Assembly: GCA_910575255.1 (NCBI GenBank)
Contig: CAJTEM010000022.1
Location: 1 to 64,000, forward strand
Source: Lachnospiraceae bacterium
GTDB taxonomy: Bacteria; Bacillota; Clostridia; Lachnospirales; Lachnospiraceae
Direction of reading: 5' to 3'
Length of the DNA stretch: 64,000 nucleotides
Position 1 is the first letter of the stretch. Each line of letters opens with the position of its first letter. The notes beneath the pieces were generated by a model. The model was not told the origin of the DNA and searched no databases. It was given only the letters and a program-made list of their open reading frames with translations. This document shows positions 1 through 64,000 of this stretch, piece after piece. The position numbers were made by a program, and so were the translations under genes.

Positions 1-318
1 AGGCTCAGTAAAGAATGCCATTCCCTTTCCTTTGATGCAATGAGCGCCCACACAGCGGTGGTCTTTACCAGATATATGATGCTGTCCATCGAAAACAGGG
101 AATCCAACGACAACCGGTCTCTTGGGGAATTATTTCTGTACTTTACTGATGAAATGTCTGACATTACATGGATAGAGGCATTTCAAATGCTACTCCAAAT
201 GTTCCGGAAACTCTTAGAGGAACACTGCGATCTCGTTGATGAAAAGATAGATGAACTGGTTGAAGCATTCATCAGCACTTTGCCATCTCTTCTACAATCG
301 CAATTAGTTGCGGCATAG
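1..318 (+). CDS. DDE transposase, C-terminal part (5' end outside window)
   Basis: The frame is open from the first base, so the gene starts to the left; only about 105 residues are seen. The stretch LSFDAMSAHTAVVFTRYMML followed by ENRESNDNRSLGELF and a helical tail matches the C-terminal end of clostridial DDE transposases of the IS4/IS701 type, where the last catalytic helix precedes an Asp/Glu-rich tail. The internal Met at base 40 is part of this conserved stretch and is not a start. The gene points toward the truncated VirD4-like gene that the IS has interrupted. Family assignment is from memory of similar tails; the exact IS family is uncertain. Confidence 0.65.
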   Translation, partial: RLSKECHSLSFDAMSAHTAVVFTRYMMLSIENRESNDNRSLGELFLYFTDEMSDITWIEAFQMLLQMFRKLLEEHCDLVDEKIDELVEAFISTLPSLLQSQLVAA

Positions 319-425
319 CGGTATAAAAGACTGTTCTTTGATAATTGAATCATTGCCAGATATTGAATTTTCAAGGTGCATAGCTAAAATCTATGTGCGA
401 AGTTTGAGCTTATTATACTTATCTG
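1..425 (+). mobile_element. Right end of an insertion sequence (left end outside window)
   Basis: The segment holds the 3' end of a transposase gene and about 100 bases of IS tail. The right boundary is inferred to lie near 425, because the coding frame of the neighbouring VirD4-like gene reads normally up to the codons for TDP and then runs into foreign sequence and a stop. The terminal inverted repeat cannot be checked because the left end is outside the window. Confidence 0.6.
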
Positions 426-961
426 TTTGGATCAGTTACCAAAAATGAGACTGGATAGGTTTTGGAAGTACACTGCATGAGGTTAGGCTTGACGTAGAAG
501 CGGGTTTTTCCGCTGCCGCTGCCACCAATCACCAGCACATTTTTATTCCGTGCGTACTTGGGCTGTTTCGGGCGGCTGCTCATGGTGAGCCGTTCGCTCT
601 GCGTCAGAATGATATTGTTGTCAAACACCGGATCAATGTACGGCTTGATGTCCGCCGCCGTCCCCCATCGGGCGCTGCCGTACTCCATGCCCTTGCGGTA
701 CTTTTTAGCGTTTTTGCCTTTCATATACACCGCCAGCCGCATAAGGGCGGCCCCCACAATGCCGATACATAGGTCAAAGGGGTGGAGGCTTGGAACGGCG
801 CTGGCAAAGGCCGCTGTAAAACCGTCCAGACAGTGCAGCACCTTTTCAGAGAAGCCCACGCCCGCCGCAAGGCGGTACGCCTGCCCCAGTTTCCCAAACA
901 GGTAAACAAAGAACAGATAGGGTAGGTTTAAGAGTAATATCCTTTTTAAGTCTGGTTTCAC
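419..961 (-). pseudogene. VirD4-like conjugal coupling protein, truncated by IS
   Basis: VirD4/TraG-type coupling ATPases deliver the relaxase-DNA complex to the conjugation channel at the inner membrane. Here 180 residues remain of a protein normally near 600. N-terminal membrane segments are seen at about residues 8-25 and 62-80, followed by the conserved YGSARWGTAADI stretch and the Walker A motif GGSGSGKT at 146-153. The frame reads normally to VTDP and then ends in a stop contributed by the IS; the native continuation would be a KG pair and the rest of the ATPase domain. It overlaps the pcfB stop by four bases, as in intact elements. Without Walker B the product cannot be an active ATPase. 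Confidence 0.8.
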
Positions 962-1434
962 AGGGCAAGCCCCCTTTCCTTGTTTTTGAGTTTCCCGCGC
1001 TCGGCGTTCTTCGCTGCCGCCTTTTCTTTCATGGCGGACAGGTTTTGCCGGATTGATGGTTTCTGTTCCTTTTGCAGCGTCTTGGCCGTGAACTCCTTAA
1101 ACGCCTGTTCCAGATTGTCCGCGTCCTTGGTTTTGAATATCACAATCCAATGCGGGGGAATGGTGGTACTGTCTTTCCGCAGGGTAAAATCGACACCGTA
1201 CCGTTTGGCACAGGGCTTGAATGCCCCAATATTTTCATCGGTGATTTCAATGTTTGACAGCGCGGCCCCATGCTTTTTGAGCTGTTTTAAGCTCTGTTCA
1301 CCGTGATGGAGCGTGTTTTTACCTTTCCTGCGGGCCTCCAAATATTTTTTGATGGCCGCTTGCAGCACTTCGGCGGTGAGCTTCGTTGCCTTGATGGACA
1401 GGGCAACCGATTTCTGGTTTACTTCTTCCTGCAA
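958..1434 (-). CDS. pcfB: PcfB family conjugation protein
   Basis: A 158-residue soluble, basic protein of the PcfB (DUF3801) family, which accompanies the VirD4-like coupling protein in Gram-positive conjugative elements. The core holds ALSIKATKLTAEVLQAAIKK near the N terminus and IPPHWIVIFKTKDADNLEQA in the middle, followed by a Lys-rich tail. The start is a TTG at 1434, eight bases after a strong AAAGGAGG site; no ATG is better placed. Its stop overlaps the coupling-protein start, so the two are translationally coupled. In well-studied systems PcfB-type proteins help bring the relaxosome to the coupling protein; that role is from the family, not shown here. Confidence 0.8.
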   Translation of the reverse strand: MQEEVNQKSVALSIKATKLTAEVLQAAIKKYLEARRKGKNTLHHGEQSLKQLKKHGAALSNIEITDENIGAFKPCAKRYGVDFTLRKDSTTIPPHWIVIFKTKDADNLEQAFKEFTAKTLQKEQKPSIRQNLSAMKEKAAAKNAERGKLKNKERGLAL

Positions 1435-1511
1435 TCGTTATCCCTCCTTTGCGGAAGTGAAACGGGGCAGGCAGGGATAGAAAAAGGACAGCCGTTTTCC
1501 GGTTGTCCCTG

Positions 1512-1724
1512 TTAAATCCGCACCCGCAGGCCGGAAAGATTGTCAGCCCTGATTCCGACAAGATACCAGCTTTCCGCCATTTCAATGCGGGTAGGCTTCC
1601 ACCTGCCGCCTACCAGTACGTCAAAGCATTCCCCGCAGTGCAGCCCGCCGTAATAATCAGCCAGGTCAAAACGAATGTCGTAACGGTCGGTCTGTTCGTC
1701 AAATATCAATGCACCCTGTTTCAT
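1512..1724 (-). CDS. DUF5348 family small protein
   Basis: A 70-residue protein with the pattern GALIFDEQTDRYDIRF, then LHCGECFDVLVGGRWKPTRIE, typical of small DUF5348 proteins found beside replication and transfer genes of clostridial conjugative elements. The function is unknown; the fold is expected to be a small beta barrel. The ATG follows AAAGGAG by eight bases, and that ribosome site overlaps the stop region of the upstream RepA-like gene, so the two are probably co-transcribed. A spacer of about 77 bases separates it from pcfB. Confidence 0.7.
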   Translation of the reverse strand: MKQGALIFDEQTDRYDIRFDLADYYGGLHCGECFDVLVGGRWKPTRIEMAESWYLVGIRADNLSGLRVRI

Positions 1725-1738
1725 AGGTCATTCTCCTT

Positions 1739-2887
1739 TCAGATGTTGCCGCTTGCCATATCGTGGGCGACAAGGGCCGTGTAATAGCTGTCAATCGTGG
1801 ACGGCGCGTTAAACAGCACCGCCAGCAGGTATTTCTTGATGTTGCGGATTTTGGTGGTGTTCTCCCGCAGACAGTCAAAGACGTACTGGATATGGCCGCT
1901 GTCCAGTTTCAGCAGCTTGGCCTTTACCAGCTCGGCGGGGTAGTCGTCCCCGGCGATACGGATTGTCTTACGGGCGCTGCACACGGTTTCCAAAATCAGC
2001 TCCACGATCTCGTCCAGCCGGTCTTTGTCAATCCGTGGGTCGCCTGACAGGTGGGTGTACTCGATATTGTCCCTGATGATCTCCCGATAGATTTCAAAGG
2101 CGCTCTGTCTGGACGCTTCCGTTCCTTTCCGTTCCGGCGCTGCCACAGCAGCGTCACCCCGCAAAGGGGAGGGAGAAAGGATAGGAATGGAATGGGTACT
2201 TTGTGAATCCGTATTTATTTTTTCTGTCTTTGGTAAGTCAGTTCTTTGTATCTCTTTATTTAATTGCGTTGGATTTTCCGATACCGGGTTATCCGATGTC
2301 GGATTTTCCAACACCGGGCCAGCCGATGTTGGATTTTCCAATACCGGGCGGCGGTCTGCCGGGGGTTGCTCGTAGATGGTATAAACCATGTCAGCCATCT
2401 TGCCTTTTTCGTCGCGGCCCTGCTGCCGGGTGATATAGCCTGCCCGTTCCAGCTCCCACACCGCCGTTCGGATCGCGTCCACACTTTCGCGGTTGATAAG
2501 GGAAAGGCCCTTTAGCGTGTAGTCCCAGTCCTCCGGTAAGGACAGCATTTGCGACAGCAGGCCCTTGGCTTTCAGCGACAAGTCCCGGTTTCGCAGGTGG
2601 TGGTTGCTCATTACCGTGTAACCTTTATTTTTTTCCACGCGGAAAACTGCCATAGCTTCATCAACTCCTTTCACTGTGAATTTGATCGCTCCATAGGCGG
2701 TCAGCTTGCCCCGCTGGTAGGGACACTCTGCATAGACGCAGAATTGATGTTTCCAGTGTGGGCGGTAGAAACGGCAGGTGCCGCAATCCTCCGGCGCCCC
2801 GGCCTGCCCGCTGTCAAAGTGGTCGAATCCCGGCGTATCTTTCATGAGGCGTTCAAAGGCTCGGTCGCTGCCGGAAGTAAAATACAT
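1739..2887 (-). CDS. RepA-like replication initiator (winged helix, DUF6017 type) with Cys-rich N-terminal extension
   Basis: Putative replication initiator of the conjugative element, 382 residues. Residues 79-180 start MAVFRVEKNKGYTVMSNHHL and form a winged-helix region (KAKGLLSQMLSLPEDWDYT, then INRESVDAIRTAVWELERAG). A repetitive linker follows with units like PVLENPTS near 190-220, then a C-terminal helical DUF6017-type domain. The start at 2887 is chosen because AAAGGAGG lies nine bases upstream; the open frame goes further upstream but that part has no site. The first 78 residues carry four cysteines (CGTC and two more) and are in frame with the initiator. A weaker GGAG lies 11 bases before the internal ATG at 2653, so a shorter 304-residue product is possible. 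Confidence 0.75.
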   Translation of the reverse strand: MYFTSGSDRAFERLMKDTPGFDHFDSGQAGAPEDCGTCRFYRPHWKHQFCVYAECPYQRGKLTAYGAIKFTVKGVDEAMAVFRVEKNKGYTVMSNHHLRNRDLSLKAKGLLSQMLSLPEDWDYTLKGLSLINRESVDAIRTAVWELERAGYITRQQGRDEKGKMADMVYTIYEQPPADRRPVLENPTSAGPVLENPTSDNPVSENPTQLNKEIQRTDLPKTEKINTDSQSTHSIPILSPSPLRGDAAVAAPERKGTEASRQSAFEIYREIIRDNIEYTHLSGDPRIDKDRLDEIVELILETVCSARKTIRIAGDDYPAELVKAKLLKLDSGHIQYVFDCLRENTTKIRNIKKYLLAVLFNAPSTIDSYYTALVAHDMASGNI

Positions 2888-2918
2888 GGTGGGTCGCCTC
2901 CTTTCTGGTTTTGGGCGC

Positions 2919-2967
2919 AAAAAAAGCGGCGTCCCTGTCTCCCTGAATGGGAAAAGCGAACGCCGCT
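2919..2967 (-). terminator. Intrinsic terminator in the leader of the RepA-like gene
   Basis: On the minus strand AGCGGCGT (2967-2960) pairs with ACGCCGCT (2932-2925), and seven T follow directly (2925-2919). This has the form of a rho-independent terminator with a 27-base loop. It lies only about 30 bases upstream of the RepA-like start, so it would stop incoming transcripts or act as an attenuator controlling initiator level. A promoter further upstream could not be fixed. Confidence 0.65.
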
Positions 2968-3795
2968 CTGCGGTGGTTCTATTTGATTGTTTCAATTTTA
3001 TTCGTCCATTACTGATGTGCCGTGCAACACGGGGCTGCACTATTCTCTGGGGTACTGTACTCGCAAGGTTCCGGGGCATATCAAAGCTCTGTCCGCAATC
3101 GTAGTAAATTGGTAGTAAATTCAGTGGGGAAACCTGCGAATATGCTTGTAAATCAAGGGGTTTGCGGGATAATCGCAAATTTTAATATTAAAAAGAAATG
3201 ACAGCACTTATCCAGGGATACCGCAGACTGCGCAGGGGTACCGAACGCCGTCGCAGGCGGCGGAAGCACCCGAAGGGTGCCAATGTACCTCGGAGCAGGC
3301 TGTGGACTTTCCTTTTCACTTTCCGTTCCAGACGGCGACTCGCCGCCCGCTCAGCCTTTCCTCTCGCTGTCCCTCTTCTATGTCCGCTGATTCGTCTGCT
3401 GTCATTTCCGCCTCTCAGCATACCACATTGTATTCCTTTCTGCAAGCGATTCACCGTTTTTTCTCACGGTAAACGCAAGCCCTGTGTTCCTTTTCACAGG
3501 GTGGGGTAAGGTTCCGAAAGGTACGCTCTGGAAAAAGCAACAGTAATCATTACTGTTCGCACTTAATGTCAGTTAAGGGAGTGCTGATACTACAGTGAAC
3601 TTTTGCGAGCGTAGTTTTCCTATGTGACAGATACCCTGCCTGGACAGCAGTTCCAGATAATTTCCAGGAGGAGCTGTTCGTCAAAAAGAACACGGGAGAA
3701 GAACTACTGAAGAGGCCTGACATACCCGGCACCGGAAAAACGGAGGGCGATCGCTTCAATGAATTTTCGTTCCATTTCAGCATTGAGAATATTCA
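2968..3795. other. No convincing gene in this stretch
   Basis: About 830 bases without a supportable gene. It holds the iteron-like pair at 3101-3122, a small GC hairpin GCACCC-GAA-GGGTGC near 3267-3281, and arginine-rich open frames with no ribosome site and biased composition. A 60-codon open stretch on the plus strand around 3620-3800 has no start codon. It is best read as origin-proximal or degenerate DNA of the mobile element. Confidence 0.5.
3101..3122. repeat. Two tandem 11-bp iteron-like repeats
   Basis: GTAGTAAATTG (3101-3111) is followed directly by GTAGTAAATTC (3112-3122), about 215 bases upstream of the RepA-like start. Direct repeats near an initiator gene can be binding sites for that initiator. 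Only two copies are present, so this is suggestive only. Confidence 0.35.
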
Positions 3796-4039
3796 GCCAG
3801 GGAAAAAGGGGAGAGAAGTCTCTCGAAATGGTCTGTCACTTTTGACTTTGCAGAGATTTAGAAGTCCTTAAATTCCCGAGTTTTGCGTAGAAGCGAAAAT
3901 CCACACTGTTTGAGCGAAGCGAGTTTGTGGATTTTCGTTTCGCTCTTAGCAAAACTCGGGAATTTTAGGAATTCTTAATCTCGAAACCGGAAAAAGCGAC
4001 AGACCATTTCGAGAGACTTCTCTCCCCTTTTTCCCTGGC
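3796..4039. repeat. 244-bp near-perfect palindrome
   Basis: The left arm starting GCCAGGGAAAAAGGGGAGAG at 3796 is the reverse complement of the right arm ending CCCTGGC at 4039. The first 42 bases or so pair perfectly, then the arms diverge somewhat (about 3838-3870), and they pair again through AATTCCCGAGTTTTGC and AAAATCCAC to a short loop near 3905-3925. As RNA or single-stranded DNA this would form one hairpin with arms of about 115 bases. It sits between the mobile-element remnant and the PfkB gene and may be a MITE-like element or the scar of one. Confidence 0.8.
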
Positions 4040-4085
4040 GTACCTCTCGGATCTCCCCCCTCGCCAAAAGCAACGCCCCTCCCTA

Positions 4086-4114
4086 TTGAACCCCCTGAAA
4101 AAACATTGTATAAT
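4086..4114 (+). promoter_or_regulatory. SigA-type promoter of the PfkB kinase gene
   Basis: TTGAAC at 4086-4091 and a consensus TATAAT at 4109-4114 are separated by exactly 17 bases. Transcription would start near 4121, giving a leader of about 80 bases before the ATG at 4203. The palindrome at 3796-4039 ends 46 bases upstream. Confidence 0.8.
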
Positions 4115-4202
4115 ACTTCAAGACACTTCTTCAGAAAACACGTTCCCAAGTACCAATGTAATGAACGCGTTTGAAAATTCACAATACAAAGGAGTCTTTC
4201 CC

Positions 4203-5114
4203 ATGAAACCAGCTCTCATCATCGGTTCCACCTGCGTGGACATCATCCTCCATATTGACCATCTTCCCAAAACCGCGGAAAATCTGCGCCCAGCTTCTCA
4301 GACCATGGCCTTAGGGGGTTGTGCCTACAATGTTTCCCATACCATGAGACTTTTTCACGCGCCCCATGATCTCATCACCCCCATCGGAACCGGGATTTAC
4401 GGCGACTATGTGGCTGACCAGCTTTCCAGGCAACAGATCCCCCTTTCCATCCGCGTACCTGACCAGGACAATGGCTGCTGCTATTGCCTGGTGGAAGCCA
4501 CCGGAGAACGTACCTTTCTCTCCATCCACGGAGCCGAATATTCCTTTCAGAAATCCTGGATGGACGCCTATCCTGCCGAAAACTACCAGCTGGTTTACCT
4601 CTGCGGACTGGAGGTCGAGGAACCTACCGGAACTGAGCTGATTGAATACCTGGAAGAGCACCCCTGCCTGAGTGTCTGTTATGCCCCGGGTCCCCGGGGA
4701 GCAAGGATCCCCTCAGAAAAGACGGCACGTCTGTTAAAGCTCCGCCCCCTTCTTCATCTCAATGAACAGGAGGCTCTGCAGCTGAGCTGCTGCTCTTCTT
4801 ATGAGGAAGCAGCAGAAAACCTTCATTCCCGCACCCGGAATGCCGTCATCATTACCCTGGGAGAACGAGGCGCCTACTGCAAAGAAAAAGAGGGAACCAT
4901 CCTTCGGATTCCCTCTGTCCCTTCCAGGCATGTTATCGATACGATCGGCGCCGGGGATGCCCACATCGGAGCCATACTCGCACTGCTGACCAAAGGCTGT
5001 TCGCTTCAAGAGGCTGTCTCTTGTGCCAATCTTCTCTCAGCCGCTGTGGTAGAACATCCGGGCGCCACTCTCCCTGCCCGAAAAATCCCCGATGCCCTGA
5101 AAAAATATCTCTGA
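4203..5114 (+). CDS. PfkB family carbohydrate kinase
   Basis: A 303-residue ribokinase-like kinase that transfers the ATP gamma-phosphate to a sugar, nucleoside or related small molecule in the cytoplasm. The N-terminal GG of LGGCAYN (residues 38-39) fits PfkB signature 1 and DTIGAGDAH (246-254) is signature 2 with the catalytic Asp 252. The start at 4203 follows AAAGGAG by eight bases; the upstream in-frame codons contain the promoter and are not translated. It is alone on the plus strand and converges with the ABC importer genes, whose last stop is 15 bases away. The substrate cannot be told from sequence; a role with the neighbouring importer or amidohydrolase is only a guess. Confidence 0.85.
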   Translation: MKPALIIGSTCVDIILHIDHLPKTAENLRPASQTMALGGCAYNVSHTMRLFHAPHDLITPIGTGIYGDYVADQLSRQQIPLSIRVPDQDNGCCYCLVEATGERTFLSIHGAEYSFQKSWMDAYPAENYQLVYLCGLEVEEPTGTELIEYLEEHPCLSVCYAPGPRGARIPSEKTARLLKLRPLLHLNEQEALQLSCCSSYEEAAENLHSRTRNAVIITLGERGAYCKEKEGTILRIPSVPSRHVIDTIGAGDAHIGAILALLTKGCSLQEAVSCANLLSAAVVEHPGATLPARKIPDALKKYL

Positions 5115-5128
5115 GCCTGTTTGCCCTC

Positions 5129-5908
5129 CTACACCACACTCTTCAGCCCCAGCGTCTTCTCAATCACCAGCATCACTCCCAGGGTAATCACCATCAATAG
5201 GGTAGCTAGGGCTGCAATCGTCGGATCAAAATGATATTCCACATAAGCCATCATCTCAATCGGCAGCATGGATACCCCTGCCCTGGTCAGGAATGCAGAA
5301 AGAGACACGTTATTAAAGGAGTTGATCACTGCCATGATGCAGGCAGATACAATCCCGGACTTGATATTCGGCAGCAGGATATGAAAAAAGGTATAGATAT
5401 TCCCCGCTCCCAGAATTCTCGCAGCCTCTTCCATGGAAAAGTCGAAGTTAGCCAGACTGGAGGTCACAACCCGCATCACATAAGGAATTGACAGGATTGT
5501 ATGGCCGATCAGCAGGCTCGGCATTGCCGGAAGCTTAAATCGGTTCACCACATACCGAAGCATGACAAACCCCAGCACAATCACCGGAATCAGAACCGGC
5601 GACAGAAACAGGCTCTTAATCAGCTCCTTGCCCCGAAACCGGTAACGGTTCAGGGCATAGGCAGCCGGCAATCCCAGAAGCAAAGCCAGAAAAGTGCCCG
5701 CAAAAGCAATAATGATACTGTTCTTCGCCGCGCTCCCAAAGCTTTTCACCTGCAGGATCTGATGATACCAGCGCAGGGTAAATCCCTCTCCCGGGAACTT
5801 CAGGTAAGTCGTATCACTGAAGGATGCTGCCATGATTACCAGCAGCGGACCAATCAGAAACACATATACCAGCAAAGTCACAAAAAACAAAGATTTGCTC
5901 TTTCTCAT
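5129..5908 (-). CDS. ABC transporter permease, PotC-like
   Basis: Inner-membrane permease of 259 residues with about six hydrophobic segments, the first at residues 8-30. The cytoplasmic EAA loop reads EEAARILGAGNIYTFFHILL near 160-180, where permeases contact the ATPase. Sequence type is that of PotC/YdcV, the second permease of polyamine-type importers. The ATG follows AAAGGAG by six bases. It is the last gene of a four-gene set (PotB-like, PotA-like, binding protein, PotC-like), 39 bases after the binding-protein stop. Confidence 0.88.
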   Translation of the reverse strand: MRKSKSLFFVTLLVYVFLIGPLLVIMAASFSDTTYLKFPGEGFTLRWYHQILQVKSFGSAAKNSIIIAFAGTFLALLLGLPAAYALNRYRFRGKELIKSLFLSPVLIPVIVLGFVMLRYVVNRFKLPAMPSLLIGHTILSIPYVMRVVTSSLANFDFSMEEAARILGAGNIYTFFHILLPNIKSGIVSACIMAVINSFNNVSLSAFLTRAGVSMLPIEMMAYVEYHFDPTIAALATLLMVITLGVMLVIEKTLGLKSVV

Positions 5909-5947
5909 GGATAACTCCTTTATATCCGGCAGTCTGCTGCTTTCCTT

Positions 5948-7108
5948 TTACTGTACGGAAAACAGCTCATTCCATTTTGCAGTCCAGTCTGCCTTATTCG
6001 CATTGATTACTTCCCAGTCCGGAATCTGCAGTCCGTCAATCATTTCCTTGCCATAGGTAAAGTTGGCAGCCTGCTCCGGAGTCAGCTCAACATCGGTTCT
6101 TACCGGAGCGTCCACTCCGTCCAGAGCCTCTGCCAGCTGTACTTCCTTGGAAATGTAGAAGTTGATAAATGTCTCTGCCAGTTCCTTGTTCTGGGTTCCC
6201 TTAATCACATTCACGGCATTAAATCCGCTGAACACACCCTCGGACGGATCCACCCACACATAATCCTCAGAAGCGGACTGTGCTGCCGTATAGGAATAAT
6301 CCAGAAGCACTGCAACAGAAATCTCCCCCTGGTTCAGCATGGTAATCGTGTCATTGGCACTGGTATAGGTCTTCATAATATTGGGCTTTAATTCCTCAAA
6401 CTTTGCCATGATGGCATCATCATCGCTTCCCGGTGTCAGCCCGGCCATCTTTGCCACGGAATAATACATCAGCGGGCCAGAGGTCGTGGTAATATCCGGA
6501 ATGGCAATCGAACCCTCCAGCTCCGGATTCCACAGATCCGCCCAGGATGTGATCTCAATCGGACAGGTGGATTTGTCATACACAATGCCCAGACGGTTAA
6601 AGCCATAAGCCGGACCATAGTCCTCTCCAAAAGGAGCCTTGGCCTTGTCATACAGTCCGTCCAGATTGGTCAGCTTGGAAGAATCCACCGTATCGATCAG
6701 TCCCTCTTCAATCAGATCCGCAATAAACGCATCTCCGATTACCACCACGTCATAATTCTCCGGAGTCTCCTTAATCTTAGTCACGCGCTCCGCATTTCTT
6801 CCTCCTTCCACAATCAGCTCACAGCCGGTGGCCTCCATGAAAGGATCGTAGATGTTCTTCTGAAGCAGCTCCGCATTGAAGGAAAATGTGGACACACGAA
6901 GCTTCTGTCCTTCAAAGGAAGGAAGCTCTGCACCGGCGGTCTCAGTCTTTTCCGCCTCTCCCGCTGCAGGGCTCTCCTCTGCTTTGCTTTCCGCCGCTGT
7001 CGGAGCCGCTGTGGTATCCGCGCTCTGGGAATCCCCGGATCCTCCGCAGGCAGACAGGGAAGCAATCATGGCTCCTGCCAGTACAACACTTAACAGTTTC
7101 TTTTTCAT
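5948..7108 (-). CDS. ABC transporter substrate-binding lipoprotein, PotD-like
   Basis: Extracellular binding protein of 386 residues. It has a lipoprotein signal peptide with lipobox LSAC, so Cys 21 is lipidated and holds the protein on the outer face of the membrane. An Ala/Glu/Thr-rich linker follows to about residue 60, then a family 1 periplasmic-binding fold: KLRVSTFSFNAELLQKNI, the NYDVVVIGDAFIADL segment and GFNRLGIVYDKS. It resembles PotD/YdcS-type proteins, but residues that would define polyamine binding cannot be confirmed by eye, so the ligand stays open. It lies between the PotA-like and PotC-like genes with short gaps and an AAAGGAG site. Confidence 0.87.
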   Translation of the reverse strand: MKKKLLSVVLAGAMIASLSACGGSGDSQSADTTAAPTAAESKAEESPAAGEAEKTETAGAELPSFEGQKLRVSTFSFNAELLQKNIYDPFMEATGCELIVEGGRNAERVTKIKETPENYDVVVIGDAFIADLIEEGLIDTVDSSKLTNLDGLYDKAKAPFGEDYGPAYGFNRLGIVYDKSTCPIEITSWADLWNPELEGSIAIPDITTTSGPLMYYSVAKMAGLTPGSDDDAIMAKFEELKPNIMKTYTSANDTITMLNQGEISVAVLLDYSYTAAQSASEDYVWVDPSEGVFSGFNAVNVIKGTQNKELAETFINFYISKEVQLAEALDGVDAPVRTDVELTPEQAANFTYGKEMIDGLQIPDWEVINANKADWTAKWNELFSVQ

Positions 7109-7128
7109 AATCTCTTTTCTCCTTTTCT

Positions 7129-8166
7129 CTAAAGCAAAATGATTTTATTCGGAACCAGAGACAAGGTCACCCGGTCACCGATTTTGTAAACACTTTCCTG
7201 GTCCGTGCTCACTTCAAACTCACCAATTGCCGTTCGTACGTTATATTGGTTGCGCTTTCCAAGAAATGTACTTACCATGATTTCGCCCTCCAGGGGATTC
7301 ACAGCCTCTGTGCCCTCTGGCACAACCAGGATGTCCTCTGGCCGGATACAGGCCCGGATACTGGCCTCACTCCTGCCCTTTTCTGCATGGATCGGATTCC
7401 CGTCCGGCAGCACATAGAGTCCGTCACTTCCTCCTGGCTTCAGATCCATAAAATTCTCAAAACCCACAAACCGGGCAATAAACTCTGTCTTCGGATGATT
7501 ATAGATGGCGGAGGGGCTGTCCATCTGTTCGATGACCCCGTGGTTCATGATCGCCACCTTGTCAGAGATCGCAAAACACTCCTCCTGATCATGGGTTACA
7601 TAGATTGCCGTAAAACCAAACTTCTGCTGCAGACGTCGGATCTCCACCCGCATCTTCACCCGCAGCTTGGCATCCAGATTGCTCAGGGGCTCGTCCAAAA
7701 GCAAAAGATCCGGCTTGATCACCAAAGCCCTGGCCAAAGCCACTCTCTGCCTCTGCCCGCCGGACATCTCCTTAGGAAAACGATTCTCAAAGCCTCCCAG
7801 ATCCACGGTCTTTAGCATCTCCATGACCTCCTTCCGGATCTGATCCGCCGGCAATTTACGCATCTTCAAACCAAAAGCCACATTGTCAAATACCGTCATA
7901 TGAGGAAATAATGCATAGCTTTGGAACACAAAGCCAAAATTTCTCTTATTCAGAGGAACCTGGGTATAATCCTTCCCGCCAAACATAAATTTACCGGACA
8001 TAGGACTGGAAAATCCCGCAATCAGCCGCAAGGTAGTCGTCTTTCCGCAGCCGCTGGAACCCAGAAGTGAAACCAGCTCTCCCTTCTCCACCTGAAAATC
8101 CAGATCCTTCAAAATCACATTCTTGTCATATCCTGCCGTGATACTCTGCAACTCCAAAAGGGCCAT
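7129..8166 (-). CDS. potA: ABC transporter ATPase, PotA-like
   Basis: Cytoplasmic ATPase of 345 residues that powers the importer. Walker A is GSSGCGKT (37-44 region), Q-loop FQSYALFPH near 81, signature SGGQRQ at 135-140, Walker B LLLLDEP at 154-160 and the switch His in YVTHDQEE. After residue 235 there is a TOBE-type beta domain (CIRPEDILVV, GEIMVSTFLGKRNQYNV) typical of PotA/MalK-group ATPases. The ATG follows AGGAGG closely, and that site overlaps the stop of the PotB-like gene, which points to coupled translation. PotA here names the family; the transported compound is unknown. Confidence 0.88.
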   Translation of the reverse strand: MALLELQSITAGYDKNVILKDLDFQVEKGELVSLLGSSGCGKTTTLRLIAGFSSPMSGKFMFGGKDYTQVPLNKRNFGFVFQSYALFPHMTVFDNVAFGLKMRKLPADQIRKEVMEMLKTVDLGGFENRFPKEMSGGQRQRVALARALVIKPDLLLLDEPLSNLDAKLRVKMRVEIRRLQQKFGFTAIYVTHDQEECFAISDKVAIMNHGVIEQMDSPSAIYNHPKTEFIARFVGFENFMDLKPGGSDGLYVLPDGNPIHAEKGRSEASIRACIRPEDILVVPEGTEAVNPLEGEIMVSTFLGKRNQYNVRTAIGEFEVSTDQESVYKIGDRVTLSLVPNKIILL

Positions 8167-8179
8167 ATCTTTTTCCTCC

Positions 8180-9013
8180 TCAGATCGTCGGATTCAGCTT
8201 CCGGCTGACCTTGTTAATCACTGTAGAAACAGCAATCGTCACCACAATCATAATCACTGCCACCACTGACGCCTGTGTCCAGTCTCCCAAAGACATTGCC
8301 TGCTGATAGATCATGGTCGCCAGTACACGGGTATCGGTTCCTCCCAATAGCTGCGGTGTCGTATATGCCGTCAGACATCCGGTAAACACCAGCACACTGC
8401 CTGTCACCAGACCGGGAATGCTTAAAGGCAGAACCACATGACGGAAGGTTCCCATCCGCGATGCTCCCAGACTTCCTGCTGCCAGATTCAGATCCTCAGA
8501 TATGTTGTCCATCACTCCGATCAGAGACAAAATCATCAGCGGCAGAAAAAGCTGAATAAATCCCACCACCATCGAAAACTCATTATACAAAAGACTGATC
8601 GGCTTTGCCGCAATCCCAAGACTCACCAGAAGCTCATTGACAATTCCCTTCTTCCCCAGAAGAACCATCCAACTGAAGGAACGGATCACCGGACTGGTGA
8701 ACATGGGAAATACCGCCAGCGCCATCAGCACTCCCTTATTTTTCGAGTATTTGGAAATATAATAGGCGGTAGGAAATCCGAGCAATGCACAGACCGCCGT
8801 GCTGATCAGGCTGAGACGGATGCTTCGCCAGAACACCTGCTTAAAATAGGTGCTCTCCATGAGGGCAAAATAATTCGACAGAGAAAAAGCGCCGCCCTCG
8901 TCCACAAAGGATTTAAACAGCAGGGAAAACAGCGGAATCAGCATAAAGAATGTCAGAAACAGACAGCCTGGCAGGATAAACAGCCAGTAAATGTTGGTTT
9001 TTTTCTCCAGCAA
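8180..9013 (-). CDS. ABC transporter permease, PotB-like
   Basis: First permease of the importer, about 277 residues, with six predicted membrane helices; the first reads YWLFILPGCLFLTFFML. The EAA loop is LNLAAGSLGASRMGTFRHVV. I prefer a TTG start at 9013, seven bases after AAGGTGGG, because this gives the usual short N terminus. The upstream ATG at 9073 lacks a ribosome site at proper distance and sits on the wrong side of the likely transcription start, since a TTGACA-N17-TATCTT promoter overlaps it. The longer 297-residue form remains an alternative. It is the first gene of the importer operon. Confidence 0.8.
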   Translation of the reverse strand: MLEKKTNIYWLFILPGCLFLTFFMLIPLFSLLFKSFVDEGGAFSLSNYFALMESTYFKQVFWRSIRLSLISTAVCALLGFPTAYYISKYSKNKGVLMALAVFPMFTSPVIRSFSWMVLLGKKGIVNELLVSLGIAAKPISLLYNEFSMVVGFIQLFLPLMILSLIGVMDNISEDLNLAAGSLGASRMGTFRHVVLPLSIPGLVTGSVLVFTGCLTAYTTPQLLGGTDTRVLATMIYQQAMSLGDWTQASVVAVIMIVVTIAVSTVINKVSRKLNPTI

Positions 9014-9063
9014 GGGGATTCCCACCTTTCTTTTGATACATTTTAATAAACTTTTATAGAAAT

Positions 9064-9092
9064 AAGATATCATTCCTGTCAGAAAATGTCAA
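9064..9092 (-). promoter_or_regulatory. SigA-type promoter of the ABC importer operon
   Basis: On the minus strand TTGACA (9092-9087) and TATCTT (9069-9064) are 17 bases apart. The predicted transcription start is near 9057, after the ATG at 9073, which argues for the downstream TTG start of the PotB-like gene. It lies just after the amidohydrolase stop, so the importer can be expressed apart from the upstream genes. Confidence 0.6.
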
Positions 9093-9117
9093 CGGTGTTT
9101 TCTGAATCAGAGGTACT

Positions 9118-10434
9118 TCAGATCACATCCTGATACTTTCCGGCAAGGCTTTTAAACTCTGACATTTCCGACCACAGACGCTCACGTTCCTCCTGCAGAT
9201 CCATCTCTGTCAGACGATGCCCCTGCACCAGCAGACGCCCCTGTACCCATACGCTATCCACATTCGACGCATTCGCAGAGTAGACAACGGCAGAATACGG
9301 ATTGAAAAGCGGAAACATGTTGACCGATTCTGTCTCCAGCAGCACCAAATCCGCCCTCTTTCCGGCCTCGATCGAGCCGATCTCCTTTTCTGCTCCCAGA
9401 ACCTGCGCCCCGCCGGTGGTTCCCAGCGCCACAATCTCCCTGGCTGGAAATGCACTGCGGTCATGATACCTGGTTTTCTGAAAGGATGCAATCATCTTAA
9501 ACTGGGTAAACAGATCCAAGGTGTTCCCGGAGGACGGGCCGTCCGTGCCAACTCCCACACACACTCCCGCCCTTTTCATATCCAGTGCCGGACAGATCCC
9601 TTTCCCTGCCTTAGTGTTGGAACCCGCACAATGCGCCACCTTCGTGCCCGTCTCTGCCAGCAGACGGATATCCTCCTCTGTGGCATGAATGCAGTGAACC
9701 GCGACCGTTCTTTCTCCCAGCACCCCCAGACCTTTAAGAAACGCGATCGGAGTCTTGCCATACTTCTCTTTAAAATAACTCATTTCATAGTCCATTTCAC
9801 TGACATGCAGCGTGTAGGGAACCTGATATTTCTCAGCCAGGTCATATGCTGCCTTTAGCATCTCGGGCGAACTGGTATTCGTCGCATGGGGAGCTACCAG
9901 GGGATGGATTCTCTCATGTCCGCGCCATCTGCAGATCAAATCCTCACACAGCTCAAGACCGCCGTATGCCTCTTTACTGTCACAGGTCTCCTGGCCGATC
10001 ACCGTCTCGCCTGCCCAGGCACGGATCCCGGTTTCCTCGCAGGCACGCGCCACCTGATCCTCAAAATAATACATATCCAGCACAGAGGTTACCCCGGACA
10101 GCAAAAGCTCACAGACCGCATAACGGGCCGCCGCATAGACGAGCTTTGGCGTCATCGCCTCCAGCTCGAGCGGAAACAAAAAACGCCTCAGGCGATCCGG
10201 ACAATCGTCCCCCATCGAACGAAACGGAATCATGGGAATGTGGCTGTGGACATTCACCATCCCTGGCATTAAAATTCCCTGTCTTCCGTCAATCCGGATG
10301 TCACAAGCTTTGCCGCAGCTTCCCTCCCCCGCCTCCAGAATCTTCTCCTCATCAAACAGAACATAGCCATCCTGCCATACATGTCCTTTGTCATCCATAG
10401 TCAGAACGATTGCGTTTTCAATCAATGTCCTCAT
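9118..10434 (-). CDS. Amidohydrolase of the MTA/SAH and guanine deaminase (SsnA/TrzN) group
   Basis: Metal-dependent hydrolase of 438 residues that removes an amino group from a ring substrate such as a purine derivative. Metal ligands are placed as expected: HSH at 63-65, HVSE with His 210, VHC with His 247 and GTDGPSS with Asp 298. Small flanking beta-sandwich parts are seen at both ends (LIENAIVLTMDD and RADLVLLETES). The length fits the family. It lies between the ClC gene (58-base gap) and the importer promoter, so it may be the tail of the upstream operon or share a pathway with the importer. Exact substrate cannot be decided from sequence. Confidence 0.82.
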   Translation of the reverse strand: MRTLIENAIVLTMDDKGHVWQDGYVLFDEEKILEAGEGSCGKACDIRIDGRQGILMPGMVNVHSHIPMIPFRSMGDDCPDRLRRFLFPLELEAMTPKLVYAAARYAVCELLLSGVTSVLDMYYFEDQVARACEETGIRAWAGETVIGQETCDSKEAYGGLELCEDLICRWRGHERIHPLVAPHATNTSSPEMLKAAYDLAEKYQVPYTLHVSEMDYEMSYFKEKYGKTPIAFLKGLGVLGERTVAVHCIHATEEDIRLLAETGTKVAHCAGSNTKAGKGICPALDMKRAGVCVGVGTDGPSSGNTLDLFTQFKMIASFQKTRYHDRSAFPAREIVALGTTGGAQVLGAEKEIGSIEAGKRADLVLLETESVNMFPLFNPYSAVVYSANASNVDSVWVQGRLLVQGHRLTEMDLQEERERLWSEMSEFKSLAGKYQDVI

Positions 10435-10492
10435 AAAACTTCCCCCTGATCCTGTATGTTATCTCTGTCCCTTTGCCCTCTTATAGCGCTTC

Positions 10493-11833
10493 CTACTCAT
10501 TGGATTTTCGGTCAATATATTCCGTCCGGATCTTGGAATAGACAAACTTCTGGCTGTGGTACAATCCATAATACCCGGACAAGGTAAAGCTGATGGCAAC
10601 TCCCAGGGAAAAATAGGGCATTGCCTCAAAACCGAACAGTTCAAAGGCCATGAACATCGTGGATACCGGACAGTTCGTCACACTGACAAACAGACAGACC
10701 ATCCCCACCGCCGCGCACAGCCCGGACGGCATCCCTAAAAGCGCCGCCATCGTGTATCCGAAGGTTGCCCCTACACAGAGCGCCGGTACAATCTCCCCTC
10801 CCTTAAAGCCGGCTCCCAGCGCCACCGCTGTAAACAGGATCTTGAGCAAAAAGGCATAATAAGGCACCGACTCGCCCTCAAAACACCGCTCAATCAGATG
10901 CAGGCCGCCGCCGTTGTAAAGACGGCTCGAAAAGATCAGAGTCAGCACGATATAGATCGCGCTTCCTGCCAGAATCCGCAGATAAGGATTGGGGAAATAT
11001 CTCTGATACAGGGTTCCTCCCTTATGCATGCTCTGACACAGCAGAATTCCCACCACTGCACACAAAATTCCTAAAAGGATCGTCAGGGCCGCCCCCTGGA
11101 AATGAAACGAGGGCACCAGGCCGATGTCATAATGCTCGGCTGAGAGTCCCATCCTTCCGGCTATGGATGCCCCGATAAAGGAAGAGAACAGGCACGGTAC
11201 CAAAGCCGCATAATACATAATCCCGATGCTGACTACCTCCATGGAAAATACTCCGGCCGCCAGCGGTGTCCCGAACAATGCAGAAAAGCAGGCACTCATG
11301 CCGCACATAATGGCAATTTTCCGATCCCGTTCATCCAGTTTCATCACCTTTCCTGTCAGATTGCCCAGAGCACCGCCCAGCTGCAGGGCTGCTCCCTCCC
11401 GTCCGGCAGAGGCACTGACCACATGGCTTAAAATGGAACACACAAAAATCAAGGGAGCCGTAATCACGGGAATCTCCTGATGGGCTGATACTGATTCCAG
11501 CACCAGATCCGTCCCCCGGTTCTTCTCCTCATGTCCCACCTGATACAGCCACACAATCAGCAGTCCCGCTACCGGCATAAAAAATACGGTCCAGTGGAAT
11601 TGCTGCCACAGCTTTGTAGCCAATATCACCCCATGTCCAAACACGGCGCCAATCATGCCCACTGCTGCACCAATGATCACAGATATGAGAGTCCACTTCA
11701 TAAAATAATGAATATTCTCTGCCAATGGCGCCTTTGCCCAGCCGGTATTCTTCGGTTCCTCCGGTTTGAGTTCTTTCTTTTCCTGTCCTTCTTCTCTGTA
11801 TTCTTTCATATACTCCTCCCGGAAATCTTTCAT
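10493..11833 (-). CDS. ClC family anion transporter, CLC-F-like features
   Basis: Integral membrane protein of 446 residues with a polar N-terminal tail of 40 residues and then ten or more hydrophobic segments. The gating Glu is seen in GREG (144-147). The segment GAGFKGGEIVP (340-350) resembles the FKGGE stretch that I recall for fluoride/proton exchangers of the CLC-F branch rather than the GIFAP of chloride exchangers. The position usually Thr in that motif is Val here, and the usual GSGIP is replaced by SAHQEIP (116-122). It starts 11 bases after the ilvA stop, so it is co-transcribed and has no room for a fluoride riboswitch. Transported ion is inferred only. Confidence 0.8.
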   Translation of the reverse strand: MKDFREEYMKEYREEGQEKKELKPEEPKNTGWAKAPLAENIHYFMKWTLISVIIGAAVGMIGAVFGHGVILATKLWQQFHWTVFFMPVAGLLIVWLYQVGHEEKNRGTDLVLESVSAHQEIPVITAPLIFVCSILSHVVSASAGREGAALQLGGALGNLTGKVMKLDERDRKIAIMCGMSACFSALFGTPLAAGVFSMEVVSIGIMYYAALVPCLFSSFIGASIAGRMGLSAEHYDIGLVPSFHFQGAALTILLGILCAVVGILLCQSMHKGGTLYQRYFPNPYLRILAGSAIYIVLTLIFSSRLYNGGGLHLIERCFEGESVPYYAFLLKILFTAVALGAGFKGGEIVPALCVGATFGYTMAALLGMPSGLCAAVGMVCLFVSVTNCPVSTMFMAFELFGFEAMPYFSLGVAISFTLSGYYGLYHSQKFVYSKIRTEYIDRKSNE

Positions 11834-11844
11834 ATTCCCTGTTT

Positions 11845-13065
11845 TTACATTCCTTTTGATTTTACCAGCTTCGGCCGATATCCTTCATCGTTCAGTCTCT
11901 GTACAATCTGATTCTTATGAACCGTTCCCTCTGCCTCCAGCGTGATCCTCAGCTCTACTGCCGCATTTCGATTAATGCTGATAAACTGATTATGCTCCAG
12001 CTTGATTACATTACCCTTTTCTTCTGCCAGCAACGCTGAAACCTTGGCCAGTTCACCTGGCTTATCCGGCAGCAGCACGGATACGGTAAAGATACGGTCT
12101 CTCTGAATCAGCCCATGCTGAACCACGGAGGACATGGTGATCACGTCCATATTCCCGCCGCTTAAGATCGATACAATCTTCTTTTTCTTCACATCCATGT
12201 GTTTGAGGGCAGCTACTGTCAAAAGCCCCGAATTTTCCACGATCATCTTATGGTTCTCTACCATATCCAGAAAAGCCACGATCAGCTCCGAATCTTCAAT
12301 CGTAATCACATCATCCACATTCTCCTGCAGATAGGCAAACAGCTTCTCTCCCGGACGATGCACCGCCGTACCGTCAGCAATCGTATTCACCACCGGCAGG
12401 GTCATCACCTTTCCGGCTTTTAAGGAAGCCTGCAGACAGTTGGCTCCGGACGGTTCTACGGCAATCACCTTAATCTTCGGATTCAGCAGCTTGGCCAGGG
12501 TCGAGACGCCGGTGCATAACCCGCCGCCGCCTACCGGCACCAGAATATAGTCCACAGTCGGAAGCTCTTTGATAATCTCCATGGCGATACTGCCCTGCCC
12601 GGCAGCCACATCCAGATCGTCGAACGGGTGCACGAAGGTGTAGCCATGTTCGTCCGCCAGCTGATAAGCGTGTTCACATGCCTCATCAAAATCATCCCCA
12701 TACAAAACCACTTCAGCTCCGTAGTTCCTGGTGCGGTTCACTTTAATCAGCGGTGTGGTCGTCGGCATCACGATCACTGCCCGGATCCCCGCCAGCTTGG
12801 CCGCATAAGCCACTCCCTGGGCATGATTCCCTGCAGATGCCGTGATCAGCCCTTTTTCCCTTTCCTCTGCTGTCAGCGTATGGATCTTGTAAAAGGCTCC
12901 CCGGACCTTATAGGCTCCGGTATACTGCATATTTTCCGGCTTGAAATAGATCCGATTTCCCGTCTGTGCCGAAAAGTATTCACTGTATACCAGCTTCGTC
13001 TCCTGGGTAACCTTTTGCACCTCCTCCGATGCTTCTTCAAATTTCTCCAATGTCAGTTCTTCCAT
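11845..13065 (-). CDS. ilvA: Threonine ammonia-lyase (threonine dehydratase), PLP-dependent
   Basis: Converts L-threonine to 2-oxobutyrate and ammonia in the cytoplasm. PLP-binding Lys 53 is in TGAYKVRGA; SAGNHAQG (near 80) binds the substrate carboxylate and VGGGGLCTG (near 180) holds the PLP phosphate. A single C-terminal ACT-like domain from about residue 325 (FTVSVLLPDKPGELAKVSAL) suggests allosteric control. The length of 406 fits the short IlvA/TdcB type with one ACT. The ATG at 13065 has GAGGAG six bases upstream; the ATG at 13089 is possible but weaker. It follows ftsY closely and precedes the ClC gene. No T-box or leader is present, so it depends on upstream transcription. Confidence 0.9.
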   Translation of the reverse strand: MEELTLEKFEEASEEVQKVTQETKLVYSEYFSAQTGNRIYFKPENMQYTGAYKVRGAFYKIHTLTAEEREKGLITASAGNHAQGVAYAAKLAGIRAVIVMPTTTPLIKVNRTRNYGAEVVLYGDDFDEACEHAYQLADEHGYTFVHPFDDLDVAAGQGSIAMEIIKELPTVDYILVPVGGGGLCTGVSTLAKLLNPKIKVIAVEPSGANCLQASLKAGKVMTLPVVNTIADGTAVHRPGEKLFAYLQENVDDVITIEDSELIVAFLDMVENHKMIVENSGLLTVAALKHMDVKKKKIVSILSGGNMDVITMSSVVQHGLIQRDRIFTVSVLLPDKPGELAKVSALLAEEKGNVIKLEHNQFISINRNAAVELRITLEAEGTVHKNQIVQRLNDEGYRPKLVKSKGM

Positions 13066-13094
13066 CTTGGTCTCCTCTTTTCTATTCATCTGGC

Positions 13095-14030
13095 CTATCC
13101 CTCACGCACCTGGAACAGCGCATTCACAAAATCTCCGGAATCAAATTTCTGCAAATCATCAATTTTCTCCCCGACCCCCACATACTTGACCGGAATTCCC
13201 AGTTCAGACTGGATCGCCACCGCAATCCCGCCCTTCGCCGTCCCATCCAGCTTGGTCAGGATAATTCCGGTAATATCCGCCACCTCCATGAACTGCCTGG
13301 CCTGGGAAAGAGCATTCTGTCCGGTCGTTCCGTCAAGCACCACCAGCGTCTCCCGGTAAACCCCAGGATATTCCTTGTCAATGATCCGGTTGATCTTCTT
13401 CAGCTCTTCCATCAGGTTCTTTTTATTGTGCAGCCGCCCTGCCGTATCACAGATCAGAACATCCGCCTTGCGGGACTTGGCAGCTGCCACTGCATCGTAG
13501 ATCACTGCCGCCGGGTCGGAACCCTCCTGCTGGGCAATGATCTCCACGCCGGCCCTGTTGGCCCATTCCGTCAGCTGCTCGATCGCCGCCGCCCGGAAGG
13601 TATCCGCCGCCGCCAGTATCACCCGCTTCTTGCTGTCTTTCAGCTGTCCGGCCAGCTTCCCCACAGAGGTGGTCTTCCCCACTCCGTTGACTCCGATGAC
13701 CAGAACCACTGAGGTGCGGTTCTCAAACTCATAGGCGTTTTCCCCCAGATTCATCTGCTCCTTAATGGAATCAATAAGCAACTGACGGCACTGGGCCGGT
13801 TCCTTGATATGCTGCTCCTTAACGCGCTGGCGCAGATCCTCCATGATCGACATGGTGGTCTTCATTCCCAGATCCCCCATGATCAGCGTTTCCTCCAGCT
13901 CCTCATAAAAATCCTCATCAATGGCGGAAAAGCCGCTGAAAATCGAGTCCATCCCGGACACGATATTATCCCTGGTCTTTGCAAGGCCGTCCACCAGACG
14001 GCTGAAAAAACCCTTTTTCTTTTCTTCCAT
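13095..14030 (-). CDS. ftsY: Signal recognition particle receptor FtsY
   Basis: SRP receptor GTPase that brings ribosome-nascent chain complexes to the membrane translocon; 311 residues with only a short acidic N terminus, as usual in Firmicutes. The N domain helices cover about 30-95. GTPase motifs: G1 GVNGVGKTT (113-121), DTFRAAA, G3 CDTAGR and G4 TKLDGTAKGG. A TTG six bases upstream of the ATG also could start it, but the ATG is ten bases from AAGGAG. It lies downstream of smc with an 85-base gap and just upstream of ilvA, the standard smc-ftsY arrangement. Confidence 0.95.
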   Translation of the reverse strand: MEEKKKGFFSRLVDGLAKTRDNIVSGMDSIFSGFSAIDEDFYEELEETLIMGDLGMKTTMSIMEDLRQRVKEQHIKEPAQCRQLLIDSIKEQMNLGENAYEFENRTSVVLVIGVNGVGKTTSVGKLAGQLKDSKKRVILAAADTFRAAAIEQLTEWANRAGVEIIAQQEGSDPAAVIYDAVAAAKSRKADVLICDTAGRLHNKKNLMEELKKINRIIDKEYPGVYRETLVVLDGTTGQNALSQARQFMEVADITGIILTKLDGTAKGGIAVAIQSELGIPVKYVGVGEKIDDLQKFDSGDFVNALFQVREG

Positions 14031-14121
14031 ATCCAATATTCTCCTTCCCTCAAGTACAGCGTTTTACAAATAACTGCACCAATCCCTTGCCTGTTTTCCC
14101 GATTGCACAGGTCAAAAAACC

Positions 14122-17100
14122 TCAGGCATCCAGCTGATCCTCTATCAGATTCACGGATACCAGGGTAGAGACCCCCTTCTCCTGCATCGTAATTCCATAC
14201 AGACGGTCCGAGGCCACCATGGTTCCCCGCCGGTGTGTAATCACGATAAACTGAGTGTTTTTTATCAGCTTATGCAGATACCCGGCAAATCGGTCCACAT
14301 TGGAATCATCCAGCGCTGCCTCAATCTCATCGAGGAGACAGAACGGCGACGGCTTGAGATTCTGAATCGCAAACAGCAAAGAAATGGCAGTCAGCGCCTT
14401 TTCTCCTCCGGAAAGCTGCATCATATTTTGCAGCTTTTTCCCTGGCGGCTGAGCTATGATCTGGATTCCTGCCTCCAGGATATCCTCCCCCTCCATCAGT
14501 TCCAGAGTGCCGTGTCCCCCGCCGAACAGTTCCTTAAATACCCGGTCAAACTCACCGCGGATCTCCTTGAATTTTTCCTCAAACTGCCGACGCATTCCCG
14601 TATCAAGTTCTTCAATGATCTGCAAAAGCGTATGCTCCGCCTCTACCAGATCATCGTGCTGTGTTTTCATAAACTCATACCTTTGTGAAAGCTCCCTGTA
14701 ATCCTCTATGGCATTGACATTGACATTTCCCAATGCCCGGATGCTGCTTTTGAGTTCGTCAATCCGGGAGCGCACCTCGGAAATCACGGTCAACTCCGGA
14801 TCCTTTAATGGCTCTGCAGTGGTAAAGGTCAGCTCATATTCGCTCCACATATAGTTTACATGGCTCTCCAGCCTCTCTTCCAGCTTCTCCTTCTGGCTCT
14901 GCAGACGGAACAGATCCTTATCCAGGCGGCTGATACGTTCCGTCAGTTCTTCCCGCCTCTGGAAAATGTCCTTTTGCTGTCTGACCTTCGTCTCTTTCTG
15001 TTCTCCCAGAGCCTCCAGCTCCCCGGCCAGCTCCTCCCTGTGGTTCATGGCCGTCTCAATCGCCTTTTCCATCTCGCTGATCTGCCTGCGCTTGTCCGCA
15101 ATCGCCCGCTCGGAATCCCCGGTCCCTGTTCCCAGACTCTCAAGCTCTTCTTCCTGGCGCTGCATCTCTGCCTTTACCCGGTGGATATTCTCTGTCGCAA
15201 AATCCACCTGCTGCTTGAGTCCTGCTGCCCGCAGACGAATCTCCTCCAGATCATGAGCCAGCTTCTCACGTCTCTGTCTGGCCTCCTCCATCTGCGCGGA
15301 GAGCTGTTCCACATCCTGGTTTGCCTGCTCATTCTGAAGCAACAGCTGACGGGAATCCCGGGCAATCCTCTGACGATTCTGTTCAATCTCCCGGATCTGC
15401 TCTTCCAGCTGCTGATTCTCCAACACAAGATCTCTCGCAGAATCCTGGATTTCCTCCCGTTTTTCTTCCATCTGACTCACATTGAGCTGAAGCGTATTCT
15501 GATTCAGAGATTCCTGATGGTGCTCCCCCCGAATCTGCTCCAGTTCCTCCCGTTTTTCGGCCAGCACACCTTCATTCATGGTCAGTTCATCCTGCATCCG
15601 CTCTGCCTGTGCCAGGGCCTTTTTACAGACCGCCTCCAGCTCCTCAATCTCCCGCTTCCGTCCCAGAAGATTACTGGAATTGCGAAAAGCGCCGCCGGTC
15701 ATGGAGCCGCCTGCGCTTAAAAGCTCCCCCTCCAAAGTCACAATCCGCAAAGAATACTTATATTTCCTGGCCACCGCAATCGCATGATCAATGGTATCGG
15801 CCACTACCACCCGGCCAAGCAGATAGATTGCCAACACCTGATATTCTGGCTGTACATGAACCAGATCACTGGCCAGACCAATCACCCCCGGCTCCTTAAG
15901 CGCCTCCGGCTGTGAGAATCCGCTGCGCTGGCCGATACTGGTCAGGGGCAGGAAGGTTACGCGGCCATATTTATTCTTCTTGAGATATTCAATCAGCTGC
16001 TTGGCTGTCTGTTCGGAATCTGTCACCACATTCTGAATGCTTCCGCCCAGCGCTGTCTCGATCGCGGTCTCATATTGTCGGTCTGTGGTAATCAGATCCG
16101 CCACCACTCCGCGAATCCCGTGAACCCGATCCCGGACTTCCATCACACGACGGATGCTGTTTCCATAGCCCTCATAGCGTTCCGCCAGATTCCGCAGAGA
16201 CTCCAGGCGGGTAGTTGCTGTCTGATACTCCTGCTGCCGTTCATTCAAGCCCCGCGTCAGCCGCCGGACCTCCTGCTCACAGCGTTCCATCTCCGCCTCG
16301 CATTCCGTCTGCCTGGCCAACAGATCCTCCATCCGCTCTCCGGACAGCAAAAGTTTCTGTCTCTCTGCCTGCAGCAGCTCATCCTGCACAGATTCGTCAC
16401 TCTTATGGCGCAGCAGCCTCTGACACACCTCGGAATGTCTCACCTGCACCTGCTCGAGCATCGCCTCATAGCGCTGCTCCCTGGCTGCCAGTGAAGCCTT
16501 TTCATTGAGCCCGTTGATAATATTGCCCTTCCCCGTCTCGATCCGCTGATCTAACAGCATGATTTGCTCATCGTCTCTTCGCAGCCGTTCCTCTGCAGCC
16601 TGCAGATCCTGACTACAGGTGAATGCCTGCTCGCGAATCCCCGCACTGTCATGCTCATAACCGGCCATCTGGTGTTGCTTCTCTTCCCGCTCTTTTTTAA
16701 TCGCCTCGATTCTGGCATGGATATGGTCGGCATTCATCCGCTCCGTATTAATCTGCTCATGAAGCACATTGATCTGTCCCTCCAGGCTCCCCTTTTCTCT
16801 CTCCGCCTGGCTCAGACCCTCTCTCTTTTCCTGGATCTCTGCCTCCAGCACACCCAGTTCCTGCTCCAGACGGTCATAGGATGCCTTTTGCTCCCCGGTC
16901 TCATGAGTTGCCTCCTGCATGTCCTGCGTCACGATCGTCTCACGCTTTTCCACCTCAGCAAGCTGTGTGCGGATTCCCTCGGATTCCATAAGAAAGAGAT
17001 TCACGTCATAAGTCTTCAGCTGCTCCTTCAGGCTCAAATATTTCCTGGCCGCCTCCGACTGCCTGGCAAGCGGCCCTACCTGCTTTTCCAGCTCCGCAAG

Positions 17101-17682
17101 GATGTCACTGACCCGAACAAGATTCTGTTTCTCGTCCTCCAGCTTCTTCTGAGCAATCATCTTGCGCCGCTTGAACTTAACAATACCGGCCGCCTCATCA
17201 AACAACTCCCGCCGCTCCTCCGGCTTTCCACTTAAAATCTTGTCAATCTGGCCCTGCCCGATAATCGAATAGCCTTCCTTTCCGATTCCGGTATCATAGA
17301 ACAGTTCATTAATGTCCTTCAGACGGCAGGCATTGCCATTAATCCGATATTCGCTTTCCCCGGAACGGTACAGCCGGCGGGACACTGTCACCTCGTCATA
17401 ATCAATCAGCAGTTGATGATCTGCATTGTCCAGGGTAATCGCCACATAAGCAAAGCCCTGAGGCTTGCGCAGCTCGGTACCGGCAAAAATCACATCCTGC
17501 ATGCTGGCACCGCGCAGCTGCTTAATCCGCTGTTCCCCCAGCACCCAGCGGACGGCATCCGCCACATTGCTTTTGCCGCTTCCGTTCGGACCGACGATCC
17601 CGGTGATGCCATTGTGAAACTCAAAAGTAATCTTATTGGCAAAGGACTTGAATCCCTGTATTTCTATGCTCTTTAAGTACAT
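14122..17682 (-). CDS. smc: Chromosome segregation ATPase SMC
   Basis: Core of bacterial condensin, 1186 residues. The N-terminal ATPase head has Walker [10 protein letters not shown] (31-39) and the VRWVLGEQ stretch; a long coiled coil runs to about 490, a hinge ([19 protein letters not shown] through SMTGGAF) spans roughly 500-660, a second coiled coil goes to about 1010 and the C-terminal head holds [10 protein letters not shown] and Walker [14 protein letters not shown]. The ATG at 17682 follows GAAGGAG by five bases and gives the standard [14 protein letters not shown] start; a more upstream start would overlap rnc. ScpA and ScpB genes are not nearby. Confidence 0.96.
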
Positions 17683-17705
17683 ATATGCTCCTTCAATGTA
17701 ACAGT

Positions 17706-18410
17706 TCAAGTGTTATCTGAACTGCCACCCTTCAGTTTCAGTATTCCCCGGTAAGCAGCCAGCTGTTCTGCCGCTTTCTTGGTTCGTCCGCTCCCCCTGC
17801 CAATCTCCTGTCCATTCAGAATCGCACTCACCTCAAATACCTTGCGATGGTCAGGCCCTTCCTCCTTCAAAAGCTCATACTCCAGAAGCTGTTCCCCCTC
17901 CCTGGCCTGCACGATCTCCTGCAGGATAGTCTTGCTATCATAAAAGAGCTGCTTGTGCTCCAAATCGTTCAACACATACCGGTGAACGAACTCTTTTGCA
18001 TTAGCAAAACCACCATCCAGATAAATTGCCCCGATCAAAGCCTCCATCGCATCAGAAACCACCGAATCCCGGTTCCGGCCTCCGGTAGCCTCTTCCCCTT
18101 TTCCCAGAAGAAGATACTTCCCAAGTCCAATCTCTGATGCACAGTAAGCCAGAGTCGGCTCACAGACCAGGCTGGCGCGAATCTTTGTCAGCTCGCCTTC
18201 CGGCTTTTCCGGATACTGCCGATACAGAAAATCACTGGACGTCACCTCCAGCACCGCATCCCCTAAAAACTCCAACCGTTCATTACAATCCAGCTTGTCA
18301 ATCTGATGTTCATTGGCAAATGAGCTATGGATCATAGCCTGGCGCAACAGCTTCTTCTTCTGAAAGCGATAACCAATCTTGTCTTCCAATTCCTTCCAAT
18401 CACGATTCAT
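17706..18410 (-). CDS. rnc: Ribonuclease III
   Basis: Double-strand-specific RNase that processes rRNA precursors and structured mRNAs; 234 residues. The signature NERLEFLGDAVLEV (43-56) supplies the first metal-binding acids and SDAMEALIGAIYLDGG (about 117-132) the second. A double-stranded RNA-binding domain occupies about 160-230 (REGEQLLEYELLKEEGPDHR, then GSGRTKKAAEQLAA). The ATG is seven bases after GGAAAGGG. It lies between acpP (about 90-base gap) and smc (about 23 bases). Confidence 0.96.
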   Translation of the reverse strand: MNRDWKELEDKIGYRFQKKKLLRQAMIHSSFANEHQIDKLDCNERLEFLGDAVLEVTSSDFLYRQYPEKPEGELTKIRASLVCEPTLAYCASEIGLGKYLLLGKGEEATGGRNRDSVVSDAMEALIGAIYLDGGFANAKEFVHRYVLNDLEHKQLFYDSKTILQEIVQAREGEQLLEYELLKEEGPDHRKVFEVSAILNGQEIGRGSGRTKKAAEQLAAYRGILKLKGGSSDNT

Positions 18411-18501
18411 ACACAGTCCCTTTCCGTCTTACAGGGAGAGGGCGCTTCCCAGTCCCTTCTGCGACGCACCCTCCCCCCTTTTCTATTTGTATGCACCCTT
18501 T

Positions 18502-18732
18502 TTAGTTCAAGGCATTCTTAATCTGCTCTACCGCATCGCCTACCGTAACGATCTGTTCTGCCGCATCCGTAGGAATCTCAATATCAAATTCCTCTTCGAT
18601 CCCCATGACGATCTGGAAGATATCCAGCGAATCCGCGCCCAGATCCTCTACAAATGTGGTATCCATAGTAATCTCCCCGGCTTCCACATTCAGCACCTCG
18701 GCAATAATGCCCTGCAGCTTCTCAAACTCCAT
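18502..18732 (-). CDS. acpP: Acyl carrier protein
   Basis: Small acidic carrier of fatty acid synthesis, 76 residues. The phosphopantetheine attachment site is Ser 35 in GADSLDIFQ. Its size, charge and helix pattern are those of AcpP, unlike the glycan-locus carrier at 63432. A GTG codon directly before the ATG could also start it; AAAGGAG is eight bases before the ATG. It follows plsX by 39 bases and precedes rnc, as in most Firmicutes. Confidence 0.95.
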   Translation of the reverse strand: MEFEKLQGIIAEVLNVEAGEITMDTTFVEDLGADSLDIFQIVMGIEEEFDIEIPTDAAEQIVTVGDAVEQIKNALN

Positions 18733-18771
18733 CACACTCTCTCCTTTCCTTAAATTTTAATATGTGGCAGT

Positions 18772-19800
18772 TCAGTTTTCATGAACTGTTGCCTCATCCG
18801 AAGCCTTACTGTCCAGACTTTCGCGAATCTTCTCATTGATTTTCTGCTCCTTAAAGGTTACGCATTGAATGATCGAATTGCTCACTTCCCGCGCTCCGGC
18901 ACTCCCGTGAGTCTTCACCACCAGACCTTTCAGCCCCAAAAGGGGCGCTCCTCCATATTGGGAAGAATCAAAAGCCTTCAGCGTCTCCTTCAGCGCAGGC
19001 TTCACCAAAAGCGCTCCCAGCTTGCTGCGCAGGCTGCTCATCATTCCCTTCTTGACCATGGAAATCAGCGTCGCCCCGGTACCTTCATACAACTTCAGGA
19101 TCACATTGCCCGTAAATGCCTCACACACGATCACATCCGCCCCGCCATGGGGGATCTCCCGTGCTTCAATGCTTCCGGTAAAATTGATGTCCCGGCATTC
19201 CTTCAGCAGAGGAAAGGTCTCCTTCACCAGGGCATTCCCTTTTTCTTCCTCAGCGCCGATATTGACAATCCCTACCCGCGGCTTCGCAATCCCGATCACA
19301 TGCTCCATATAGATCGAACCCATCCTGGCAAATTGCACCAGATGCGACGGGCGGGCATCCACATTGGCCCCGCTGTCCAAAAGCAAAGACACTCCCTTCT
19401 CCGTAGGGATCAGCGCCCCGAAAGGCGGCCGTTCCACGCCCTTCAGCCGTCCTACAATCACCTGGCCTCCCACCAGGATGGCCCCCGAACTGCCCGCGGA
19501 CACAAAAGCATCCGCCTCCCCGGCCTTTACCAGATTCATCCCCACTACAATCGAAGAATCCTTCTTCCGGCGCACGGCATTGACCGGCGGTTCCTCCGTC
19601 TCAATCACCTCAGACGCCGGAATCAGCCGCACCTGCTTCTTGGGATAGGTGTGCCGGGAAAGCTCCTTTGCCACCACATCCTCCTTGCCTACCAGCAAAA
19701 CCTGAATATCCGCCCGGTGGGATACGGCATCCACCACTCCCTTTACAATCTCACCAGGTGCATGATCACCGCCCATTGCATCGACCGCCACTTGAATCAT
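18772..19800 (-). CDS. plsX: Phosphate acyltransferase PlsX
   Basis: Makes acyl-phosphate from acyl-ACP for the first step of phospholipid synthesis; peripheral membrane enzyme of 342 residues. It begins VAVDAMGGDHAPGEIVKG, and SAGSSGAILVGG and GANVDARPSHLVQFA are typical. It is the first gene of the plsX-acpP-rnc-smc-ftsY run. The ATG follows GGAGAAGG. The fapR gene of bacilli and the fabD gene are absent nearby, and rpmF, which often precedes plsX, is also missing here. Confidence 0.95.
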   Translation of the reverse strand: MIQVAVDAMGGDHAPGEIVKGVVDAVSHRADIQVLLVGKEDVVAKELSRHTYPKKQVRLIPASEVIETEEPPVNAVRRKKDSSIVVGMNLVKAGEADAFVSAGSSGAILVGGQVIVGRLKGVERPPFGALIPTEKGVSLLLDSGANVDARPSHLVQFARMGSIYMEHVIGIAKPRVGIVNIGAEEEKGNALVKETFPLLKECRDINFTGSIEAREIPHGGADVIVCEAFTGNVILKLYEGTGATLISMVKKGMMSSLRSKLGALLVKPALKETLKAFDSSQYGGAPLLGLKGLVVKTHGSAGAREVSNSIIQCVTFKEQKINEKIRESLDSKASDEATVHEN

Positions 19801-19983
19801 ACCCTTCTCCTCTCCTTGCTCTTCTCATTCTTTTCTGCCTTTATTCTTCTTTGTGCAAAACCTCTCCGCCCTGTCCCTCCCTGTCTTGCACTATTCTCTC
19901 TATCCCTGTTTTTCCGTCTTCTCTTTCGATTGGTTACAAAACTGACTTTTTCAGAATATTGGCAGCTTTCCCATTCCCTCCTT

Positions 19984-20012
19984 ACTATACTAAATAATGT
20001 TTTATAAATCAA
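19984..20012 (-). promoter_or_regulatory. Promoter of the plsX-acpP-rnc-smc-ftsY operon
   Basis: On the minus strand TTGATT (20012-20007) and TATAGT (19989-19984) are spaced by 17 bases. The predicted start near 19977 leaves a leader of about 175 bases before the plsX ATG. The leader is purine-rich (Lys/Arg-like codons) and no riboswitch or hairpin terminator was seen in it. Confidence 0.6.
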
Positions 20013-20117
20013 CAGGAAATTAAAAAACGCAACGGTCAGACCCTTCTCTGTTACGGTTCACCCGCAATATCATTAACTCAAACTTTATGAAATCCTTTTG
20101 GGGATTTTTTCCAAGAG

Positions 20118-20576
20118 TTGTGCTGCCGTCGCCAGATTCCCGGCAAGAAAAAAGAAGAAACCAGGATTGAAAGATATGCTCCCGCACCCTTCCCGGCCTC
20201 TTCCTTTCCCACAGCAAAAACCAATACGCAGACAAATTTCTCCTATAACAGCTCACTCAAATCCGAAACTCTCTCCAATCGCTCCAGCTGCCCCAACATC
20301 CTGCGAATCTCCTCGGCCCGCAATCTGCCTGCTCCTGTTATCCTGTCCGGAGAATCCTTCTCTCTGTCAGATTACATTGTCCGGAGGCTCAGGGAATGCG
20401 GAACTCCCAATATCCTCACCTCCTCCCGGAACCCGGAATCCATCAAAAGCTTTGTCACAGAAACGGGCATCCTGACCAATCCGGGCCGGATCACCAGTAT
20501 TGCCTGTGAAGCGCTGATCAAAGAGATCCTGCTGCAGGCCGCCCGTTTTGAGCGGATCCGTCTGAATATGCTCTGA
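20118..20576 (+). CDS. Possible small unknown protein
   Basis: I do not recognise this. The last 80 codons look coding by codon use (GCC, CTG, ATC, CGG rich) and the protein has a reasonable composition, with VILSGESFSLSDYIVRRL and a helical end ALIKEILLQAARFERI. The first 60 codons are low in quality, full of Pro and Ser, and no ribosome site was found for any start, so the true gene may begin inside or be a remnant of a longer one. It lies alone on the plus strand, converging with the lipoprotein gene 100 bases away. The rest of the 19801-20680 gap holds only the plsX promoter. Confidence 0.3.
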   Translation: MCCRRQIPGKKKEETRIERYAPAPFPASSFPTAKTNTQTNFSYNSSLKSETLSNRSSCPNILRISSARNLPAPVILSGESFSLSDYIVRRLRECGTPNILTSSRNPESIKSFVTETGILTNPGRITSIACEALIKEILLQAARFERIRLNML

Positions 20577-20680
20577 GCATTTCTCCGCCTCCCTCAGCGG
20601 GACTTTGCGTACAGGCTTTCCTTTGCCCTCTGATAATAGAGGAAGGCCAGAGCATTCCTCCCCACAAAATGCCCCTTCTC

Positions 20681-21838
20681 TTATTCGTTATACCGAATTT
20701 TTAGAAGCTTTAGCAGCTCATACAACCTGGCCTTCGTCAGTTCCGCCGCCTTATCATTCATAATCATCGGCTGCATGCTTCCGCCCTCAAATTCCGCGCC
20801 AGCCTCTGCTACTGCCGCCTCCTTCTGTTCAATCCATCTGCGTTCCTCCACAGTGAGCGCTTCCATGGTCTCAGGATCCAGCGTCTTTTTTAAGACATCC
20901 CAGGTGCTGTTCAATGCCTGATCCCACAGATCATACAGATACCCTGTCTTTTCTGTAAGTTCCGCCTGGGAGAGGGCCTCCTTTTGAATCAATTCTTCCT
21001 GCTCTGCAGCCTGGCTCTCGGTATAAGCAATGGTCTTTTTCAGTTCCTCCACCATGTCATACCCACGAAAGCTATATTGATGCTCCTCATTTTCCAGCAC
21101 ATAAAAAGGAAGCGTTTCACCGGTAAGCTGAGAGAGATCATAATAGCCCACCCACCTCCTGGCCTCCTCCGGAATCTCCTCTAAGGGAGTGCCGGGCAAA
21201 TGAATCCGGACTGTCCTTGTGTCGCTCAGGCCATAAGCATCCGCATAGCAATACCGTATTTCCTCCCGTATCTCTTCTTTCCCTATGGGTTCCTGATACT
21301 CCAGTTCTGCAATCTGCATGGAATAGGTATAGGCATCTGTCTGTACCGGCTGGGTGAAGCTTCCGTCAAATTCACTCCAAAGCACGCTTCCATTCGGATA
21401 GCCCTCCCCGATATCTCCCAGATTTCCGTCAAAGAAAAGCCCGGAAAAACTCCCGTCCTCCTTTATTGTCAGGGAGGTCTGCCAGCCTCCTGCTCCGCTG
21501 CAGAATATAAATTCCACTTTGCTTAGGTCGGCAAAGGAAAATCTGCTTCCCTCCTCTGCTGTCCCGGCTTTCTCCATTTCCTGTTCTGCTTTTTGCTGCC
21601 CTGCTTCGTCCTCTTTCCCTTCTCCGTTCTGATTCTCTGTTTTTTCCTGTTTCTCCTTCTGTCCTTTTTCCCGCCCTTCTCCCTTGTCCTGGCTCTCCTT
21701 CTGTTCCTTTCCTTCCGGATCGATTGCTATCCCAACCGTTGCAGTACCTTCCGTTATTTCCGGCTCTTTGCTTTTACATCCCCATACAGACAATGCCACA
21801 AGACTGATAAAAACCGGTAAAACCATACCCTTTTTCAT
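20681..21838 (-). CDS. Lipoprotein with C-terminal LprI-like (DUF1311) domain
   Basis: A 385-residue exported lipoprotein. The signal peptide ends in a lipobox-like VWGC with Cys 21; a Glu/Lys/Gln-rich linker of about 60 residues follows, probably spanning the cell wall. The middle (100-270) is a beta-rich unknown region. The end, from LYDLWDQALNSTWDVLKK through LTVEERRWIEQKEAAV, has the spacing and WI motif of LprI/DUF1311 domains, first known as a lysozyme inhibitor; here the Cys pairs of classic LprI are missing, so the assignment is moderate. The gene stands alone between a small plus-strand open frame and panE. Confidence 0.65.
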   Translation of the reverse strand: MKKGMVLPVFISLVALSVWGCKSKEPEITEGTATVGIAIDPEGKEQKESQDKGEGREKGQKEKQEKTENQNGEGKEDEAGQQKAEQEMEKAGTAEEGSRFSFADLSKVEFIFCSGAGGWQTSLTIKEDGSFSGLFFDGNLGDIGEGYPNGSVLWSEFDGSFTQPVQTDAYTYSMQIAELEYQEPIGKEEIREEIRYCYADAYGLSDTRTVRIHLPGTPLEEIPEEARRWVGYYDLSQLTGETLPFYVLENEEHQYSFRGYDMVEELKKTIAYTESQAAEQEELIQKEALSQAELTEKTGYLYDLWDQALNSTWDVLKKTLDPETMEALTVEERRWIEQKEAAVAEAGAEFEGGSMQPMIMNDKAAELTKARLYELLKLLKIRYNE

Positions 21839-21918
21839 TTGCCCTTTACCCTTTTCTTTATCCTTTCCCTTACAAATTTCCTCGCCGTTTCCTTATCCTC
21901 ACCCAAATCGCTGACACT

Positions 21919-22860
21919 CTAATACTCCCTCTCCATCCCGCAAATCCGCTCATACAGCCAGTCATTGACCGGCACCTCAAGGCCATGCCTGGCCGCCAGC
22001 CTTCTCACTGTTCCCGAAAACAGTTCCACCTCTGACAGCCGGTGCGCCAGACCGTCCTGCCGCATGGAAGGCATCCCCTCCGGTGACAAGGTTTTCAAAA
22101 GTTCGATGTACTCCTCCATGTCCTTTTCTGTAAGCGCCACCCCTTCCGCATTCGCAAGGCGTATTACCTCCCTCATTGCCCCTATCATGGTGTCATAGGC
22201 CTTTCCTGCGGCCAAAGCGCCGCCGTAGTTGGTCTCATAGGCCATGCAGGTCTGGTTGACTCCCACATTCAACATGAATTTTCCCCACAGGCGATACCGG
22301 ATATCCGGCTCCGTCACATAGGGAATCCCTGCCCGCCCAAGAAAATCCTCCAAAGCCTTCAGACGCATTTGCCGGGTGATACCCGGCTTCTTTTCGGCCT
22401 GGCCGAGTGCCAGAATTCCAATCCGCAACTCACCAAACCGGGAGTAACTGAGTGTGCCGCCAAATTTCACTGCGTCCATTCCCTGGGCGATGCAGCAGAT
22501 CACCTTCTCACTGCCATAGCGCTCCCCGATGATCTCCTCACTGCTGATTCCGTTCAGCACGGAGATAATCGTGGTTTCCGAATCCACACAGGGCGCCATC
22601 ACATCCAGGGCTGCCGACAGCCCTGTGCCCTTTACTGCCACGATCACCAGATCTGCCGGCTTCATTTCCCTGGCACTGCGGATGGTAAAATTCCTGACAT
22701 GCCCGTTTACTGCAAAATCCATCTGCCGATAGCGCCTGGTTCTCTCCTCATCTGCCACAAAGCAGACGGCCTCTGCTCCCAGATTTTCGGCAATCCGCTC
22801 CCCGTACATCATCCCCAGGGCTCCCATTCCCACGATTGCTGCCTGTGTCCACTGCTTCAT
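21919..22860 (-). CDS. panE: 2-dehydropantoate 2-reductase (ketopantoate reductase family)
   Basis: NADPH-dependent reductase of 313 residues that makes pantoate for coenzyme A, or a paralogue acting on another 2-keto acid. The dinucleotide site is GMGALG (11-16), the catalytic Lys lies in VAVKGTG near 76 and the C-terminal helical ApbA_C domain starts near 185 (WGKFMLNVGVNQTCMA). No panB or panC is adjacent, so the pantothenate role is not certain. GAGGAG lies nine bases upstream of the ATG. Directly upstream is an A-rich minisatellite that is in the same reading frame. Confidence 0.82.
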   Translation of the reverse strand: MKQWTQAAIVGMGALGMMYGERIAENLGAEAVCFVADEERTRRYRQMDFAVNGHVRNFTIRSAREMKPADLVIVAVKGTGLSAALDVMAPCVDSETTIISVLNGISSEEIIGERYGSEKVICCIAQGMDAVKFGGTLSYSRFGELRIGILALGQAEKKPGITRQMRLKALEDFLGRAGIPYVTEPDIRYRLWGKFMLNVGVNQTCMAYETNYGGALAAGKAYDTMIGAMREVIRLANAEGVALTEKDMEEYIELLKTLSPEGMPSMRQDGLAHRLSEVELFSGTVRRLAARHGLEVPVNDWLYERICGMEREY

Positions 22861-22880
22861 CTCTGTCCGCTCCTCTTTCT

Positions 22881-23036
22881 CTGCTTTTTCCTGTTCTGCT
22901 TTTTCCTGTTCTGCTTTTTCCTGTTCTGCTTTTTTCTGTTCTGCTTTTTCCTGTTCTGCTTTTTCTGTTCTGCTTTTTCTGTTCTGCTTTTTCCTGTTCT
23001 GTCTTTTTCTGTTCTGCTTTTTTCTGTCTTTTTCTA
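22881..23036 (-). repeat. 15-bp minisatellite encoding EQEKA-type units, untranslated
   Basis: About eleven degenerate copies of a 15-base unit, on the minus strand AACAGGAAAAAGCAG, with some copies shortened by one base. It fills the space between the small gene at 23077 and panE. The part next to panE is in frame with it and would read as repeats of Glu-Gln-Glu-Lys-Ala, but it has no ATG, GTG or TTG start of its own. Slipped-strand changes in copy number are likely. Confidence 0.85.
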
Positions 23037-23076
23037 TTTCTTCCGGATTTTCTCTGTACCTTCCCCGCTTCTCCCG

Positions 23077-23376
23077 TCAGCGTTCCCTTTTCCCCAGTTC
23101 CAGTTCTGCAAAAAACATCTCATAGAAATCATCCTCACCCTTTAACACCGGAGAATTCTCCCCGCCGCCATTGGTACTGCGCTTAATGGCCGCATAAAAT
23201 TCCTCCCCGGCATCAATCAGATCCATTTCATAGATCTCATATCCCAATTCCCGGCATTTTCCGCAAAAGGCGGCCAGAGGGTTGGCCTGCTTCCTCGTTT
23301 CCCAAAATGCCTCACAAAGCTTAGGATCCGTTCTTGCCCTGTCCTTTATCGCATCTAACTGCTCCCCGATATTCAT
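23077..23376 (-). CDS. Small protein, possibly Nif11-like precursor
   Basis: A 99-residue protein of unknown role. Residues 5-65 form helices with the pattern TDPKLCEAFWETRK, FCGKCRELGYEIYEMDLI and AGEEFYAAIKRSTNGGG, which resembles Nif11-type leader domains (DP..L, then LGYEI..DL) that end in a double-glycine site. The tail ENSPVLKGEDDFYEMFFAEL has no Cys/Ser/Thr-rich core of the kind modified in lanthipeptides. No modification enzyme or peptidase-transporter is nearby. It could equally be a conserved housekeeping-type small protein of the family. Its TGA stop is in the same frame as panE across the minisatellite. Confidence 0.5.
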   Translation of the reverse strand: MNIGEQLDAIKDRARTDPKLCEAFWETRKQANPLAAFCGKCRELGYEIYEMDLIDAGEEFYAAIKRSTNGGGENSPVLKGEDDFYEMFFAELELGKRER

Positions 23377-23485
23377 CCTGGCCTCCTGTCTGTTCCCAGT
23401 ACATTTCTCCCATCGCTTCTGTCATTTTATCACGAATCCGATGGTTTTCCCACCAATTTTCCATCAATTTCTTATCGTTTTCCCA

Positions 23486-24010
23486 TCACTCCCGAACCGC
23501 CACATACCTCTCGTGGGGCATATCCACGCCCCGATAATGCTTGACCCAGGTGTCCTTTTTTTCCATGCCATTTCTGATTGCAACCTTCTTGGAAGCTGTA
23601 TTGGTGTCGCGGATAATGGAGCAGACCTCCTTTGCATCCAGCACTTCAAACGCATAGTCTTTACAAGCCCTGGCCGCCTCAATGGCAAAGCCCTGATGCC
23701 AGAAGGCACGCTGGAAAAGATAACCGATCTCCAGCAGTTCTCCTTCCTTCCAGGGCTGCATGGACAGCCCGCACTGCCCGATCATCTCCCCGGTCTCCTT
23801 TAATATCACTGCCCACAACCCAAATCCCCACTTTTGATAGCGGGATATCTGTCTGTCAAGCCATTCCTGTGCTTCCTCATCATCTAAGGCTCCCTCATAG
23901 GCATACATGGCCTTTTCATCCTGCAAAATCTTGCAGAGAGAGGGAAAATCCGATGAAGTCATCTCCCGCAGGTAAAGCCGCTCTGTCTCCAATATTCTCT
24001 TTTCTGCCAT
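23486..24010 (-). CDS. GNAT family N-acetyltransferase, RimJ/RimL-like
   Basis: Soluble 174-residue acetyltransferase. It begins ILETERLYLREMTSSDF, the usual opening of RimL-like GNATs, and keeps the acetyl-CoA binding beta-bulge (GELLEIGYLFQRAFWHQGFA, near 90-110, in place of QRGxG/A), followed by EAARACKDYAF and the DTNTASKKVAIRNGM helix. Members acetylate amino groups of proteins, antibiotics or small molecules; nothing here tells which. It has its own position with about 110 bases of spacer to the next gene downstream and 50 upstream. No operon partner is evident. Confidence 0.85.
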   Translation of the reverse strand: MAEKRILETERLYLREMTSSDFPSLCKILQDEKAMYAYEGALDDEEAQEWLDRQISRYQKWGFGLWAVILKETGEMIGQCGLSMQPWKEGELLEIGYLFQRAFWHQGFAIEAARACKDYAFEVLDAKEVCSIIRDTNTASKKVAIRNGMEKKDTWVKHYRGVDMPHERYVAVRE

Positions 24011-24061
24011 TTTCCTGCCTCCGTTTTCCTCTTCAATTTTCTTGCTTTTTATTTCTTTCTC

Positions 24062-24506
24062 TTAATCTTCTGCTTTTTGTCTCATACTTTCCGAAAATAT
24101 CAGCCCATTTTCAAGACGTTTCTTGTCCAGCACATACCCCTGAACTATAAAAGTCTTTAACACCTTTGTTGCCCATTGCCTGAATTGGGTTTCGCGAATG
24201 AAATTAATCCGATAGCTCACAAAGATAATCGCATCAAGATTATAAAATTTCATCCTGTTTTTTTCCATCAGAAGCAGTTGCCGAGGATTCCTCGGTAACT
24301 GCTTCCGCACTCAACTCTCCGCTGGCAAAAATATTTTTTAAATGCAGGCTTATATTGTCTGCTGAACAATCAAAAAGCCGCGCCATACTTTTTTGTGTCA
24401 GCCATACGTCCTCATCGTGAACCCTGGCCTCTACAGATTCCGAATCTTTTCCTTCCTTGAGCAAATTATTTCGTTGGGTACTAATTTCTTCGATAAAAAA
24501 GTCCAT
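24062..24506 (-). pseudogene. RhuM family protein, frameshifted and truncated
   Basis: Two adjacent frames together give a RhuM-type protein (virulence-protein family, often beside mobile DNA). Frame one has ARVHDEDVWLTQKSMARLFD and DNISLHLKNIFASGEL and stops after ATASDGKKQDEIL. Frame two picks up with MKFYNLDAIIFVSYRINF, then TQFRQWATKVLKTFIVQG. The switch falls at a run of seven A on the minus strand (T run at 24258-24264 on the plus strand); removal of one A restores GKNRMKFYNL. Even restored, it would be about 148 residues against the usual 300 or more, so the C-terminal part is also lost. It is likely dead. Confidence 0.8.
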
Positions 24507-24552
24507 TCTTTCATATGATTATATGCCAAACTCCCTTTTATGCTATCTGTCC

Positions 24553-25002
24553 CTAATACCTGCTTTTGTTTCGGATGCTCCCTTTCAGTTTAAAATATAA
24601 GGGCACCAAAACAGCATTTATGATTAGTGCATAAAATATCGAGATGAGGGCCACTGACAAGTCTGCACCGATATAAGAGGATGGCTCGATATTTAGGCCA
24701 CGTAAGGCATTGATCAGGCTTATAGCAACCCCAAGCCCTCCAAATATGAGACTGGATATACATGCTAATTTAACTGCCCTGGCGCTTTCATTCACATCCC
24801 TTTTCTCATGTGTTTTCTGATCAAAAATATACATAAACGCCCTTATAAATTCTTTCCAACAGCCCATGCATATCAGTACCAAAATACAGGGAATCACCAC
24901 AAATCCAAAGCTGATTGCGTCTATAAAATTGCATATCCTATCCAGGCGGATGCCGTAACTCAGGCAAATGATAAGGCCTGCCAAATAAATCAAATATCCC
25001 AT
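24553..25002 (-). CDS. Small membrane protein, MotA/TolQ/ExbB-like
   Basis: A 149-residue protein with four hydrophobic segments at about 3-18, 28-48, 78-103 and 115-136. The last two, around GGLGVAISLINALRGLN and SYIGADLSVALISIFYALII, resemble the paired helices of MotA-type proton-channel subunits (loop with DPSSIGxA in true MotA). The partner MotB/ExbD is absent and the protein is much shorter than MotA. It may be a degenerate or specialised member. It sits between the dead RhuM gene and the AAA-ATPase with no tight linkage. Confidence 0.5.
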   Translation of the reverse strand: MGYLIYLAGLIICLSYGIRLDRICNFIDAISFGFVVIPCILVLICMGCWKEFIRAFMYIFDQKTHEKRDVNESARAVKLACISSLIFGGLGVAISLINALRGLNIEPSSYIGADLSVALISIFYALIINAVLVPLYFKLKGSIRNKSRY

Positions 25003-25092
25003 TCTATTTCCTCCCTATTGGTTTTCTTCAGCCTTTTGTTTCTTGTACTTCTTTTCTCCTCAAAGGACAATCGCCAACACCTGACATTCCTT

Positions 25093-26679
25093 CTATTTCT
25101 GCATCTTCTCAATCACACAGGTATGCTCCTTCGTCTTTTTTTCATAACTGATACCTGCCAGAAGAATATTTCCCTGATAATCTTTCAGCGCCTCCACATA
25201 CTGCCGATTCTTGATCTGCTCTATCGCTCCGTATACGTCCTTGTCCCATTTCAGTTCAACCACCACTGCCGGCTTCTCCGCATACAATTTTCGGGGAAGA
25301 AAGCAGATATCGGCAAATCCCTTCCCGCTGGGAAACTCCCGGATAATGGTGTAATACTCCCTGGCAAAGTAAAAGGCCAGGTGAATCGTACAGCTTAGGG
25401 CATTTTCATCATTATATTGAAGAATGGAAATCTCCCGGTGAGCCCGGTCTATCCCTTCTGCCACCGTCTTCCCGTCCATGGCCCACAATGCTTCCAGAAG
25501 CTTTCTGGATGCCTCAACCGAAGCTATCACCTCATGCCAGTCCATTGTGCGGATTGCATTTACGTACTCCTGAGATACCTCCTTATTGGGGATTCTGACG
25601 GTCTCATCTATGCTGTCATAAGTCAGATACCCCAGATGCACCAGAAGCGTCAGAACGTCATCCCTTATGGCAAATGTTGTCATGTCATTGCTGAAGGTTC
25701 CGGTATTCACCGGTATCCCTTCCCCTGCCAGCATCCGGACAACGGCATCCTTCAGACCGTCCATGTCCATCTGTATATAGATTTTCAGCGCCTCGTAGGT
25801 CTCTGTCTGGTTCCAATAGGTTCCGAATCTGTGACGCAGCATGGACTCCACCACAGACTTGGGGCTATACATGGAATGGCAGAGATTCCCTTTCTCTGTG
25901 TGGCTGACCAGCTGATATCCGTCATACCAGGCCTTCGCCTCCTCAAAATTCATATGATATTCGGTACACAGGGCTTTTACCTCCCTTTCCGTAAAACCGA
26001 AATATTCCGCCAGATTGCCGGGATCTGTCATGGAATACTCGGTGAACATATTCAGCGCCGAATGTGAGCCATACTTCTTAATCGGCAATATCCCCGTCAT
26101 ATACGCCAATGCCACATACTCCTTATCCTTCAGCCAGGCACGGAGAAAATCCAGATATTGCTTCTGTGCCTCTATGTTCTGACGGTATTCCCGGAAAAGG
26201 CAATCCCACTCATCTATCAGAATAACAAAAAGATGTTTCGTATATGCAAATATATCCTGCATTACAAATATCAAATGATTACTATCTGCATAGTCCGGAT
26301 ATTTCCGTTTTAAATCCAGGATGATTCTTGATTGCAGCATCGACAGCATTTCCCCCACACTGCCTGCCGCACTCAAAAATTCCTGCATATTGATCTTAAT
26401 CACATCATACTGATTCAAGTGCTTTTTGCAGGATTCCTCCCTGCTGATTGCCAGCTTATCAAACAATTCCGAGGAATCCACATCCCGGTCATAATAGGCT
26501 GCCAGCATATCCGCTGCCATGGATTTTCCAAAACGCCGGGGACGGCTGACACACATGAACTTCTGGCGGGTATTCAGGACCTGGTTTGTCCTTTTAATCA
26601 GCATTGACTTATCCACATATATGGCGGAATTCAGGCTTTCGCAAAAGCCCTTATTTCCCGGATTCAAATAACTTCCCAT
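25093..26679 (-). CDS. AAA-ATPase-like protein with C-terminal PD-(D/E)XK nuclease domain
   Basis: A 528-residue protein of the abundant AAA-ATPase_like/DUF1703 family of anaerobes. The N-terminal ATPase domain has a variant Walker A, RPRRFGKSM (about 46-54), and Walker B VILIDEWD near 160. The middle is helical. The last 110 residues are a PD-(D/E)XK fold: the metal-binding Asp of GFADICFLP and the ELK of AVVVELKWDKD. Such genes are often in many copies and linked with mobile DNA; a role in DNA transactions or defence is suspected but not proven. It precedes no partner gene here; the methyltransferase upstream is ten bases away. Confidence 0.85.
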   Translation of the reverse strand: MGSYLNPGNKGFCESLNSAIYVDKSMLIKRTNQVLNTRQKFMCVSRPRRFGKSMAADMLAAYYDRDVDSSELFDKLAISREESCKKHLNQYDVIKINMQEFLSAAGSVGEMLSMLQSRIILDLKRKYPDYADSNHLIFVMQDIFAYTKHLFVILIDEWDCLFREYRQNIEAQKQYLDFLRAWLKDKEYVALAYMTGILPIKKYGSHSALNMFTEYSMTDPGNLAEYFGFTEREVKALCTEYHMNFEEAKAWYDGYQLVSHTEKGNLCHSMYSPKSVVESMLRHRFGTYWNQTETYEALKIYIQMDMDGLKDAVVRMLAGEGIPVNTGTFSNDMTTFAIRDDVLTLLVHLGYLTYDSIDETVRIPNKEVSQEYVNAIRTMDWHEVIASVEASRKLLEALWAMDGKTVAEGIDRAHREISILQYNDENALSCTIHLAFYFAREYYTIIREFPSGKGFADICFLPRKLYAEKPAVVVELKWDKDVYGAIEQIKNRQYVEALKDYQGNILLAGISYEKKTKEHTCVIEKMQK

Positions 26680-26689
26680 GTTCCTGCTC

Positions 26690-27403
26690 CTATGCCTTTT
26701 TCATCTTAATAGAAATGCCAACAAAACAAGTATATGGCTTGATAATTCTTTCAAAGTATTTCTTGTCGCCCAAGGCATATGGATTATCTGTTGCCAGCCA
26801 ATCCTCCCATGCTTTGCAAAAACAATCCATTTCCCAGATTTCCACCCTCTCGATTCTTTCGCTGCCGCCGATGAGTTCTTTCCAATGCTTCGGACTCTTA
26901 AACATATCGCTGTCCTCTCCAAGCCAGTCGAAAAGAAGTTCCCTGGCACGGCCTGCATATTCCTCCTTCAGGCCAGGAATTCCAATCAAAACCACCCCGT
27001 CATCTTCCATAAACGGCAAAATCTTTTCCTGAAAAAATCCCTTTCTTCCCCCAAAATAATGGTAGGAATCGATACTAATCAGAACACGAAATTGCTTTTC
27101 TTCAAAATGAAGATTGTTCGCGTCTTCACAGACAGGCGTTATCTGCCCTCCGACCCCCCATTCGGCAAACCGTTTCCCGTTCTCTTCTGTACTGATCCAC
27201 AAATCATTGGCAAAAACTTTTGCTCCGGTCTCTCTCGCAATGATCAGGCTCGTCAGCCCTGTTCCGCATCCCAAGTCGAGAATCCTGTCATCCGAAGCAA
27301 GCGGTAAAGGATATTGAGCCAATAACTCTGCCAATATCCTTGCGCTGTTTGGCCCCATCATAGTTTCCGCTGAAATATAGGCCTGATAGTCACCAATCTC
27401 CAT
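26690..27403 (-). CDS. SAM-dependent methyltransferase
   Basis: Class I methyltransferase of 237 residues. Motif I is DRILDLGCGTGLTS (39-52), the acidic end of strand 2 is FANDLW, motif II/III region CEDANNLHFEEKQFRVLISID and a post-core insertion with SDMFKSPKHWKELIGGSE. It looks like the small-molecule (UbiE/cyclopropane-type) group. The gene ends ten bases before the AAA-ATPase start, so the two may be co-transcribed, but no function links them. The substrate is unknown. Confidence 0.8.
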   Translation of the reverse strand: MEIGDYQAYISAETMMGPNSARILAELLAQYPLPLASDDRILDLGCGTGLTSLIIARETGAKVFANDLWISTEENGKRFAEWGVGGQITPVCEDANNLHFEEKQFRVLISIDSYHYFGGRKGFFQEKILPFMEDDGVVLIGIPGLKEEYAGRARELLFDWLGEDSDMFKSPKHWKELIGGSERIERVEIWEMDCFCKAWEDWLATDNPYALGDKKYFERIIKPYTCFVGISIKMKKA

Positions 27404-27441
27404 ATGTCCTGCCTCCTTTAATTCCCGGTTATATCGGGAAA

Positions 27442-27957
27442 TTACAATTCCAAATCCACCGAATAATTCTCATCAATCCATACCGGAACTACCTTATGTC
27501 TGCGGCATTGCTCCAGCATCCGGCCGTTTTCCTCAAGCACTGCTTCCAGGGTAAGCCATTCATTATCCACACGTGCTTCTATCACATTGGCAAAGCTTTT
27601 GATATCAGAAAAATGGCTTTTGATATATGGTTCACTCATCACCAGACAGTAATATCGGATTTCTCTCAAATATTCTTTTCCAAAATCCTTTTCCCAGCCA
27701 AAGGGAATATAACAGCCCTCCACAATCAGATTCTGCCGGTTTTCAATCACTGTCTTTATGATCTCCGCCACCACCGGCCACAGATAATCCGTCAGTTTCT
27801 GTTCGTCACTCATTGGTGTAAGCGTGGTATTCTTGCTGCGAATCAGACCCATTTTCAAATGGTCTATGGACAGGTAGGGCATCTGATATTTTTCCAACAT
27901 CCTTTGTGCCAGCGCGGTCTTGCCCGTGTGGGAGGCACCCGTAATCAAAACAACCAT
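27442..27957 (-). CDS. P-loop kinase-like protein (adenylate/2-phosphoglycerate kinase type)
   Basis: A 171-residue P-loop protein. Walker A GASHTGKT (7-14) opens the chain; SIDHLKMGLIRSKN resembles the substrate-binding segment of small-molecule kinases, and LIVEGCYIPFGW at about 88-99 is a Walker B-like strand. The end is short and helical. It is smaller than zeta toxins and has no antitoxin beside it. The start lies about 20 bases from the palindromic cassettes at 27979-28308, which may supply or influence its promoter. Confidence 0.7.
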   Translation of the reverse strand: MVVLITGASHTGKTALAQRMLEKYQMPYLSIDHLKMGLIRSKNTTLTPMSDEQKLTDYLWPVVAEIIKTVIENRQNLIVEGCYIPFGWEKDFGKEYLREIRYYCLVMSEPYIKSHFSDIKSFANVIEARVDNEWLTLEAVLEENGRMLEQCRRHKVVPVWIDENYSVDLEL

Positions 27958-27978
27958 GGCTTAAACCTCGTCAAAACA

Positions 27979-28145
27979 CTAGTACAACGAATATTAAGTA
28001 ATTGGCAGTTTGACTTGTTTATTTCCCTGATAGCACTACTCCCCAAGCCTCGACGTAGCCACCGCTACGCCTGCGTTTGTGAAGCAGCACTCTCAGGAAA
28101 ATATTCTGCGTCAAACTATCCAAAACTTAATTTTCGTTGTACTAG
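27979..28145. repeat. Palindromic cassette 1 (163 bp plus CTAG)
   Basis: Bounded by CTAG at 27979 and CTAG at 28142. The ends are reverse complements: CTAGTACAACGAA.ATTAAGT and GCGTCAAACT...TTCGTTGTACTAG, and the middle has a hairpin with GTAGC-CACC-GCTAC. It is the same length as the adjacent cassette 2 and shares one CTAG with it. MITE-like or structured-RNA element. Confidence 0.85.
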
Positions 28146-28308
28146 TACAGCATTGCGGAAATTCCGGTGAATCAATTGCTTGATATCGGTGTCATCTGTG
28201 CGTCTGCGAAGCGACGGCGTAGTGGCGCCTACGTCTAGCTTCGCAGGCGTGCAGAGGGCGCTGATAGCAGGTGATTGATTCACCGGAATTTAGGCAAGGC
28301 TGTACTAG
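28142..28308. repeat. Palindromic cassette 2 (163 bp plus CTAG)
   Basis: Bounded by CTAG at 28142 and 28305. Its arms TACAGCATTGCGGAAATTCCG and its partner (reverse complement of ATTCACCGGAATTTAGGCAA) pair with each other but not with those of cassette 1. The central hairpin is GGCGTAG-TGGCGC-CTACGTC, similar to the centre of cassette 1. The final CTAG supplies the TAG stop of the DUF2164 gene. Confidence 0.85.
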
Positions 28309-28562
28309 TTTTTGTATAAAGTATAATAGTCGGAATCCAGATTCTCCATCATCTGGCCAAACCATTTCTTTGTGTCGTCAAGAGCCCTGTTATAGATAAT
28401 CGGCGCCATTTTCTCCTCGAATAATTCCAGCAATTGAAGCTGCTCGATCATCCCTATTTCTTCTCCCCGCACGTCCAGATAAAAGGCTTTGATTTCATCC
28501 TTCAGCTTGTCCTTCTGGGTATCAGACAGCTTGATCTGGGGTAGATTTCTTCCTCTTTTCAT
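28305..28562 (-). CDS. DUF2164 family protein
   Basis: An 85-residue protein that starts with basic residues and LPQIKLSDTQKDKLKDEIKA, then FYLDVRGEEIGMIEQLQLLE and FEEKMAPIIYNRALDD, the standard DUF2164 pattern (KLS..QK, EEIG, IGPxIYNQ). The family is widespread and cytoplasmic, with no assigned function. The stop codon TAG comes from the end of palindromic cassette 2, so the element inserted at or created the gene end; the family C terminus after YNRALDD is variable, so function is probably kept. Confidence 0.8.
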   Translation of the reverse strand: MKRGRNLPQIKLSDTQKDKLKDEIKAFYLDVRGEEIGMIEQLQLLELFEEKMAPIIYNRALDDTKKWFGQMMENLDSDYYTLYKN

Positions 28563-28687
28563 CGTGATTTTTCCTCTTTCTCCTGCGTGATTCTGTTACA
28601 TTTTCCTAAATAATAATCACTACATCTTTTCGCAAACAATGCCCTCAAATTCATCCCTTCCGGTACGCGTACTTCCGGGATTCTCTT

Positions 28688-29485
28688 CTACAAATCCAAC
28701 CTCATATAGACTGAAGTCTCCACCGGACTGTTATTATAGCTTTCCGTTTTATAAAATCCGTATGTCTCATATAAGTGGATGGCTTCTTTCAGAAACGGCA
28801 GTGTATCCAGCAATATATGGGAATAACCGATTTCCCTGGCATCCTTTATTATCCTTTCTACCAATTCTTTCCCAATATGTTTCCCCCGAAAATTCGGCCT
28901 CACATATAGCCGCTTCATCTCACAATTTAGGCCGTCCAGTTTCCTAAGCCCAACACAACCGGCCAGCTTTCCGTCCCAGTATGCCAGGTACAACCGGCCC
29001 CATGGAGCGCCGTATTTGCTTTCTAAATGTGCCAGTTCCTCCTCATAATTCTGTATATCCAGATATTTTTTAAAGGAAGGTTCCCCCGCGATCAGCAAAC
29101 TTGTATACTCCGAAAACAGTTCACCTACTTCCTTTACATGGTCATATGCTTCCATCAATTCCAATGGCATGCTGTCCCCTCCTTCCACAGAGTTTGGAAA
29201 TCTTTCATCTCCTTTTTCTATATACAATATACTATCCTCTTTTTCTTCTAATCCCTCCCCCGAAATTATTAGTTCGCAGGTCATGCTTTCACTGATTTCG
29301 TCAAATTCATGCCGATAAGCACTTATTTTTTCAATGACGAATTCCTGTCTTTTTACCGCATTCCTGTGGTCTGAAGAAAGCAGAGTGTCACCTGATTTTA
29401 AATCCGTTAAGACACGACCATGCAATCTCAATTTCCCTTCATAGACATTGCATTTAGAGATAAGAAACGCTTTTTTCAAATTCAT
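28688..29485 (-). CDS. GNAT acetyltransferase with N-terminal beta-barrel-like extension
   Basis: A 265-residue protein. The C-terminal 160 residues are a GNAT: LYLAYWDGKLAGCVGLRKLD, then the acetyl-CoA loop VRPNFRGKHIGKELV and the final DTLPFLKEAIHLYETYGF. The first 95 residues (KKAFLISKCNVYEGKLRLHG, ending in LEEKEDSILYIEKGD) look like a small beta domain similar to the barrel of translation factors. I favour the ATG at 29485 with AAAAGG upstream; the ATG at 29497 overlaps the tfoX-like stop as ATGA. It is probably co-translated with the TfoX-C protein. Confidence 0.72.
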   Translation of the reverse strand: MNLKKAFLISKCNVYEGKLRLHGRVLTDLKSGDTLLSSDHRNAVKRQEFVIEKISAYRHEFDEISESMTCELIISGEGLEEKEDSILYIEKGDERFPNSVEGGDSMPLELMEAYDHVKEVGELFSEYTSLLIAGEPSFKKYLDIQNYEEELAHLESKYGAPWGRLYLAYWDGKLAGCVGLRKLDGLNCEMKRLYVRPNFRGKHIGKELVERIIKDAREIGYSHILLDTLPFLKEAIHLYETYGFYKTESYNNSPVETSVYMRLDL

Positions 29486-29493
29486 TTTGCCAA

Positions 29494-29751
29494 TCATCCT
29501 TTTAAAAAATCGCTGAATTCCTTTAATTCCTTCTTTCTATTCTCCGAAAGAGCGTTAAATTCCACGTTTTCAATGGCTCCTTCCAAAGCATACAGATGCA
29601 CCAGGCACACCTGGGGATAGGTCTCCTTTAGTTTTAGAAAGGCCTGCTTTGCCCCTGTCTGAATCAGCTTTTCCGCCGAATCGATTCCCACGCTTGTCAG
29701 CTTTTTTTCCATTTCCCTGCCGATATTTGCCATAGAATTCAGTTCTGCCAT
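29494..29751 (-). CDS. TfoX C-terminal domain protein
   Basis: An 85-residue protein consisting only of a TfoX_C domain: MANIGREMEKKLTSVGIDSA, then LIQTGAKQAFLKLKETYP and CLVHLYALEGAIENV. In Proteobacteria TfoX regulates competence, but stand-alone C-terminal domains of Firmicutes have helix-hairpin-helix-like folds and unknown roles. Its stop overlaps the upstream start of the GNAT gene, and a 65-base gap separates it from the small gene upstream. Family assignment is fairly safe; function is not. Confidence 0.8.
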   Translation of the reverse strand: MAELNSMANIGREMEKKLTSVGIDSAEKLIQTGAKQAFLKLKETYPQVCLVHLYALEGAIENVEFNALSENRKKELKEFSDFLKG

Positions 29752-29816
29752 GATCTCCTCCTGAATTTACCGGTCCCTTCTCCTGTACTGGCTTTACTTT
29801 TTTCAACCAGAATTTC

Positions 29817-30023
29817 TCACCCAATCCTGTTGAAAAGAACCGTCTGCTTCTTCATGGATATTTTCCCCACCTCATATCCGTATTCTGTAAGTTCTTTTTT
29901 GTATTTTAAAAATGAATGGTCGATGGGCAGCCCTGCAATATTCCGGATCTCCTCAAAGGTTAGCTGGAAGGATTGCCGGCCGTTATTCTGTATATACTCC
30001 CATAAAGCATTATATTTACTCAT
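29817..30023 (-). CDS. Conserved small protein of unknown function
   Basis: A 68-residue protein, MSKYNALWEYIQNNGRQSF, then LTFEEIRNIAGLPIDHSFLK and a basic end KISMKKQTVLFNRI. Proteins of this size and pattern are common in Firmicutes as isolated genes or domains; the LTFEEI...G.P...SFL arrangement resembles a small DNA-binding or nuclease-associated fold. I cannot assign a function. It lies in a run of small minus-strand genes with 30- to 65-base gaps. Confidence 0.65.
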   Translation of the reverse strand: MSKYNALWEYIQNNGRQSFQLTFEEIRNIAGLPIDHSFLKYKKELTEYGYEVGKISMKKQTVLFNRIG

Positions 30024-30061
30024 GATTTTTCTCCTGTTTCACTCCTCTCCAAAATACCTCC

Positions 30062-31042
30062 CTACTCCAGGCTCCCGAAAAAATTCTCATAAAGAGCAAT
30101 ATCATACTCCCTTCCGTCCTCTGTGTCCCCAAAATATTCCCCCTTCACAACAGCAATCGTGAAAGCATCCGCGTATCCGTTTTCATCCATCATGGTGACA
30201 TTTACAACGCCGTTCAGGGTATGGCCGGTATAAGAAATCAGTTCCTCTGTCATCTGCCGGACCTTTCTTTCCGTTTCCTGACGCTGCTTCTCTCTTTCCG
30301 GTTCCTTGCCGCTTTCATAGTCCACATAGAGAACCATGTGCAGCATATAGGGGAATTTTTCAAAAACTTCCTGATATTGCAGCCGGGTAAAATCGATACT
30401 TTCTGCCAGGGAATACTGCTGCATCTGATCAAACATTGCCCGGGATTTCGGCATATCCGGGGAGACATAGGAGGGGTATTCCTGAAAATAAAGGGTACTG
30501 TCATTTTCCCGGATCCCCGATATCCCGGCAACTCCTTTATCCCAGAAATTCTTTCTGTAAAATTCCTCTGTGAGAACCGAAAAATATTGTTTCATGTCAC
30601 TTTCTATACTTCCCTCACTGAACTCCCATCTCCGGTTATCAAACACAAATGTGCAGTCCCTGCCCTCCGCATTTTTATACGAAAGCGTCCATTCCCTGTA
30701 ATGCACTGTGACATTAACCTGGTCACATTCATCAAAATACTGCAGCTCCTTTTTGACACCTTCCGAGAGCACAGAGTCCGCCCCAAAGCAGTCCCTTAGC
30801 ATCTCTTTCCCTGCTTCCGGCATATCCTCCTCGTAGCGGATCGTCTCACTTCCCCGCGGCAATGCCAGAAGCAATGCCCCTGGGAACCAGGAAAAGGGGA
30901 AGAAAGGCCCGAAATTTGACAGCAAATAGGCAACAAGAAAAATCCCGGCAATCAGTAGAATCCCTTTATTTTCTATCTTTTTTAAAAACAGGAACAGAAA
31001 AGCGCAGAAAATCAAAACCAAGATCGATACCAAGTAAAACAT
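30062..31042 (-). CDS. Membrane-anchored protein of unknown function
   Basis: A 326-residue protein with two or three N-terminal hydrophobic segments (2-20, 28-45 and 50-65), so the remaining 260 residues are probably outside the cell or at the membrane face. That part is mixed alpha/beta with no motif I know; it contains many aromatic residues and few Cys. A near neighbour upstream is a 63-residue membrane protein, 16 bases away, suggesting an operon of two. No homologue can be named from sequence alone. Confidence 0.6.
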   Translation of the reverse strand: MFYLVSILVLIFCAFLFLFLKKIENKGILLIAGIFLVAYLLSNFGPFFPFSWFPGALLLALPRGSETIRYEEDMPEAGKEMLRDCFGADSVLSEGVKKELQYFDECDQVNVTVHYREWTLSYKNAEGRDCTFVFDNRRWEFSEGSIESDMKQYFSVLTEEFYRKNFWDKGVAGISGIRENDSTLYFQEYPSYVSPDMPKSRAMFDQMQQYSLAESIDFTRLQYQEVFEKFPYMLHMVLYVDYESGKEPEREKQRQETERKVRQMTEELISYTGHTLNGVVNVTMMDENGYADAFTIAVVKGEYFGDTEDGREYDIALYENFFGSLE

Positions 31043-31058
31043 GAATCATCCCTTCTCC

Positions 31059-31250
31059 TCAAAGCAATCTCAGCATCCCAAACAATATCCCAGGACAGGC
31101 TGCCAAAGGAGAGGATGCTCTCCAGGCCAGCAGGCCTCCCATAAACACGATCCACACAATCAGCAGCTGTCTCTTATCCTCCACATTCCAGGAAAATAAC
31201 ATCAGTATCACAAAATAAATCACACTGTAAACCGGCATCACATAATACAT
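31059..31250 (-). CDS. Small membrane protein of unknown function
   Basis: A 63-residue, very hydrophobic protein with two membrane segments, YSVIYFVILMLFSW and LLIVWIVFMGGLLAW. The ATG is well placed after GGAGG with a six-base gap. It lies directly upstream of the larger membrane-anchored protein and is likely co-transcribed with it. The function is unknown. Confidence 0.55.
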   Translation of the reverse strand: MYYVMPVYSVIYFVILMLFSWNVEDKRQLLIVWIVFMGGLLAWRASSPLAACPGILFGMLRLL

Positions 31251-31371
31251 CCATTTCCTCCTCCCTCCTTTTCAGCCTGTTCATACTGAAAGATAATTCC
31301 ATTTTACAGGAAACCTGCCATAAAGAAAAGCCTTTTTTTCTTAAAACGGAATATAAAAAGGACCGCGGCAT

Positions 31372-31402
31372 AAAAACGCCAGATGTTTTTCCACATCTGG
31401 CG
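31372..31402 (-). terminator. Rho-independent terminator after the surface-protein gene
   Basis: On the minus strand CGCCAGATGT and ACATCTGGCG form a perfect ten-base stem with a six-base loop (31402-31377), followed by five T. It closes transcription coming from the frameshifted surface-protein gene, 44 bases after its stop. The remaining gap 31251-31371 shows nothing else. Confidence 0.88.
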
Positions 31403-31445
31403 CTTCCCCATCAAAATCCCCAATCTTCTCACTGCTCATGTTCTT

Positions 31446-33006
31446 TCATTCGTCCGAATCCTCTTTCCATGCCAGGTCTCTGCTCTGCGAAGGACTCGCT
31501 ATGTCTGCCGCAATCCCCTCCCAGGCCCCTTCTGCTTTGCTCTCTTTTGGCATCACATCATTTTCCAATATTTCCTCATCCTCCGCCTCTTCCATCGTCA
31601 CCTTCCAGGTCACAGTCACCTCTGGCGCTATATCGGTTAATTCCGACCAATCTGCATTGCTGTTCACAGCGCCCGTCAATTGAAAAGAATAGGTATTGTC
31701 CTCCCCCTCCAAGGCTCCTTCCATCCCTATCTCTATCCGCGCATTCCCCTCGCTGTCAATCGGAACGGTTCTTTCCCCGTCTTTCAGCGCCAGATAAAGG
31801 CTCGGGTTTTCCTCATTCGTAAAATCCGGATCCTCTGTCATGGAAATTCCTTTCACAGAGTTCGGATCCACCCAGGCGCTGAGGCTGATCTTAACTGCCG
31901 CTGTCCCCACATTAGCGATACGGATCTCATCACTGCAGCTACTATACTCATCTTCGGATTTACCGTCATCGCGCTTGAAAAATAAAGTAGCTCCTTCCTC
32001 AAACCGGCTTCCGTCATAAGCTGCTGCGGATGTCTGGGTAATCAGCTGCTGCGGATCCATAATAAAATCAAATATATGGCTGGTATCCGCAGGAAGAATC
32101 ACCCGAAACACCTTTTCCTCATCAAGTTCTTCTATCTGATGCACCTCACCCGATAAATCTGTCCTGTCCTCCCGAACTGCCTCGTTTGTCTGGCCTGTGC
32201 CAAATTCCTGCTCACTCCCGCCTGCCATAGCGGTTCCTGATTCGTGATTGTTTCCCAACGTCTGACCGCTTCCACTCCCCTGACCGCTTCCGCCTCCTTT
32301 ACCTGGCTCTGCTGTCGGATCCTGTCCGCCTGTATGACCAAAGTTCTGACTATTCCCGTCAGTCGGATCCGTCCCGGCTTCCTGGTTTGCCCCTGAAGTC
32401 AGATTTTCTCCGGATCCCTGACTTTTTCCTGCTCCATCCTCTGTCCCGGCTCCTTGATCTGTACCAGATATCGGATTCTTTCCGTCATCTGAATGGGTTC
32501 CTTCTGTCCGCCCTGTGTCTGCTCCCGGATCCTCCCCTGTTACCTGCCCGGTTTCTGGCCCCTGACCATCCCCGGCTCCTTCCGCCTGGTCTGTTCGGGA
32601 TCCCTGACCGCTTCCGGCCGTCGGGTCTGCTCCGGTATCTTTGTTACCTCCGCCACTTCCGGACATCGTTTCTTTCCCGTTGCTTCCGCCACTTCCGGAC
32701 ACCGAATCTCTCCCGTTGTCTCCGACGCTTCCGGACACTGCATCCTTTCCTGCATTCCTGCCGCTCCCGGCCATCTCACCGATTCCGGAACTCTGACTGC
32801 CTCCGGCTGCCATCCGCTTTCTGATTTCCCCCGGTTCCCTGACCGGTCTCTGACCTTTGCTCCGACCCGGTTGTCTGACCGGACTCTGACCGGCCAGTTC
32901 CCTGTTCCTGAGCGACTGCTTCCGCAGACAGCGCCATAGATGACCCGGCAAACAGCATCAGCACAGACAACATCCACGCTGCTGCCTGTTTCCCCCTCTT
33001 TTTCAC
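31446..33006 (-). pseudogene. Secreted Gly/Ser/Asp-rich surface protein, frameshifted
   Basis: The start at 33006 gives a clear Sec signal peptide (KKRGKQAAAWMLSVLMLFAG, cleavage near ALSAEA) and a Gly/Thr/Gln-rich stretch, but this frame stops at 32776. The next frame carries on with the same low-complexity composition (SGGSNG, GSGQGS units) for about 230 residues, then a folded C-terminal domain of about 230 residues (VFRVILPADTSHIFDFIM through VTVTWKVT) that looks like a pilin/TasA-type beta domain. A single-base change joins the frames, either at a run of five G (32828-32832) or near 32804. No LPXTG or lipid anchor is seen. It could be dead or phase-variable. A good terminator follows. 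Confidence 0.7.
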
Positions 33007-33072
33007 AGTAATATCCTCCCCCTCTCTTTTCTATATGTCCACAGTCTCGTAAGCAAGCCATACAGGTTCAAA

Positions 33073-34104
33073 TCACACACTCCCCTGCCCTCTCCACAAT
33101 TGAATGGTACCCAAAAGCCCTTCATCCATATGAACCCTTGCCCTCCAGCCAAGGCCTGCCAGCTTTCTCCCATCCAGCATGGCTTTGGTGGCAGTGGAAT
33201 ATCCCTTACTTTCCCTTTCTTCCGGCAATTCCCATATAACCCGGCTGCCGGAAATCTCCGCCAGCTTTTCTGCCAGATCTCTCAAGGTAATGTCCGATTC
33301 CTCATCCACGATATTATATGCCTCTCCAGGCTTCCCCATGGCCATGGTATAAAGGATCCCTGCTGCGGCATCCGTGACAAATGTATAAGAATATTTCTGG
33401 TTCCCCGCGCTTTTCAGCACAATGTCCTCTCCCATTGCCGCCTTTTTCATAAACTGGGAAATCGCCTTGGAGTCCGATGCCAGCATGGTCGGTCCATAGA
33501 CCCGGCTCAGCCTGGGAATGACAAAATCAATGCCGGTTATCTCCTGATAAGCATTGCACAATGCCTCTCCCAGACGTTTGCTTTCCGGGTATCCGGCACG
33601 CAGGGTATTACAGTCAAGATAACCCAGATAGGACTCGTCAAATTTTTCCTGATCCCCTCTGTTTTCCCCATACACCTCCACAGAAGACAAAAAGCAGAAC
33701 TGACGCATCTTATGGGAAATCCCATATTCCCAAAGATTTCTGGTTCCAAAGACATTGGACGCAATCGTCCCTACCGGATCCCCGGAATATAGCCGGGGGT
33801 GCGTATTGCTGGCCGCGTGAATCACGTAATCTACGTTCCCACATTCCGGTATCGGCTGATTGATGTCACAGGGAACATATTGGAAATATTCACTGTCCCA
33901 ACAGGATTCCAAACGCTTCCTGGCTGTCTGTTCCTTCCTGCTGACTGCAATTACCCGGATACCCGGATGCCTCAGAAGCAGCTCTGTCAGACATTTTCCC
34001 ACCATCCCGGAGGATCCTGAGATCAGGACCGTTTTCCCTTCCAGTTTCCGCCACAGACAGCTTTGCTGCGACCAATAGTTCAACTCCTCTTCATACATCG
34101 TCAT
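33073..34104 (-). CDS. NAD-dependent sugar epimerase/dehydratase, extended SDR
   Basis: A 343-residue nucleotide-sugar enzyme, last gene of the polysaccharide locus. The NAD site is ISGSSGMVG (28-36), the catalytic Ser region FLSSVEVYG, and YPESK supplies the YxxxK pair. It is closest to UDP-glucose epimerase/dTDP-glucose dehydratase-type SDRs; the exact substrate is not clear. The ATG at 34104 lies eight bases after AAAGGA. Longer reading would take in the 14-bp repeats upstream, which are not real coding sequence. The repeats separate it from the DUF4422 gene, so it may have its own transcript. Confidence 0.8.
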   Translation of the reverse strand: MTMYEEELNYWSQQSCLWRKLEGKTVLISGSSGMVGKCLTELLLRHPGIRVIAVSRKEQTARKRLESCWDSEYFQYVPCDINQPIPECGNVDYVIHAASNTHPRLYSGDPVGTIASNVFGTRNLWEYGISHKMRQFCFLSSVEVYGENRGDQEKFDESYLGYLDCNTLRAGYPESKRLGEALCNAYQEITGIDFVIPRLSRVYGPTMLASDSKAISQFMKKAAMGEDIVLKSAGNQKYSYTFVTDAAAGILYTMAMGKPGEAYNIVDEESDITLRDLAEKLAEISGSRVIWELPEERESKGYSTATKAMLDGRKLAGLGWRARVHMDEGLLGTIQLWRGQGSV

Positions 34105-34160
34105 ACATTTTTTCCTTTCTCTGGAAATGACTGGCTCGTTCCCATCTGCGCCTCTCAATC

Positions 34161-34340
34161 TCTGACGGCCTGCTTCTGACAACCAGCCTTTGGCAGCCAG
34201 CTTCTGACAACCAGCTTCTGGCAGCCTGCTTCTGACAACCAGCTTCTGGCAGCCTACATCCCGCAACCAGCTTCTGGCAGTCTGCTTCTGACTGCCCCCT
34301 TCTGGCAGCCTACATCCGGCAATCCGCATCTGGCACCCTG
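34161..34340 (-). repeat. 14-bp degenerate tandem repeats in the leader of the epimerase gene
   Basis: On the minus strand about twelve units of the type GGCTGCCAGAAGCT / GGTTGTCAGAAGCA are joined head to tail, with one or two changes each. It fills the 250-base gap between the DUF4422 gene (34360) and the epimerase start (34104). Short complementary pieces (CAGAAGC against GCTTCTG) do not arise within one strand, so no strong hairpin is expected. Confidence 0.8.
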
Positions 34341-34359
34341 CATGATACGGGCGCATTCT

Positions 34360-35433
34360 TCACGTCAGCATCAGACGCCCTGTATGCGCAATCTTCCAAT
34401 CTTCCTTGTGGCATAGGAAATACAGGGTGGTCAGGCTCTCCCCCAGATAGCCGATATACCGGTCGGATCTTTCCCAGCCTCTGGGAACCGACAGCTCCTC
34501 CGTCCTCTGAAGGATCGGAAACAGCCAGCTGCAGAATCCACAAAAGATCTTCTTCCTGGCAACCAGCATATTATAATTATAGAAACAGGATTGGGAAAAT
34601 ATCTCCGGCAGCTTTTTTGCATATTCCGGATCCAGCTCCTCCAGAGCCGAAACCATCGCTTCCCAGTCACAATCTTTCACATAACGTCTGTGATGCTCCT
34701 CAATCGACGGATCATGGATCGTGGGATAGGGCAGGATGACATCAATGTCGCATGCCGCGATCCGCTGCAGGTCCTCCTGCGTGATATCCAGAATGCGCCG
34801 ATAATGGAACAGGCCAAGATAATCACTTTCCTCTCCCTCACACCCTTTGTTTTTCCAAATCCAATACAAAGCGGTCAGCTCACTGTAATTCCCGTTTTTT
34901 TCTGATATATGATCCCCGGTATTATCCTTTTCCAAAGCAACCGAAAGCTCTGTCAGGGCAGCTCCTGCCTGCACCGGAAAAAGCCAGCTAAAAGAGGGAC
35001 ATGGATTCCTTAGCACAACATCCTTGTGGAATCTGGTCATATAAACTCTCAGGGAAAGCTCTCCCCCCGCTGCCCCTTTTTGACCTGTTGGGAAATCATG
35101 AAGAGAGGGGTATTCCCCTGTGGCCTTATAATACCTTTCCATCAGAGCTGCTTCCCTGCGGGAATCTATGCACACATAATCTTTCCAGTTCCTTTCCTCC
35201 AGACCTTTCCGGATCGCCGGATGATGGTTTTCCGGAACCGCAATCAGGATTTTTACCCCCTTTTCGGATAATTCCTCCAGGGCAATCACCGGAATGCGGT
35301 CAATCTCTGCAGGATTTCCTTCCTTTTTACTGACAAGAAATGCGATGATCCTGCAATCCTTATATAAAAATTTTATCGCGGTATAGACACTTACGGCCAC
35401 CATACCGGCGCCATAGATTGCCAGGGATTTCAT
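34360..35433 (-). CDS. DUF4422 glycosyltransferase with N-terminal Rossmann module
   Basis: A 357-residue putative transferase. Residues 1-90 are the module shared across this locus (LAIYGAGMVAVSVY, then IIAFLVSKKEGNP and IPVIALEEL). The rest is DUF4422: RVYMTRFHKDVV, HISEKNGNYSELTALYWIWK, the conserved LGLFHYRR and YNYNMLVARK, then a GYLGESLTTLYFL end. DUF4422 proteins sit in capsule and LPS loci and are thought to be glycosyltransferases. It overlaps the cytidylyltransferase stop by ATGA and is followed by the repeat tract. Confidence 0.8.
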   Translation of the reverse strand: MKSLAIYGAGMVAVSVYTAIKFLYKDCRIIAFLVSKKEGNPAEIDRIPVIALEELSEKGVKILIAVPENHHPAIRKGLEERNWKDYVCIDSRREAALMERYYKATGEYPSLHDFPTGQKGAAGGELSLRVYMTRFHKDVVLRNPCPSFSWLFPVQAGAALTELSVALEKDNTGDHISEKNGNYSELTALYWIWKNKGCEGEESDYLGLFHYRRILDITQEDLQRIAACDIDVILPYPTIHDPSIEEHHRRYVKDCDWEAMVSALEELDPEYAKKLPEIFSQSCFYNYNMLVARKKIFCGFCSWLFPILQRTEELSVPRGWERSDRYIGYLGESLTTLYFLCHKEDWKIAHTGRLMLT

Positions 35434-36140
35434 TTCATCCAGTCCTCTCTTTCCATATTGAGAAGCGCCTTAAACACCTCCAGATCATCTATGGTAGTGA
35501 TCTTCACATTTTTCTCCGTCCCTCTGGAAAAATACACCCGCTCCCCAAGGCGGAGCATTAAGGTATTAATATATACCTCGCCCCGGATTCCCCTCCGCGC
35601 CGCCTCCTCATATGCCCACAAGGCCTTCCCATACCGATAAGCCTGAGGCGTCTGGACACGCATGATCTCCTGACGACCGATATTCTCATCCCCCGATATT
35701 CCGTCCTCTGTCCTTACAATCGTCTCCTGACATCGGACCGCACTTAGGCCGGAACCCTTTTTCTGACATACCGCAATTGCGTCACAGATGACTTCCGGTG
35801 TGATAAACGGGCGGATTCCGTCATGGACAATCACCACATCCTCCTCCTGGCAGATATCCCTCAAGGCCTCCATCCCCTTCTGGGTAGACTCCTGCCCGTC
35901 ACTGCCTCCGCTTACCACCCATTTCAGTTTTGTGATCTGATACTGCCTCGCATAAGCCCTCAGAACCTCATGCCATCCCTCCAGACACACTACCAGAATC
36001 CCGTCAATATCCGGATGCTGCTGAAAATTCTCCAGGGTGTAAATGATCAGCGGCTTTTCATACACGTTCATAAACTGTTTCGGCACATCCTGCTGCGTCC
36101 TGCTTCCACAGCCCCCTGCCAAAATCAAGGCTATATTCAT
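35430..36140 (-). CDS. IspD/TarI-like cytidylyltransferase
   Basis: A 236-residue nucleotidyltransferase that joins CMP to a sugar-alcohol phosphate or similar. The CTP site is ILAGGCGSRTQQDVPKQF (6-23), the catalytic region VIVHDGIRPFI (about 104) and RVQTPQAYRY (about 164). In this setting, as in teichoic-acid-type loci, a CDP-polyol (CDP-ribitol or -glycerol) is a more likely product than the isoprenoid intermediate. The start at 36140 is ten bases after AGGAA; a GTG three codons upstream is possible. It overlaps the DUF4422 gene downstream. Confidence 0.82.
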   Translation of the reverse strand: MNIALILAGGCGSRTQQDVPKQFMNVYEKPLIIYTLENFQQHPDIDGILVVCLEGWHEVLRAYARQYQITKLKWVVSGGSDGQESTQKGMEALRDICQEEDVVIVHDGIRPFITPEVICDAIAVCQKKGSGLSAVRCQETIVRTEDGISGDENIGRQEIMRVQTPQAYRYGKALWAYEEAARRGIRGEVYINTLMLRLGERVYFSRGTEKNVKITTIDDLEVFKALLNMEREDWMK

Positions 36141-36245
36141 CTCTGTCACTTCCTGCGCTTTCTGTCTGTGTTGCTGTCCCGGTTTCTTTTTATACTTTCC
36201 GCTGCGTGCTGTCTCTGCCTCTTCCTATCCTGACCGGATGATGCA

Positions 36246-36968
36246 CTAACCTCTCTTTTCCACGGATTCCTCCGGATGCTTCATCCGGTACAAGGCCTTG
36301 AACATCTCCACATCCTCTACGGTATTAATCTTCATATTCAGGCTGGAACCCTTGGAAAAATACACCTTTTCCCCCAGATTCGTCAAAAGAGAACTGTTGT
36401 CCCAGGCACCCAGGCAGTTCTTTTCAATGGCCCGGTTATGTACATCCCAGATCAGTTCAAAGTCAAACGACTGAGGGGTCTGGACTTTCATAATCTCATA
36501 CCGGTTAATACTCTTATAGCCTTCCTGTCCGTCCCAGGAATGCATGATTGTGTCCATAATATAGGTAGCCGCCACCCCCATGCCTTTTTTCCTGCACATC
36601 TGCATGCTCCTGGTTATGATCTTCTCCGACACCATGGGACGGATGGCATCATGGATGACCACCATATCCCCTCTGCCCATCCGACCGCGAAGAAGCATCA
36701 GCCCCCGGTATGTAGATTCCTGGGCATCCTTCCCACCGGGAATGATCTCCTTTAATTTTGTAATGTTAAACTGACTTCCGTAAACCCGCACCATCTCCTG
36801 CCATCCATCTACACAGGTAACGATGATCTCATCAATATCCGGATGGTTCTGGAAGATCTCCAACGTGTAGACGATAATGGGGCGGTTGTTCACATTGACA
36901 AATTGTTTCGGTATGTTCATCTGGAAGCGGGGGTCTATGCCTCCGGCCAGGATCAATGCTGTGTTCAT
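36246..36968 (-). CDS. IspD/TarI-like cytidylyltransferase, paralogue with altered CTP loop
   Basis: A 240-residue paralogue of the gene just downstream: same plan, with ALILAGGIDPRFQMNIPKQF (4-23), VVIHDAIRPM and KVQTPQSFDFE. The GxGxR part of the CTP loop is changed to GIDPRF, losing the second Gly, although Arg and the PKQF Lys remain. It may prefer another substrate or be slow. The ATG at 36968 has AAGGAG ten bases upstream. A 91-base gap lies between it and the DUF4422 gene upstream. Confidence 0.78.
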   Translation of the reverse strand: MNTALILAGGIDPRFQMNIPKQFVNVNNRPIIVYTLEIFQNHPDIDEIIVTCVDGWQEMVRVYGSQFNITKLKEIIPGGKDAQESTYRGLMLLRGRMGRGDMVVIHDAIRPMVSEKIITRSMQMCRKKGMGVAATYIMDTIMHSWDGQEGYKSINRYEIMKVQTPQSFDFELIWDVHNRAIEKNCLGAWDNSSLLTNLGEKVYFSKGSSLNMKINTVEDVEMFKALYRMKHPEESVEKRG

Positions 36969-37058
36969 GTCTTGGGTTCTCCTTGCATCATTGCCTGTCA
37001 TAATATAAAAAATCCTGATATCAAATATCAAAATATGTACTCTGCTTTGGGTATGCCT

Positions 37059-38216
37059 CTACCCTTCCACAAAATGCTTCTTCACATGCACAATCTTATA
37101 ATCCTCCTCATGTCTCAAAAAATAAATCCCCATAAGCCGTTCCGCCAGAAAGCCAATATACCTTTTTTGATAGGTGCCAACTCTCACATCACAGTGCGCC
37201 TCACAGTACTCCAGGATAGGGAACAGCCATTCACAGTAATCATCCAGTATCTTCTTCCGGGCAATCACCATGTTATAGCCATAATAAAAATTTCCCTGTT
37301 CCAGTTCCCGCGCCGCCATTGCATATTCCGGCGCCAGGGTACGGACCGCCTCCATCATCACATCCCAGTCCCCTGCCACATGGTCATGGCCATAGACCTC
37401 CCTCACACTGGGGACATTTAAAATGGGAATTGTCAGCACCACATCAATATCCGAGTACACCAGCCGCTTCAGCATATCCTCATTCAGTTCAAAATGCCGC
37501 CTGTAATGGCCAAGTCCCGCATAGGCCGAAGTGTCATGCTTCCATATCCAGTATAATGCCGTCAGTTCACAGTACTGTCCGTTCTTATGAGAAATGTTAT
37601 CCCCTTCATCATCCCTCAGGTCGCAGATCCGCTCCTCCGTCAGTGCCGCTCCCACCTGAATCGGAATCTCCCAGGAATACCGGGAAAGGTCCTCCGCAAG
37701 AGGTCTGTCTACATGACATTTGGCTGTATAGATGCTGACTGCATTTTCTTTCCTCTTTTTGCCCTCTGCCTCCGCGGGCATCTGTACCCGTTCCAGTTCT
37801 TCCTCCAGCGTCCGGTAGTCCTTCCCTCCGCCAAGACGGACGTGGCGGTAATAATTGCCCTGAATCATGCTCCACAGATCACTTTCAAAGGTCATGGGTA
37901 ACAGATTCACGTATCCCCGTTTCTTCAGATTTTCACGAATTTCATTCAGATACTTTCCCATGACTGCCACGATAATCAAAGCATCTTTATGAATTCTGTC
38001 CTCCCCCTCATCCAGTCCGATCACAGGAAGTCCCAGCATCCTCTCCGGATTTCCGCTTTTGTCAGACACAAGGAAACCTTCGATATTAAGTTCGTAAGGT
38101 TCCCCCATAAGACATACCGCCGCCTCACAGGCCACAAGCCCGGCCCCATAGATCACAAGCCGACTGCTGTTCTTCCATTTCGCTACGGTATCTCTGGCAT
38201 AATACACAGGGCGCAT
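37059..38216 (-). CDS. DUF4422 glycosyltransferase with N-terminal Rossmann module
   Basis: A 385-residue relative of the genes at 34360 and 38293. The module is at about 17-115 (RLVIYGAGLVACEAAVCL, GFLVSDKSGNP, LPVIGLDE). The DUF4422 part begins at SIYTAKCHVDRPL and keeps ISHKNGQYCELTALYWIWK, GLGHYRRHFEL, YGYNMVIARKKI and a C-terminal YIGFLAERLMGIYFL. The ATG at 38216 follows GGGAGG by seven bases. Its closest relative by eye is the 38293 product (many identical stretches), so the two arose by a recent local duplication. Confidence 0.8.
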   Translation of the reverse strand: MRPVYYARDTVAKWKNSSRLVIYGAGLVACEAAVCLMGEPYELNIEGFLVSDKSGNPERMLGLPVIGLDEGEDRIHKDALIIVAVMGKYLNEIRENLKKRGYVNLLPMTFESDLWSMIQGNYYRHVRLGGGKDYRTLEEELERVQMPAEAEGKKRKENAVSIYTAKCHVDRPLAEDLSRYSWEIPIQVGAALTEERICDLRDDEGDNISHKNGQYCELTALYWIWKHDTSAYAGLGHYRRHFELNEDMLKRLVYSDIDVVLTIPILNVPSVREVYGHDHVAGDWDVMMEAVRTLAPEYAMAARELEQGNFYYGYNMVIARKKILDDYCEWLFPILEYCEAHCDVRVGTYQKRYIGFLAERLMGIYFLRHEEDYKIVHVKKHFVEG

Positions 38217-38292
38217 CTTCTTTCCTCCCACATCAAACAATCACAGCCGTTTAGATCTCATTCCCTTTGCGGCAAACCAGACTCTCTCTCCC

Positions 38293-39444
38293 TTACTTCC
38301 CGATAAAATGCTTCCTGACATGGACAATCTTGTATTCCTTTTCATGATATAAAAAATATACAGACATCAGATGCTCTGCCAGAAATCCGATATACCGTTC
38401 CTGATATCCGTCCCTCTCTTTGGCGCAATGCTCCTCACAGTAAGACAAAAGGGGAAACAGCCACTCACAGTACGGCTCCAGAATCTCCCTCTTCATAAGG
38501 AACATGTTATACCCATAGTAAAACCTTCCTGCCTCCATCTCCTTTGCCGCAGATAAATACTCCGGGCAAAGACTGCGGATCGCCTGAAACATCACATCCC
38601 AGTCCCCTGCCACGTGATCACGCCGGTATACCTCCCCCACACTGGGAACATCAAAAATCGGAATGGTCAGCACCACATCCACGTCTGAACAGGCCAGCTT
38701 CTTTAGATCTCCTTCCTCCAGCTCCAGATGCCTTCTGTAATGCCCCAGCCCCACATAGTCGGACTCATCGTTTTTCCAGATCCAATAGAGGGCTGTCAGT
38801 TCACAGTACTGCCGATTCTTATGAGAGATATGACCCCCTGTATTGTCACGGATTTCGCATATCTCCTTGTCCGTCAGCGCCGCCCCCACCTGAATCGGAA
38901 TCTCCCAGAAATACCGGGAAATATCCTCCGAAAGAGGCCTGTCCACATGGCACATGGCTGTATAGATGCTTATCTTCTTATGGGTATCCTCCTCATATAT
39001 ATCCCTCAAAGCAGGAACGCAGGCTTCCTGAATCGCTTCCTCCAAAGTGATATAAGATTTCCCTTTAGACAACCGCTCCTCCCGGTAAAGATTGCCCCGA
39101 AGCAGCATCCACAGATCCCCCTCATAGGTAAGAGGGAGGATGTGATGATATCCATGACTGTGCAGGCTCTCTTCCATGGAATCCAGGTTCTTATCCACCG
39201 CGGCAATGATAATCAGGGCATCTTTCCCTAAGACAGCTTCCGCCTCCTCAAAATCAAGAACAGGGATTCCCGATACCTGGCCGGGATTTTTCCTTTTGTC
39301 TGATACCAGACAGCATTCTATGTGCAGTCCATAGGGCGGAACTGTAAGACAGTTCAAGACCCCTAAGGCCATGACTCCGGCACCGAATACGGCTGTCTGG
39401 CGGCTTTGCTTTAACTGGTTTACGATCTCTTTGGCGTAGTACAT
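38293..39444 (-). CDS. DUF4422 glycosyltransferase with N-terminal Rossmann module
   Basis: A 383-residue protein, third of the DUF4422 group. The module is at about 17-112 (TAVFGAGVMALGVL, CCLVSDKRKNP, IPVLDFEEAE). The catalytic part has SIYTAMCHVDRPL, HISHKNRQYCELTALYWIW, GLGHYRRHLEL and FYYGYNMFLMKREI. The ATG at 39444 lies about ten bases after GGGAG; a TTG seven codons upstream overlaps the ugd stop and is less likely. It follows ugd directly in the same transcript. Confidence 0.8.
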   Translation of the reverse strand: MYYAKEIVNQLKQSRQTAVFGAGVMALGVLNCLTVPPYGLHIECCLVSDKRKNPGQVSGIPVLDFEEAEAVLGKDALIIIAAVDKNLDSMEESLHSHGYHHILPLTYEGDLWMLLRGNLYREERLSKGKSYITLEEAIQEACVPALRDIYEEDTHKKISIYTAMCHVDRPLSEDISRYFWEIPIQVGAALTDKEICEIRDNTGGHISHKNRQYCELTALYWIWKNDESDYVGLGHYRRHLELEEGDLKKLACSDVDVVLTIPIFDVPSVGEVYRRDHVAGDWDVMFQAIRSLCPEYLSAAKEMEAGRFYYGYNMFLMKREILEPYCEWLFPLLSYCEEHCAKERDGYQERYIGFLAEHLMSVYFLYHEKEYKIVHVRKHFIGK

Positions 39445-39461
39445 TGGTTTGTTTCTCCCAC

Positions 39462-40634
39462 TCAATCCCGCTGATACATATCTCTGGTAAATACTTTATC
39501 CCTCACATCAGCCAGCTCCTCCGACCATCGGTTTGTGATAATAACATCAGACAACCGTTTGAATTCTTCCAGATCTCCAATTACCTTTGAACGAAAGAAT
39601 TCCGCTTCTTTTAAAGATGGCTCATAGACAACCACTTCAATCCCTTTTGCCTTTAAACGCTTCATCACACCCTGAATGGAAGACTGACGGAAGTTATCCG
39701 AATTCGATTTCATGGTCAGCCGATATACTCCTGCCACAGTCGGATTTTTCCTGATAATCTGCTCCGCAATAAAGTCTTTCCTCGTCCGGTTAGAATCCAC
39801 AATCGCCGCCATAATATTATTGGGGACATCCTCATAATTGGCCAGCAGCTGTTTGGTATCCTTCGGCAGGCAATATCCTCCATAACCAAAGGAAGGATTG
39901 TTGTAAAAATCCCCGATTCTCGGATCCAGACAGACTCCATCAATAATCTGTCTCGTATTCAAACCTTTTGTCTCCGCATACGTGTCCAGCTCATTAAAAA
40001 AGGACACTCTCATAGCCAGATAGGTATTGGCAAATAATTTGATGGCCTCTGCCTCGGCAGACCCTGTAAACAAAGTCGGAATCTCCTTCTTAACCGCCCC
40101 TTCCTGCAATAACGCCGCAAACTCCCGTGCGCGTAAGGAATCCTCTCCTACTATTATCCTGGATGGATGCAAATTGTCATACAGGGCCTTTCCCTCCCGC
40201 AGAAATTCCGGCGAAAAAATGATGTTTGCGGTATGATATTTCTTTCGGAGCATCTGCGTATAACCTACAGGAACTGTTGATTTGATAATCATTACCGCAT
40301 TGGGCACTGATCTGCATACATCTTCCACAACATTTTCCACTGAGCTGGTATCAAAATAATTCTTTTTCGGATCATAATTGGTCGGTGTTGCTATAATGAC
40401 ATACTCTGCATTCCGAAATGCTTCTGTCCGGTCTGATGTCGCAGTCAGACAAAGTTCTTTGGTTGATAAATACTCCTGCAATTCTGGATCAATAATCGGA
40501 CATTTTCTATGATTGATCATCTCCACCTTTTCGGAAATGATATCGAATGCGGCCACCTGATTGTGCTGTGCCAGAAGGACCGCATTCGATAGTCCGACGT
40601 AGCCGATGCCGGCGATTGCTATAGTTTTATTCAT
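39462..40634 (-). CDS. ugd: UDP-glucose 6-dehydrogenase
   Basis: Oxidises UDP-glucose to UDP-glucuronate with two NAD+, supplying uronic acid for the glycan. The NAD site is [13 protein letters not shown] (8-20), TVPVGYTQ near 120 holds the substrate loop and the catalytic Cys 255 is in [11 protein letters not shown]. Its length of 390 matches the compact Ugd of Gram-positive capsule loci. AGGAAACC precedes the ATG. The UDP-GlcA can feed the 4-epimerase at 46574. It differs clearly from the second dehydrogenase at 51065. Confidence 0.92.
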
Positions 40635-40678
40635 AATGGTTTCCTATTTAATTTAAGATATAAATCACAACTGCTCCT

Positions 40679-42193
40679 TTAAGACAGCAAAAACCGCTCT
40701 TTATGTTTCTGATAATACCGTTCCATTTCTGCATTCTGTTCGCCATACCCCAAATGTCCCGCCACTGCATTCTCAGCAATGACGATTACTCTGGCCTGCA
40801 TCATACAAAACCCACACATCCACTCTTCATCTACACCCATGTTCCGATACTCCTGCACCGGAAATGTCCCCATTTTCATCCAGTTTTCTCTATGAAATAA
40901 GATAAATCCAATGCCGTGCCGAATCGGACAGATCGAATACTGGAATGGCCTTTCCTGCAGAACCTTCTGCATTCGATCCAGATTATTCATCTTAGGATTT
41001 CCTTCTCCCCACATGAAACGAGCTGCCTGTGGGCTCTTCCAAATTGTCAAGTCATGGTAAAAGCAGTCGGAATATTTTAATCTTCCAAACCTTTCTTCCC
41101 AAAGTTCCACCGAATGAAAGATCTCTAGCAAACGAACATATCCATAACCATGTACCGGTATCAACGGCGCCACAAATCCAACCGAATATCTGCTGTCTTC
41201 TTCCACCTTTAGATAAGTGGATTTGAGGGTTTCAAACACCCCTTCTGTCACGAAGATATCCTCATCCATTTTATAAATATATTCCCCTTCCGGATGCAAC
41301 CAGACAGCCAGGTTCACAGCAAGAGAAACATTGTTCCTCTCTGTACTCAAATACGACCAGCCATATCTTTTACACAGTTCTTTTAACGTATTGCTGGTGA
41401 GACCACTGGTCACAATACAGATATCCATATCTTCCGGTGCATAAGCCCGAAGTCTGGGAAACACACTCTCCCATACAAATTCCTTATATCCCGCAAGAAC
41501 CACCAACAGTTCGTTCTGCCCCTGCCTCCGGTCATCAAATTGATATCCAGCATTCAAATACGCTGACTGATTTCCCAAAGTGACAAAAGTCTCAAGATGT
41601 AAAAAATCCCATCCCGGCCGAAATCCCATGCCCACTAATTCCTCATAAATATCCTTATAGTAAATACTGGCAACAATGATAAAAGAGTGACGGCATCGAT
41701 CTACCGCTTCCTCCTTTGACAGGATCTCCCGGCCCTGAAACATCTCTTCCCTTTTATCCGTTACAATAAATCCTGCCACCTCAGGCAGATATTCCCTAAT
41801 CTCTCTTTCTCTATTGAAATAAGACCCTCCTGTGCCCCAAATATAGACTTTCTGTTTCTGAATCTGCTCATACAAATGACCGTTAAAAAGCAGTTCCTGT
41901 CCTAATATATAGTTTTCTTTTCCATACCCCATAGACACAAGGGAAGATATCACATCGTCCTGCGCTTCCTTACAGATTATTACCACAAGATCGTTTTTAT
42001 CTTCCTTTACCAGCTTTTCCGGAGAATAGATTCTCTCTTTTGGGACACAGATCAAATCCTTTTCCTGAAAAGAATCATCCACATAATATAAAAAATCTGA
42101 AAACGAATACAGTCCCTCCAGATCACACTGTAACCTTCCTACTCCCCATATGACGATTCTCTTCCCCTTTATCTTCTCATATATATCTGTCAT
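40679..42193 (-). CDS. Glycosyltransferase with two N-terminal Rossmann modules
   Basis: A 504-residue protein. Two copies of the shared module come first: residues 11-100 (RIVIWGVGRLQCDLEG) and 115-200 (KVYIWGTGGSYFNRE, GFIVTDKREEMFQG). A GT-A type domain begins near 228 (LLVVLAGYKEFVWESVFPRL) with a likely metal-binding MDED at 309-312 in EYIYKMDEDIF. The ATG at 42193 lies right after AAGGAGG, so the upstream 26 codons are not used. It does not fit a well-known CAZy family by eye. It is between the GT2 gene and ugd. Confidence 0.75.
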   Translation of the reverse strand: MTDIYEKIKGKRIVIWGVGRLQCDLEGLYSFSDFLYYVDDSFQEKDLICVPKERIYSPEKLVKEDKNDLVVIICKEAQDDVISSLVSMGYGKENYILGQELLFNGHLYEQIQKQKVYIWGTGGSYFNREREIREYLPEVAGFIVTDKREEMFQGREILSKEEAVDRCRHSFIIVASIYYKDIYEELVGMGFRPGWDFLHLETFVTLGNQSAYLNAGYQFDDRRQGQNELLVVLAGYKEFVWESVFPRLRAYAPEDMDICIVTSGLTSNTLKELCKRYGWSYLSTERNNVSLAVNLAVWLHPEGEYIYKMDEDIFVTEGVFETLKSTYLKVEEDSRYSVGFVAPLIPVHGYGYVRLLEIFHSVELWEERFGRLKYSDCFYHDLTIWKSPQAARFMWGEGNPKMNNLDRMQKVLQERPFQYSICPIRHGIGFILFHRENWMKMGTFPVQEYRNMGVDEEWMCGFCMMQARVIVIAENAVAGHLGYGEQNAEMERYYQKHKERFLLS

Positions 42194-42275
42194 ATCCCCT
42201 CCTTGCCCGAAAGCGTGTCTGAACCTCCATTCCCACCAAAGTATGTCCCTCTTTGCAGTATCTTTGTTCATCAGG

Positions 42276-43655
42276 CTATTTTAATGGCAAAATATCCCCT
42301 TCCCGCAAAATGTTTGTTCCCCGGATCCTCATGATTGGCGGAGAAAGCCAGATTTGCCTGTCAGGTATCCCCAAATCCATTAGCTGAACACGGATCTCAT
42401 AAAAATATTTTCTATTTGCAATCAAAACTATGGTTTCCGGATCCACTTTTAGTTCCATCGGAGGAATAACCTGGATCCCCATATAGTTCTGATTCCATTT
42501 GTGTTCATCATTATCGCTTAAGCATACAATCTCATTCCTGTTAAGCCTCAATAACAGACTTGTGATCCCCGAGCCGTTATCTCCGCATCCAAAAATGATG
42601 ACTTTCGGCCAATCAAGTACTTTTTGGATTCCATTTCTCAAAAGATTATCCTTTTTCGTCTCAATACTTCTATACTCCTCCTCAAACTTTTCCAGGCTTT
42701 CCATGAGCCATGTAAGTTCCCTAAATTGACCTGACAGTTCACACAGTTCCCAAAAATCATCCCTATTCGTAATCCCATTCATCAAATAATCTCTATACCG
42801 GTTAACATCTCTGAGAATCTCTGCCTCACATTCAGAAATCCTGGGAACTCTTTCATAAGAGGAAAGGAAACGTTCCATAGCCCTGATGTAGTTCACTCCC
42901 CAAAAAGTACGATATAAATCCGGGTTCTTTCGAATCATATCGGTTATGTATTCCACCTCATCGATTTCAAATCGGACGGTGTTGACTTGATGAGAAGAGG
43001 CTCCTTGATTATCCCTTCGGTAATAATACAAGTAATCATCGATATACAATGCCTTTGTGGCATACATAAACGCCTGCAGGATAAACCCTGTATCCTGAAA
43101 TGATGCTCCATCCGTTTCATTCAGACGAATCCTATTTTTTCGGATAAAATCAGTACGATAAATCCCGCGGCATATAAATATTTCCCGAATATACTGCCTT
43201 GGACATTCCTGGGGATTAAAAACAGTTCCCGCCCCGCAGTATTTTTCATCATTTACCGGAATCATCTGTCTTCCTACCCGGGGATAATCCATAAAACATA
43301 CATAATTACCTTTCACCCAGTCCAATTCATATGGTTCCGCATACCCCAGCAGGATCTCAAACATATTAAGCGCAATATAATCATCCGATTCCACAAAGCC
43401 GATGTACTCCCCCCGCGCTTCTGCCAGACCTAAATTATACTGATAGCCTACACTTTTTCTGGCTGACCGGATGATCCTTACACGGCTGTCCCGGCTGGCA
43501 TACGCCTCCAATATCTCCAACGATCCATCTGTGGAACCCGCATCAACAGGAAGGATCTCAATATCCTTTAAGGTCTGTCCCACGACACTGTCCATACATT
43601 CCCTGAGATAAGCGGCAGAGTTTAAGATCGGCATAATAACTGAAATTTTAGGCAT
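42276..43655 (-). CDS. GT2 glycosyltransferase with C-terminal Rossmann module
   Basis: A 459-residue protein. The GT-A domain has SVIMPILNSAAYLREC, DAGSTDGSLEIL and the metal-binding ESDD near 91-94 in GEYIGFVESDDY. A helical linker follows, then from about 345 the shared module (VIIFGCGDNGSGITS, CLSDNDEHKWN, IQVIPPMEL). The ATG is eight bases after AAGGAG, overlapping the end of the glf gene. The active cytoplasmic enzyme adds one sugar; neither donor nor acceptor is known. Confidence 0.85.
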   Translation of the reverse strand: MPKISVIMPILNSAAYLRECMDSVVGQTLKDIEILPVDAGSTDGSLEILEAYASRDSRVRIIRSARKSVGYQYNLGLAEARGEYIGFVESDDYIALNMFEILLGYAEPYELDWVKGNYVCFMDYPRVGRQMIPVNDEKYCGAGTVFNPQECPRQYIREIFICRGIYRTDFIRKNRIRLNETDGASFQDTGFILQAFMYATKALYIDDYLYYYRRDNQGASSHQVNTVRFEIDEVEYITDMIRKNPDLYRTFWGVNYIRAMERFLSSYERVPRISECEAEILRDVNRYRDYLMNGITNRDDFWELCELSGQFRELTWLMESLEKFEEEYRSIETKKDNLLRNGIQKVLDWPKVIIFGCGDNGSGITSLLLRLNRNEIVCLSDNDEHKWNQNYMGIQVIPPMELKVDPETIVLIANRKYFYEIRVQLMDLGIPDRQIWLSPPIMRIRGTNILREGDILPLK

Positions 43656-43657
43656 CC

Positions 43658-44815
43658 CTATATCTCCTTATTCTCATTACTCTCAAAAACTCTCAAAGCA
43701 TTCTCTATGGTTTCCGCCATCGTATAATACTTATAATCTGCCTGTCTCCCTGCCAGCAGCAGATTAGGAAACTGCCTGGCAGTTTTCAGATATCTTCCAT
43801 AAAGCTCCTCATTTTCCCTTTTCGGAATCGGGTAATAAGGCTCCAACTTAGCACTATAATCATACTGGCAAGGAAATTCCTTAACGATTGTTGTTTTCTC
43901 ATGTTTCTGCCTGGTCATATATTTAAACTCTGTAATCCTGGTAAAATCATAATTATTGGGATAATTGACCACGCAGATCTCCTGGTAGAATTCTCTGTCA
44001 TATGTCTCAAATACAAAATTTAACGACCGGTAAGGCAATTTCCCATAACGATAAGAAAAGGCTTCATCCAAAGGCGACGTAAGGATCAGTTTTCCTCCAA
44101 AGGCCTTGTCCATGAATTCGATCCTGAGATCCTCGTCTTTTAGCTTTATCAGCTCACGATAATCCGTGTTCAGCAATACGCGAATATTGGAATGATTTAA
44201 CATCCTCTCAAACATTCTGGTATATCCTTCTTTCGGAATCCCCTGATAACTGTTTTGGAAATACCGGTCATCCCTTGAGATATAAAAGGGAATCCGTGCC
44301 ATAGCAGCGCCTCCTACTTCTTTTGGCGTCATCCCCCACTGCTTTTCCGTATAATGGAGAAAAACATACTCGTAAATATAATTCGCAAGATACCTCAGAT
44401 CAGAATCTTTTTGATTCTGCAGCTCCATGATCGGAACCTTCGTGTTGATCTCATATTTGTCTAAAAGCTTTCTTTCCAGTACTTCCGCATAGGTTTTCGG
44501 AAAAACCTTATACAGAGATTCCAGGTTAAAAGGGATCGGGACTTTCTTCCCCTCCACAACCCCCAGAACTCTGTGATGGTAGATCAAAAAGTCTGTAAAG
44601 CGGTTCACATAATCCCATACCTCTTTGTTATCCGTATTAAAAATATGGGGGCCATATTTATGTACTAATATCCCATGGGAATCATAGCAATCGTAACAGG
44701 TCCCTCCGATATGCTGTTTCTTCTCTATGATTAAAACTTTTCTGCCCTGGGCAGCGATCCTCTCCGCCAACACACACCCTGTGAGTCCCGCTCCCACAAT
44801 GATATCATCAAACAT
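43658..44815 (-). CDS. glf: UDP-galactopyranose mutase
   Basis: Flavoenzyme of 385 residues that converts UDP-galactopyranose to UDP-galactofuranose. The FAD site is DDIIVGAGLTGCVLAERIA with the acidic end IIEKKQHIGG (about 28-37); GPHIFNTDNKEVWDYVN and the YTEKQWG stretch are characteristic Glf segments. The C terminus with PNLLLAGRQADYKYYTM is also typical. It predicts galactofuranose in the glycan, so one of the nearby GT2 enzymes should be a Galf transferase. It lies within the minus-strand run with 3- and 13-base gaps. Confidence 0.93.
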   Translation of the reverse strand: MFDDIIVGAGLTGCVLAERIAAQGRKVLIIEKKQHIGGTCYDCYDSHGILVHKYGPHIFNTDNKEVWDYVNRFTDFLIYHHRVLGVVEGKKVPIPFNLESLYKVFPKTYAEVLERKLLDKYEINTKVPIMELQNQKDSDLRYLANYIYEYVFLHYTEKQWGMTPKEVGGAAMARIPFYISRDDRYFQNSYQGIPKEGYTRMFERMLNHSNIRVLLNTDYRELIKLKDEDLRIEFMDKAFGGKLILTSPLDEAFSYRYGKLPYRSLNFVFETYDREFYQEICVVNYPNNYDFTRITEFKYMTRQKHEKTTIVKEFPCQYDYSAKLEPYYPIPKRENEELYGRYLKTARQFPNLLLAGRQADYKYYTMAETIENALRVFESNENKEI

Positions 44816-44828
44816 CCCTTTTCACCCT

Positions 44829-46079
44829 CTATCCGTCTTCCGCAAGCAAATGCAGAAATTCTTCTCTCACAATATAGTAATCCTTATATTCCTTCTGTTC
44901 TAAAAGACTTGTTATTTCCTTCTGATACGTTTCTCCCACGGTCACAAATATGAAAGTTTCCTGTTCCGTCGGAAAGTCCTTCAGCGATATGACCGGAATT
45001 CCCTGTATCTCTAATTTATTGCTTCCATATCCAGAAACGACTATATGATCTACTTTCCCTATCAAGTCCTTATTTTCTAAGAAAGCCAAAAAAGCATGCC
45101 CTAATTTTCCAGCTCCATAGATTGCTAATCTCTTTATCTTATTTATCCTTTGCAGCAAAAAATCCTCATATGATTTCCTGTTGAACAAGATCAAACGCAG
45201 TGGTCGAATCACATATCCCTGCCCCTCCATTTTCCTTTCCACTATATGATTGATCTGGACTAACAGCTCTAAAATTTCAAGACTGTCCGGAGAAATATTC
45301 TTATAAATAATATCTGCATATTCATACTCCAAACGGCACATGGTGTTCTTAAATAAATGATTTAAATGATTCTCTTGAGCAAAACTCAGGTTATCCATCA
45401 ATCCTTTTAACAGATCAATTGTTTTTCTCTCGCTAAACCGCTCGCTTGCAACAGGTACCCGGTAATAATATAAACAGGTATCTACTTTCACAATCCTTCC
45501 TGCCTGATATAAAGCCTTTACTAAAAAAGGCGGATCTTCGAAACGTTGATAGGAAGGAAATTCCAGTTTATTTTCTACAATTAATTTTTTTGAAAACAAA
45601 TAGCAAGTAAATGCATAATCCATTTGGTAAGCCAAATATTCAAATACATCATTCTCTGCTCTTTCCCGCAGCAAAGGCTCTGTGTCCATAAACTTTCCAT
45701 TGGCGCACCATCGTGAACTCATGCAAGCCATCACTTTTTGAGTTTCACATGCATGATACATCTTCATTAAGGCATCTTGATCCTGATAATAATCATCTGC
45801 ATCCAGAAAGGCTATGTAGTTTCCCCGGGCCCTTTTGAGGCCCAGATTCCTGGCCGGGCCAGGGCCTTGATTTTTCTGGCGCAGCAGGATGATTCTTTTG
45901 TCTTCTGATGATAGGGCACTGATAATCTGCAAGGACGCATCGTTCGAGCCGTCATCTACACAAATGATCTCTATTTCTTTCAGAGTCTGAAAAAGAACAC
46001 TTTTTACACACTGTTCTATATATTTTCCGCAATTATATACTGGTATTATGATCGATATCTTGATAGCGTCTGTCATCAT
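44829..46079 (-). CDS. GT2 glycosyltransferase with C-terminal Rossmann module
   Basis: A 416-residue protein. The GT-A domain has ISIIIPVYNCGKYIEQCVKS, DDGSNDASLQI and the DDYYQ metal site in NYIAFLDADDYY (near 98-103). Helices follow to about 310, then the shared module (LAIYGAGKLGHAFLAFL, VVSGYGSNKLEIQ, IPVISLKDFP). The start overlaps the stop of the small module gene upstream by ATGA, so translation is coupled. It is probably a capsule glycosyltransferase of unknown linkage. Confidence 0.85.
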   Translation of the reverse strand: MMTDAIKISIIIPVYNCGKYIEQCVKSVLFQTLKEIEIICVDDGSNDASLQIISALSSEDKRIILLRQKNQGPGPARNLGLKRARGNYIAFLDADDYYQDQDALMKMYHACETQKVMACMSSRWCANGKFMDTEPLLRERAENDVFEYLAYQMDYAFTCYLFSKKLIVENKLEFPSYQRFEDPPFLVKALYQAGRIVKVDTCLYYYRVPVASERFSERKTIDLLKGLMDNLSFAQENHLNHLFKNTMCRLEYEYADIIYKNISPDSLEILELLVQINHIVERKMEGQGYVIRPLRLILFNRKSYEDFLLQRINKIKRLAIYGAGKLGHAFLAFLENKDLIGKVDHIVVSGYGSNKLEIQGIPVISLKDFPTEQETFIFVTVGETYQKEITSLLEQKEYKDYYIVREEFLHLLAEDG

Positions 46080-46552
46080 ACTTCATACAAAATATCTTCT
46101 AATGAGATAACAGGACAATCAACTTTTTCACACAGCATATCTTTAATATCATCAAAAAATGTGATAGCTGTAACAATCACTGCATCCACCTTTTCAAATG
46201 AATCGTCTACAGAGATAACATCCACTGTTGAAAAAATCTTATCTGCATGTTTATCAATACCATAGGCCACCTCTATTCCAGTATCTTTCAATTCCTCAAT
46301 CAACGTCTCGCCGGCATAGCTCATACCATAGACAGCGATCCTCATGAAACCATTCTTCTCAAAATAAGCCGCGAGATTCTTTCCTTCCTGCTTCACCTTC
46401 ACCCACTGGTTCATCATAAGAAAAAGGGATAAATGCTTATCTGAATACTCTGTTGCCGTATTCAGTTTTTTCTGCATAACTCTTTTCGTTCCTATCATTC
46501 CTGCGACAGCTCCGCCTAATAATGATAAAATTCCAATCACTGTTTTTTTCAT
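46076..46552 (-). CDS. Stand-alone Rossmann module with N-terminal membrane anchor
   Basis: A 158-residue protein. The first 20 residues (TVIGILSLLGGAVAGMIG) form a membrane segment, then a basic and helical linker, and residues 70-156 are the module that is fused to transferases elsewhere in this locus (RIAVYGMSYAGETLIEEL, DAVIVTAITFFDDIKDML, CPVISLEDI). No catalytic domain is attached. It is translationally coupled to the GT2 gene at 44829. It may hold or pair with the other module-bearing enzymes at the membrane; this is inference. Confidence 0.7.
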   Translation of the reverse strand: MKKTVIGILSLLGGAVAGMIGTKRVMQKKLNTATEYSDKHLSLFLMMNQWVKVKQEGKNLAAYFEKNGFMRIAVYGMSYAGETLIEELKDTGIEVAYGIDKHADKIFSTVDVISVDDSFEKVDAVIVTAITFFDDIKDMLCEKVDCPVISLEDILYEV

Positions 46553-46573
46553 CTTTTAATCTCCTATATCATT

Positions 46574-47656
46574 TCATTTTTCATAGAATAACCTATACCA
46601 CTCTGCAAATTTCCTAAGTCCCATTCTCAGCGGCGTAGAAGGTTTAAATCCAAAATCACGGTTTAGTCCGCTGATATCTGCATAAGTAATCATTACATCT
46701 CCCGGCTGCATAGCAACAAGTTCCTTATGAGACTCAAAATCAAAATTCTCCGGCAAAATCTTTGCCCTGACCAATTCCTGCTGCAAAATATCCACAAACT
46801 CAAGAAGGCTCACTGGCTCATTATTGCCGATATTATAAATAGCATAAGGCGCTATGGGCAGCCCATCCTCTCCCGTCCTCCGTTCCGGCGCCCCCTGCAT
46901 CACCTTAGCAATCCCCTCCACAACATCATCTATATAGGTAAAATCGCGTTTGCAGTTTCCATAATTGAAAATCTGAATCTTCTGATCCTCCCGCAATTTC
47001 CTAGTAAAATTAAAATACGCCATATCCGGTCTTCCAGCCGGCCCGTAAACTGTAAAAAATCGCAGTCCTGTTGCAGGTATGTTATAAAGCTTGCTGTATG
47101 CATGTGCCAATAACTCATCCGACTTTTTTGTTGCCGCGTAAAGGGATACCGGATCGTCCACCTTATCCTCAACACAATAGGGAACCTTTTTATTACTTCC
47201 ATATACACTGGAAGAAGACGCATATACCAGATGCTCCACACCTTTTCCACTCTCGTCATACGAATGACGGCAGGCCTCCAGGATGTTATAAAAGCCTTTC
47301 AGATTCGATTCTATATAGGCATCTGGATTCACAATAGAATAACGAACTCCTGCCTGTGCTGCCAGATTTACTACCACATCCGGTTGATAAATAGAAAACA
47401 GAACCTCAACCACTGCCTTATCTGCAATATCAGCTTTTATGAACTTAAACTTCCCTGACACCAAACTTAATTGCTCCTGAATCTTCTGAAGGCGATATTC
47501 TTTAAGAGATACATCATAGTAGTCATTCATATTGTCGATACCAATGATGTTAATATCCTCTATATCCCTTAATAATGTCTCAACAAGATTTGCACCGATA
47601 AATCCAGCCGCACCCGTTACAATTATGCTTTTTCCTCTTAAGTCAATATCTCTCAT
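46574..47656 (-). CDS. UDP-glucuronate 4-epimerase-like SDR
   Basis: A 360-residue extended SDR that likely converts UDP-glucuronate to UDP-galacturonate. NAD site VTGAAGFIGANL (14-25), catalytic YASSSSVYG and SLYAATKKSDELLAHAY with the YxxxK pair; GLRFFTVYGPAGRPDMAYF matches the 4-epimerase group (Cap1J/LpsL-like). Its substrate could come from the ugd product downstream. It overlaps the next GT4 stop by a few bases. Other SDR activities (e.g. 4,6-dehydratase) are less likely. Confidence 0.82.
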   Translation of the reverse strand: MRDIDLRGKSIIVTGAAGFIGANLVETLLRDIEDINIIGIDNMNDYYDVSLKEYRLQKIQEQLSLVSGKFKFIKADIADKAVVEVLFSIYQPDVVVNLAAQAGVRYSIVNPDAYIESNLKGFYNILEACRHSYDESGKGVEHLVYASSSSVYGSNKKVPYCVEDKVDDPVSLYAATKKSDELLAHAYSKLYNIPATGLRFFTVYGPAGRPDMAYFNFTRKLREDQKIQIFNYGNCKRDFTYIDDVVEGIAKVMQGAPERRTGEDGLPIAPYAIYNIGNNEPVSLLEFVDILQQELVRAKILPENFDFESHKELVAMQPGDVMITYADISGLNRDFGFKPSTPLRMGLRKFAEWYRLFYEK

Positions 47657-48825
47657 TTACTATTCTCCACCATATATTCATACAGACGCAGCAATTTTTT
47701 TACCGCAACTTCCGGTTTCAGCTTATCGATTCTTTTTCCCGCCTGTATCCCCATCTGCACCCTATATTCAGATGTCAAGGACACAGCCATCTTCATTTTC
47801 TCATACAGATCCTCGGAATTCCCAATTTCACACAAAAAACCATCCTTTCCATGAGTAATCAGCTGTTCAAAACTTGCTCCCTCCGTGCCGACTACTACTT
47901 TTTGAAAATACATTGCTTCAATGCAGGCGTTGGGCAGATTATCCATCAGAGACGGCAGTACCACAAAATCAGCATCCCTAATAATGGGATACAACTGCTT
48001 ATGAGGCAGTGCACTCCATATAATAATCCTGTGAGCCATGTTTCCTGCCTTTCTCTTTAATATATTGGCAGAACTATCCCCATCTATGTCGCACACATCC
48101 CCCACAAACACAAAATAGTATCCCTCATTCTCCCGCAAAAACTTTTCCAATATATCCGCAATAATCAAAATACCCTTTTCCGCATATAAGCTTCCAAAAA
48201 ACAGTACATACTTCTTGTCCTTTAAGTATTCCTCTACATAAGTATTGTCATATTCCTGCACATCATTTACAAAGGGCGTTTCGATCACATGAACCTTCCT
48301 TCTGCAATCCCTCCCAAAAGCCTGGGCGGTAATACTGCAAGGGGCAAATACAACATTACATCGGCGGGCAGACCACCTCTCTATAAAAGACATTGCTTTG
48401 ACCTTTGCCGGCGAAAATGTCTGGAATGTGCTGAAATACGTCTTTGCATAAGAAGACAATCTCAATACAGCCGGAACACTTCCTCTATAAAACAGGGCAC
48501 TTCCCTCAAGAGAAGTAAACTGTATGATATCCACCGGCTGCTTTTTTATGATTTCAGATACTTTGCGATTAAGAATATAACTCTTCCTTAACGCATTCAC
48601 TGTATAACACAATGCCTGTGAACGATAATCTGTGTACTCGGTCTTCACCGTCCAAAAACGAATCCCCTGCTCACTCCTGCTGCCGTCCCTTCTTCCCGGC
48701 GACAAAATAACAGGTTCATGTCCCATTTGAACTAATGCTAAGGACACTCGATAAAGATAATTAGGGAAACCCGTAGTCGGCATTCCTCTCTCCGGGTAAT
48801 CGGTTGCTACATAAAGTATTCTCAT
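47653..48825 (-). CDS. GT4 family glycosyltransferase
   Basis: A 390-residue GT-B enzyme. The N-terminal part has RILYVATDYPERGMPTTG and GHEPVILSP; the C-terminal donor domain has YVLFFGSLYAEKGILIIADI, the ADFVVLPSLMDNLPNACIEAM stretch with the EX7E-like Glu pair and a final KKLLRLYEYM. The start at 48825 lies nine bases after TTGGAG; an ATG five codons upstream is possible. It is preceded by another GT4 gene. Donor and acceptor are unknown. Confidence 0.85.
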   Translation of the reverse strand: MRILYVATDYPERGMPTTGFPNYLYRVSLALVQMGHEPVILSPGRRDGSRSEQGIRFWTVKTEYTDYRSQALCYTVNALRKSYILNRKVSEIIKKQPVDIIQFTSLEGSALFYRGSVPAVLRLSSYAKTYFSTFQTFSPAKVKAMSFIERWSARRCNVVFAPCSITAQAFGRDCRRKVHVIETPFVNDVQEYDNTYVEEYLKDKKYVLFFGSLYAEKGILIIADILEKFLRENEGYYFVFVGDVCDIDGDSSANILKRKAGNMAHRIIIWSALPHKQLYPIIRDADFVVLPSLMDNLPNACIEAMYFQKVVVGTEGASFEQLITHGKDGFLCEIGNSEDLYEKMKMAVSLTSEYRVQMGIQAGKRIDKLKPEVAVKKLLRLYEYMVENSK

Positions 48826-48858
48826 CTCTGTTTTCTCCAATATTAAAAAAGTTCTTTT

Positions 48859-50037
48859 TTAGTCATTCACAATCAATTTTCCCCATCTTCCCATCACATT
48901 CTCCAATCCATACATAGCAGCTCTCCTTAAAGACCGCTCCTTATATATTTCATAAAGTTTCTCATCATCTAAAACCTTAAGCAGTGCCTCACCCAAAAGA
49001 ATTTCCTTATCAGAAAGTTCCTCCCCAAATGATACCTTCCCCGTTATAAACGGCGTTCCAATACCATAAGGACCATACTTGATTTCATTATCTACAGATT
49101 CATAATTCTTTAATCCTATGATCTGTCCGCATGCCCCAGGACAATCTGTGGTAACAACTGGGAGACCATGAGCCATGGCCTCAACCATACTATTTGGAAA
49201 TCCCTCCGCCATAGAAGCCATCACGAACACTCTGCTATGTTTCAGGTAATACCCCGTTTCACTTGTAAATCCAATAAAAAAAACAGAATCATCAACTTCA
49301 TACTTTTCACATAAACGTTGTAAATACTTTCTATTAGGTCCCACTCCCAAAATAAGTAATGTAGCCTCCGGTTGATGAGATTTTACATAAGAAAAAGCAC
49401 GAATAATCCGTTCCTGCTGCTTGACCGGCTCCAATCTCCCAACGCAGATCACCGCTTTCTCTCCATAGACCCACTCGCGCTCTGTCTCTATTTCCTCCGC
49501 TTTCATCGCCGGATTAGGAATCTCAATCAATTTTTTACGTGCAATACCATAATTTTTACACATATCCTCTTTTCCATAACGGCTCATCACAACTACCCTG
49601 TCAGCTAGGCTGTAAAGAGAACGAACCATATTTTTATTAAATAAAATTCCTTCCAGATCATTCCTCTTAGAAAGAATAGTACAGATTCTGGTTATTACCC
49701 TCTCCCTTCCCCGCGATAAAACATTAATATAATTACACTCCTCCATGAAACTTATACAGACATCAATATGGTATTTCCATTTCCATCTGCGCATCAGGCA
49801 AGATGACCATAATAATCTAAAAAGAACTTGGACATTACCATATATCACATTTTCTTCACACCTTTTTATGCCTGTATATATGATCTGACCCTTCACAGGA
49901 TAAGCCTGCCCGATAGATGATTCTAGCAAAAAATAAAATACTTTCTCTCCCTTTTCACAATAATAATCCCCAATAATTTGGGCTACCCGCTGTGCGCCGC
50001 CACCTCCCAGTTCCGGAATCAGTATGGCAATATTCAT
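48859..50037 (-). CDS. GT4 family glycosyltransferase
   Basis: A 392-residue GT-B enzyme. It begins NIAILIPELGGGGAQRVAQI, the glycine-rich acceptor loop of GT4 enzymes; the C-terminal half has KAVICVGRLEPVKQQERIIRAF, VFVMASMAEGFPNSMVEAMA with the catalytic Glu and GLPVVTTDCPGACGQII. GalNAc- or hexose-adding enzymes of this shape occur in capsule loci (PglJ/PglH-like). It is followed 19 bases later by the second GT4. The product specificity is not visible. Confidence 0.87.
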   Translation of the reverse strand: MNIAILIPELGGGGAQRVAQIIGDYYCEKGEKVFYFLLESSIGQAYPVKGQIIYTGIKRCEENVIYGNVQVLFRLLWSSCLMRRWKWKYHIDVCISFMEECNYINVLSRGRERVITRICTILSKRNDLEGILFNKNMVRSLYSLADRVVVMSRYGKEDMCKNYGIARKKLIEIPNPAMKAEEIETEREWVYGEKAVICVGRLEPVKQQERIIRAFSYVKSHQPEATLLILGVGPNRKYLQRLCEKYEVDDSVFFIGFTSETGYYLKHSRVFVMASMAEGFPNSMVEAMAHGLPVVTTDCPGACGQIIGLKNYESVDNEIKYGPYGIGTPFITGKVSFGEELSDKEILLGEALLKVLDDEKLYEIYKERSLRRAAMYGLENVMGRWGKLIVND

Positions 50038-50067
50038 ATTTCGTCTGCCTCCACCATAAACAAAAAT

Positions 50068-51042
50068 TTAAAGATTATTCATGTACCATTCTATCGCTTC
50101 CTTAATTCCCCTCTCAAAGCTCCACTCCGCCTCATACCCCAAAAGCTCCCTCGCCTTTGAAATATCTGCATTGCTGTGCTTAATATCCCCTTTTCTTTCC
50201 GGCCCAAAAGCAGGCTCTATGTCCCTGCCAAGAGCCTTTGCTAATTCATGGTAAATATCGATCAGAAACTCCCTTCCCCCATAAGCAATATTAAACGCCT
50301 GTCCAGCCCCTTCACAAGAAGCCTTACACGCTTTTAAATTAGCCTCAATCACATTCTCTATGTAGGTAAAGTCCCTGCTCTGCTTTCCGTCCCCGTAAAT
50401 CACCGGCTGTTCACCATTCAGCAGCTGCTTAATAAATTTCGGGATTACCGCCGCATACGCGCCCTCTGGATTCTGCCTTCTGCCAAACACATTGAAATAG
50501 CGCAGTCCATACGTCTCCAATCCATACAACCTGTAATACAGTTTTCCATACTCCTCACATACCCTTTTCGTCAGAGCGTAGGGCGACAAAAGCTCCCCCT
50601 CTGTTCCCTCCCTTTTCGGAAGCTGCGGGTGATCCCCATACACAGAAGAACTGGACGCATAGACAAACCTTCTTACACCCTTTTGCCGCGCCGCCTCCAT
50701 CATATTCAGCGTCCCTCTGATATTTACCTCCTCATAAAACAACGGCATCTCAATACTTCTTGGAACACTTCCCCAGGCAGCCTGATTCAGCACATAGGAG
50801 ACTCCTTCACAGGCCTTCAAACACGTATCCATATCTCTGATATCCCCTTTCACAAACTCATAAAGAGGATGATCCAGAAACAGATCCACATTCTCCTGCT
50901 TTCCTGTAGAAAGATCATCCAGACACCGCACCCTGTATCCCAGATTCAAGATCGCCTCACATAAATTAGAACCAATAAACCCCGCTCCCCCTGTCACCAA
51001 AAAAACATCATTTTTATTAAATTTCAAATTTTCATAAGACAT
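50068..51042 (-). CDS. UDP-GlcNAc(A) C4-epimerase-like SDR (WbpP/TviC type)
   Basis: A 324-residue extended SDR. The NAD site is VTGGAGFIGSNL, the catalytic ASSSSVYGD is near 125, and YALTKRVCEEYGKLYY gives the YxxxK pair. It resembles WbpP and TviC, which act at C4 of UDP-N-acetyl sugars or their uronates. The TviB-like dehydrogenase lies directly upstream and overlaps in longer readings, so the pair should make UDP-GalNAcA, as for Vi antigen. I place the start at 51042, with AGGGA upstream; this start is uncertain. Confidence 0.8.
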   Translation of the reverse strand: MSYENLKFNKNDVFLVTGGAGFIGSNLCEAILNLGYRVRCLDDLSTGKQENVDLFLDHPLYEFVKGDIRDMDTCLKACEGVSYVLNQAAWGSVPRSIEMPLFYEEVNIRGTLNMMEAARQKGVRRFVYASSSSVYGDHPQLPKREGTEGELLSPYALTKRVCEEYGKLYYRLYGLETYGLRYFNVFGRRQNPEGAYAAVIPKFIKQLLNGEQPVIYGDGKQSRDFTYIENVIEANLKACKASCEGAGQAFNIAYGGREFLIDIYHELAKALGRDIEPAFGPERKGDIKHSNADISKARELLGYEAEWSFERGIKEAIEWYMNNL

Positions 51043-51064
51043 ATCTCCATGCTCGCTTTCCCTG

Positions 51065-52390
51065 CTATAATCTCCAGTAAAGATATCCCGCCTGTTCATA
51101 CTCCTTCTTATCAAACAATCCCTTTATATCCAATAAGACCTTTTTCTGCCCTGATCCCTCTCCGTACAACAGATCCAGATCTTCCCTCTTTATTTCCTTA
51201 AATACATCATGTCCCACCGCCAAAATAACCGCGTCCATATGATTCATACATTCTTTACTCTGTAATATAACCCCATACTCCCTTTCTGTCTCTTTCCCAT
51301 CTGCTATGGGATCACAAATAACCGGATCAATCTCATATTCTCTCAATTCCTTCACAATATCAATCACACGGGTATTTCTCGTATCAGGACAATTCTCCTT
51401 AAAAGTAAATCCCAATATGGCAACCCTGGCATTCCTCACACCAGCACCAACTTTTATCAGGCTTTTAATCAGATTTTCCGCCACATACCTTCCCATATCA
51501 TCATTGATACGCCTGCCCGACAAGATAATCTGGCTGTGATATCCCAGCTTCTCCGCCTGATATGTCAGGTAATAAGGGTCCACCCCGATACAGTGCCCTC
51601 CTACAAGCCCAGGCTGAAACCTTAAAAAATTCCATTTGGTCCCCGCCGCCTCAAGAACAGACTTTGTATCAATCCCCATCTTATGAAAAATAATAGAAAG
51701 CTCATTCATAAAAGCAATATTAATATCCCTCTGGCTGTTCTCAATCACTTTTGCAGCCTCCGCTACTTTTATGCTCTCCGCTTTATGTACTCCCGCCTTC
51801 ACCACCAACTCATAAACCTTGGCAATGATCTTTAGAGTCTCACTGTCCATACCAGAGACAATCTTTGTAATAGACTCCAGGCGATGAACCTTATCCCCAG
51901 GATTGATCCTCTCAGGCGAATACCCTATCTTAAAATCCGATCCACAGACCAGACCGGATTCCCTTTCCAAAATCGGTACACAGATCTCCTCCGTCACCCC
52001 CGGATATACCGTTGACTCATACACAACCACAGAGCCCTTCACAAGATTCCTTCCCAATATACGGCTTGCGCCTTCCACCGGCGACAGATTAGGCGTATGA
52101 TCCGGATTCACCGGAGTGGGAACCGCTACAATATGGAACCTTGCCTCCCGCAGCTTCCTCTCATCCGATGTAAAATCCACACTGCACCCTTTAATCCTAT
52201 GGTCTCCTACCTCCTTTGTAGGGTCAATTCCCAGGCAGTAACTCCCTATCTTCTCTTCATTAATATCGAATCCTATGACCTTCAATTTTTCAGAAAAAGC
52301 AACCGCAATGGGCATTCCTACATACCCCATTCCAATGACGCTCAGTTTACACTCTTTACTTATCAGCTTGTCATATAAATTTTTCATCAT
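51065..52390 (-). CDS. UDP-N-acetylhexosamine 6-dehydrogenase (TviB/WbpA type)
   Basis: A 441-residue nucleotide-sugar dehydrogenase. NAD site VIGMGYVGMPIAVAF (18-32), ESTVYPGVTEEIC near 125-137, GYSPERINPGDK and the catalytic Cys 267 in GGHCIGVDPYYL. These features place it with TviB/WbpO/WbpA (UDP-GlcNAc or UDP-GalNAc to the uronate), not with Ugd. Its gene overlaps the asparagine-synthase-like stop by 20 bases, indicating coupling. With the epimerase downstream it should make an N-acetyl-hexosaminuronic acid. Confidence 0.88.
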   Translation of the reverse strand: MMKNLYDKLISKECKLSVIGMGYVGMPIAVAFSEKLKVIGFDINEEKIGSYCLGIDPTKEVGDHRIKGCSVDFTSDERKLREARFHIVAVPTPVNPDHTPNLSPVEGASRILGRNLVKGSVVVYESTVYPGVTEEICVPILERESGLVCGSDFKIGYSPERINPGDKVHRLESITKIVSGMDSETLKIIAKVYELVVKAGVHKAESIKVAEAAKVIENSQRDINIAFMNELSIIFHKMGIDTKSVLEAAGTKWNFLRFQPGLVGGHCIGVDPYYLTYQAEKLGYHSQIILSGRRINDDMGRYVAENLIKSLIKVGAGVRNARVAILGFTFKENCPDTRNTRVIDIVKELREYEIDPVICDPIADGKETEREYGVILQSKECMNHMDAVILAVGHDVFKEIKREDLDLLYGEGSGQKKVLLDIKGLFDKKEYEQAGYLYWRL

Positions 52391-54095
52391 TCCATTCCCG
52401 CTTTAAAATCTCACATGTAATCGGAGTATTTCTTCTCTGAGCCCTAAAATAGTTAGCCGGCACGGCAAATCCCTTTTTTTCCCTATATAAAAGCTCTTTC
52501 GGTATTACATCCTCATATGATTTCTTTAAAATCCTTTTTAACATATCAGCACTGCAGCACTCCTCCTCACTTAGAGAAAAAGCAAACTCCATTAACCTTC
52601 TTCCCAAAAAAGGAACTCTCGCCTCAAGAGAATTCGCCATGCTGACCCGGTCCACCTTTGTCAATATATCCCCAGGCAAATACGTTTTAAAATCCAAATA
52701 CCTTGCTCTGGTAATCGGAGGAAGCTCCCTTCTGTAATATTTCCTTAAATGCCACCAGACATCATAATCTTTTCCAATTCCCCACTTTTTTCTATAGGAT
52801 TCCACATCCCCTTTATCTGACATATGTATATACGGAATATAATGATCCAAACCCGTATGTACATATCTCCTTAATATCACTTCCGGCAAAATGCCATCCA
52901 GCCCTGTCCGTCTGGATAATTTACCAAGGATTTCACTGTCTATCTTTTTCCCCTTCAAAGATTCCACATAGGACCGGTAACGATGATAACCGCCAAACAA
53001 TTCATCCCCTCCGTCCCCGGTCAGAACAACCGTTACATCCCTTCTGGCAAGCTCCGATACAAGATAAGAAGGATACGCAGATGTATCCGCAAAAGGCTCA
53101 TCATACCAATCCCTCAGTCTTCCCTTAATCCCCTCAATATCCTTATACTCCAGGATTTTTTTACTACAATTCAAACCATACTTTGCGGTCATAATATCCG
53201 CATATCCGGACTCATCATACGGTTTCTCTTTAAACCCGATTGTATAAGTGTGTATATCCGGACTGTACTGATTACACTCATAACTGATAATGCTGGAATC
53301 AACACCCCCGCTCAAAAAACATCCCACAGGAACATCCGCTATAAGCTGCTGACGGACAGAATCCGACAACAGACTCCTCAACTCTTCACACAGTACTTCT
53401 TCCTTTCTGCGTCTTCCTTTTGCCGTATTCACATGAAGCTTCCAATACTTATGGATACCCTTTATATTTCTGTTCTTCAAATCATAAACCAGAACATGGG
53501 CCGGCAGAAGCTTATAGCAGTCCATATACATGGTTTTAGGCTCCGGTATATACTGATAAAACAAATAGTCATATAAAGCCGTATAATCCATCCTCCATGC
53601 CACATCTCCGCACGCTTTTTCAAGAGCCTTTATCTCAGAAGCAAAAGCGAACCGACCATTATTGCAGTAATAATACAGAGGCTTTATCCCCGCCCGGTCC
53701 CTGTACAGCTTTAACTCCATGGTTCTTCTGTCATAGATTGCAATCGCAAACATCCCGTCAATCTTATCTATAAATCCATCGCCATACTCCATATAAGCAT
53801 TGAGAATCACCTCCGTATCCCCGCTGGAGCGAAAACGATATTTCTTTTCCAGTTCTCTTTTCAGGGAAGTATAGCCGTAGATCTCGCCGTTATATACAAT
53901 CGTCACATTCCCATCCATGCTTGTCATTGGCTGCATGCCATTTTCTGACAAATCCATAATTGCCAGCCGGGCAAACGCCAGGGTACAGTCCTGAAATTCC
54001 TCCGTCCGGCATGCGTCAGGCCCCCGGTGACGAATACTCTCTATTCCCTTTTTATAGTCCCAATTTCTATTATTGCCGCCTAATATTCCGCACAT
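52371..54095 (-). CDS. Asparagine synthetase (glutamine-hydrolysing) family, likely uronate amidotransferase
   Basis: A 574-residue two-domain enzyme. The N-terminal Ntn glutaminase has nucleophile Cys 2 (MCGILGG) and RHRGPDA; the C-terminal synthase has the ATP pyrophosphatase loop SGGVDSS at 262-268 and GDGGDELFGGYHRY near 370. In O-antigen and capsule loci such enzymes (WbpS type) turn a uronic carboxylate into an amide. Its position beside the TviB/TviC-like pair makes GalNAcA amide a sensible product. Housekeeping asparagine synthesis cannot be excluded from sequence alone. Confidence 0.85.
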   Translation of the reverse strand: MCGILGGNNRNWDYKKGIESIRHRGPDACRTEEFQDCTLAFARLAIMDLSENGMQPMTSMDGNVTIVYNGEIYGYTSLKRELEKKYRFRSSGDTEVILNAYMEYGDGFIDKIDGMFAIAIYDRRTMELKLYRDRAGIKPLYYYCNNGRFAFASEIKALEKACGDVAWRMDYTALYDYLFYQYIPEPKTMYMDCYKLLPAHVLVYDLKNRNIKGIHKYWKLHVNTAKGRRRKEEVLCEELRSLLSDSVRQQLIADVPVGCFLSGGVDSSIISYECNQYSPDIHTYTIGFKEKPYDESGYADIMTAKYGLNCSKKILEYKDIEGIKGRLRDWYDEPFADTSAYPSYLVSELARRDVTVVLTGDGGDELFGGYHRYRSYVESLKGKKIDSEILGKLSRRTGLDGILPEVILRRYVHTGLDHYIPYIHMSDKGDVESYRKKWGIGKDYDVWWHLRKYYRRELPPITRARYLDFKTYLPGDILTKVDRVSMANSLEARVPFLGRRLMEFAFSLSEEECCSADMLKRILKKSYEDVIPKELLYREKKGFAVPANYFRAQRRNTPITCEILKREWNDEKFI

Positions 54096-54119
54096 TTTCT
54101 GTCCGCATACTGTGTATGC

Positions 54120-55058
54120 TTATCCCCTCTTTAATTGGTTTTTCCTTAAAGCACTGCTTCTAATTAATGTATAAATACATTCCATAAAAAACACTTTCAA
54201 TATGATATAAAAATTCGCCACAGACATATTTTCCTTAAATTTATAGTAAGCGTTAAGTAATGTATCTCTTCTTCTCACGCTTAAATCCATGAACACGCCC
54301 AGCCTCTTTTCCATACATAATTCCAGATCAACAAAATATTTCCACATAATAAAAGAATTATTATTATTCGCTGACACAGAAGCCGCGTTTGTACCATTCT
54401 TCCTGACCACTTTTCTGTATACACTCATATCCTCATCAATATAACCAAAAGTTCCTTTTGATAAAAGAATACAATATACGGTCTGATCCCCCACTAAATT
54501 ATGTATACGATAAAAAAAATTATATCTTCCATTCTTTTCTTTAAATATATTTCTATACATAAATGTTCCTGTATGTCCCGGCAATGTTCCGCTCTGAAAA
54601 TCTTTAAGCGTATATCCTTCTTTAGAATCATAGATAGTTCTATAATCAATCCGCAGACTATTGCCATATTCCCCTACGACATGACATTTATGAAAAACTC
54701 CCATTGAACCCGGATGAGTATCTAAGTACTGTACCTGCTTTTCAAGCTTAAGATCATCCGTCCAATAATCATCTCCTTCTAAAGTGCAGATATACTTACC
54801 TTTTGCCTTTGTCATAATATAATATGCGTTCTTTGTCGCACCTACATTTTTATTTCTTAAAATTAAATGAATTCTATTTCCATATCTTCTTTTGTATTCC
54901 AGTAAAACCTCTCTTGTCCCATCTGTTGAGCAATCATCTGACACAAGAATTTCTGTTCTGAATGATGTTTTTTGCATTAAGATACTGTCTAAAGCCTTAG
55001 AAATATACTTCTTATGCTGGTAGGTAATAACCAAAATACTGAGAACTATATCTTCCAT
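54120..55058 (-). CDS. GT2 family glycosyltransferase
   Basis: A 312-residue GT-A enzyme. It has LSILVITYQHKKYISKALDS, LVSDDCSTDGTREVLLEY and the metal-binding EGDDYW near 93-98, and a beta-type acceptor region with GTLPGHTGTFMYRN. It lacks the Rossmann module. It is in the AT-rich part of the locus (about 54.1-58.6 kb), together with the WcbI-like, propeller-like and FkbM-like genes. Linkage unknown. Confidence 0.85.
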   Translation of the reverse strand: MEDIVLSILVITYQHKKYISKALDSILMQKTSFRTEILVSDDCSTDGTREVLLEYKRRYGNRIHLILRNKNVGATKNAYYIMTKAKGKYICTLEGDDYWTDDLKLEKQVQYLDTHPGSMGVFHKCHVVGEYGNSLRIDYRTIYDSKEGYTLKDFQSGTLPGHTGTFMYRNIFKEKNGRYNFFYRIHNLVGDQTVYCILLSKGTFGYIDEDMSVYRKVVRKNGTNAASVSANNNNSFIMWKYFVDLELCMEKRLGVFMDLSVRRRDTLLNAYYKFKENMSVANFYIILKVFFMECIYTLIRSSALRKNQLKRG

Positions 55059-55097
55059 TTACCTTCCTCTTTTTAACACTTATTTTTATCTGTTTTC

Positions 55098-56255
55098 TCA
55101 TACCCACACAATGTAATTGTGAATATAATCATCCAGCGTTTCTGAACAATTTAACAGAGTAGAAGAACACTGCCTTCGCAGTATCCGCTGGTCAAAATGC
55201 AAGTCCAATGCTCTTTTCACACAACCATAAACAGGCATTTCCATTGCGTCCAATGTTCTGCTCAAAACTATTTCTTCCTCAATCGGTATAGAAAGCATGC
55301 TCAAGATCCTTCTTCCCTTCTCCGCGATGATCTCCTCCGAAGGATGAAAGGGTTCATAAAACAACAATTTCTCATGATAATTTCTTTCTATATAATCCGA
55401 AATACGAATATCACATTTTTCTTCCCGGCTCTTTAGTTTTTCCATTTGCGTACAGAAATTATTCAGTATAGATTGTTCATCCCATATATCGTCATTAAGA
55501 ATGGACCCCTTTATTTCTTCAACACTTCGTCCATTCTTATAACATTCGTCAATATACTGGTCTCTCTTCCCGATACTTTCGGCTGAAACCCTAAGCCTCT
55601 GCCCGCTTATCGGATCGTAACCGTTCATATCTACCGCATGTTTCTGCAAATGCCTTTTTATCTGCTCATCATCAGGGAAATAGCTCTGCATAAAAAACAA
55701 ATTGCATCCATATAAATTTGGAATCACAATCTTTATTGCATCAGGTTTCAATCGTTTCATCAATGATTCTGCGCCAGGCATTTTAAAATCATTCTCTTCT
55801 CTGATATCCTGCGTTAAAAATAGATCGCAGCTTTTCAACTCCATGTCTGAAGGAGCTTTTCCTTCCCCCACATAATAATAGCGAATGAAATATCGTTTGG
55901 AAAAATAATAATTCAATCGCAAATATTCACACAGCTTTTCCATATGGCAATTTCCATAAACAATTGCCAGTTTTGACTTTTCATAAAGCTCGCTATGGAT
56001 AAAATCCAAAAATTCATTCAAACCATTTTCAATCAGTGTGTCACGAATTTCCAAAAATGTCTGATAGGCAGCTGCAATTACTGTATAGCACTCCTTTAAT
56101 TCATCTATTTTTTCATCCAGGGAATAAACATATTTATTATGAAAATATCTATGATTTCTTTTATCAATGCAATAACTAATTCCATTTGGATTACTAATAC
56201 GACAATAAAATTTTTCTCCTTCCAAACCTGTCCCATACAGTACAATCTTCTTCAT
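55098..56255 (-). CDS. WcbI-like polysaccharide enzyme with N-terminal Rossmann module
   Basis: A 385-residue protein. Residues 1-90 resemble the shared module (KKIVLYGTGLEGEKFYC, then VIAAAYQTFLEIRDTL). From about 93 the chain is WcbI-like (LAIVYGNCHMEKLCEYLRLN, IRYYYVGEGKAPSDMELKSC), a family of capsule enzymes that I recall as putative acyltransferases. The start at 56255 follows AAAGGAA; a longer reading to 56300 overlaps the upstream gene and lacks a site. It is probably co-transcribed with the two genes upstream. Confidence 0.72.
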   Translation of the reverse strand: MKKIVLYGTGLEGEKFYCRISNPNGISYCIDKRNHRYFHNKYVYSLDEKIDELKECYTVIAAAYQTFLEIRDTLIENGLNEFLDFIHSELYEKSKLAIVYGNCHMEKLCEYLRLNYYFSKRYFIRYYYVGEGKAPSDMELKSCDLFLTQDIREENDFKMPGAESLMKRLKPDAIKIVIPNLYGCNLFFMQSYFPDDEQIKRHLQKHAVDMNGYDPISGQRLRVSAESIGKRDQYIDECYKNGRSVEEIKGSILNDDIWDEQSILNNFCTQMEKLKSREEKCDIRISDYIERNYHEKLLFYEPFHPSEEIIAEKGRRILSMLSIPIEEEIVLSRTLDAMEMPVYGCVKRALDLHFDQRILRRQCSSTLLNCSETLDDYIHNYIVWV

Positions 56256-56292
56256 AAACTTCTGTTTCCTTTTTTCGTCCCACATTTGTTTC

Positions 56293-57453
56293 TCAGTCAT
56301 TTTTTATAGTGTTCCAAATACATTCACCCAAGGATTCTTTGTTTTGTCCTTTTTCCGTTTTACTATTTTCTAATGATATAAAAAGCCTCAGATAGTTTTG
56401 TTCTTCAGTAAAAATCATTCTCCCTGTCTCCAAATGGATCTTCCATTCATCTTTAATTTTGGGCGGCACTACTTTTATCCACTCTATCATTTCAGTATAC
56501 TTATTAATACGCAATACATAGTTTGCTGTCCGGTTTGCAAACCAAATATATTGTTTATCCTCCGTATAACCCCAATATTTTGACCATCCTGATTCATGAT
56601 ATTCCAAATCCTTCGGATACTGATCATGTTCCTTAACTTCATAACTCTGTAAATCAATAATCAATATTTTCCCAGATAAAGCAGGAAGCAAAAATATCTT
56701 ATGATCCGTTACAGCAATCCTACTGAATGATAGCTCTCTATCACTACAATGATAAATTCTTTCAATCCCATCTAAAGTGCCATCCCACGCATACAAATCT
56801 TTATTCATAGAAAGTATGTAAAATATATCATTACTAAAAACAATATATTCGATATCTGATAATTCATAAGGAATATCAATAGACTCGTAGTTGAGATCCT
56901 TAAAGTTCATCCTTATGGCCTTATTTCTGTTCCTTTCAAACAAATACACCCAGTTATTACATTGAACAGAACACCATAACTGCATTTTTCCCTTTCTATT
57001 TATTTTAAAATCTTCATTTGAATAGTTCCATGGATACACCGCATATTTCTTTTCCTGAAGGTCAAATTCAATCCTGGTCAAACCATTTCTTGGGAAAATA
57101 AATAACTTTTCATTATATAAATAGATACCAGCAAAACATTGGCATTCAATCATTTCAACTGTTGGCAACGGATACTCATAATACTTATTCTGTTCAGTAT
57201 TATATTCATGTATATACGTTCCATATTGATCGACCCAATAAATGCTTGATTTATCCGCAAACATATTGTCTATTACCGGATGATTTATCCATCCATTTAG
57301 ATTTTCTAAATTAATATAGGAAGATTTCTTCGTATCAACATCTATATTCATAAAATATCCTTCTGTAGATACAAACCACACTTTATTCTTATTCAATATA
57401 CAATTACTAAAGTTAACTTTTTTATCCTTCAAGTAATTTCCTCCTATATTCAT
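56293..57453 (-). CDS. Predicted cytoplasmic beta-propeller protein of unknown function
   Basis: A 386-residue protein with no signal peptide. It shows repeating blocks of about 45-50 residues, each with an aromatic strand such as NKVWFVSTEGYFMNIDVDT, SSIYWVDQYGTYIHEYN and KLFIFPRNGLTRIEFDL, as in Kelch or WD-type propellers. The ATG at 57453 follows GGGGAGGG by five bases. It is rich in Trp, Tyr and Asn and has a strongly AT-rich gene. The setting suggests a role in glycan building, perhaps as scaffold or acceptor-binding part. I do not recognise a named family. Confidence 0.6.
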   Translation of the reverse strand: MNIGGNYLKDKKVNFSNCILNKNKVWFVSTEGYFMNIDVDTKKSSYINLENLNGWINHPVIDNMFADKSSIYWVDQYGTYIHEYNTEQNKYYEYPLPTVEMIECQCFAGIYLYNEKLFIFPRNGLTRIEFDLQEKKYAVYPWNYSNEDFKINRKGKMQLWCSVQCNNWVYLFERNRNKAIRMNFKDLNYESIDIPYELSDIEYIVFSNDIFYILSMNKDLYAWDGTLDGIERIYHCSDRELSFSRIAVTDHKIFLLPALSGKILIIDLQSYEVKEHDQYPKDLEYHESGWSKYWGYTEDKQYIWFANRTANYVLRINKYTEMIEWIKVVPPKIKDEWKIHLETGRMIFTEEQNYLRLFISLENSKTEKGQNKESLGECIWNTIKND

Positions 57454-57496
57454 AATTCCCTCCCCTACATTTTGGTCAGACAACAATTAATTATAT

Positions 57497-58582
57497 CTAT
57501 ATATTTGCGTATAATACTGTTTCGCATATATTTGTCGCATAATGGCGAATTCCTAATTTATATTCCGGAACTAAGTTCAATATATATAGCGCTAATTCAA
57601 TCACATCATATGGTTTATGATAAATACAGATTGCCAGCTTTGGTTTACACCGTAATATAGTATTTTTTGCTCCTTCTAGTGCTCTTAATTCGCTCCCTTC
57701 AATATCCATCTTAATATAGGTTACCTTTTCACTCCCTACCAAATCATCGATAGTCCTCCCATCAACAACCAGCGTCCCCTGCGATTTTATGCGAGAACCT
57801 TCCCTATCTTCATAAAAATTCAATTTCTCATTTTTATCCCATACAGCACACTCGGATATATCAACATTATGAATACCTTCTATTTCAAATTTATTACAGA
57901 GAATTCTATACATATGTGGTAAGGGTTCAAATACAAATATTTTTTTATAGTTTCCTTCTGTCCATGAAAGAAAATCCATGACTGTAGAGCCATCATAAGC
58001 TCCAGCATCAACATATACCTCTTGCTGTTCACAAGCAAAATAATCAAAATACTGCTTTCCTAATATCCCCCATAAAACTCCCATATGTTTTGGCTCCACA
58101 ATTTTATTTTCGGGATATCCTCGTTGCAACAAAATGTCCACCATCTCTTTTCCATATTTTAAAGAACCAATAATAACTAAATCGTTCATTCCACATTTTT
58201 CTATCATTTCATCGACAGAAATAACCGGTATTCCTTCTACAATGCTCCCGTAATAGTTACTATCACAAAAACACTTTATAGATAATCCACAAAATTCTAA
58301 TACTCTTTTATTTCTTTTCCCATATTCTCCACAGCCAAAAATAACAAACTCCGCATTATGTATATCTTTATCTAACAATTCAAGACATGACCATGTATCA
58401 TTTAATTTGCTTAAAGTGTTATAAAACTTATCCATATCTCCATCTATCATATAATCAACTCTGGCATCAAATAGGATTTTTGATCTTTCATCTACCAAAG
58501 CATTTTTTATATATTGAATATTCTGTAATTTTTCACTCCAAGTCATTTTTTCAAAATAAGAAAGTGATAAATCTTTAATCAT
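57497..58582 (-). CDS. FkbM family methyltransferase with N-terminal Rossmann module
   Basis: A 361-residue protein. Residues 75-175 hold the shared module (AEFVIFGCGEYGKRNKRVL, CFCDSNYYGSIVEG, IPVISVDEM). The FkbM methyltransferase follows: VYVDAGAYDGSTVMDFL as SAM motif I, FVFEPLPHMYRIL, and IKMDIEGSELRALEGA. FkbM-type enzymes O-methylate sugars of glycans. The ATG at 58582 follows AAGGAG by 11 bases. It lies next to the luxC-like gene, where base composition changes sharply. Confidence 0.83.
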   Translation of the reverse strand: MIKDLSLSYFEKMTWSEKLQNIQYIKNALVDERSKILFDARVDYMIDGDMDKFYNTLSKLNDTWSCLELLDKDIHNAEFVIFGCGEYGKRNKRVLEFCGLSIKCFCDSNYYGSIVEGIPVISVDEMIEKCGMNDLVIIGSLKYGKEMVDILLQRGYPENKIVEPKHMGVLWGILGKQYFDYFACEQQEVYVDAGAYDGSTVMDFLSWTEGNYKKIFVFEPLPHMYRILCNKFEIEGIHNVDISECAVWDKNEKLNFYEDREGSRIKSQGTLVVDGRTIDDLVGSEKVTYIKMDIEGSELRALEGAKNTILRCKPKLAICIYHKPYDVIELALYILNLVPEYKLGIRHYATNICETVLYANI

Positions 58583-58615
58583 TATATTTTCTTCTCCTTG
58601 ACCCACTTTGATTTT

Positions 58616-59845
58616 TTACACTATCTCCCTCGTCAACCTCTCCCCCAAATCCATCCCATCCCACACAAACCCAAACTCCATACTCTTCCCAACCTCCACC
58701 ACCCGGTCAATCCCCTTCACGCCAGACATAACCAAAGGCTCCATTCTCTTTTTATCCCCCACCATCACCACCGTCTGCACCTTCCCGTTGCAGATCGGCG
58801 CCAATTCCATAACATCCCCAATCTCACACTCATAGAACATCCCCGAATCCCCCCGGTACTCCTGAATCACCGGGTCCAGGTCTTCCACCTCCACCCTCAC
58901 GATCCGGTTGTCCCTCATTCTCACCACGTGCACTCCCTCTGCCTTGGCAGCCGCCATGCAGCAGTTCACCAGCTTATCCACATACTGAACCGGTTGAAAC
59001 ACATATCTCTCCTCCACCACTTTCCAGAGCCGCTCCCAGAACAACTCCTTCACATGCCCCATCTTATCCTTCTCCCCCAGCCAGCACACCAGCCTTGGAG
59101 AAGTACAGGCATTCTGATCCGTCAAATACGTGTCATTATAAAAATCCACAGCCAGCCTGTCCTTATCCTCCGCCCCCATATACGCTTCCGCGTCAATCAC
59201 ACACAAAGAATACCTATCCCCAAACGTAATCTCCCCAGCCCTGGCCGGAAGTTCTGACTTCCTGATCTCTCCGATTGTACTGTCCCCGCCCCAGATCACA
59301 CGCACATCACAAATCGAGGAAAAATAATCATTGATCTCCCGGTTCCTCTCATACCTCACAAAAACAATAGAGTCCCTCCACTTCTCATACTCCCTTTTCT
59401 CCAGCACTTTTTTTATGGCCCGGTTAATGATCTCCACCTGGGGAAACTCCTTAGAAGGCAGACGGACAATCCCTCCATTCCCCAGCACGAATCCCACGGC
59501 AAAGGAATAGGCATAATTCACTGCCACATTAGACGGCGCAATATGGAACACCACACCCCGCCCCATCCGGAGTCCGCCCCGGGAAAGGAACCTCCTCCTC
59601 TCATGCTCCATGCCGGCCTTCCGAATCCAGAAAGCAAAGGTCACCACATCCGGGTACCCCTTAGCCTCCCTGTCCGCCAGCAGTTCCCTGGAAACCTGGT
59701 TCAAAAAATCAATCCGGCTCTCCTCAAAAGGCACCCCCGCCGGCAGTCCCGGCATTCTCCCTATAATCCCCTCATCACCAAGCTCAAACCGAAGCCCCTT
59801 AAAAATTCCCTCCATAAGTATCACTGCACCCCCTGATCTCCGCAT
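58616..59845 (-). CDS. LuxC-like acyl-CoA/acyl-enzyme reductase
   Basis: A 409-residue reductase of the LuxC family, which reduces an acyl thioester to an aldehyde with NADPH. The fold has HIAPSNVAVNYAYSFAVG (101-118), VRVIWGGDSTIGEIRKS and the active-site Cys 247 in DQNACTSPRLVCWLG. The ATG at 59845 is eight bases after GGGGGAG and overlaps the luxE-like stop. Together with LuxE it would turn an activated acid to an aldehyde inside a polysaccharide locus. Bioluminescence is not indicated: no LuxAB is present. Confidence 0.88.
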   Translation of the reverse strand: MRRSGGAVILMEGIFKGLRFELGDEGIIGRMPGLPAGVPFEESRIDFLNQVSRELLADREAKGYPDVVTFAFWIRKAGMEHERRRFLSRGGLRMGRGVVFHIAPSNVAVNYAYSFAVGFVLGNGGIVRLPSKEFPQVEIINRAIKKVLEKREYEKWRDSIVFVRYERNREINDYFSSICDVRVIWGGDSTIGEIRKSELPARAGEITFGDRYSLCVIDAEAYMGAEDKDRLAVDFYNDTYLTDQNACTSPRLVCWLGEKDKMGHVKELFWERLWKVVEERYVFQPVQYVDKLVNCCMAAAKAEGVHVVRMRDNRIVRVEVEDLDPVIQEYRGDSGMFYECEIGDVMELAPICNGKVQTVVMVGDKKRMEPLVMSGVKGIDRVVEVGKSMEFGFVWDGMDLGERLTREIV

Positions 59846-60902
59846 TCTTCAGTCTCCCCCTTACGGAAAAATACTTACCCTTCCGCCCGCAGGGACAATC
59901 ATCCTCCCCCAGAATCATCCCCTCATCCTCCGTCAGAAGACAATGACCAGGATAAGACTCAGGAATCGCCGACACTACCTGGATAATTCCCTTCTCTCCA
60001 ATTCCGCACACCGAAAAATCCTCCGGCCTCCGGACAATCACATCCGAAAAAACACTGGCATGAAGATGCCCATACTCACACTCCATGTAAATGCACCCAG
60101 TCTGCTCCACCATTCCATAATAATCATGAATCTCCTTAAGGCCGCACACCTCTCCCAGCCTGTCACAAAACTCCCGCCGCGACACCGCCTCACTCTCCAG
60201 CCTCTTCCAGCCTCCCCCGTGAATCAGTATCCCATTAGACAAATCCAGCCGGACTCCCCTCTCCTTTAGCCTTAAAAGCTCCTTATAAAAATGCTGCCAG
60301 ATCATGAAGGTAAATCCAAAAAGAAAGATCCGCTCTCCCTTATGCCTCTCCAAAAAAGAGACAACCCCCTCCACATCCAGCCTCATCTCATCATCCAGTC
60401 CATAGACCCTGTCCCTGCCAAAAATCGAAAACCCAAGGATTCCCGCCCCCCTGGCGCTGAACATGGCCCGGTTCTTCACCACAGAAGGACAATCAAGAAT
60501 CATCATAGGCATCCTAGCATTTCCCGTAAAAGAAGACACAAGCTTCACCAGCACCTTCTGCTGATACCCCGCCGTCCTCCGGTCCACATAGATTTTCGAC
60601 ACCCGCTGCCCGCTGGTCCCCGAAGAAGTCATGGTCTTTACAATCTCCCCCTCAGGAACACTCCTTAACTCCAGCTCCTTAAACAGCCGCACAGGAAGAA
60701 AAGGCAGGTCATAATAAGAATTCACCCTCCCCAGATCAACACCAAAAGCGTCAACCACCCTCTGGTACTCCTCACACGCCCCATAATGCTGCCTGGAAAG
60801 ACCAATCAACCGCTCCCCTAGAACCCTCTCTTTCTCCCCCTTTTCAAGAGAATAAGGCTTTAGTTCCAACATCTCCTCAAAGCCGCCCATGCCATCACCC
60901 AT
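59799..60902 (-). CDS. LuxE-like acyl-protein synthetase
   Basis: A 367-residue member of the LuxE/PaaK-related group. It activates a carboxylic acid with ATP and passes it to LuxC. The adenylate loop is TSSGTSGQ at 92-99; VIVRRPEDFSVCGIGEKG and DCPCGRKGKYFSVRGR (near 333-350) match the C-terminal part. The first Met of several near 60902 is taken as start without a strong ribosome site. It overlaps LuxC downstream by 47 bases and follows the AMP ligase by 17 bases, so the three make a coupled set. Confidence 0.87.
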   Translation of the reverse strand: MGDGMGGFEEMLELKPYSLEKGEKERVLGERLIGLSRQHYGACEEYQRVVDAFGVDLGRVNSYYDLPFLPVRLFKELELRSVPEGEIVKTMTSSGTSGQRVSKIYVDRRTAGYQQKVLVKLVSSFTGNARMPMMILDCPSVVKNRAMFSARGAGILGFSIFGRDRVYGLDDEMRLDVEGVVSFLERHKGERIFLFGFTFMIWQHFYKELLRLKERGVRLDLSNGILIHGGGWKRLESEAVSRREFCDRLGEVCGLKEIHDYYGMVEQTGCIYMECEYGHLHASVFSDVIVRRPEDFSVCGIGEKGIIQVVSAIPESYPGHCLLTEDEGMILGEDDCPCGRKGKYFSVRGRLKNAEIRGCSDTYGGNF

Positions 60903-60919
60903 ACTTCCACATCCAATCC

Positions 60920-62335
60920 CTACTCTTCCATATATTTGTTCAGTTCCTGATACAGCACCTTCCCCGAATCATTTCTGGGAATTTCAGGAATCACTCTCAC
61001 CCGAAAAGCCGAAGGATTCAGCCCCGTTTTATGAGAAAGAAATTTCCTCACTTCCTCCTCCAAAGCCCCCTCCGTAATAAAACAATACATCTCATCATCA
61101 CGCCCAGAGCTTACACAGTCAAGATTCCCGAACCTGGCCTTCACCAGACGGTCAATCTCATCCAGATTCACCCGGTTGCCAAAGATCTTCAAAAACCGCT
61201 TCTTCCTCCCCACAATATAGTAATACCCGTCAGAATCAAACTTGGCCATGTCCCCTGTCTCCAGACGCCCATGACGTTCATCCCCCTTAGCCAGGTCTTT
61301 TCCACACTCTCCATAACCCAAAGTCACATTAGGCCCCTCATACACCAGCTCCCCTACCCGGTCCGGTTCCCTGATTTCCCTCCCATCCACATCCATAAGA
61401 GAAAATTTCCCGCCCGGTATAGCGATCCCCATACTCCCGTACTTTTCCAGAGATCGCTTATAAGGCAGATAAGACATTCTGGCCGTAGCCTCCGCCTGCC
61501 CGTACATCACATAGAACCGCTTTCCATGCTCTATGGCATACTCCGCAAACCTCCTGTGAAGCTCCGGCTGCAGTTTCCCCCCCGCCTGAGTCATGGTCCT
61601 AAGAGAAGGAAGCTCCATTCCAAAAAACCGCAGCTTCTCCAGCATCTCATAAGTATAAGGAACCCCTCCAAAAGAAGTAGCCCCCTCCCTCTTAAAAAAT
61701 GTCCAGAAATCCTTCTGCATCAGTCCCTTGTCCGTCAGCAGAATCTCCGCTCCCACCAACAAATGACTGTTGATAATCGACAAACCATATGTATAATTCA
61801 TAGGAAGAGTCGTAATGGGCCGCTCCCCCTCATCCAGCTCCAGATACTCCACAATGGCCCTGGCATTGGACAGTACATTCCCATAGCTCTGCCTCACTAA
61901 CTTCGGACTCCCCGTAGAACCAGAAGTCGTAAGCAAAAGACACAGCTCCTCATACAACCCATATCCCCTCTCATACCCTGTTCCAAGAAGCACATACCCA
62001 AAAGCCTGATACCTGACAGCAAAACCCTCAAACCTGTGTGCCAGCTCCTCCGGCACCCACAGATAATCCGGCCGGTAAATCTCCATAAGCCCTGCAAGAA
62101 GCTCCTCATCCAGATTCCGGGCCAAAAGCAGAGGCACCGAGCCCCCGTTAATACACCCCGTGTACCCCGCCAGGCTTCCCATAGTATTAGAACACAAGAC
62201 AAAGACCAGACTCCTTTCCCCCAGCGCTTCCCCAAACCGCCGGTTCTCCTCCTCCAGTTCTTCATAATACAAAGTTCTTCCCCACTCATCTGCGGCGGCC
62301 ACACGGCCAGAAAACTGTCTGAAATCCCACATCAT
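60920..62335 (-). CDS. AMP-forming acyl ligase (acyl-CoA/acyl-ACP synthetase family)
   Basis: A 471-residue ANL-superfamily ligase that adenylates an organic acid and loads it onto CoA or a carrier. Motif TTSGSTGSPK lies at 136-145; YGQAEATARMSY and GRLETGDMAKFD are A5/A7-type motifs and NDSGKVLY near the C terminus holds the catalytic Lys. The ATG at 62335 is six bases after GAGGA; the longer reading extends into the relB promoter region. The carrier protein at 63432 is the natural partner. No specificity code can be read. Confidence 0.85.
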   Translation of the reverse strand: MMWDFRQFSGRVAAADEWGRTLYYEELEEENRRFGEALGERSLVFVLCSNTMGSLAGYTGCINGGSVPLLLARNLDEELLAGLMEIYRPDYLWVPEELAHRFEGFAVRYQAFGYVLLGTGYERGYGLYEELCLLLTTSGSTGSPKLVRQSYGNVLSNARAIVEYLELDEGERPITTLPMNYTYGLSIINSHLLVGAEILLTDKGLMQKDFWTFFKREGATSFGGVPYTYEMLEKLRFFGMELPSLRTMTQAGGKLQPELHRRFAEYAIEHGKRFYVMYGQAEATARMSYLPYKRSLEKYGSMGIAIPGGKFSLMDVDGREIREPDRVGELVYEGPNVTLGYGECGKDLAKGDERHGRLETGDMAKFDSDGYYYIVGRKKRFLKIFGNRVNLDEIDRLVKARFGNLDCVSSGRDDEMYCFITEGALEEEVRKFLSHKTGLNPSAFRVRVIPEIPRNDSGKVLYQELNKYMEE

Positions 62336-62430
62336 GCTTCTTCCTCTCTTCAACAACCACCAGGATATATTGACAATATAAATAAATTTTAATACAATAT
62401 ATCTATCAATAACAAGGTGAGGTACAACCA
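62336..62430. promoter_or_regulatory. Divergent intergenic region with relB promoter and palindromic operator
   Basis: For the plus strand, TTGACA (62370-62375) and TACAAT (62393-62398) are spaced by 17 bases. The palindrome TATATTG-A-CAATATA (62366-62380) overlaps the -35 box and has the form of an autoregulatory operator bound by RHH antitoxins. GAGG lies eight bases before the GTG start of the antitoxin. No certain promoter for the divergent ligase gene was found. Confidence 0.7.
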
Positions 62431-62697
62431 GTGGCACAAACAAATATCAATATACGCATGGACGATACATTAAAACAACAATTTGAACACCTCTGCAATG
62501 AACTCGGCCTGACCATGACAACCGCCTTTAACATTTTCGCCAAGACAATGGTTCGCCAGCAGGGAATCCCCTTTGAAGTTTCCCTGAATACCCCCAATGC
62601 CGAAACTCTGGCCGCTGTTGATGATGTCAATCACGGAAGAAATCTCAGCAAAACCTTCCACAGCGTTGCCGATCTTATGGAGGATTTAAATGCTTGA
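62431..62697 (+). CDS. RelB/DinJ family antitoxin, no toxin gene beside it
   Basis: An 88-residue RHH-type antitoxin with a GTG start. It opens TNINIRMDDTLKQQFE, then ELGLTMTTAFNIFAKTMV, the standard RelB/DinJ DNA-binding fold; the tail ending SVADLMEDLNA would wrap around a toxin of the YafQ/RelE kind. No toxin follows: the next 15 bases lead into the opposite-strand thioesterase. It may be a relic or work with a distant toxin. It sits within an otherwise continuous minus-strand operon. It probably represses its own promoter. Confidence 0.85.
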   Translation: MAQTNINIRMDDTLKQQFEHLCNELGLTMTTAFNIFAKTMVRQQGIPFEVSLNTPNAETLAAVDDVNHGRNLSKTFHSVADLMEDLNA

Positions 62698-62711
62698 TGT
62701 ATCCCCCTTCT

Positions 62712-63416
62712 TCACAAATATTTATCCAAATGTCTGTTCACAATTCCCGCCATTTCGCTGTAATACTGATGAACAAAAAAATGATTATCCCCTAATTCAT
62801 AAAAATCAGTATTGCCTTCCGTCAAATCCCTCCAGCCATACGCATTAGCAGACAACGGATCCTTGGGACTGTACATAACTGTTGTATCACAAGGAATTTT
62901 CTTCCCGATTTCCCTGTACTTATACTGAGACCAGACCATATAATCCCGTCTCACCGGTTCCATATAAATCTTCAAAAACCTTTGATTCTCAAGAATCCTT
63001 CGGTCAAACCCTCCCAACTCCATCATCCGCTTCACAAACTCATTATCCGACAATTCGTGATACCTCTGACTTACACTCTCGTCCCTCAAATCTCCGCGGG
63101 CACAGATAAAGCAATGCTTCAAATCTCCCCCTATCTTTCTTTTCGTAATAAGATCAAAGGCTAAAACACTCCCCAGACTGTATCCCAGAACCGCTATAGG
63201 AAGATCACTGCGCCTTCCATGAATATAACTGGCCACATCCTCTAAAAACTTTTCATAATCAGTGATATAATCTTCTTTATACCGACTTAATCTTCCCGCA
63301 TATTCTACGCTGATAACCTCTATATGGCTGTCAAGAAGATCTGTCAGCCGCTTAAAAGAAGCAGAATTTCCTCCTGCAAATGGCAGGAGAAATAATTGTA
63401 TTTTCTTCTTATTCAT
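62712..63416 (-). CDS. Type II thioesterase (GrsT/TesA-like)
   Basis: A 234-residue alpha/beta hydrolase that frees or edits acyl groups on a carrier. It opens QLFLLPFAGGNSASFKRL; the nucleophile is Ser 80 in GYSLGS, the Asp is in YSPKDPLSA near 188 and the His in LGDNHFFVHQY near 213. Type II thioesterases usually go with carrier-protein systems, in line with the carrier gene 15 bases upstream. It could clear misloaded carrier or release the product. No release of fatty acid chains of a set length can be predicted. Confidence 0.88.
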   Translation of the reverse strand: MNKKKIQLFLLPFAGGNSASFKRLTDLLDSHIEVISVEYAGRLSRYKEDYITDYEKFLEDVASYIHGRRSDLPIAVLGYSLGSVLAFDLITKRKIGGDLKHCFICARGDLRDESVSQRYHELSDNEFVKRMMELGGFDRRILENQRFLKIYMEPVRRDYMVWSQYKYREIGKKIPCDTTVMYSPKDPLSANAYGWRDLTEGNTDFYELGDNHFFVHQYYSEMAGIVNRHLDKYL

Positions 63417-63431
63417 AGTATCTTATATTGC

Positions 63432-63671
63432 CTAAAACTCTATATCATAGTTTTTTTCTAGGATTTCCTTGCCCTTTTCAAAAGAGCTTAAATCTATAAT
63501 ATCATCTGTATCCATCATAATATCAAATGTATCTTCCAATGCAGCTATCAATGTCATATGACCAACAGAATCCCATTCATTAATATCCTGATACTGCAGT
63601 CCACTTAATTTATTTTCATCAATTTCAAAAGTCTGCATAAATATCCGTTTATACTTCTCAATATTTCCCAT
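63432..63671 (-). CDS. Acyl carrier protein of the acyl/aldehyde branch
   Basis: A 79-residue carrier. The attachment site is Ser 35 in EWDSVGHM, followed by a helix LIAALEDTFDIMMDTDDI. It differs from the fatty-acid AcpP of 18502 (GADSLD), and WDSxxH is more like carriers of secondary and glycan-acylation pathways. It is the likely carrier for the acid activated by the ligase and reduced by LuxC/LuxE. It lies between the transketolase-like gene (about 50 bases) and the thioesterase. Confidence 0.85.
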   Translation of the reverse strand: MGNIEKYKRIFMQTFEIDENKLSGLQYQDINEWDSVGHMTLIAALEDTFDIMMDTDDIIDLSSFEKGKEILEKNYDIEF

Positions 63672-63719
63672 TTTTCTCTTTCTCCCTATCCTTTATAATT
63701 CACTTGTAGATAATAAACT

Positions 63720-64000
63720 TCACTTAAGTTCTGATATGATTGCTTCCTTTATATATGGTGCGGTAAGGTGGCTTGTTTGCATCACATGCGAATAAGCCCC
63801 TACATGAGGAAACCTATCATCAATACCCAGTCTTATCAGTCTGCAAGGTATATTCTTATCAGAAACTATTCCGGATATAATACTGCCTAAACCACTGCCT
63901 CTAAAATGTTCTTCAACGGTTATTATGTATTTATATCTGCTGATAATACTGGCCAGTTCCCTATCATCTACAGGTTTTAAACAACAAATATCATATAATG
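63720..64000 (-). CDS. Transketolase-like C-terminal subunit, 3' part (5' end outside window)
   Basis: The last 93 codons of a gene entering from the right; the stop TGA is at 63722-63720. The peptide includes KPVDDRELASIISRYKYIIT, then VEEHFRGSGLGSIISGIVSD and RLGIDDRFPHVGAY. This is the C-terminal domain of transketolase/DXS-type subunits (the VEEH...GGLGS pattern), which are often split into two short genes in such loci. It would be a thiamine-diphosphate enzyme moving a two-carbon ketol. Its N-terminal partner must lie beyond the window. Identification rests on these motifs alone. Confidence 0.75.
   Translation of the reverse strand, partial: LYDICCLKPVDDRELASIISRYKYIITVEEHFRGSGLGSIISGIVSDKNIPCRLIRLGIDDRFPHVGAYSHVMQTSHLTAPYIKEAIISELK

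Follow-up and report, generated by a model that had tools for sequence, protein, structure and literature searches.

A LuxE, LuxC and transketolase gene set in a clostridial surface-glycan locus, with a possible role in making polyhydroxylated acyl groups

Genes of the locus

The window, that is, the whole stretch of 64,000 nucleotides that was analysed (contig CAJTEM010000022.1 of a Lachnospiraceae bacterium), breaks off within a minus-strand operon. The contig extends to 94011, and the operon was traced past 64000. A preliminary description had placed six minus-strand families here (carrier, thioesterase, ligase, LuxE, LuxC and a transketolase-like subunit) and had seen in them an acid-to-aldehyde gene set within a surface-glycan locus. 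Pfam finds all six in place, the carrier weakly, and the neighbouring genes are of glycan type. The features are as follows.

55098..56300, minus strand: WcbI-type polysaccharide enzyme (PF18588), downstream glycan context
57497..58606, minus strand: FkbM-type methyltransferase (PF05050)
58616..59845, minus strand: LuxC-type acyl reductase, activated acid to aldehyde (PF05893, 4.4e-24)
59799..60902, minus strand: LuxE-type acyl-protein synthetase feeding LuxC (PF04443, 6.7e-54)
60920..62332, minus strand (60920-62443 with a TTG start): AMP-forming ligase, likely loading an acid on the carrier (PF00501, 4.6e-41)
62431..62697, plus strand: RelB-family antitoxin gene (PF04221), between thioesterase and ligase
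62712..63416, minus strand: type II thioesterase (PF00975, 5.1e-23), GYSLG in its sequence
63432..63671, minus strand: acyl carrier protein with W-D-S-V-G-H (weak PF00550, PP-binding, E 0.006)
63720..64000 in the window, 63720-64688 in the contig, minus strand: C-subunit of a split transketolase (TK-C; Transketolase_C), cut by the window edge
contig 64685-65509: N-subunit of the split transketolase (TK-N), adjoining TK-C
contig 65512-66249: SDR, a FabG-like reductase
contig 66182-67237: double hot-dog FabZ-like protein
contig 67314-67967: NeuD/PglD-type acyltransferase
contig 67995-69122: DegT aminotransferase
contig 69217-70761: glycerophosphotransferase-like protein (weak likeness)

Past 64000, where the preliminary description had proposed to look for the transketolase N-subunit, reductases and glycosyl genes, lie TK-N, the FabG-like, FabZ-like and NeuD-type proteins and DegT. 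LuxE and LuxC share a 47-base overlap, and the FkbM gene, a candidate for an O-methylating enzyme, starts 9 bases past LuxC. For the ligase, 62332 is the most probable start, in preference to the TTG at 62443. The plus-strand RelB gene, absent from the preliminary description, is not thought to be part of the acyl pathway.

Catalytic residues are intact. The PF00550 match of the carrier lies below the Pfam cut-off, and its W-D-S-V-G-H motif, singled out earlier, recurs as W-D-S-x-x-H (including Asp34-Ser35) in at least 93% of 25 aligned carriers. The same minimum holds for Cys247 of LuxC (34 rows), the C-terminal Cys359 of LuxE (32 rows) and the ligase P-loop and Lys458 (26 rows). By sequence, LuxE has one solved relative, LuxE 7xc6, and LuxC none at E<=0.1.

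Could the set be a remnant of bioluminescence? This was rejected: no luciferase occurs among the operon proteins scanned, as had been claimed, and scores fall far below the NCBIfam lux equivalogs (LuxE 68.4 bits against 550, LuxC 30.7 against 750). The luxCDE genes of luminous bacteria likewise combine LuxE and LuxC families with a thioesterase, but the thioesterase of the window belongs to PF00975, which does not imply identity with LuxD, and the window set adds a ligase, an ACP and a transketolase.

What sugar might the products be joined to? DegT is similar to perosamine synthetase, and NeuD to perosamine N-acetyltransferase. Flagellin, Maf and pse genes are absent from the window proteins scanned between 25093 and the edge (a part of the frames) and from the operon beyond. 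NeuB matches in this genome sit on other contigs, and the acceptor here may thus be a 4-amino sugar rather than pseudaminic acid.

The acceptor site of the split transketolase

Both subunits have their nearest solved relatives in the two chains of the Carboxydothermus hydrogenoformans split transketolase (6yaj, 6yak). This, together with the presence of three of the four donor histidines in every row, led to rejection of a DXS assignment. The ThDP motif, the catalytic Glu and the ketol-donor histidines are those of a transketolase (EC 2.2.1.1); the roles given to these residues rest in part on general background. Among TK-N rows of the gene sets, the GDG Asp, the Asn, H30, H69 and H263 are present in 14/14, and H103 is kept in nine, the window's included, and replaced in five; this table has a length limit, which excluded the fused L041 row.

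It is in the acceptor site that the set enzymes differ. All 15 TK-C rows from gene sets keep the catalytic Glu and have lost the equivalents of yeast H469 and D477 (E. coli H461 and D469), both of which are kept by the Carboxydothermus enzyme. Yeast R528 is kept in 15/15 and R359 in 12/15, and S386 is variable; the window enzyme keeps all three. None of the set transketolases has all five sugar-phosphate acceptor contacts (yeast R359, S386, H469, D477, R528). Eleven of 15 other transketolase-type rows keep both residues, including two from this genome whose genes lie next to transaldolase-family genes, and four (L065, L090, L091, L097) have lost both. All 37 TK-C places listed were read (30 first, with seven more fetched), and several aligned rows are near-copies. 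One TK-N/SDR fusion that misaligned (L065_6130_8037) was left out of the TK-C alignment, and 11 rows judged DXS-like by score and length (L092-L095, L101, L115-L120), of which ten keep the Asp, were left out of the 15. The changed acceptor site of set-linked transketolases is a new observation.

Mutational work gives some idea of what such losses may mean. Studies of the E. coli enzyme associate H461 with substrate phosphate, and report better activity of H461S on propionaldehyde and glycolaldehyde and higher activity of D469T, D469A and D469S on propionaldehyde. In yeast, D477E is the best variant for aliphatic aldehydes, and D477T raises kcat/KM only two- to fourfold with a lower kcat; loss of the Asp thus does not prove the type of acceptor.

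Recurrence and mosaic structure of the gene set

Among 392 genomes of the order, this one included, LuxC matches occur in 31 at E<=1e-5 and in 18 at E<=1e-50, here termed strong; LuxC is uncommon in the order. A transketolase accompanies strong LuxC in 11 of the 18 and was not found in seven within the stretch fetched. Phylum-wide, LuxE occurs in 6/398 genomes at E<=1e-20, counting this one. All ten Rhizobium plasmid records with LuxE have TK-C matches within about 6 kb; one of these records was inspected directly. The gene set, which the preliminary description had proposed to search for in other genomes, thus recurs in Clostridia, on Rhizobium plasmids and in Dickeya zeae.

The claim that no pathway with this set had been described does not stand. 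In published work on Dickeya zeae, the flagellar region W909_12275-12315 of strain EC1 carries LuxC, LuxE, FadD, TktA, TktB, two FabG, ACP and an acetyltransferase, a near-identical list, and a shorter list is given for four strains; the gene set itself is therefore not new. That organism is of another phylum, and a thioesterase and a hot-dog protein are not in the list. Its authors label the EC1 set fatty acid biosynthesis and judge it unlikely to serve flagella. In the open-access literature on LuxE/LuxC/transketolase sets, the Dickeya, enterobacterial and Aeromonas papers give no tested function for a set containing the transketolase.

Does the set act as a unit? The upstream halves differ among L033, L034 and L035, and the locus is mosaic. 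Bases 62353-62705, the RelB region, are absent from L033, and their flanks match L033 at 95.7% and 81.5%. Close relatives of the thioesterase, among set loci, occur only in L033 and L035, whose gene sets also include FkbM relatives. Such blocks of unequal identity and such differing halves are what one would expect if a mosaic capsule locus had brought unrelated genes side by side, the transketolase supplying an ordinary sugar precursor. That the set recurs in Clostridia, in Rhizobium and in Dickeya, and that 15/15 set transketolases show the residue losses against 4/15 others, makes this very improbable. On a LuxE tree of 32 rows, 17 of them labelled for transketolase, there are seven label changes, and only 7 of 500 label shuffles gave as few (mean 10.9), so that the label is clustered. 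A single simple origin of the linkage was rejected, as at least four changes are forced by well-supported branches.

Amino-sugar N-acyltransferase families are found in five of 14 loci with the transketolase set (NeuD/PglD in the window, L038 and L060; PseH in L042 and L043), and no known one was found in the other nine within the stretch seen. In four of the nine (L039, L044, L045, L046) there is a shared protein, some 350 residues long, that is GNAT-like by eye and without a Pfam match in the three scanned. Flagellin-island neighbours also occur: in L043 and L071 the set lies beside PseB, a cytidylyltransferase, a Maf-type protein and flagellin, and a transketolase-less set (L066) lies beside PseG, PseI, PseH and Maf. 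Four loci (L033, L035, L036, L039) carry two LuxE-LuxC pairs each.

The sharing of one operon by the DegT, NeuD, hot-dog, SDR and transketolase genes would also suit a sphingoid-like amino-alcohol head, in which ketol and aldehyde give a 1,3-dihydroxy-2-ketone for amination by DegT and acylation by NeuD. There is little to recommend this: both enzymes resemble the perosamine pair, L034 has DegT, NeuD, ACP, ligase, LuxE and LuxC with no transketolase in its stretch, and DegT is present in only two of the 14 transketolase loci (the window and L033).

A putative pathway to polyhydroxy acyl groups

Part of the gene list that defines a tetronate pathway of the Vibrio cholerae O1 type is general background. 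Carrier, AMP ligase, LuxE/LuxC, N-acyltransferase and sugar aminotransferase are all present in the one locus here, but that type has no C2-extension enzyme and the operon has a complete transketolase pair. The O1 rfb region also has a LuxC-like reductase, a transferase and a perosamine aminotransferase, and to our knowledge no transketolase. The window set differs further by an SDR, a FabZ-like protein and a thioesterase, and by separate LuxE and LuxC. The rfbK-O route of O1 leads to 3-deoxy-L-glycero-tetronate (2,4-dihydroxybutanoyl) on perosamine. It too pairs a carrier with an AMP ligase, there for a hydroxyacyl group, and lies in an O-antigen locus. RfbL is described as the enzyme that activates 2,4-dihydroxybutanoic acid and joins it to CoA or RfbK. 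The kinship with this route that had been proposed is thereby upheld. If the transketolase acts, the window product is predicted to be longer than 2,4-dihydroxybutanoyl.

We suggest, at a probability of about 0.47, that the gene set builds a short polyhydroxylated acyl group with which an amino sugar of a surface glycan is decorated. Substrates, order of steps and product are those that we infer. A hydroxy-diacid, in the simplest case L-malate, would be activated by LuxE at one carboxyl, which LuxC would reduce to an unphosphorylated aldehyde. The split transketolase, with two usual acceptor contacts lost, would join a two-carbon ketol to this aldehyde, and the SDR would reduce the new ketone. 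The result would be a polyhydroxy acid of six carbons, which in the case of malate is 2,4,5,6-tetrahydroxyhexanoate, a 3-deoxyhexonate. This acid may be O-methylated by the methyltransferase next to the set and, in some variants, dehydrated by the FabZ-like protein. The AMP ligase would put the acid on the carrier. The DegT aminotransferase would make an aminated nucleotide sugar, and the NeuD-type enzyme would acylate its amino group from the carrier. In transketolase-less sets the same logic would halt at a C4 acyl, 2,4-dihydroxybutanoyl. Against the scheme, a product without a 3-hydroxyl is no substrate for the FabZ-like protein, the thioesterase has no place in the steps, and there are the nine loci in which no known amino-sugar acyltransferase was found in the stretch seen. 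The replaced H103, the residue losses of four transketolases outside the sets, the seven strong-LuxC genomes with no transketolase in the stretch fetched and the doubled LuxE-LuxC pairs, for which it offers no explanation, count against it too.

The complete transketolase pair suggests that the two-carbon ketol step proposed earlier was correct; the branched glycan part proposed with it fits less well than a straight-chain acyl, as the amino-sugar acyltransferases and transketolase-less versions agree better with the latter. A branched sugar could nevertheless arise if the 4-ketone of a nucleotide sugar received the C2 unit from the transketolase, much as YerE adds an acetyl unit there, with LuxE and LuxC serving a separate acyl group. 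RfbF- and RfbG-like genes directly follow the transketolase pair in L042, and in Paenibacillus L065, whose TK-C has the same residue losses, rfbF and rfbG are annotated beside a transketolase with no LuxE/LuxC in the stretch. This is unlikely: a sugar 4,6-dehydratase-type gene was found, with one query per kind, in only three of 14 transketolase loci (RfbG-like in L042, PseB in L043, a Polysacc_synt_2 protein in L036), and the transketolase accompanies LuxE/LuxC in Clostridia, Rhizobium and Dickeya.

The family names LuxC, LuxE, FabG, FabZ and ACP call to mind a fatty acid converted to a fatty aldehyde or acyl that lipidates the glycan. Such a component is proposed for Aeromonas group II flagellin islands, which have ACP, 3-oxoacyl-ACP reductase, AMP synthetase, LuxE and LuxC beside pse genes, and for enterobacterial flagellin glycosylation islands, where the transketolase-less set also occurs; for both, the published reading is fatty acid synthesis. 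Unlike the window set, that of Aeromonas comes with no transketolase named in the text of the paper. A fatty route seems quite unlikely here: no ketosynthase was found among the operon proteins scanned, the transketolase is left unexplained, the V. cholerae ligase is described as acting on 2,4-dihydroxybutanoic acid, and a C4 hydroxyacyl agrees with the 376.14 Da sugar of Aeromonas (below).

A bolder version of the polyhydroxy acyl reading appears doubtful: malate reduction and transketolase extension would form a modular, widespread route to polyhydroxy acyls, its transketolases a class for unphosphorylated aldehydes with changes paralleling H461S and D469S, and the route would explain the Aeromonas 376 Da and Treponema denticola 450 Da glycans. 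If true, there would be a biosynthetic logic for glycan-island gene sets now labelled fatty acid biosynthesis, genes would be linked to glycan masses measured without assigned genes, and there would be natural transketolases tuned for simple aldehydes, a goal that biocatalysis groups pursue by mutation.

How do the masses compare? In the fits the sugar is assumed to be of pseudaminic type and to bear one acetyl, and isomers are not told apart. For the Aeromonas flagellin sugar (376.14 Da), C4H6O3 is the only formula besides an implausible C7H2O, consistent with the 2,4-dihydroxybutanoyl expected without a transketolase; O-methylglyceroyl is likewise C4H6O3. Treponema denticola has an unusual O-linked flagellar glycan, given as 450.2 Da. 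Five formulas fit, C7H12O5 among them. By formula, a methylated C6 polyhydroxy acyl would fit and might explain this glycan.

Operon content and mosaic structure

The contig is 94,011 bases long, and the window comprises its bases 1-64000. Pfam bears out the families of the six minus-strand genes named in the preliminary description (58616-64000: acyl carrier protein, type II thioesterase, AMP ligase, LuxE, LuxC and a transketolase-like subunit), with a weak match only for the carrier (ACP). Past position 64000, where a check was recommended, a complete transketolase (TK) C subunit gene (TK-C), an N subunit gene (TK-N), an SDR and amino-sugar-type genes are found upstream in the operon.

Completed TK-C gene and genes flanking the six, from upstream to downstream
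Glycerophosphotransferase-like gene (weak likeness), upstream of the DegT gene
DegT aminotransferase, upstream of the NeuD/PglD-type gene
NeuD/PglD-type hexapeptide transferase, upstream of the hot-dog gene
Double hot-dog protein, upstream of the SDR; the first of its two hot-dog regions matches FabZ, with HFPG and MPG...E motif
SDR, next upstream of TK-N
Contig 63720-64688, TK-C, complete gene; 4-base overlap with the TK-N gene
FkbM methyltransferase, downstream of LuxC
56293-57486, protein of about 400 amino acids without Pfam match, after the FkbM gene
WcbI, glycosyltransferases, asparagine synthase, UDP-sugar dehydrogenase and epimerase, further downstream of LuxC

Between the glycerophosphotransferase-like gene and the glycosyltransferase at 48859, no gap exceeds 94 bases, with one exception: 379 bases separate thioesterase and ligase, with a RelB-family antitoxin gene on the opposite strand within. 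This plus-strand gene lies on a 353-base segment (62353-62705) that interrupts the operon, is missing in the otherwise similar locus of a close relative (L033) and is present as one DNA copy in this genome. The window's frame listing has no separate toxin frame beside it, and the segment looks like a stray insertion. The locus itself is a mosaic, as identity to L033 across window 58629-63599 steps down from 95.7% over LuxC-LuxE-ligase to 81.5% over thioesterase-ACP, and the upstream halves differ among the window, L033 and two further relatives (L034, L035). How might the operon have moved? Just upstream of it are a TnpB-like gene with a Cas12f1-like TNB domain (contig 71103-72533; 13103-14533 of L002, the window's own locus) and a serine resolvase (contig 73949-74551; L002 15949-16551), possible agents of its mobility.

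Proteins of about 400 amino acids similar by eye to that at 56293-57486 occur in related glycan loci, at L033 13200-14474, L034 11374-12657, L035 11274-12542 and L105 14208-15299; this is possibly a repeat-rich, propeller-like family. The same locus may make a polyol-phosphate polymer, to judge from two adjoining IspD-type cytidylyltransferases (35430-36149 and 36246-37031) and the glycerophosphotransferase-like gene past the edge.

Recurrence and neighbourhood of the gene set

The set (LuxE, LuxC, ligase and ACP, with or without TK) is real and recurrent. Among 392 genomes of the order Lachnospirales, this one counted, LuxC matches are found in 31 at E<=1e-5 and in 18 at E<=1e-50. Fetched stretches have TK near LuxE/LuxC in 11 of the 18 (G000, G022, G058, G071, G124, G132, G160, G179, G185, G259, where it is fused, and G272); it was not found in those of G091, G093, G178, G193, G241 (a 5 kb contig only), G262 and G335. 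A scan of named genomes gives three close relatives (L033-L035) with LuxC identity of 68-88%, two with TK in the stretch. On plasmids LuxE occurs in 34 records; all 10 from Rhizobium also match TK-C within about 6 kb, and the record viewed carries TK-N, TK-C, a PglD-type transferase split over two reading frames, ACP, ligase, LuxE, LuxC, SDR and FabZ in one region. TK was not found in the stretches from Ponticoccus, Deinococcus and Nonomuraea, which hold ACP, SDR, ligase, LuxE and LuxC. The preliminary description held the set to be undescribed, but a TK-containing gene list amid flagellar genes is already in print for Dickeya zeae EC1 (PMC4522980; PMC6206727); the portions of the literature examined yielded no tested function. 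The proposed search for the set in one locus elsewhere finds it within the order, on Rhizobium plasmids and, in print, in Dickeya zeae.

Amino-sugar genes adjoin the set in part of the loci. In L043/L071 the TK set lies beside PseB and PseH (NCBIfam equivalogs), a cytidylyltransferase, a Maf-type MptE-like protein and a flagellin gene. A PseH equivalog is also present in L042, and a GNAT in L053 (no TK) resembles it. The TK-less set of L066 has equivalogs of PseG, PseI and PseH as neighbours, along with a cytidylyltransferase and a Maf-type protein, and NeuB-family genes are beside the set in L033 and L069. A known amino-sugar N-acyltransferase family is present in five of 14 TK-set loci (L002, L033, L035, L036, L038-L046, L060): NeuD/PglD in L002, L038 and L060, PseH in L042 and L043. 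In four others its place is taken by a protein of about 350 amino acids (L039 9467-10534, L044 10908-11945, L045 16198-17235, L046 4008-5045), a candidate new transferase family, GNAT-like by eye only; the scan covered three of these proteins and gave no Pfam match, and the L046 protein nearly duplicates that of L045. Neither was found in the stretches of the remaining five. L049-L052, L067 and L068 carry LuxC, LuxE, ACP and AMP ligase without TK, near other acyl-CoA metabolism genes (by eye); because a CoA-transferase adjoins the set in L049, these may represent a different pathway using the same module.

The transketolase acceptor site

For both TK-N and TK-C, the nearest solved structures are those of the split TK of Carboxydothermus. 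Yeast H469 is presumably E. coli H461. Equivalents of yeast H469 and D477 are changed in 15 of 15 set TK-C rows (His to A, G, S or N; Asp to Q, F, S, L or G), all of which retain the catalytic Glu, H481 and R528, and both residues are kept in 11 of 15 other TK-type rows, counts that are not independent as several rows are near-copies. The retaining rows include two TKs of this genome that adjoin transaldolase-family genes; those that have lost both are L065, L090, L091 and L097. In E. coli TK, H461 is reported to be associated with substrate phosphate, the H461S variant to act better on propionaldehyde and on glycolaldehyde, and variants changed at D469 to act better on propionaldehyde (PMC3657141). 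D469 is yeast D477, where D477E is reported as best and D477T raises kcat/KM just two- to fourfold while lowering kcat (PMC5573996); the residue loss is therefore suggestive, short of proof. The acceptor-site change in the set TKs is new evidence. A Paenibacillus plasmid stretch (L065 2849-8960) has annotated rfbF, rfbG, a methyltransferase and a TK pair whose TK-C lost both residues; LuxE/LuxC were not found there, and this TK perhaps acts on a keto sugar.

A proposed acyl group and glycan masses

What might the pathway make? LuxE/LuxC would form an aldehyde from a hydroxy-diacid, TK would add two carbons, and ligase and carrier would pass the acyl group to a surface amino sugar. Such a C2-extended acyl group has about even odds. 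Sugar aminotransferases, among them 2po3 and perosamine synthetase, are the nearest relatives of the DegT protein; for the NeuD protein they are PglB-type and perosamine N-acetyltransferases. TK fits as an optional extension, since the L034 stretch shows no TK but retains the glycerophosphotransferase-like gene along with DegT, NeuD, SDR, ACP, ligase, LuxE and LuxC, and the LuxE tree needs several changes of TK linkage. In Vibrio cholerae O1, the ligase RfbL is reported to use 2,4-dihydroxybutanoic acid, which it activates and couples to CoA or to the carrier RfbK (PMC12208996). L-malate reduced at its far carboxyl would yield the same acid. That this organism makes the exact malate-derived C6 product is well below even odds.

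The fit to orphan glycan masses is new evidence. Aeromonas AH-3 flagellin reportedly bears a 376.14 Da pseudaminic derivative, with a TK-less set in its island, and that glycan terminates in a 102 Da unit (PMC7874193). With C4H6O3 (nominal mass 102) in place of one acetyl of Pse5Ac7Ac, the computed mass is 376.148; the only other formula within 0.02 of 376.14 in the enumeration is the implausible C7H2O. The Treponema denticola glycan reportedly carries a 2-methoxy-4,5,6-trihydroxyhexanoyl group on N7 of a pseudaminic-type sugar, the group to which the proposed route followed by O-methylation would lead. The TK unit C2H4O2 raises the computed mass to 436.169, and a further methyl to 450.185; the glycan is reported at 450.2 Da (PMC9481697), which five formulas fit at 0.05 tolerance. 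This acyl structure was already under consideration when the masses were computed, so that the agreement is no blind prediction.

The hot-dog protein is a possible member of the pathway. At E<=1e-26 it has matches in only two of the 392 genomes, the present one and G058, in which its gene sits between two TK pairs; the Rhizobium FabZ also lies within the set region. Because the hot-dog protein would need a 3-hydroxyacyl substrate, the window product may differ from that of Treponema. The thioesterase recurs in L033 and L035; a metallo-beta-lactamase-like hydrolase recurs instead in L044, L066 and, by similarity, L067 and L068. Two LuxE-LuxC pairs each are present in L033, L035, L036 and L039.
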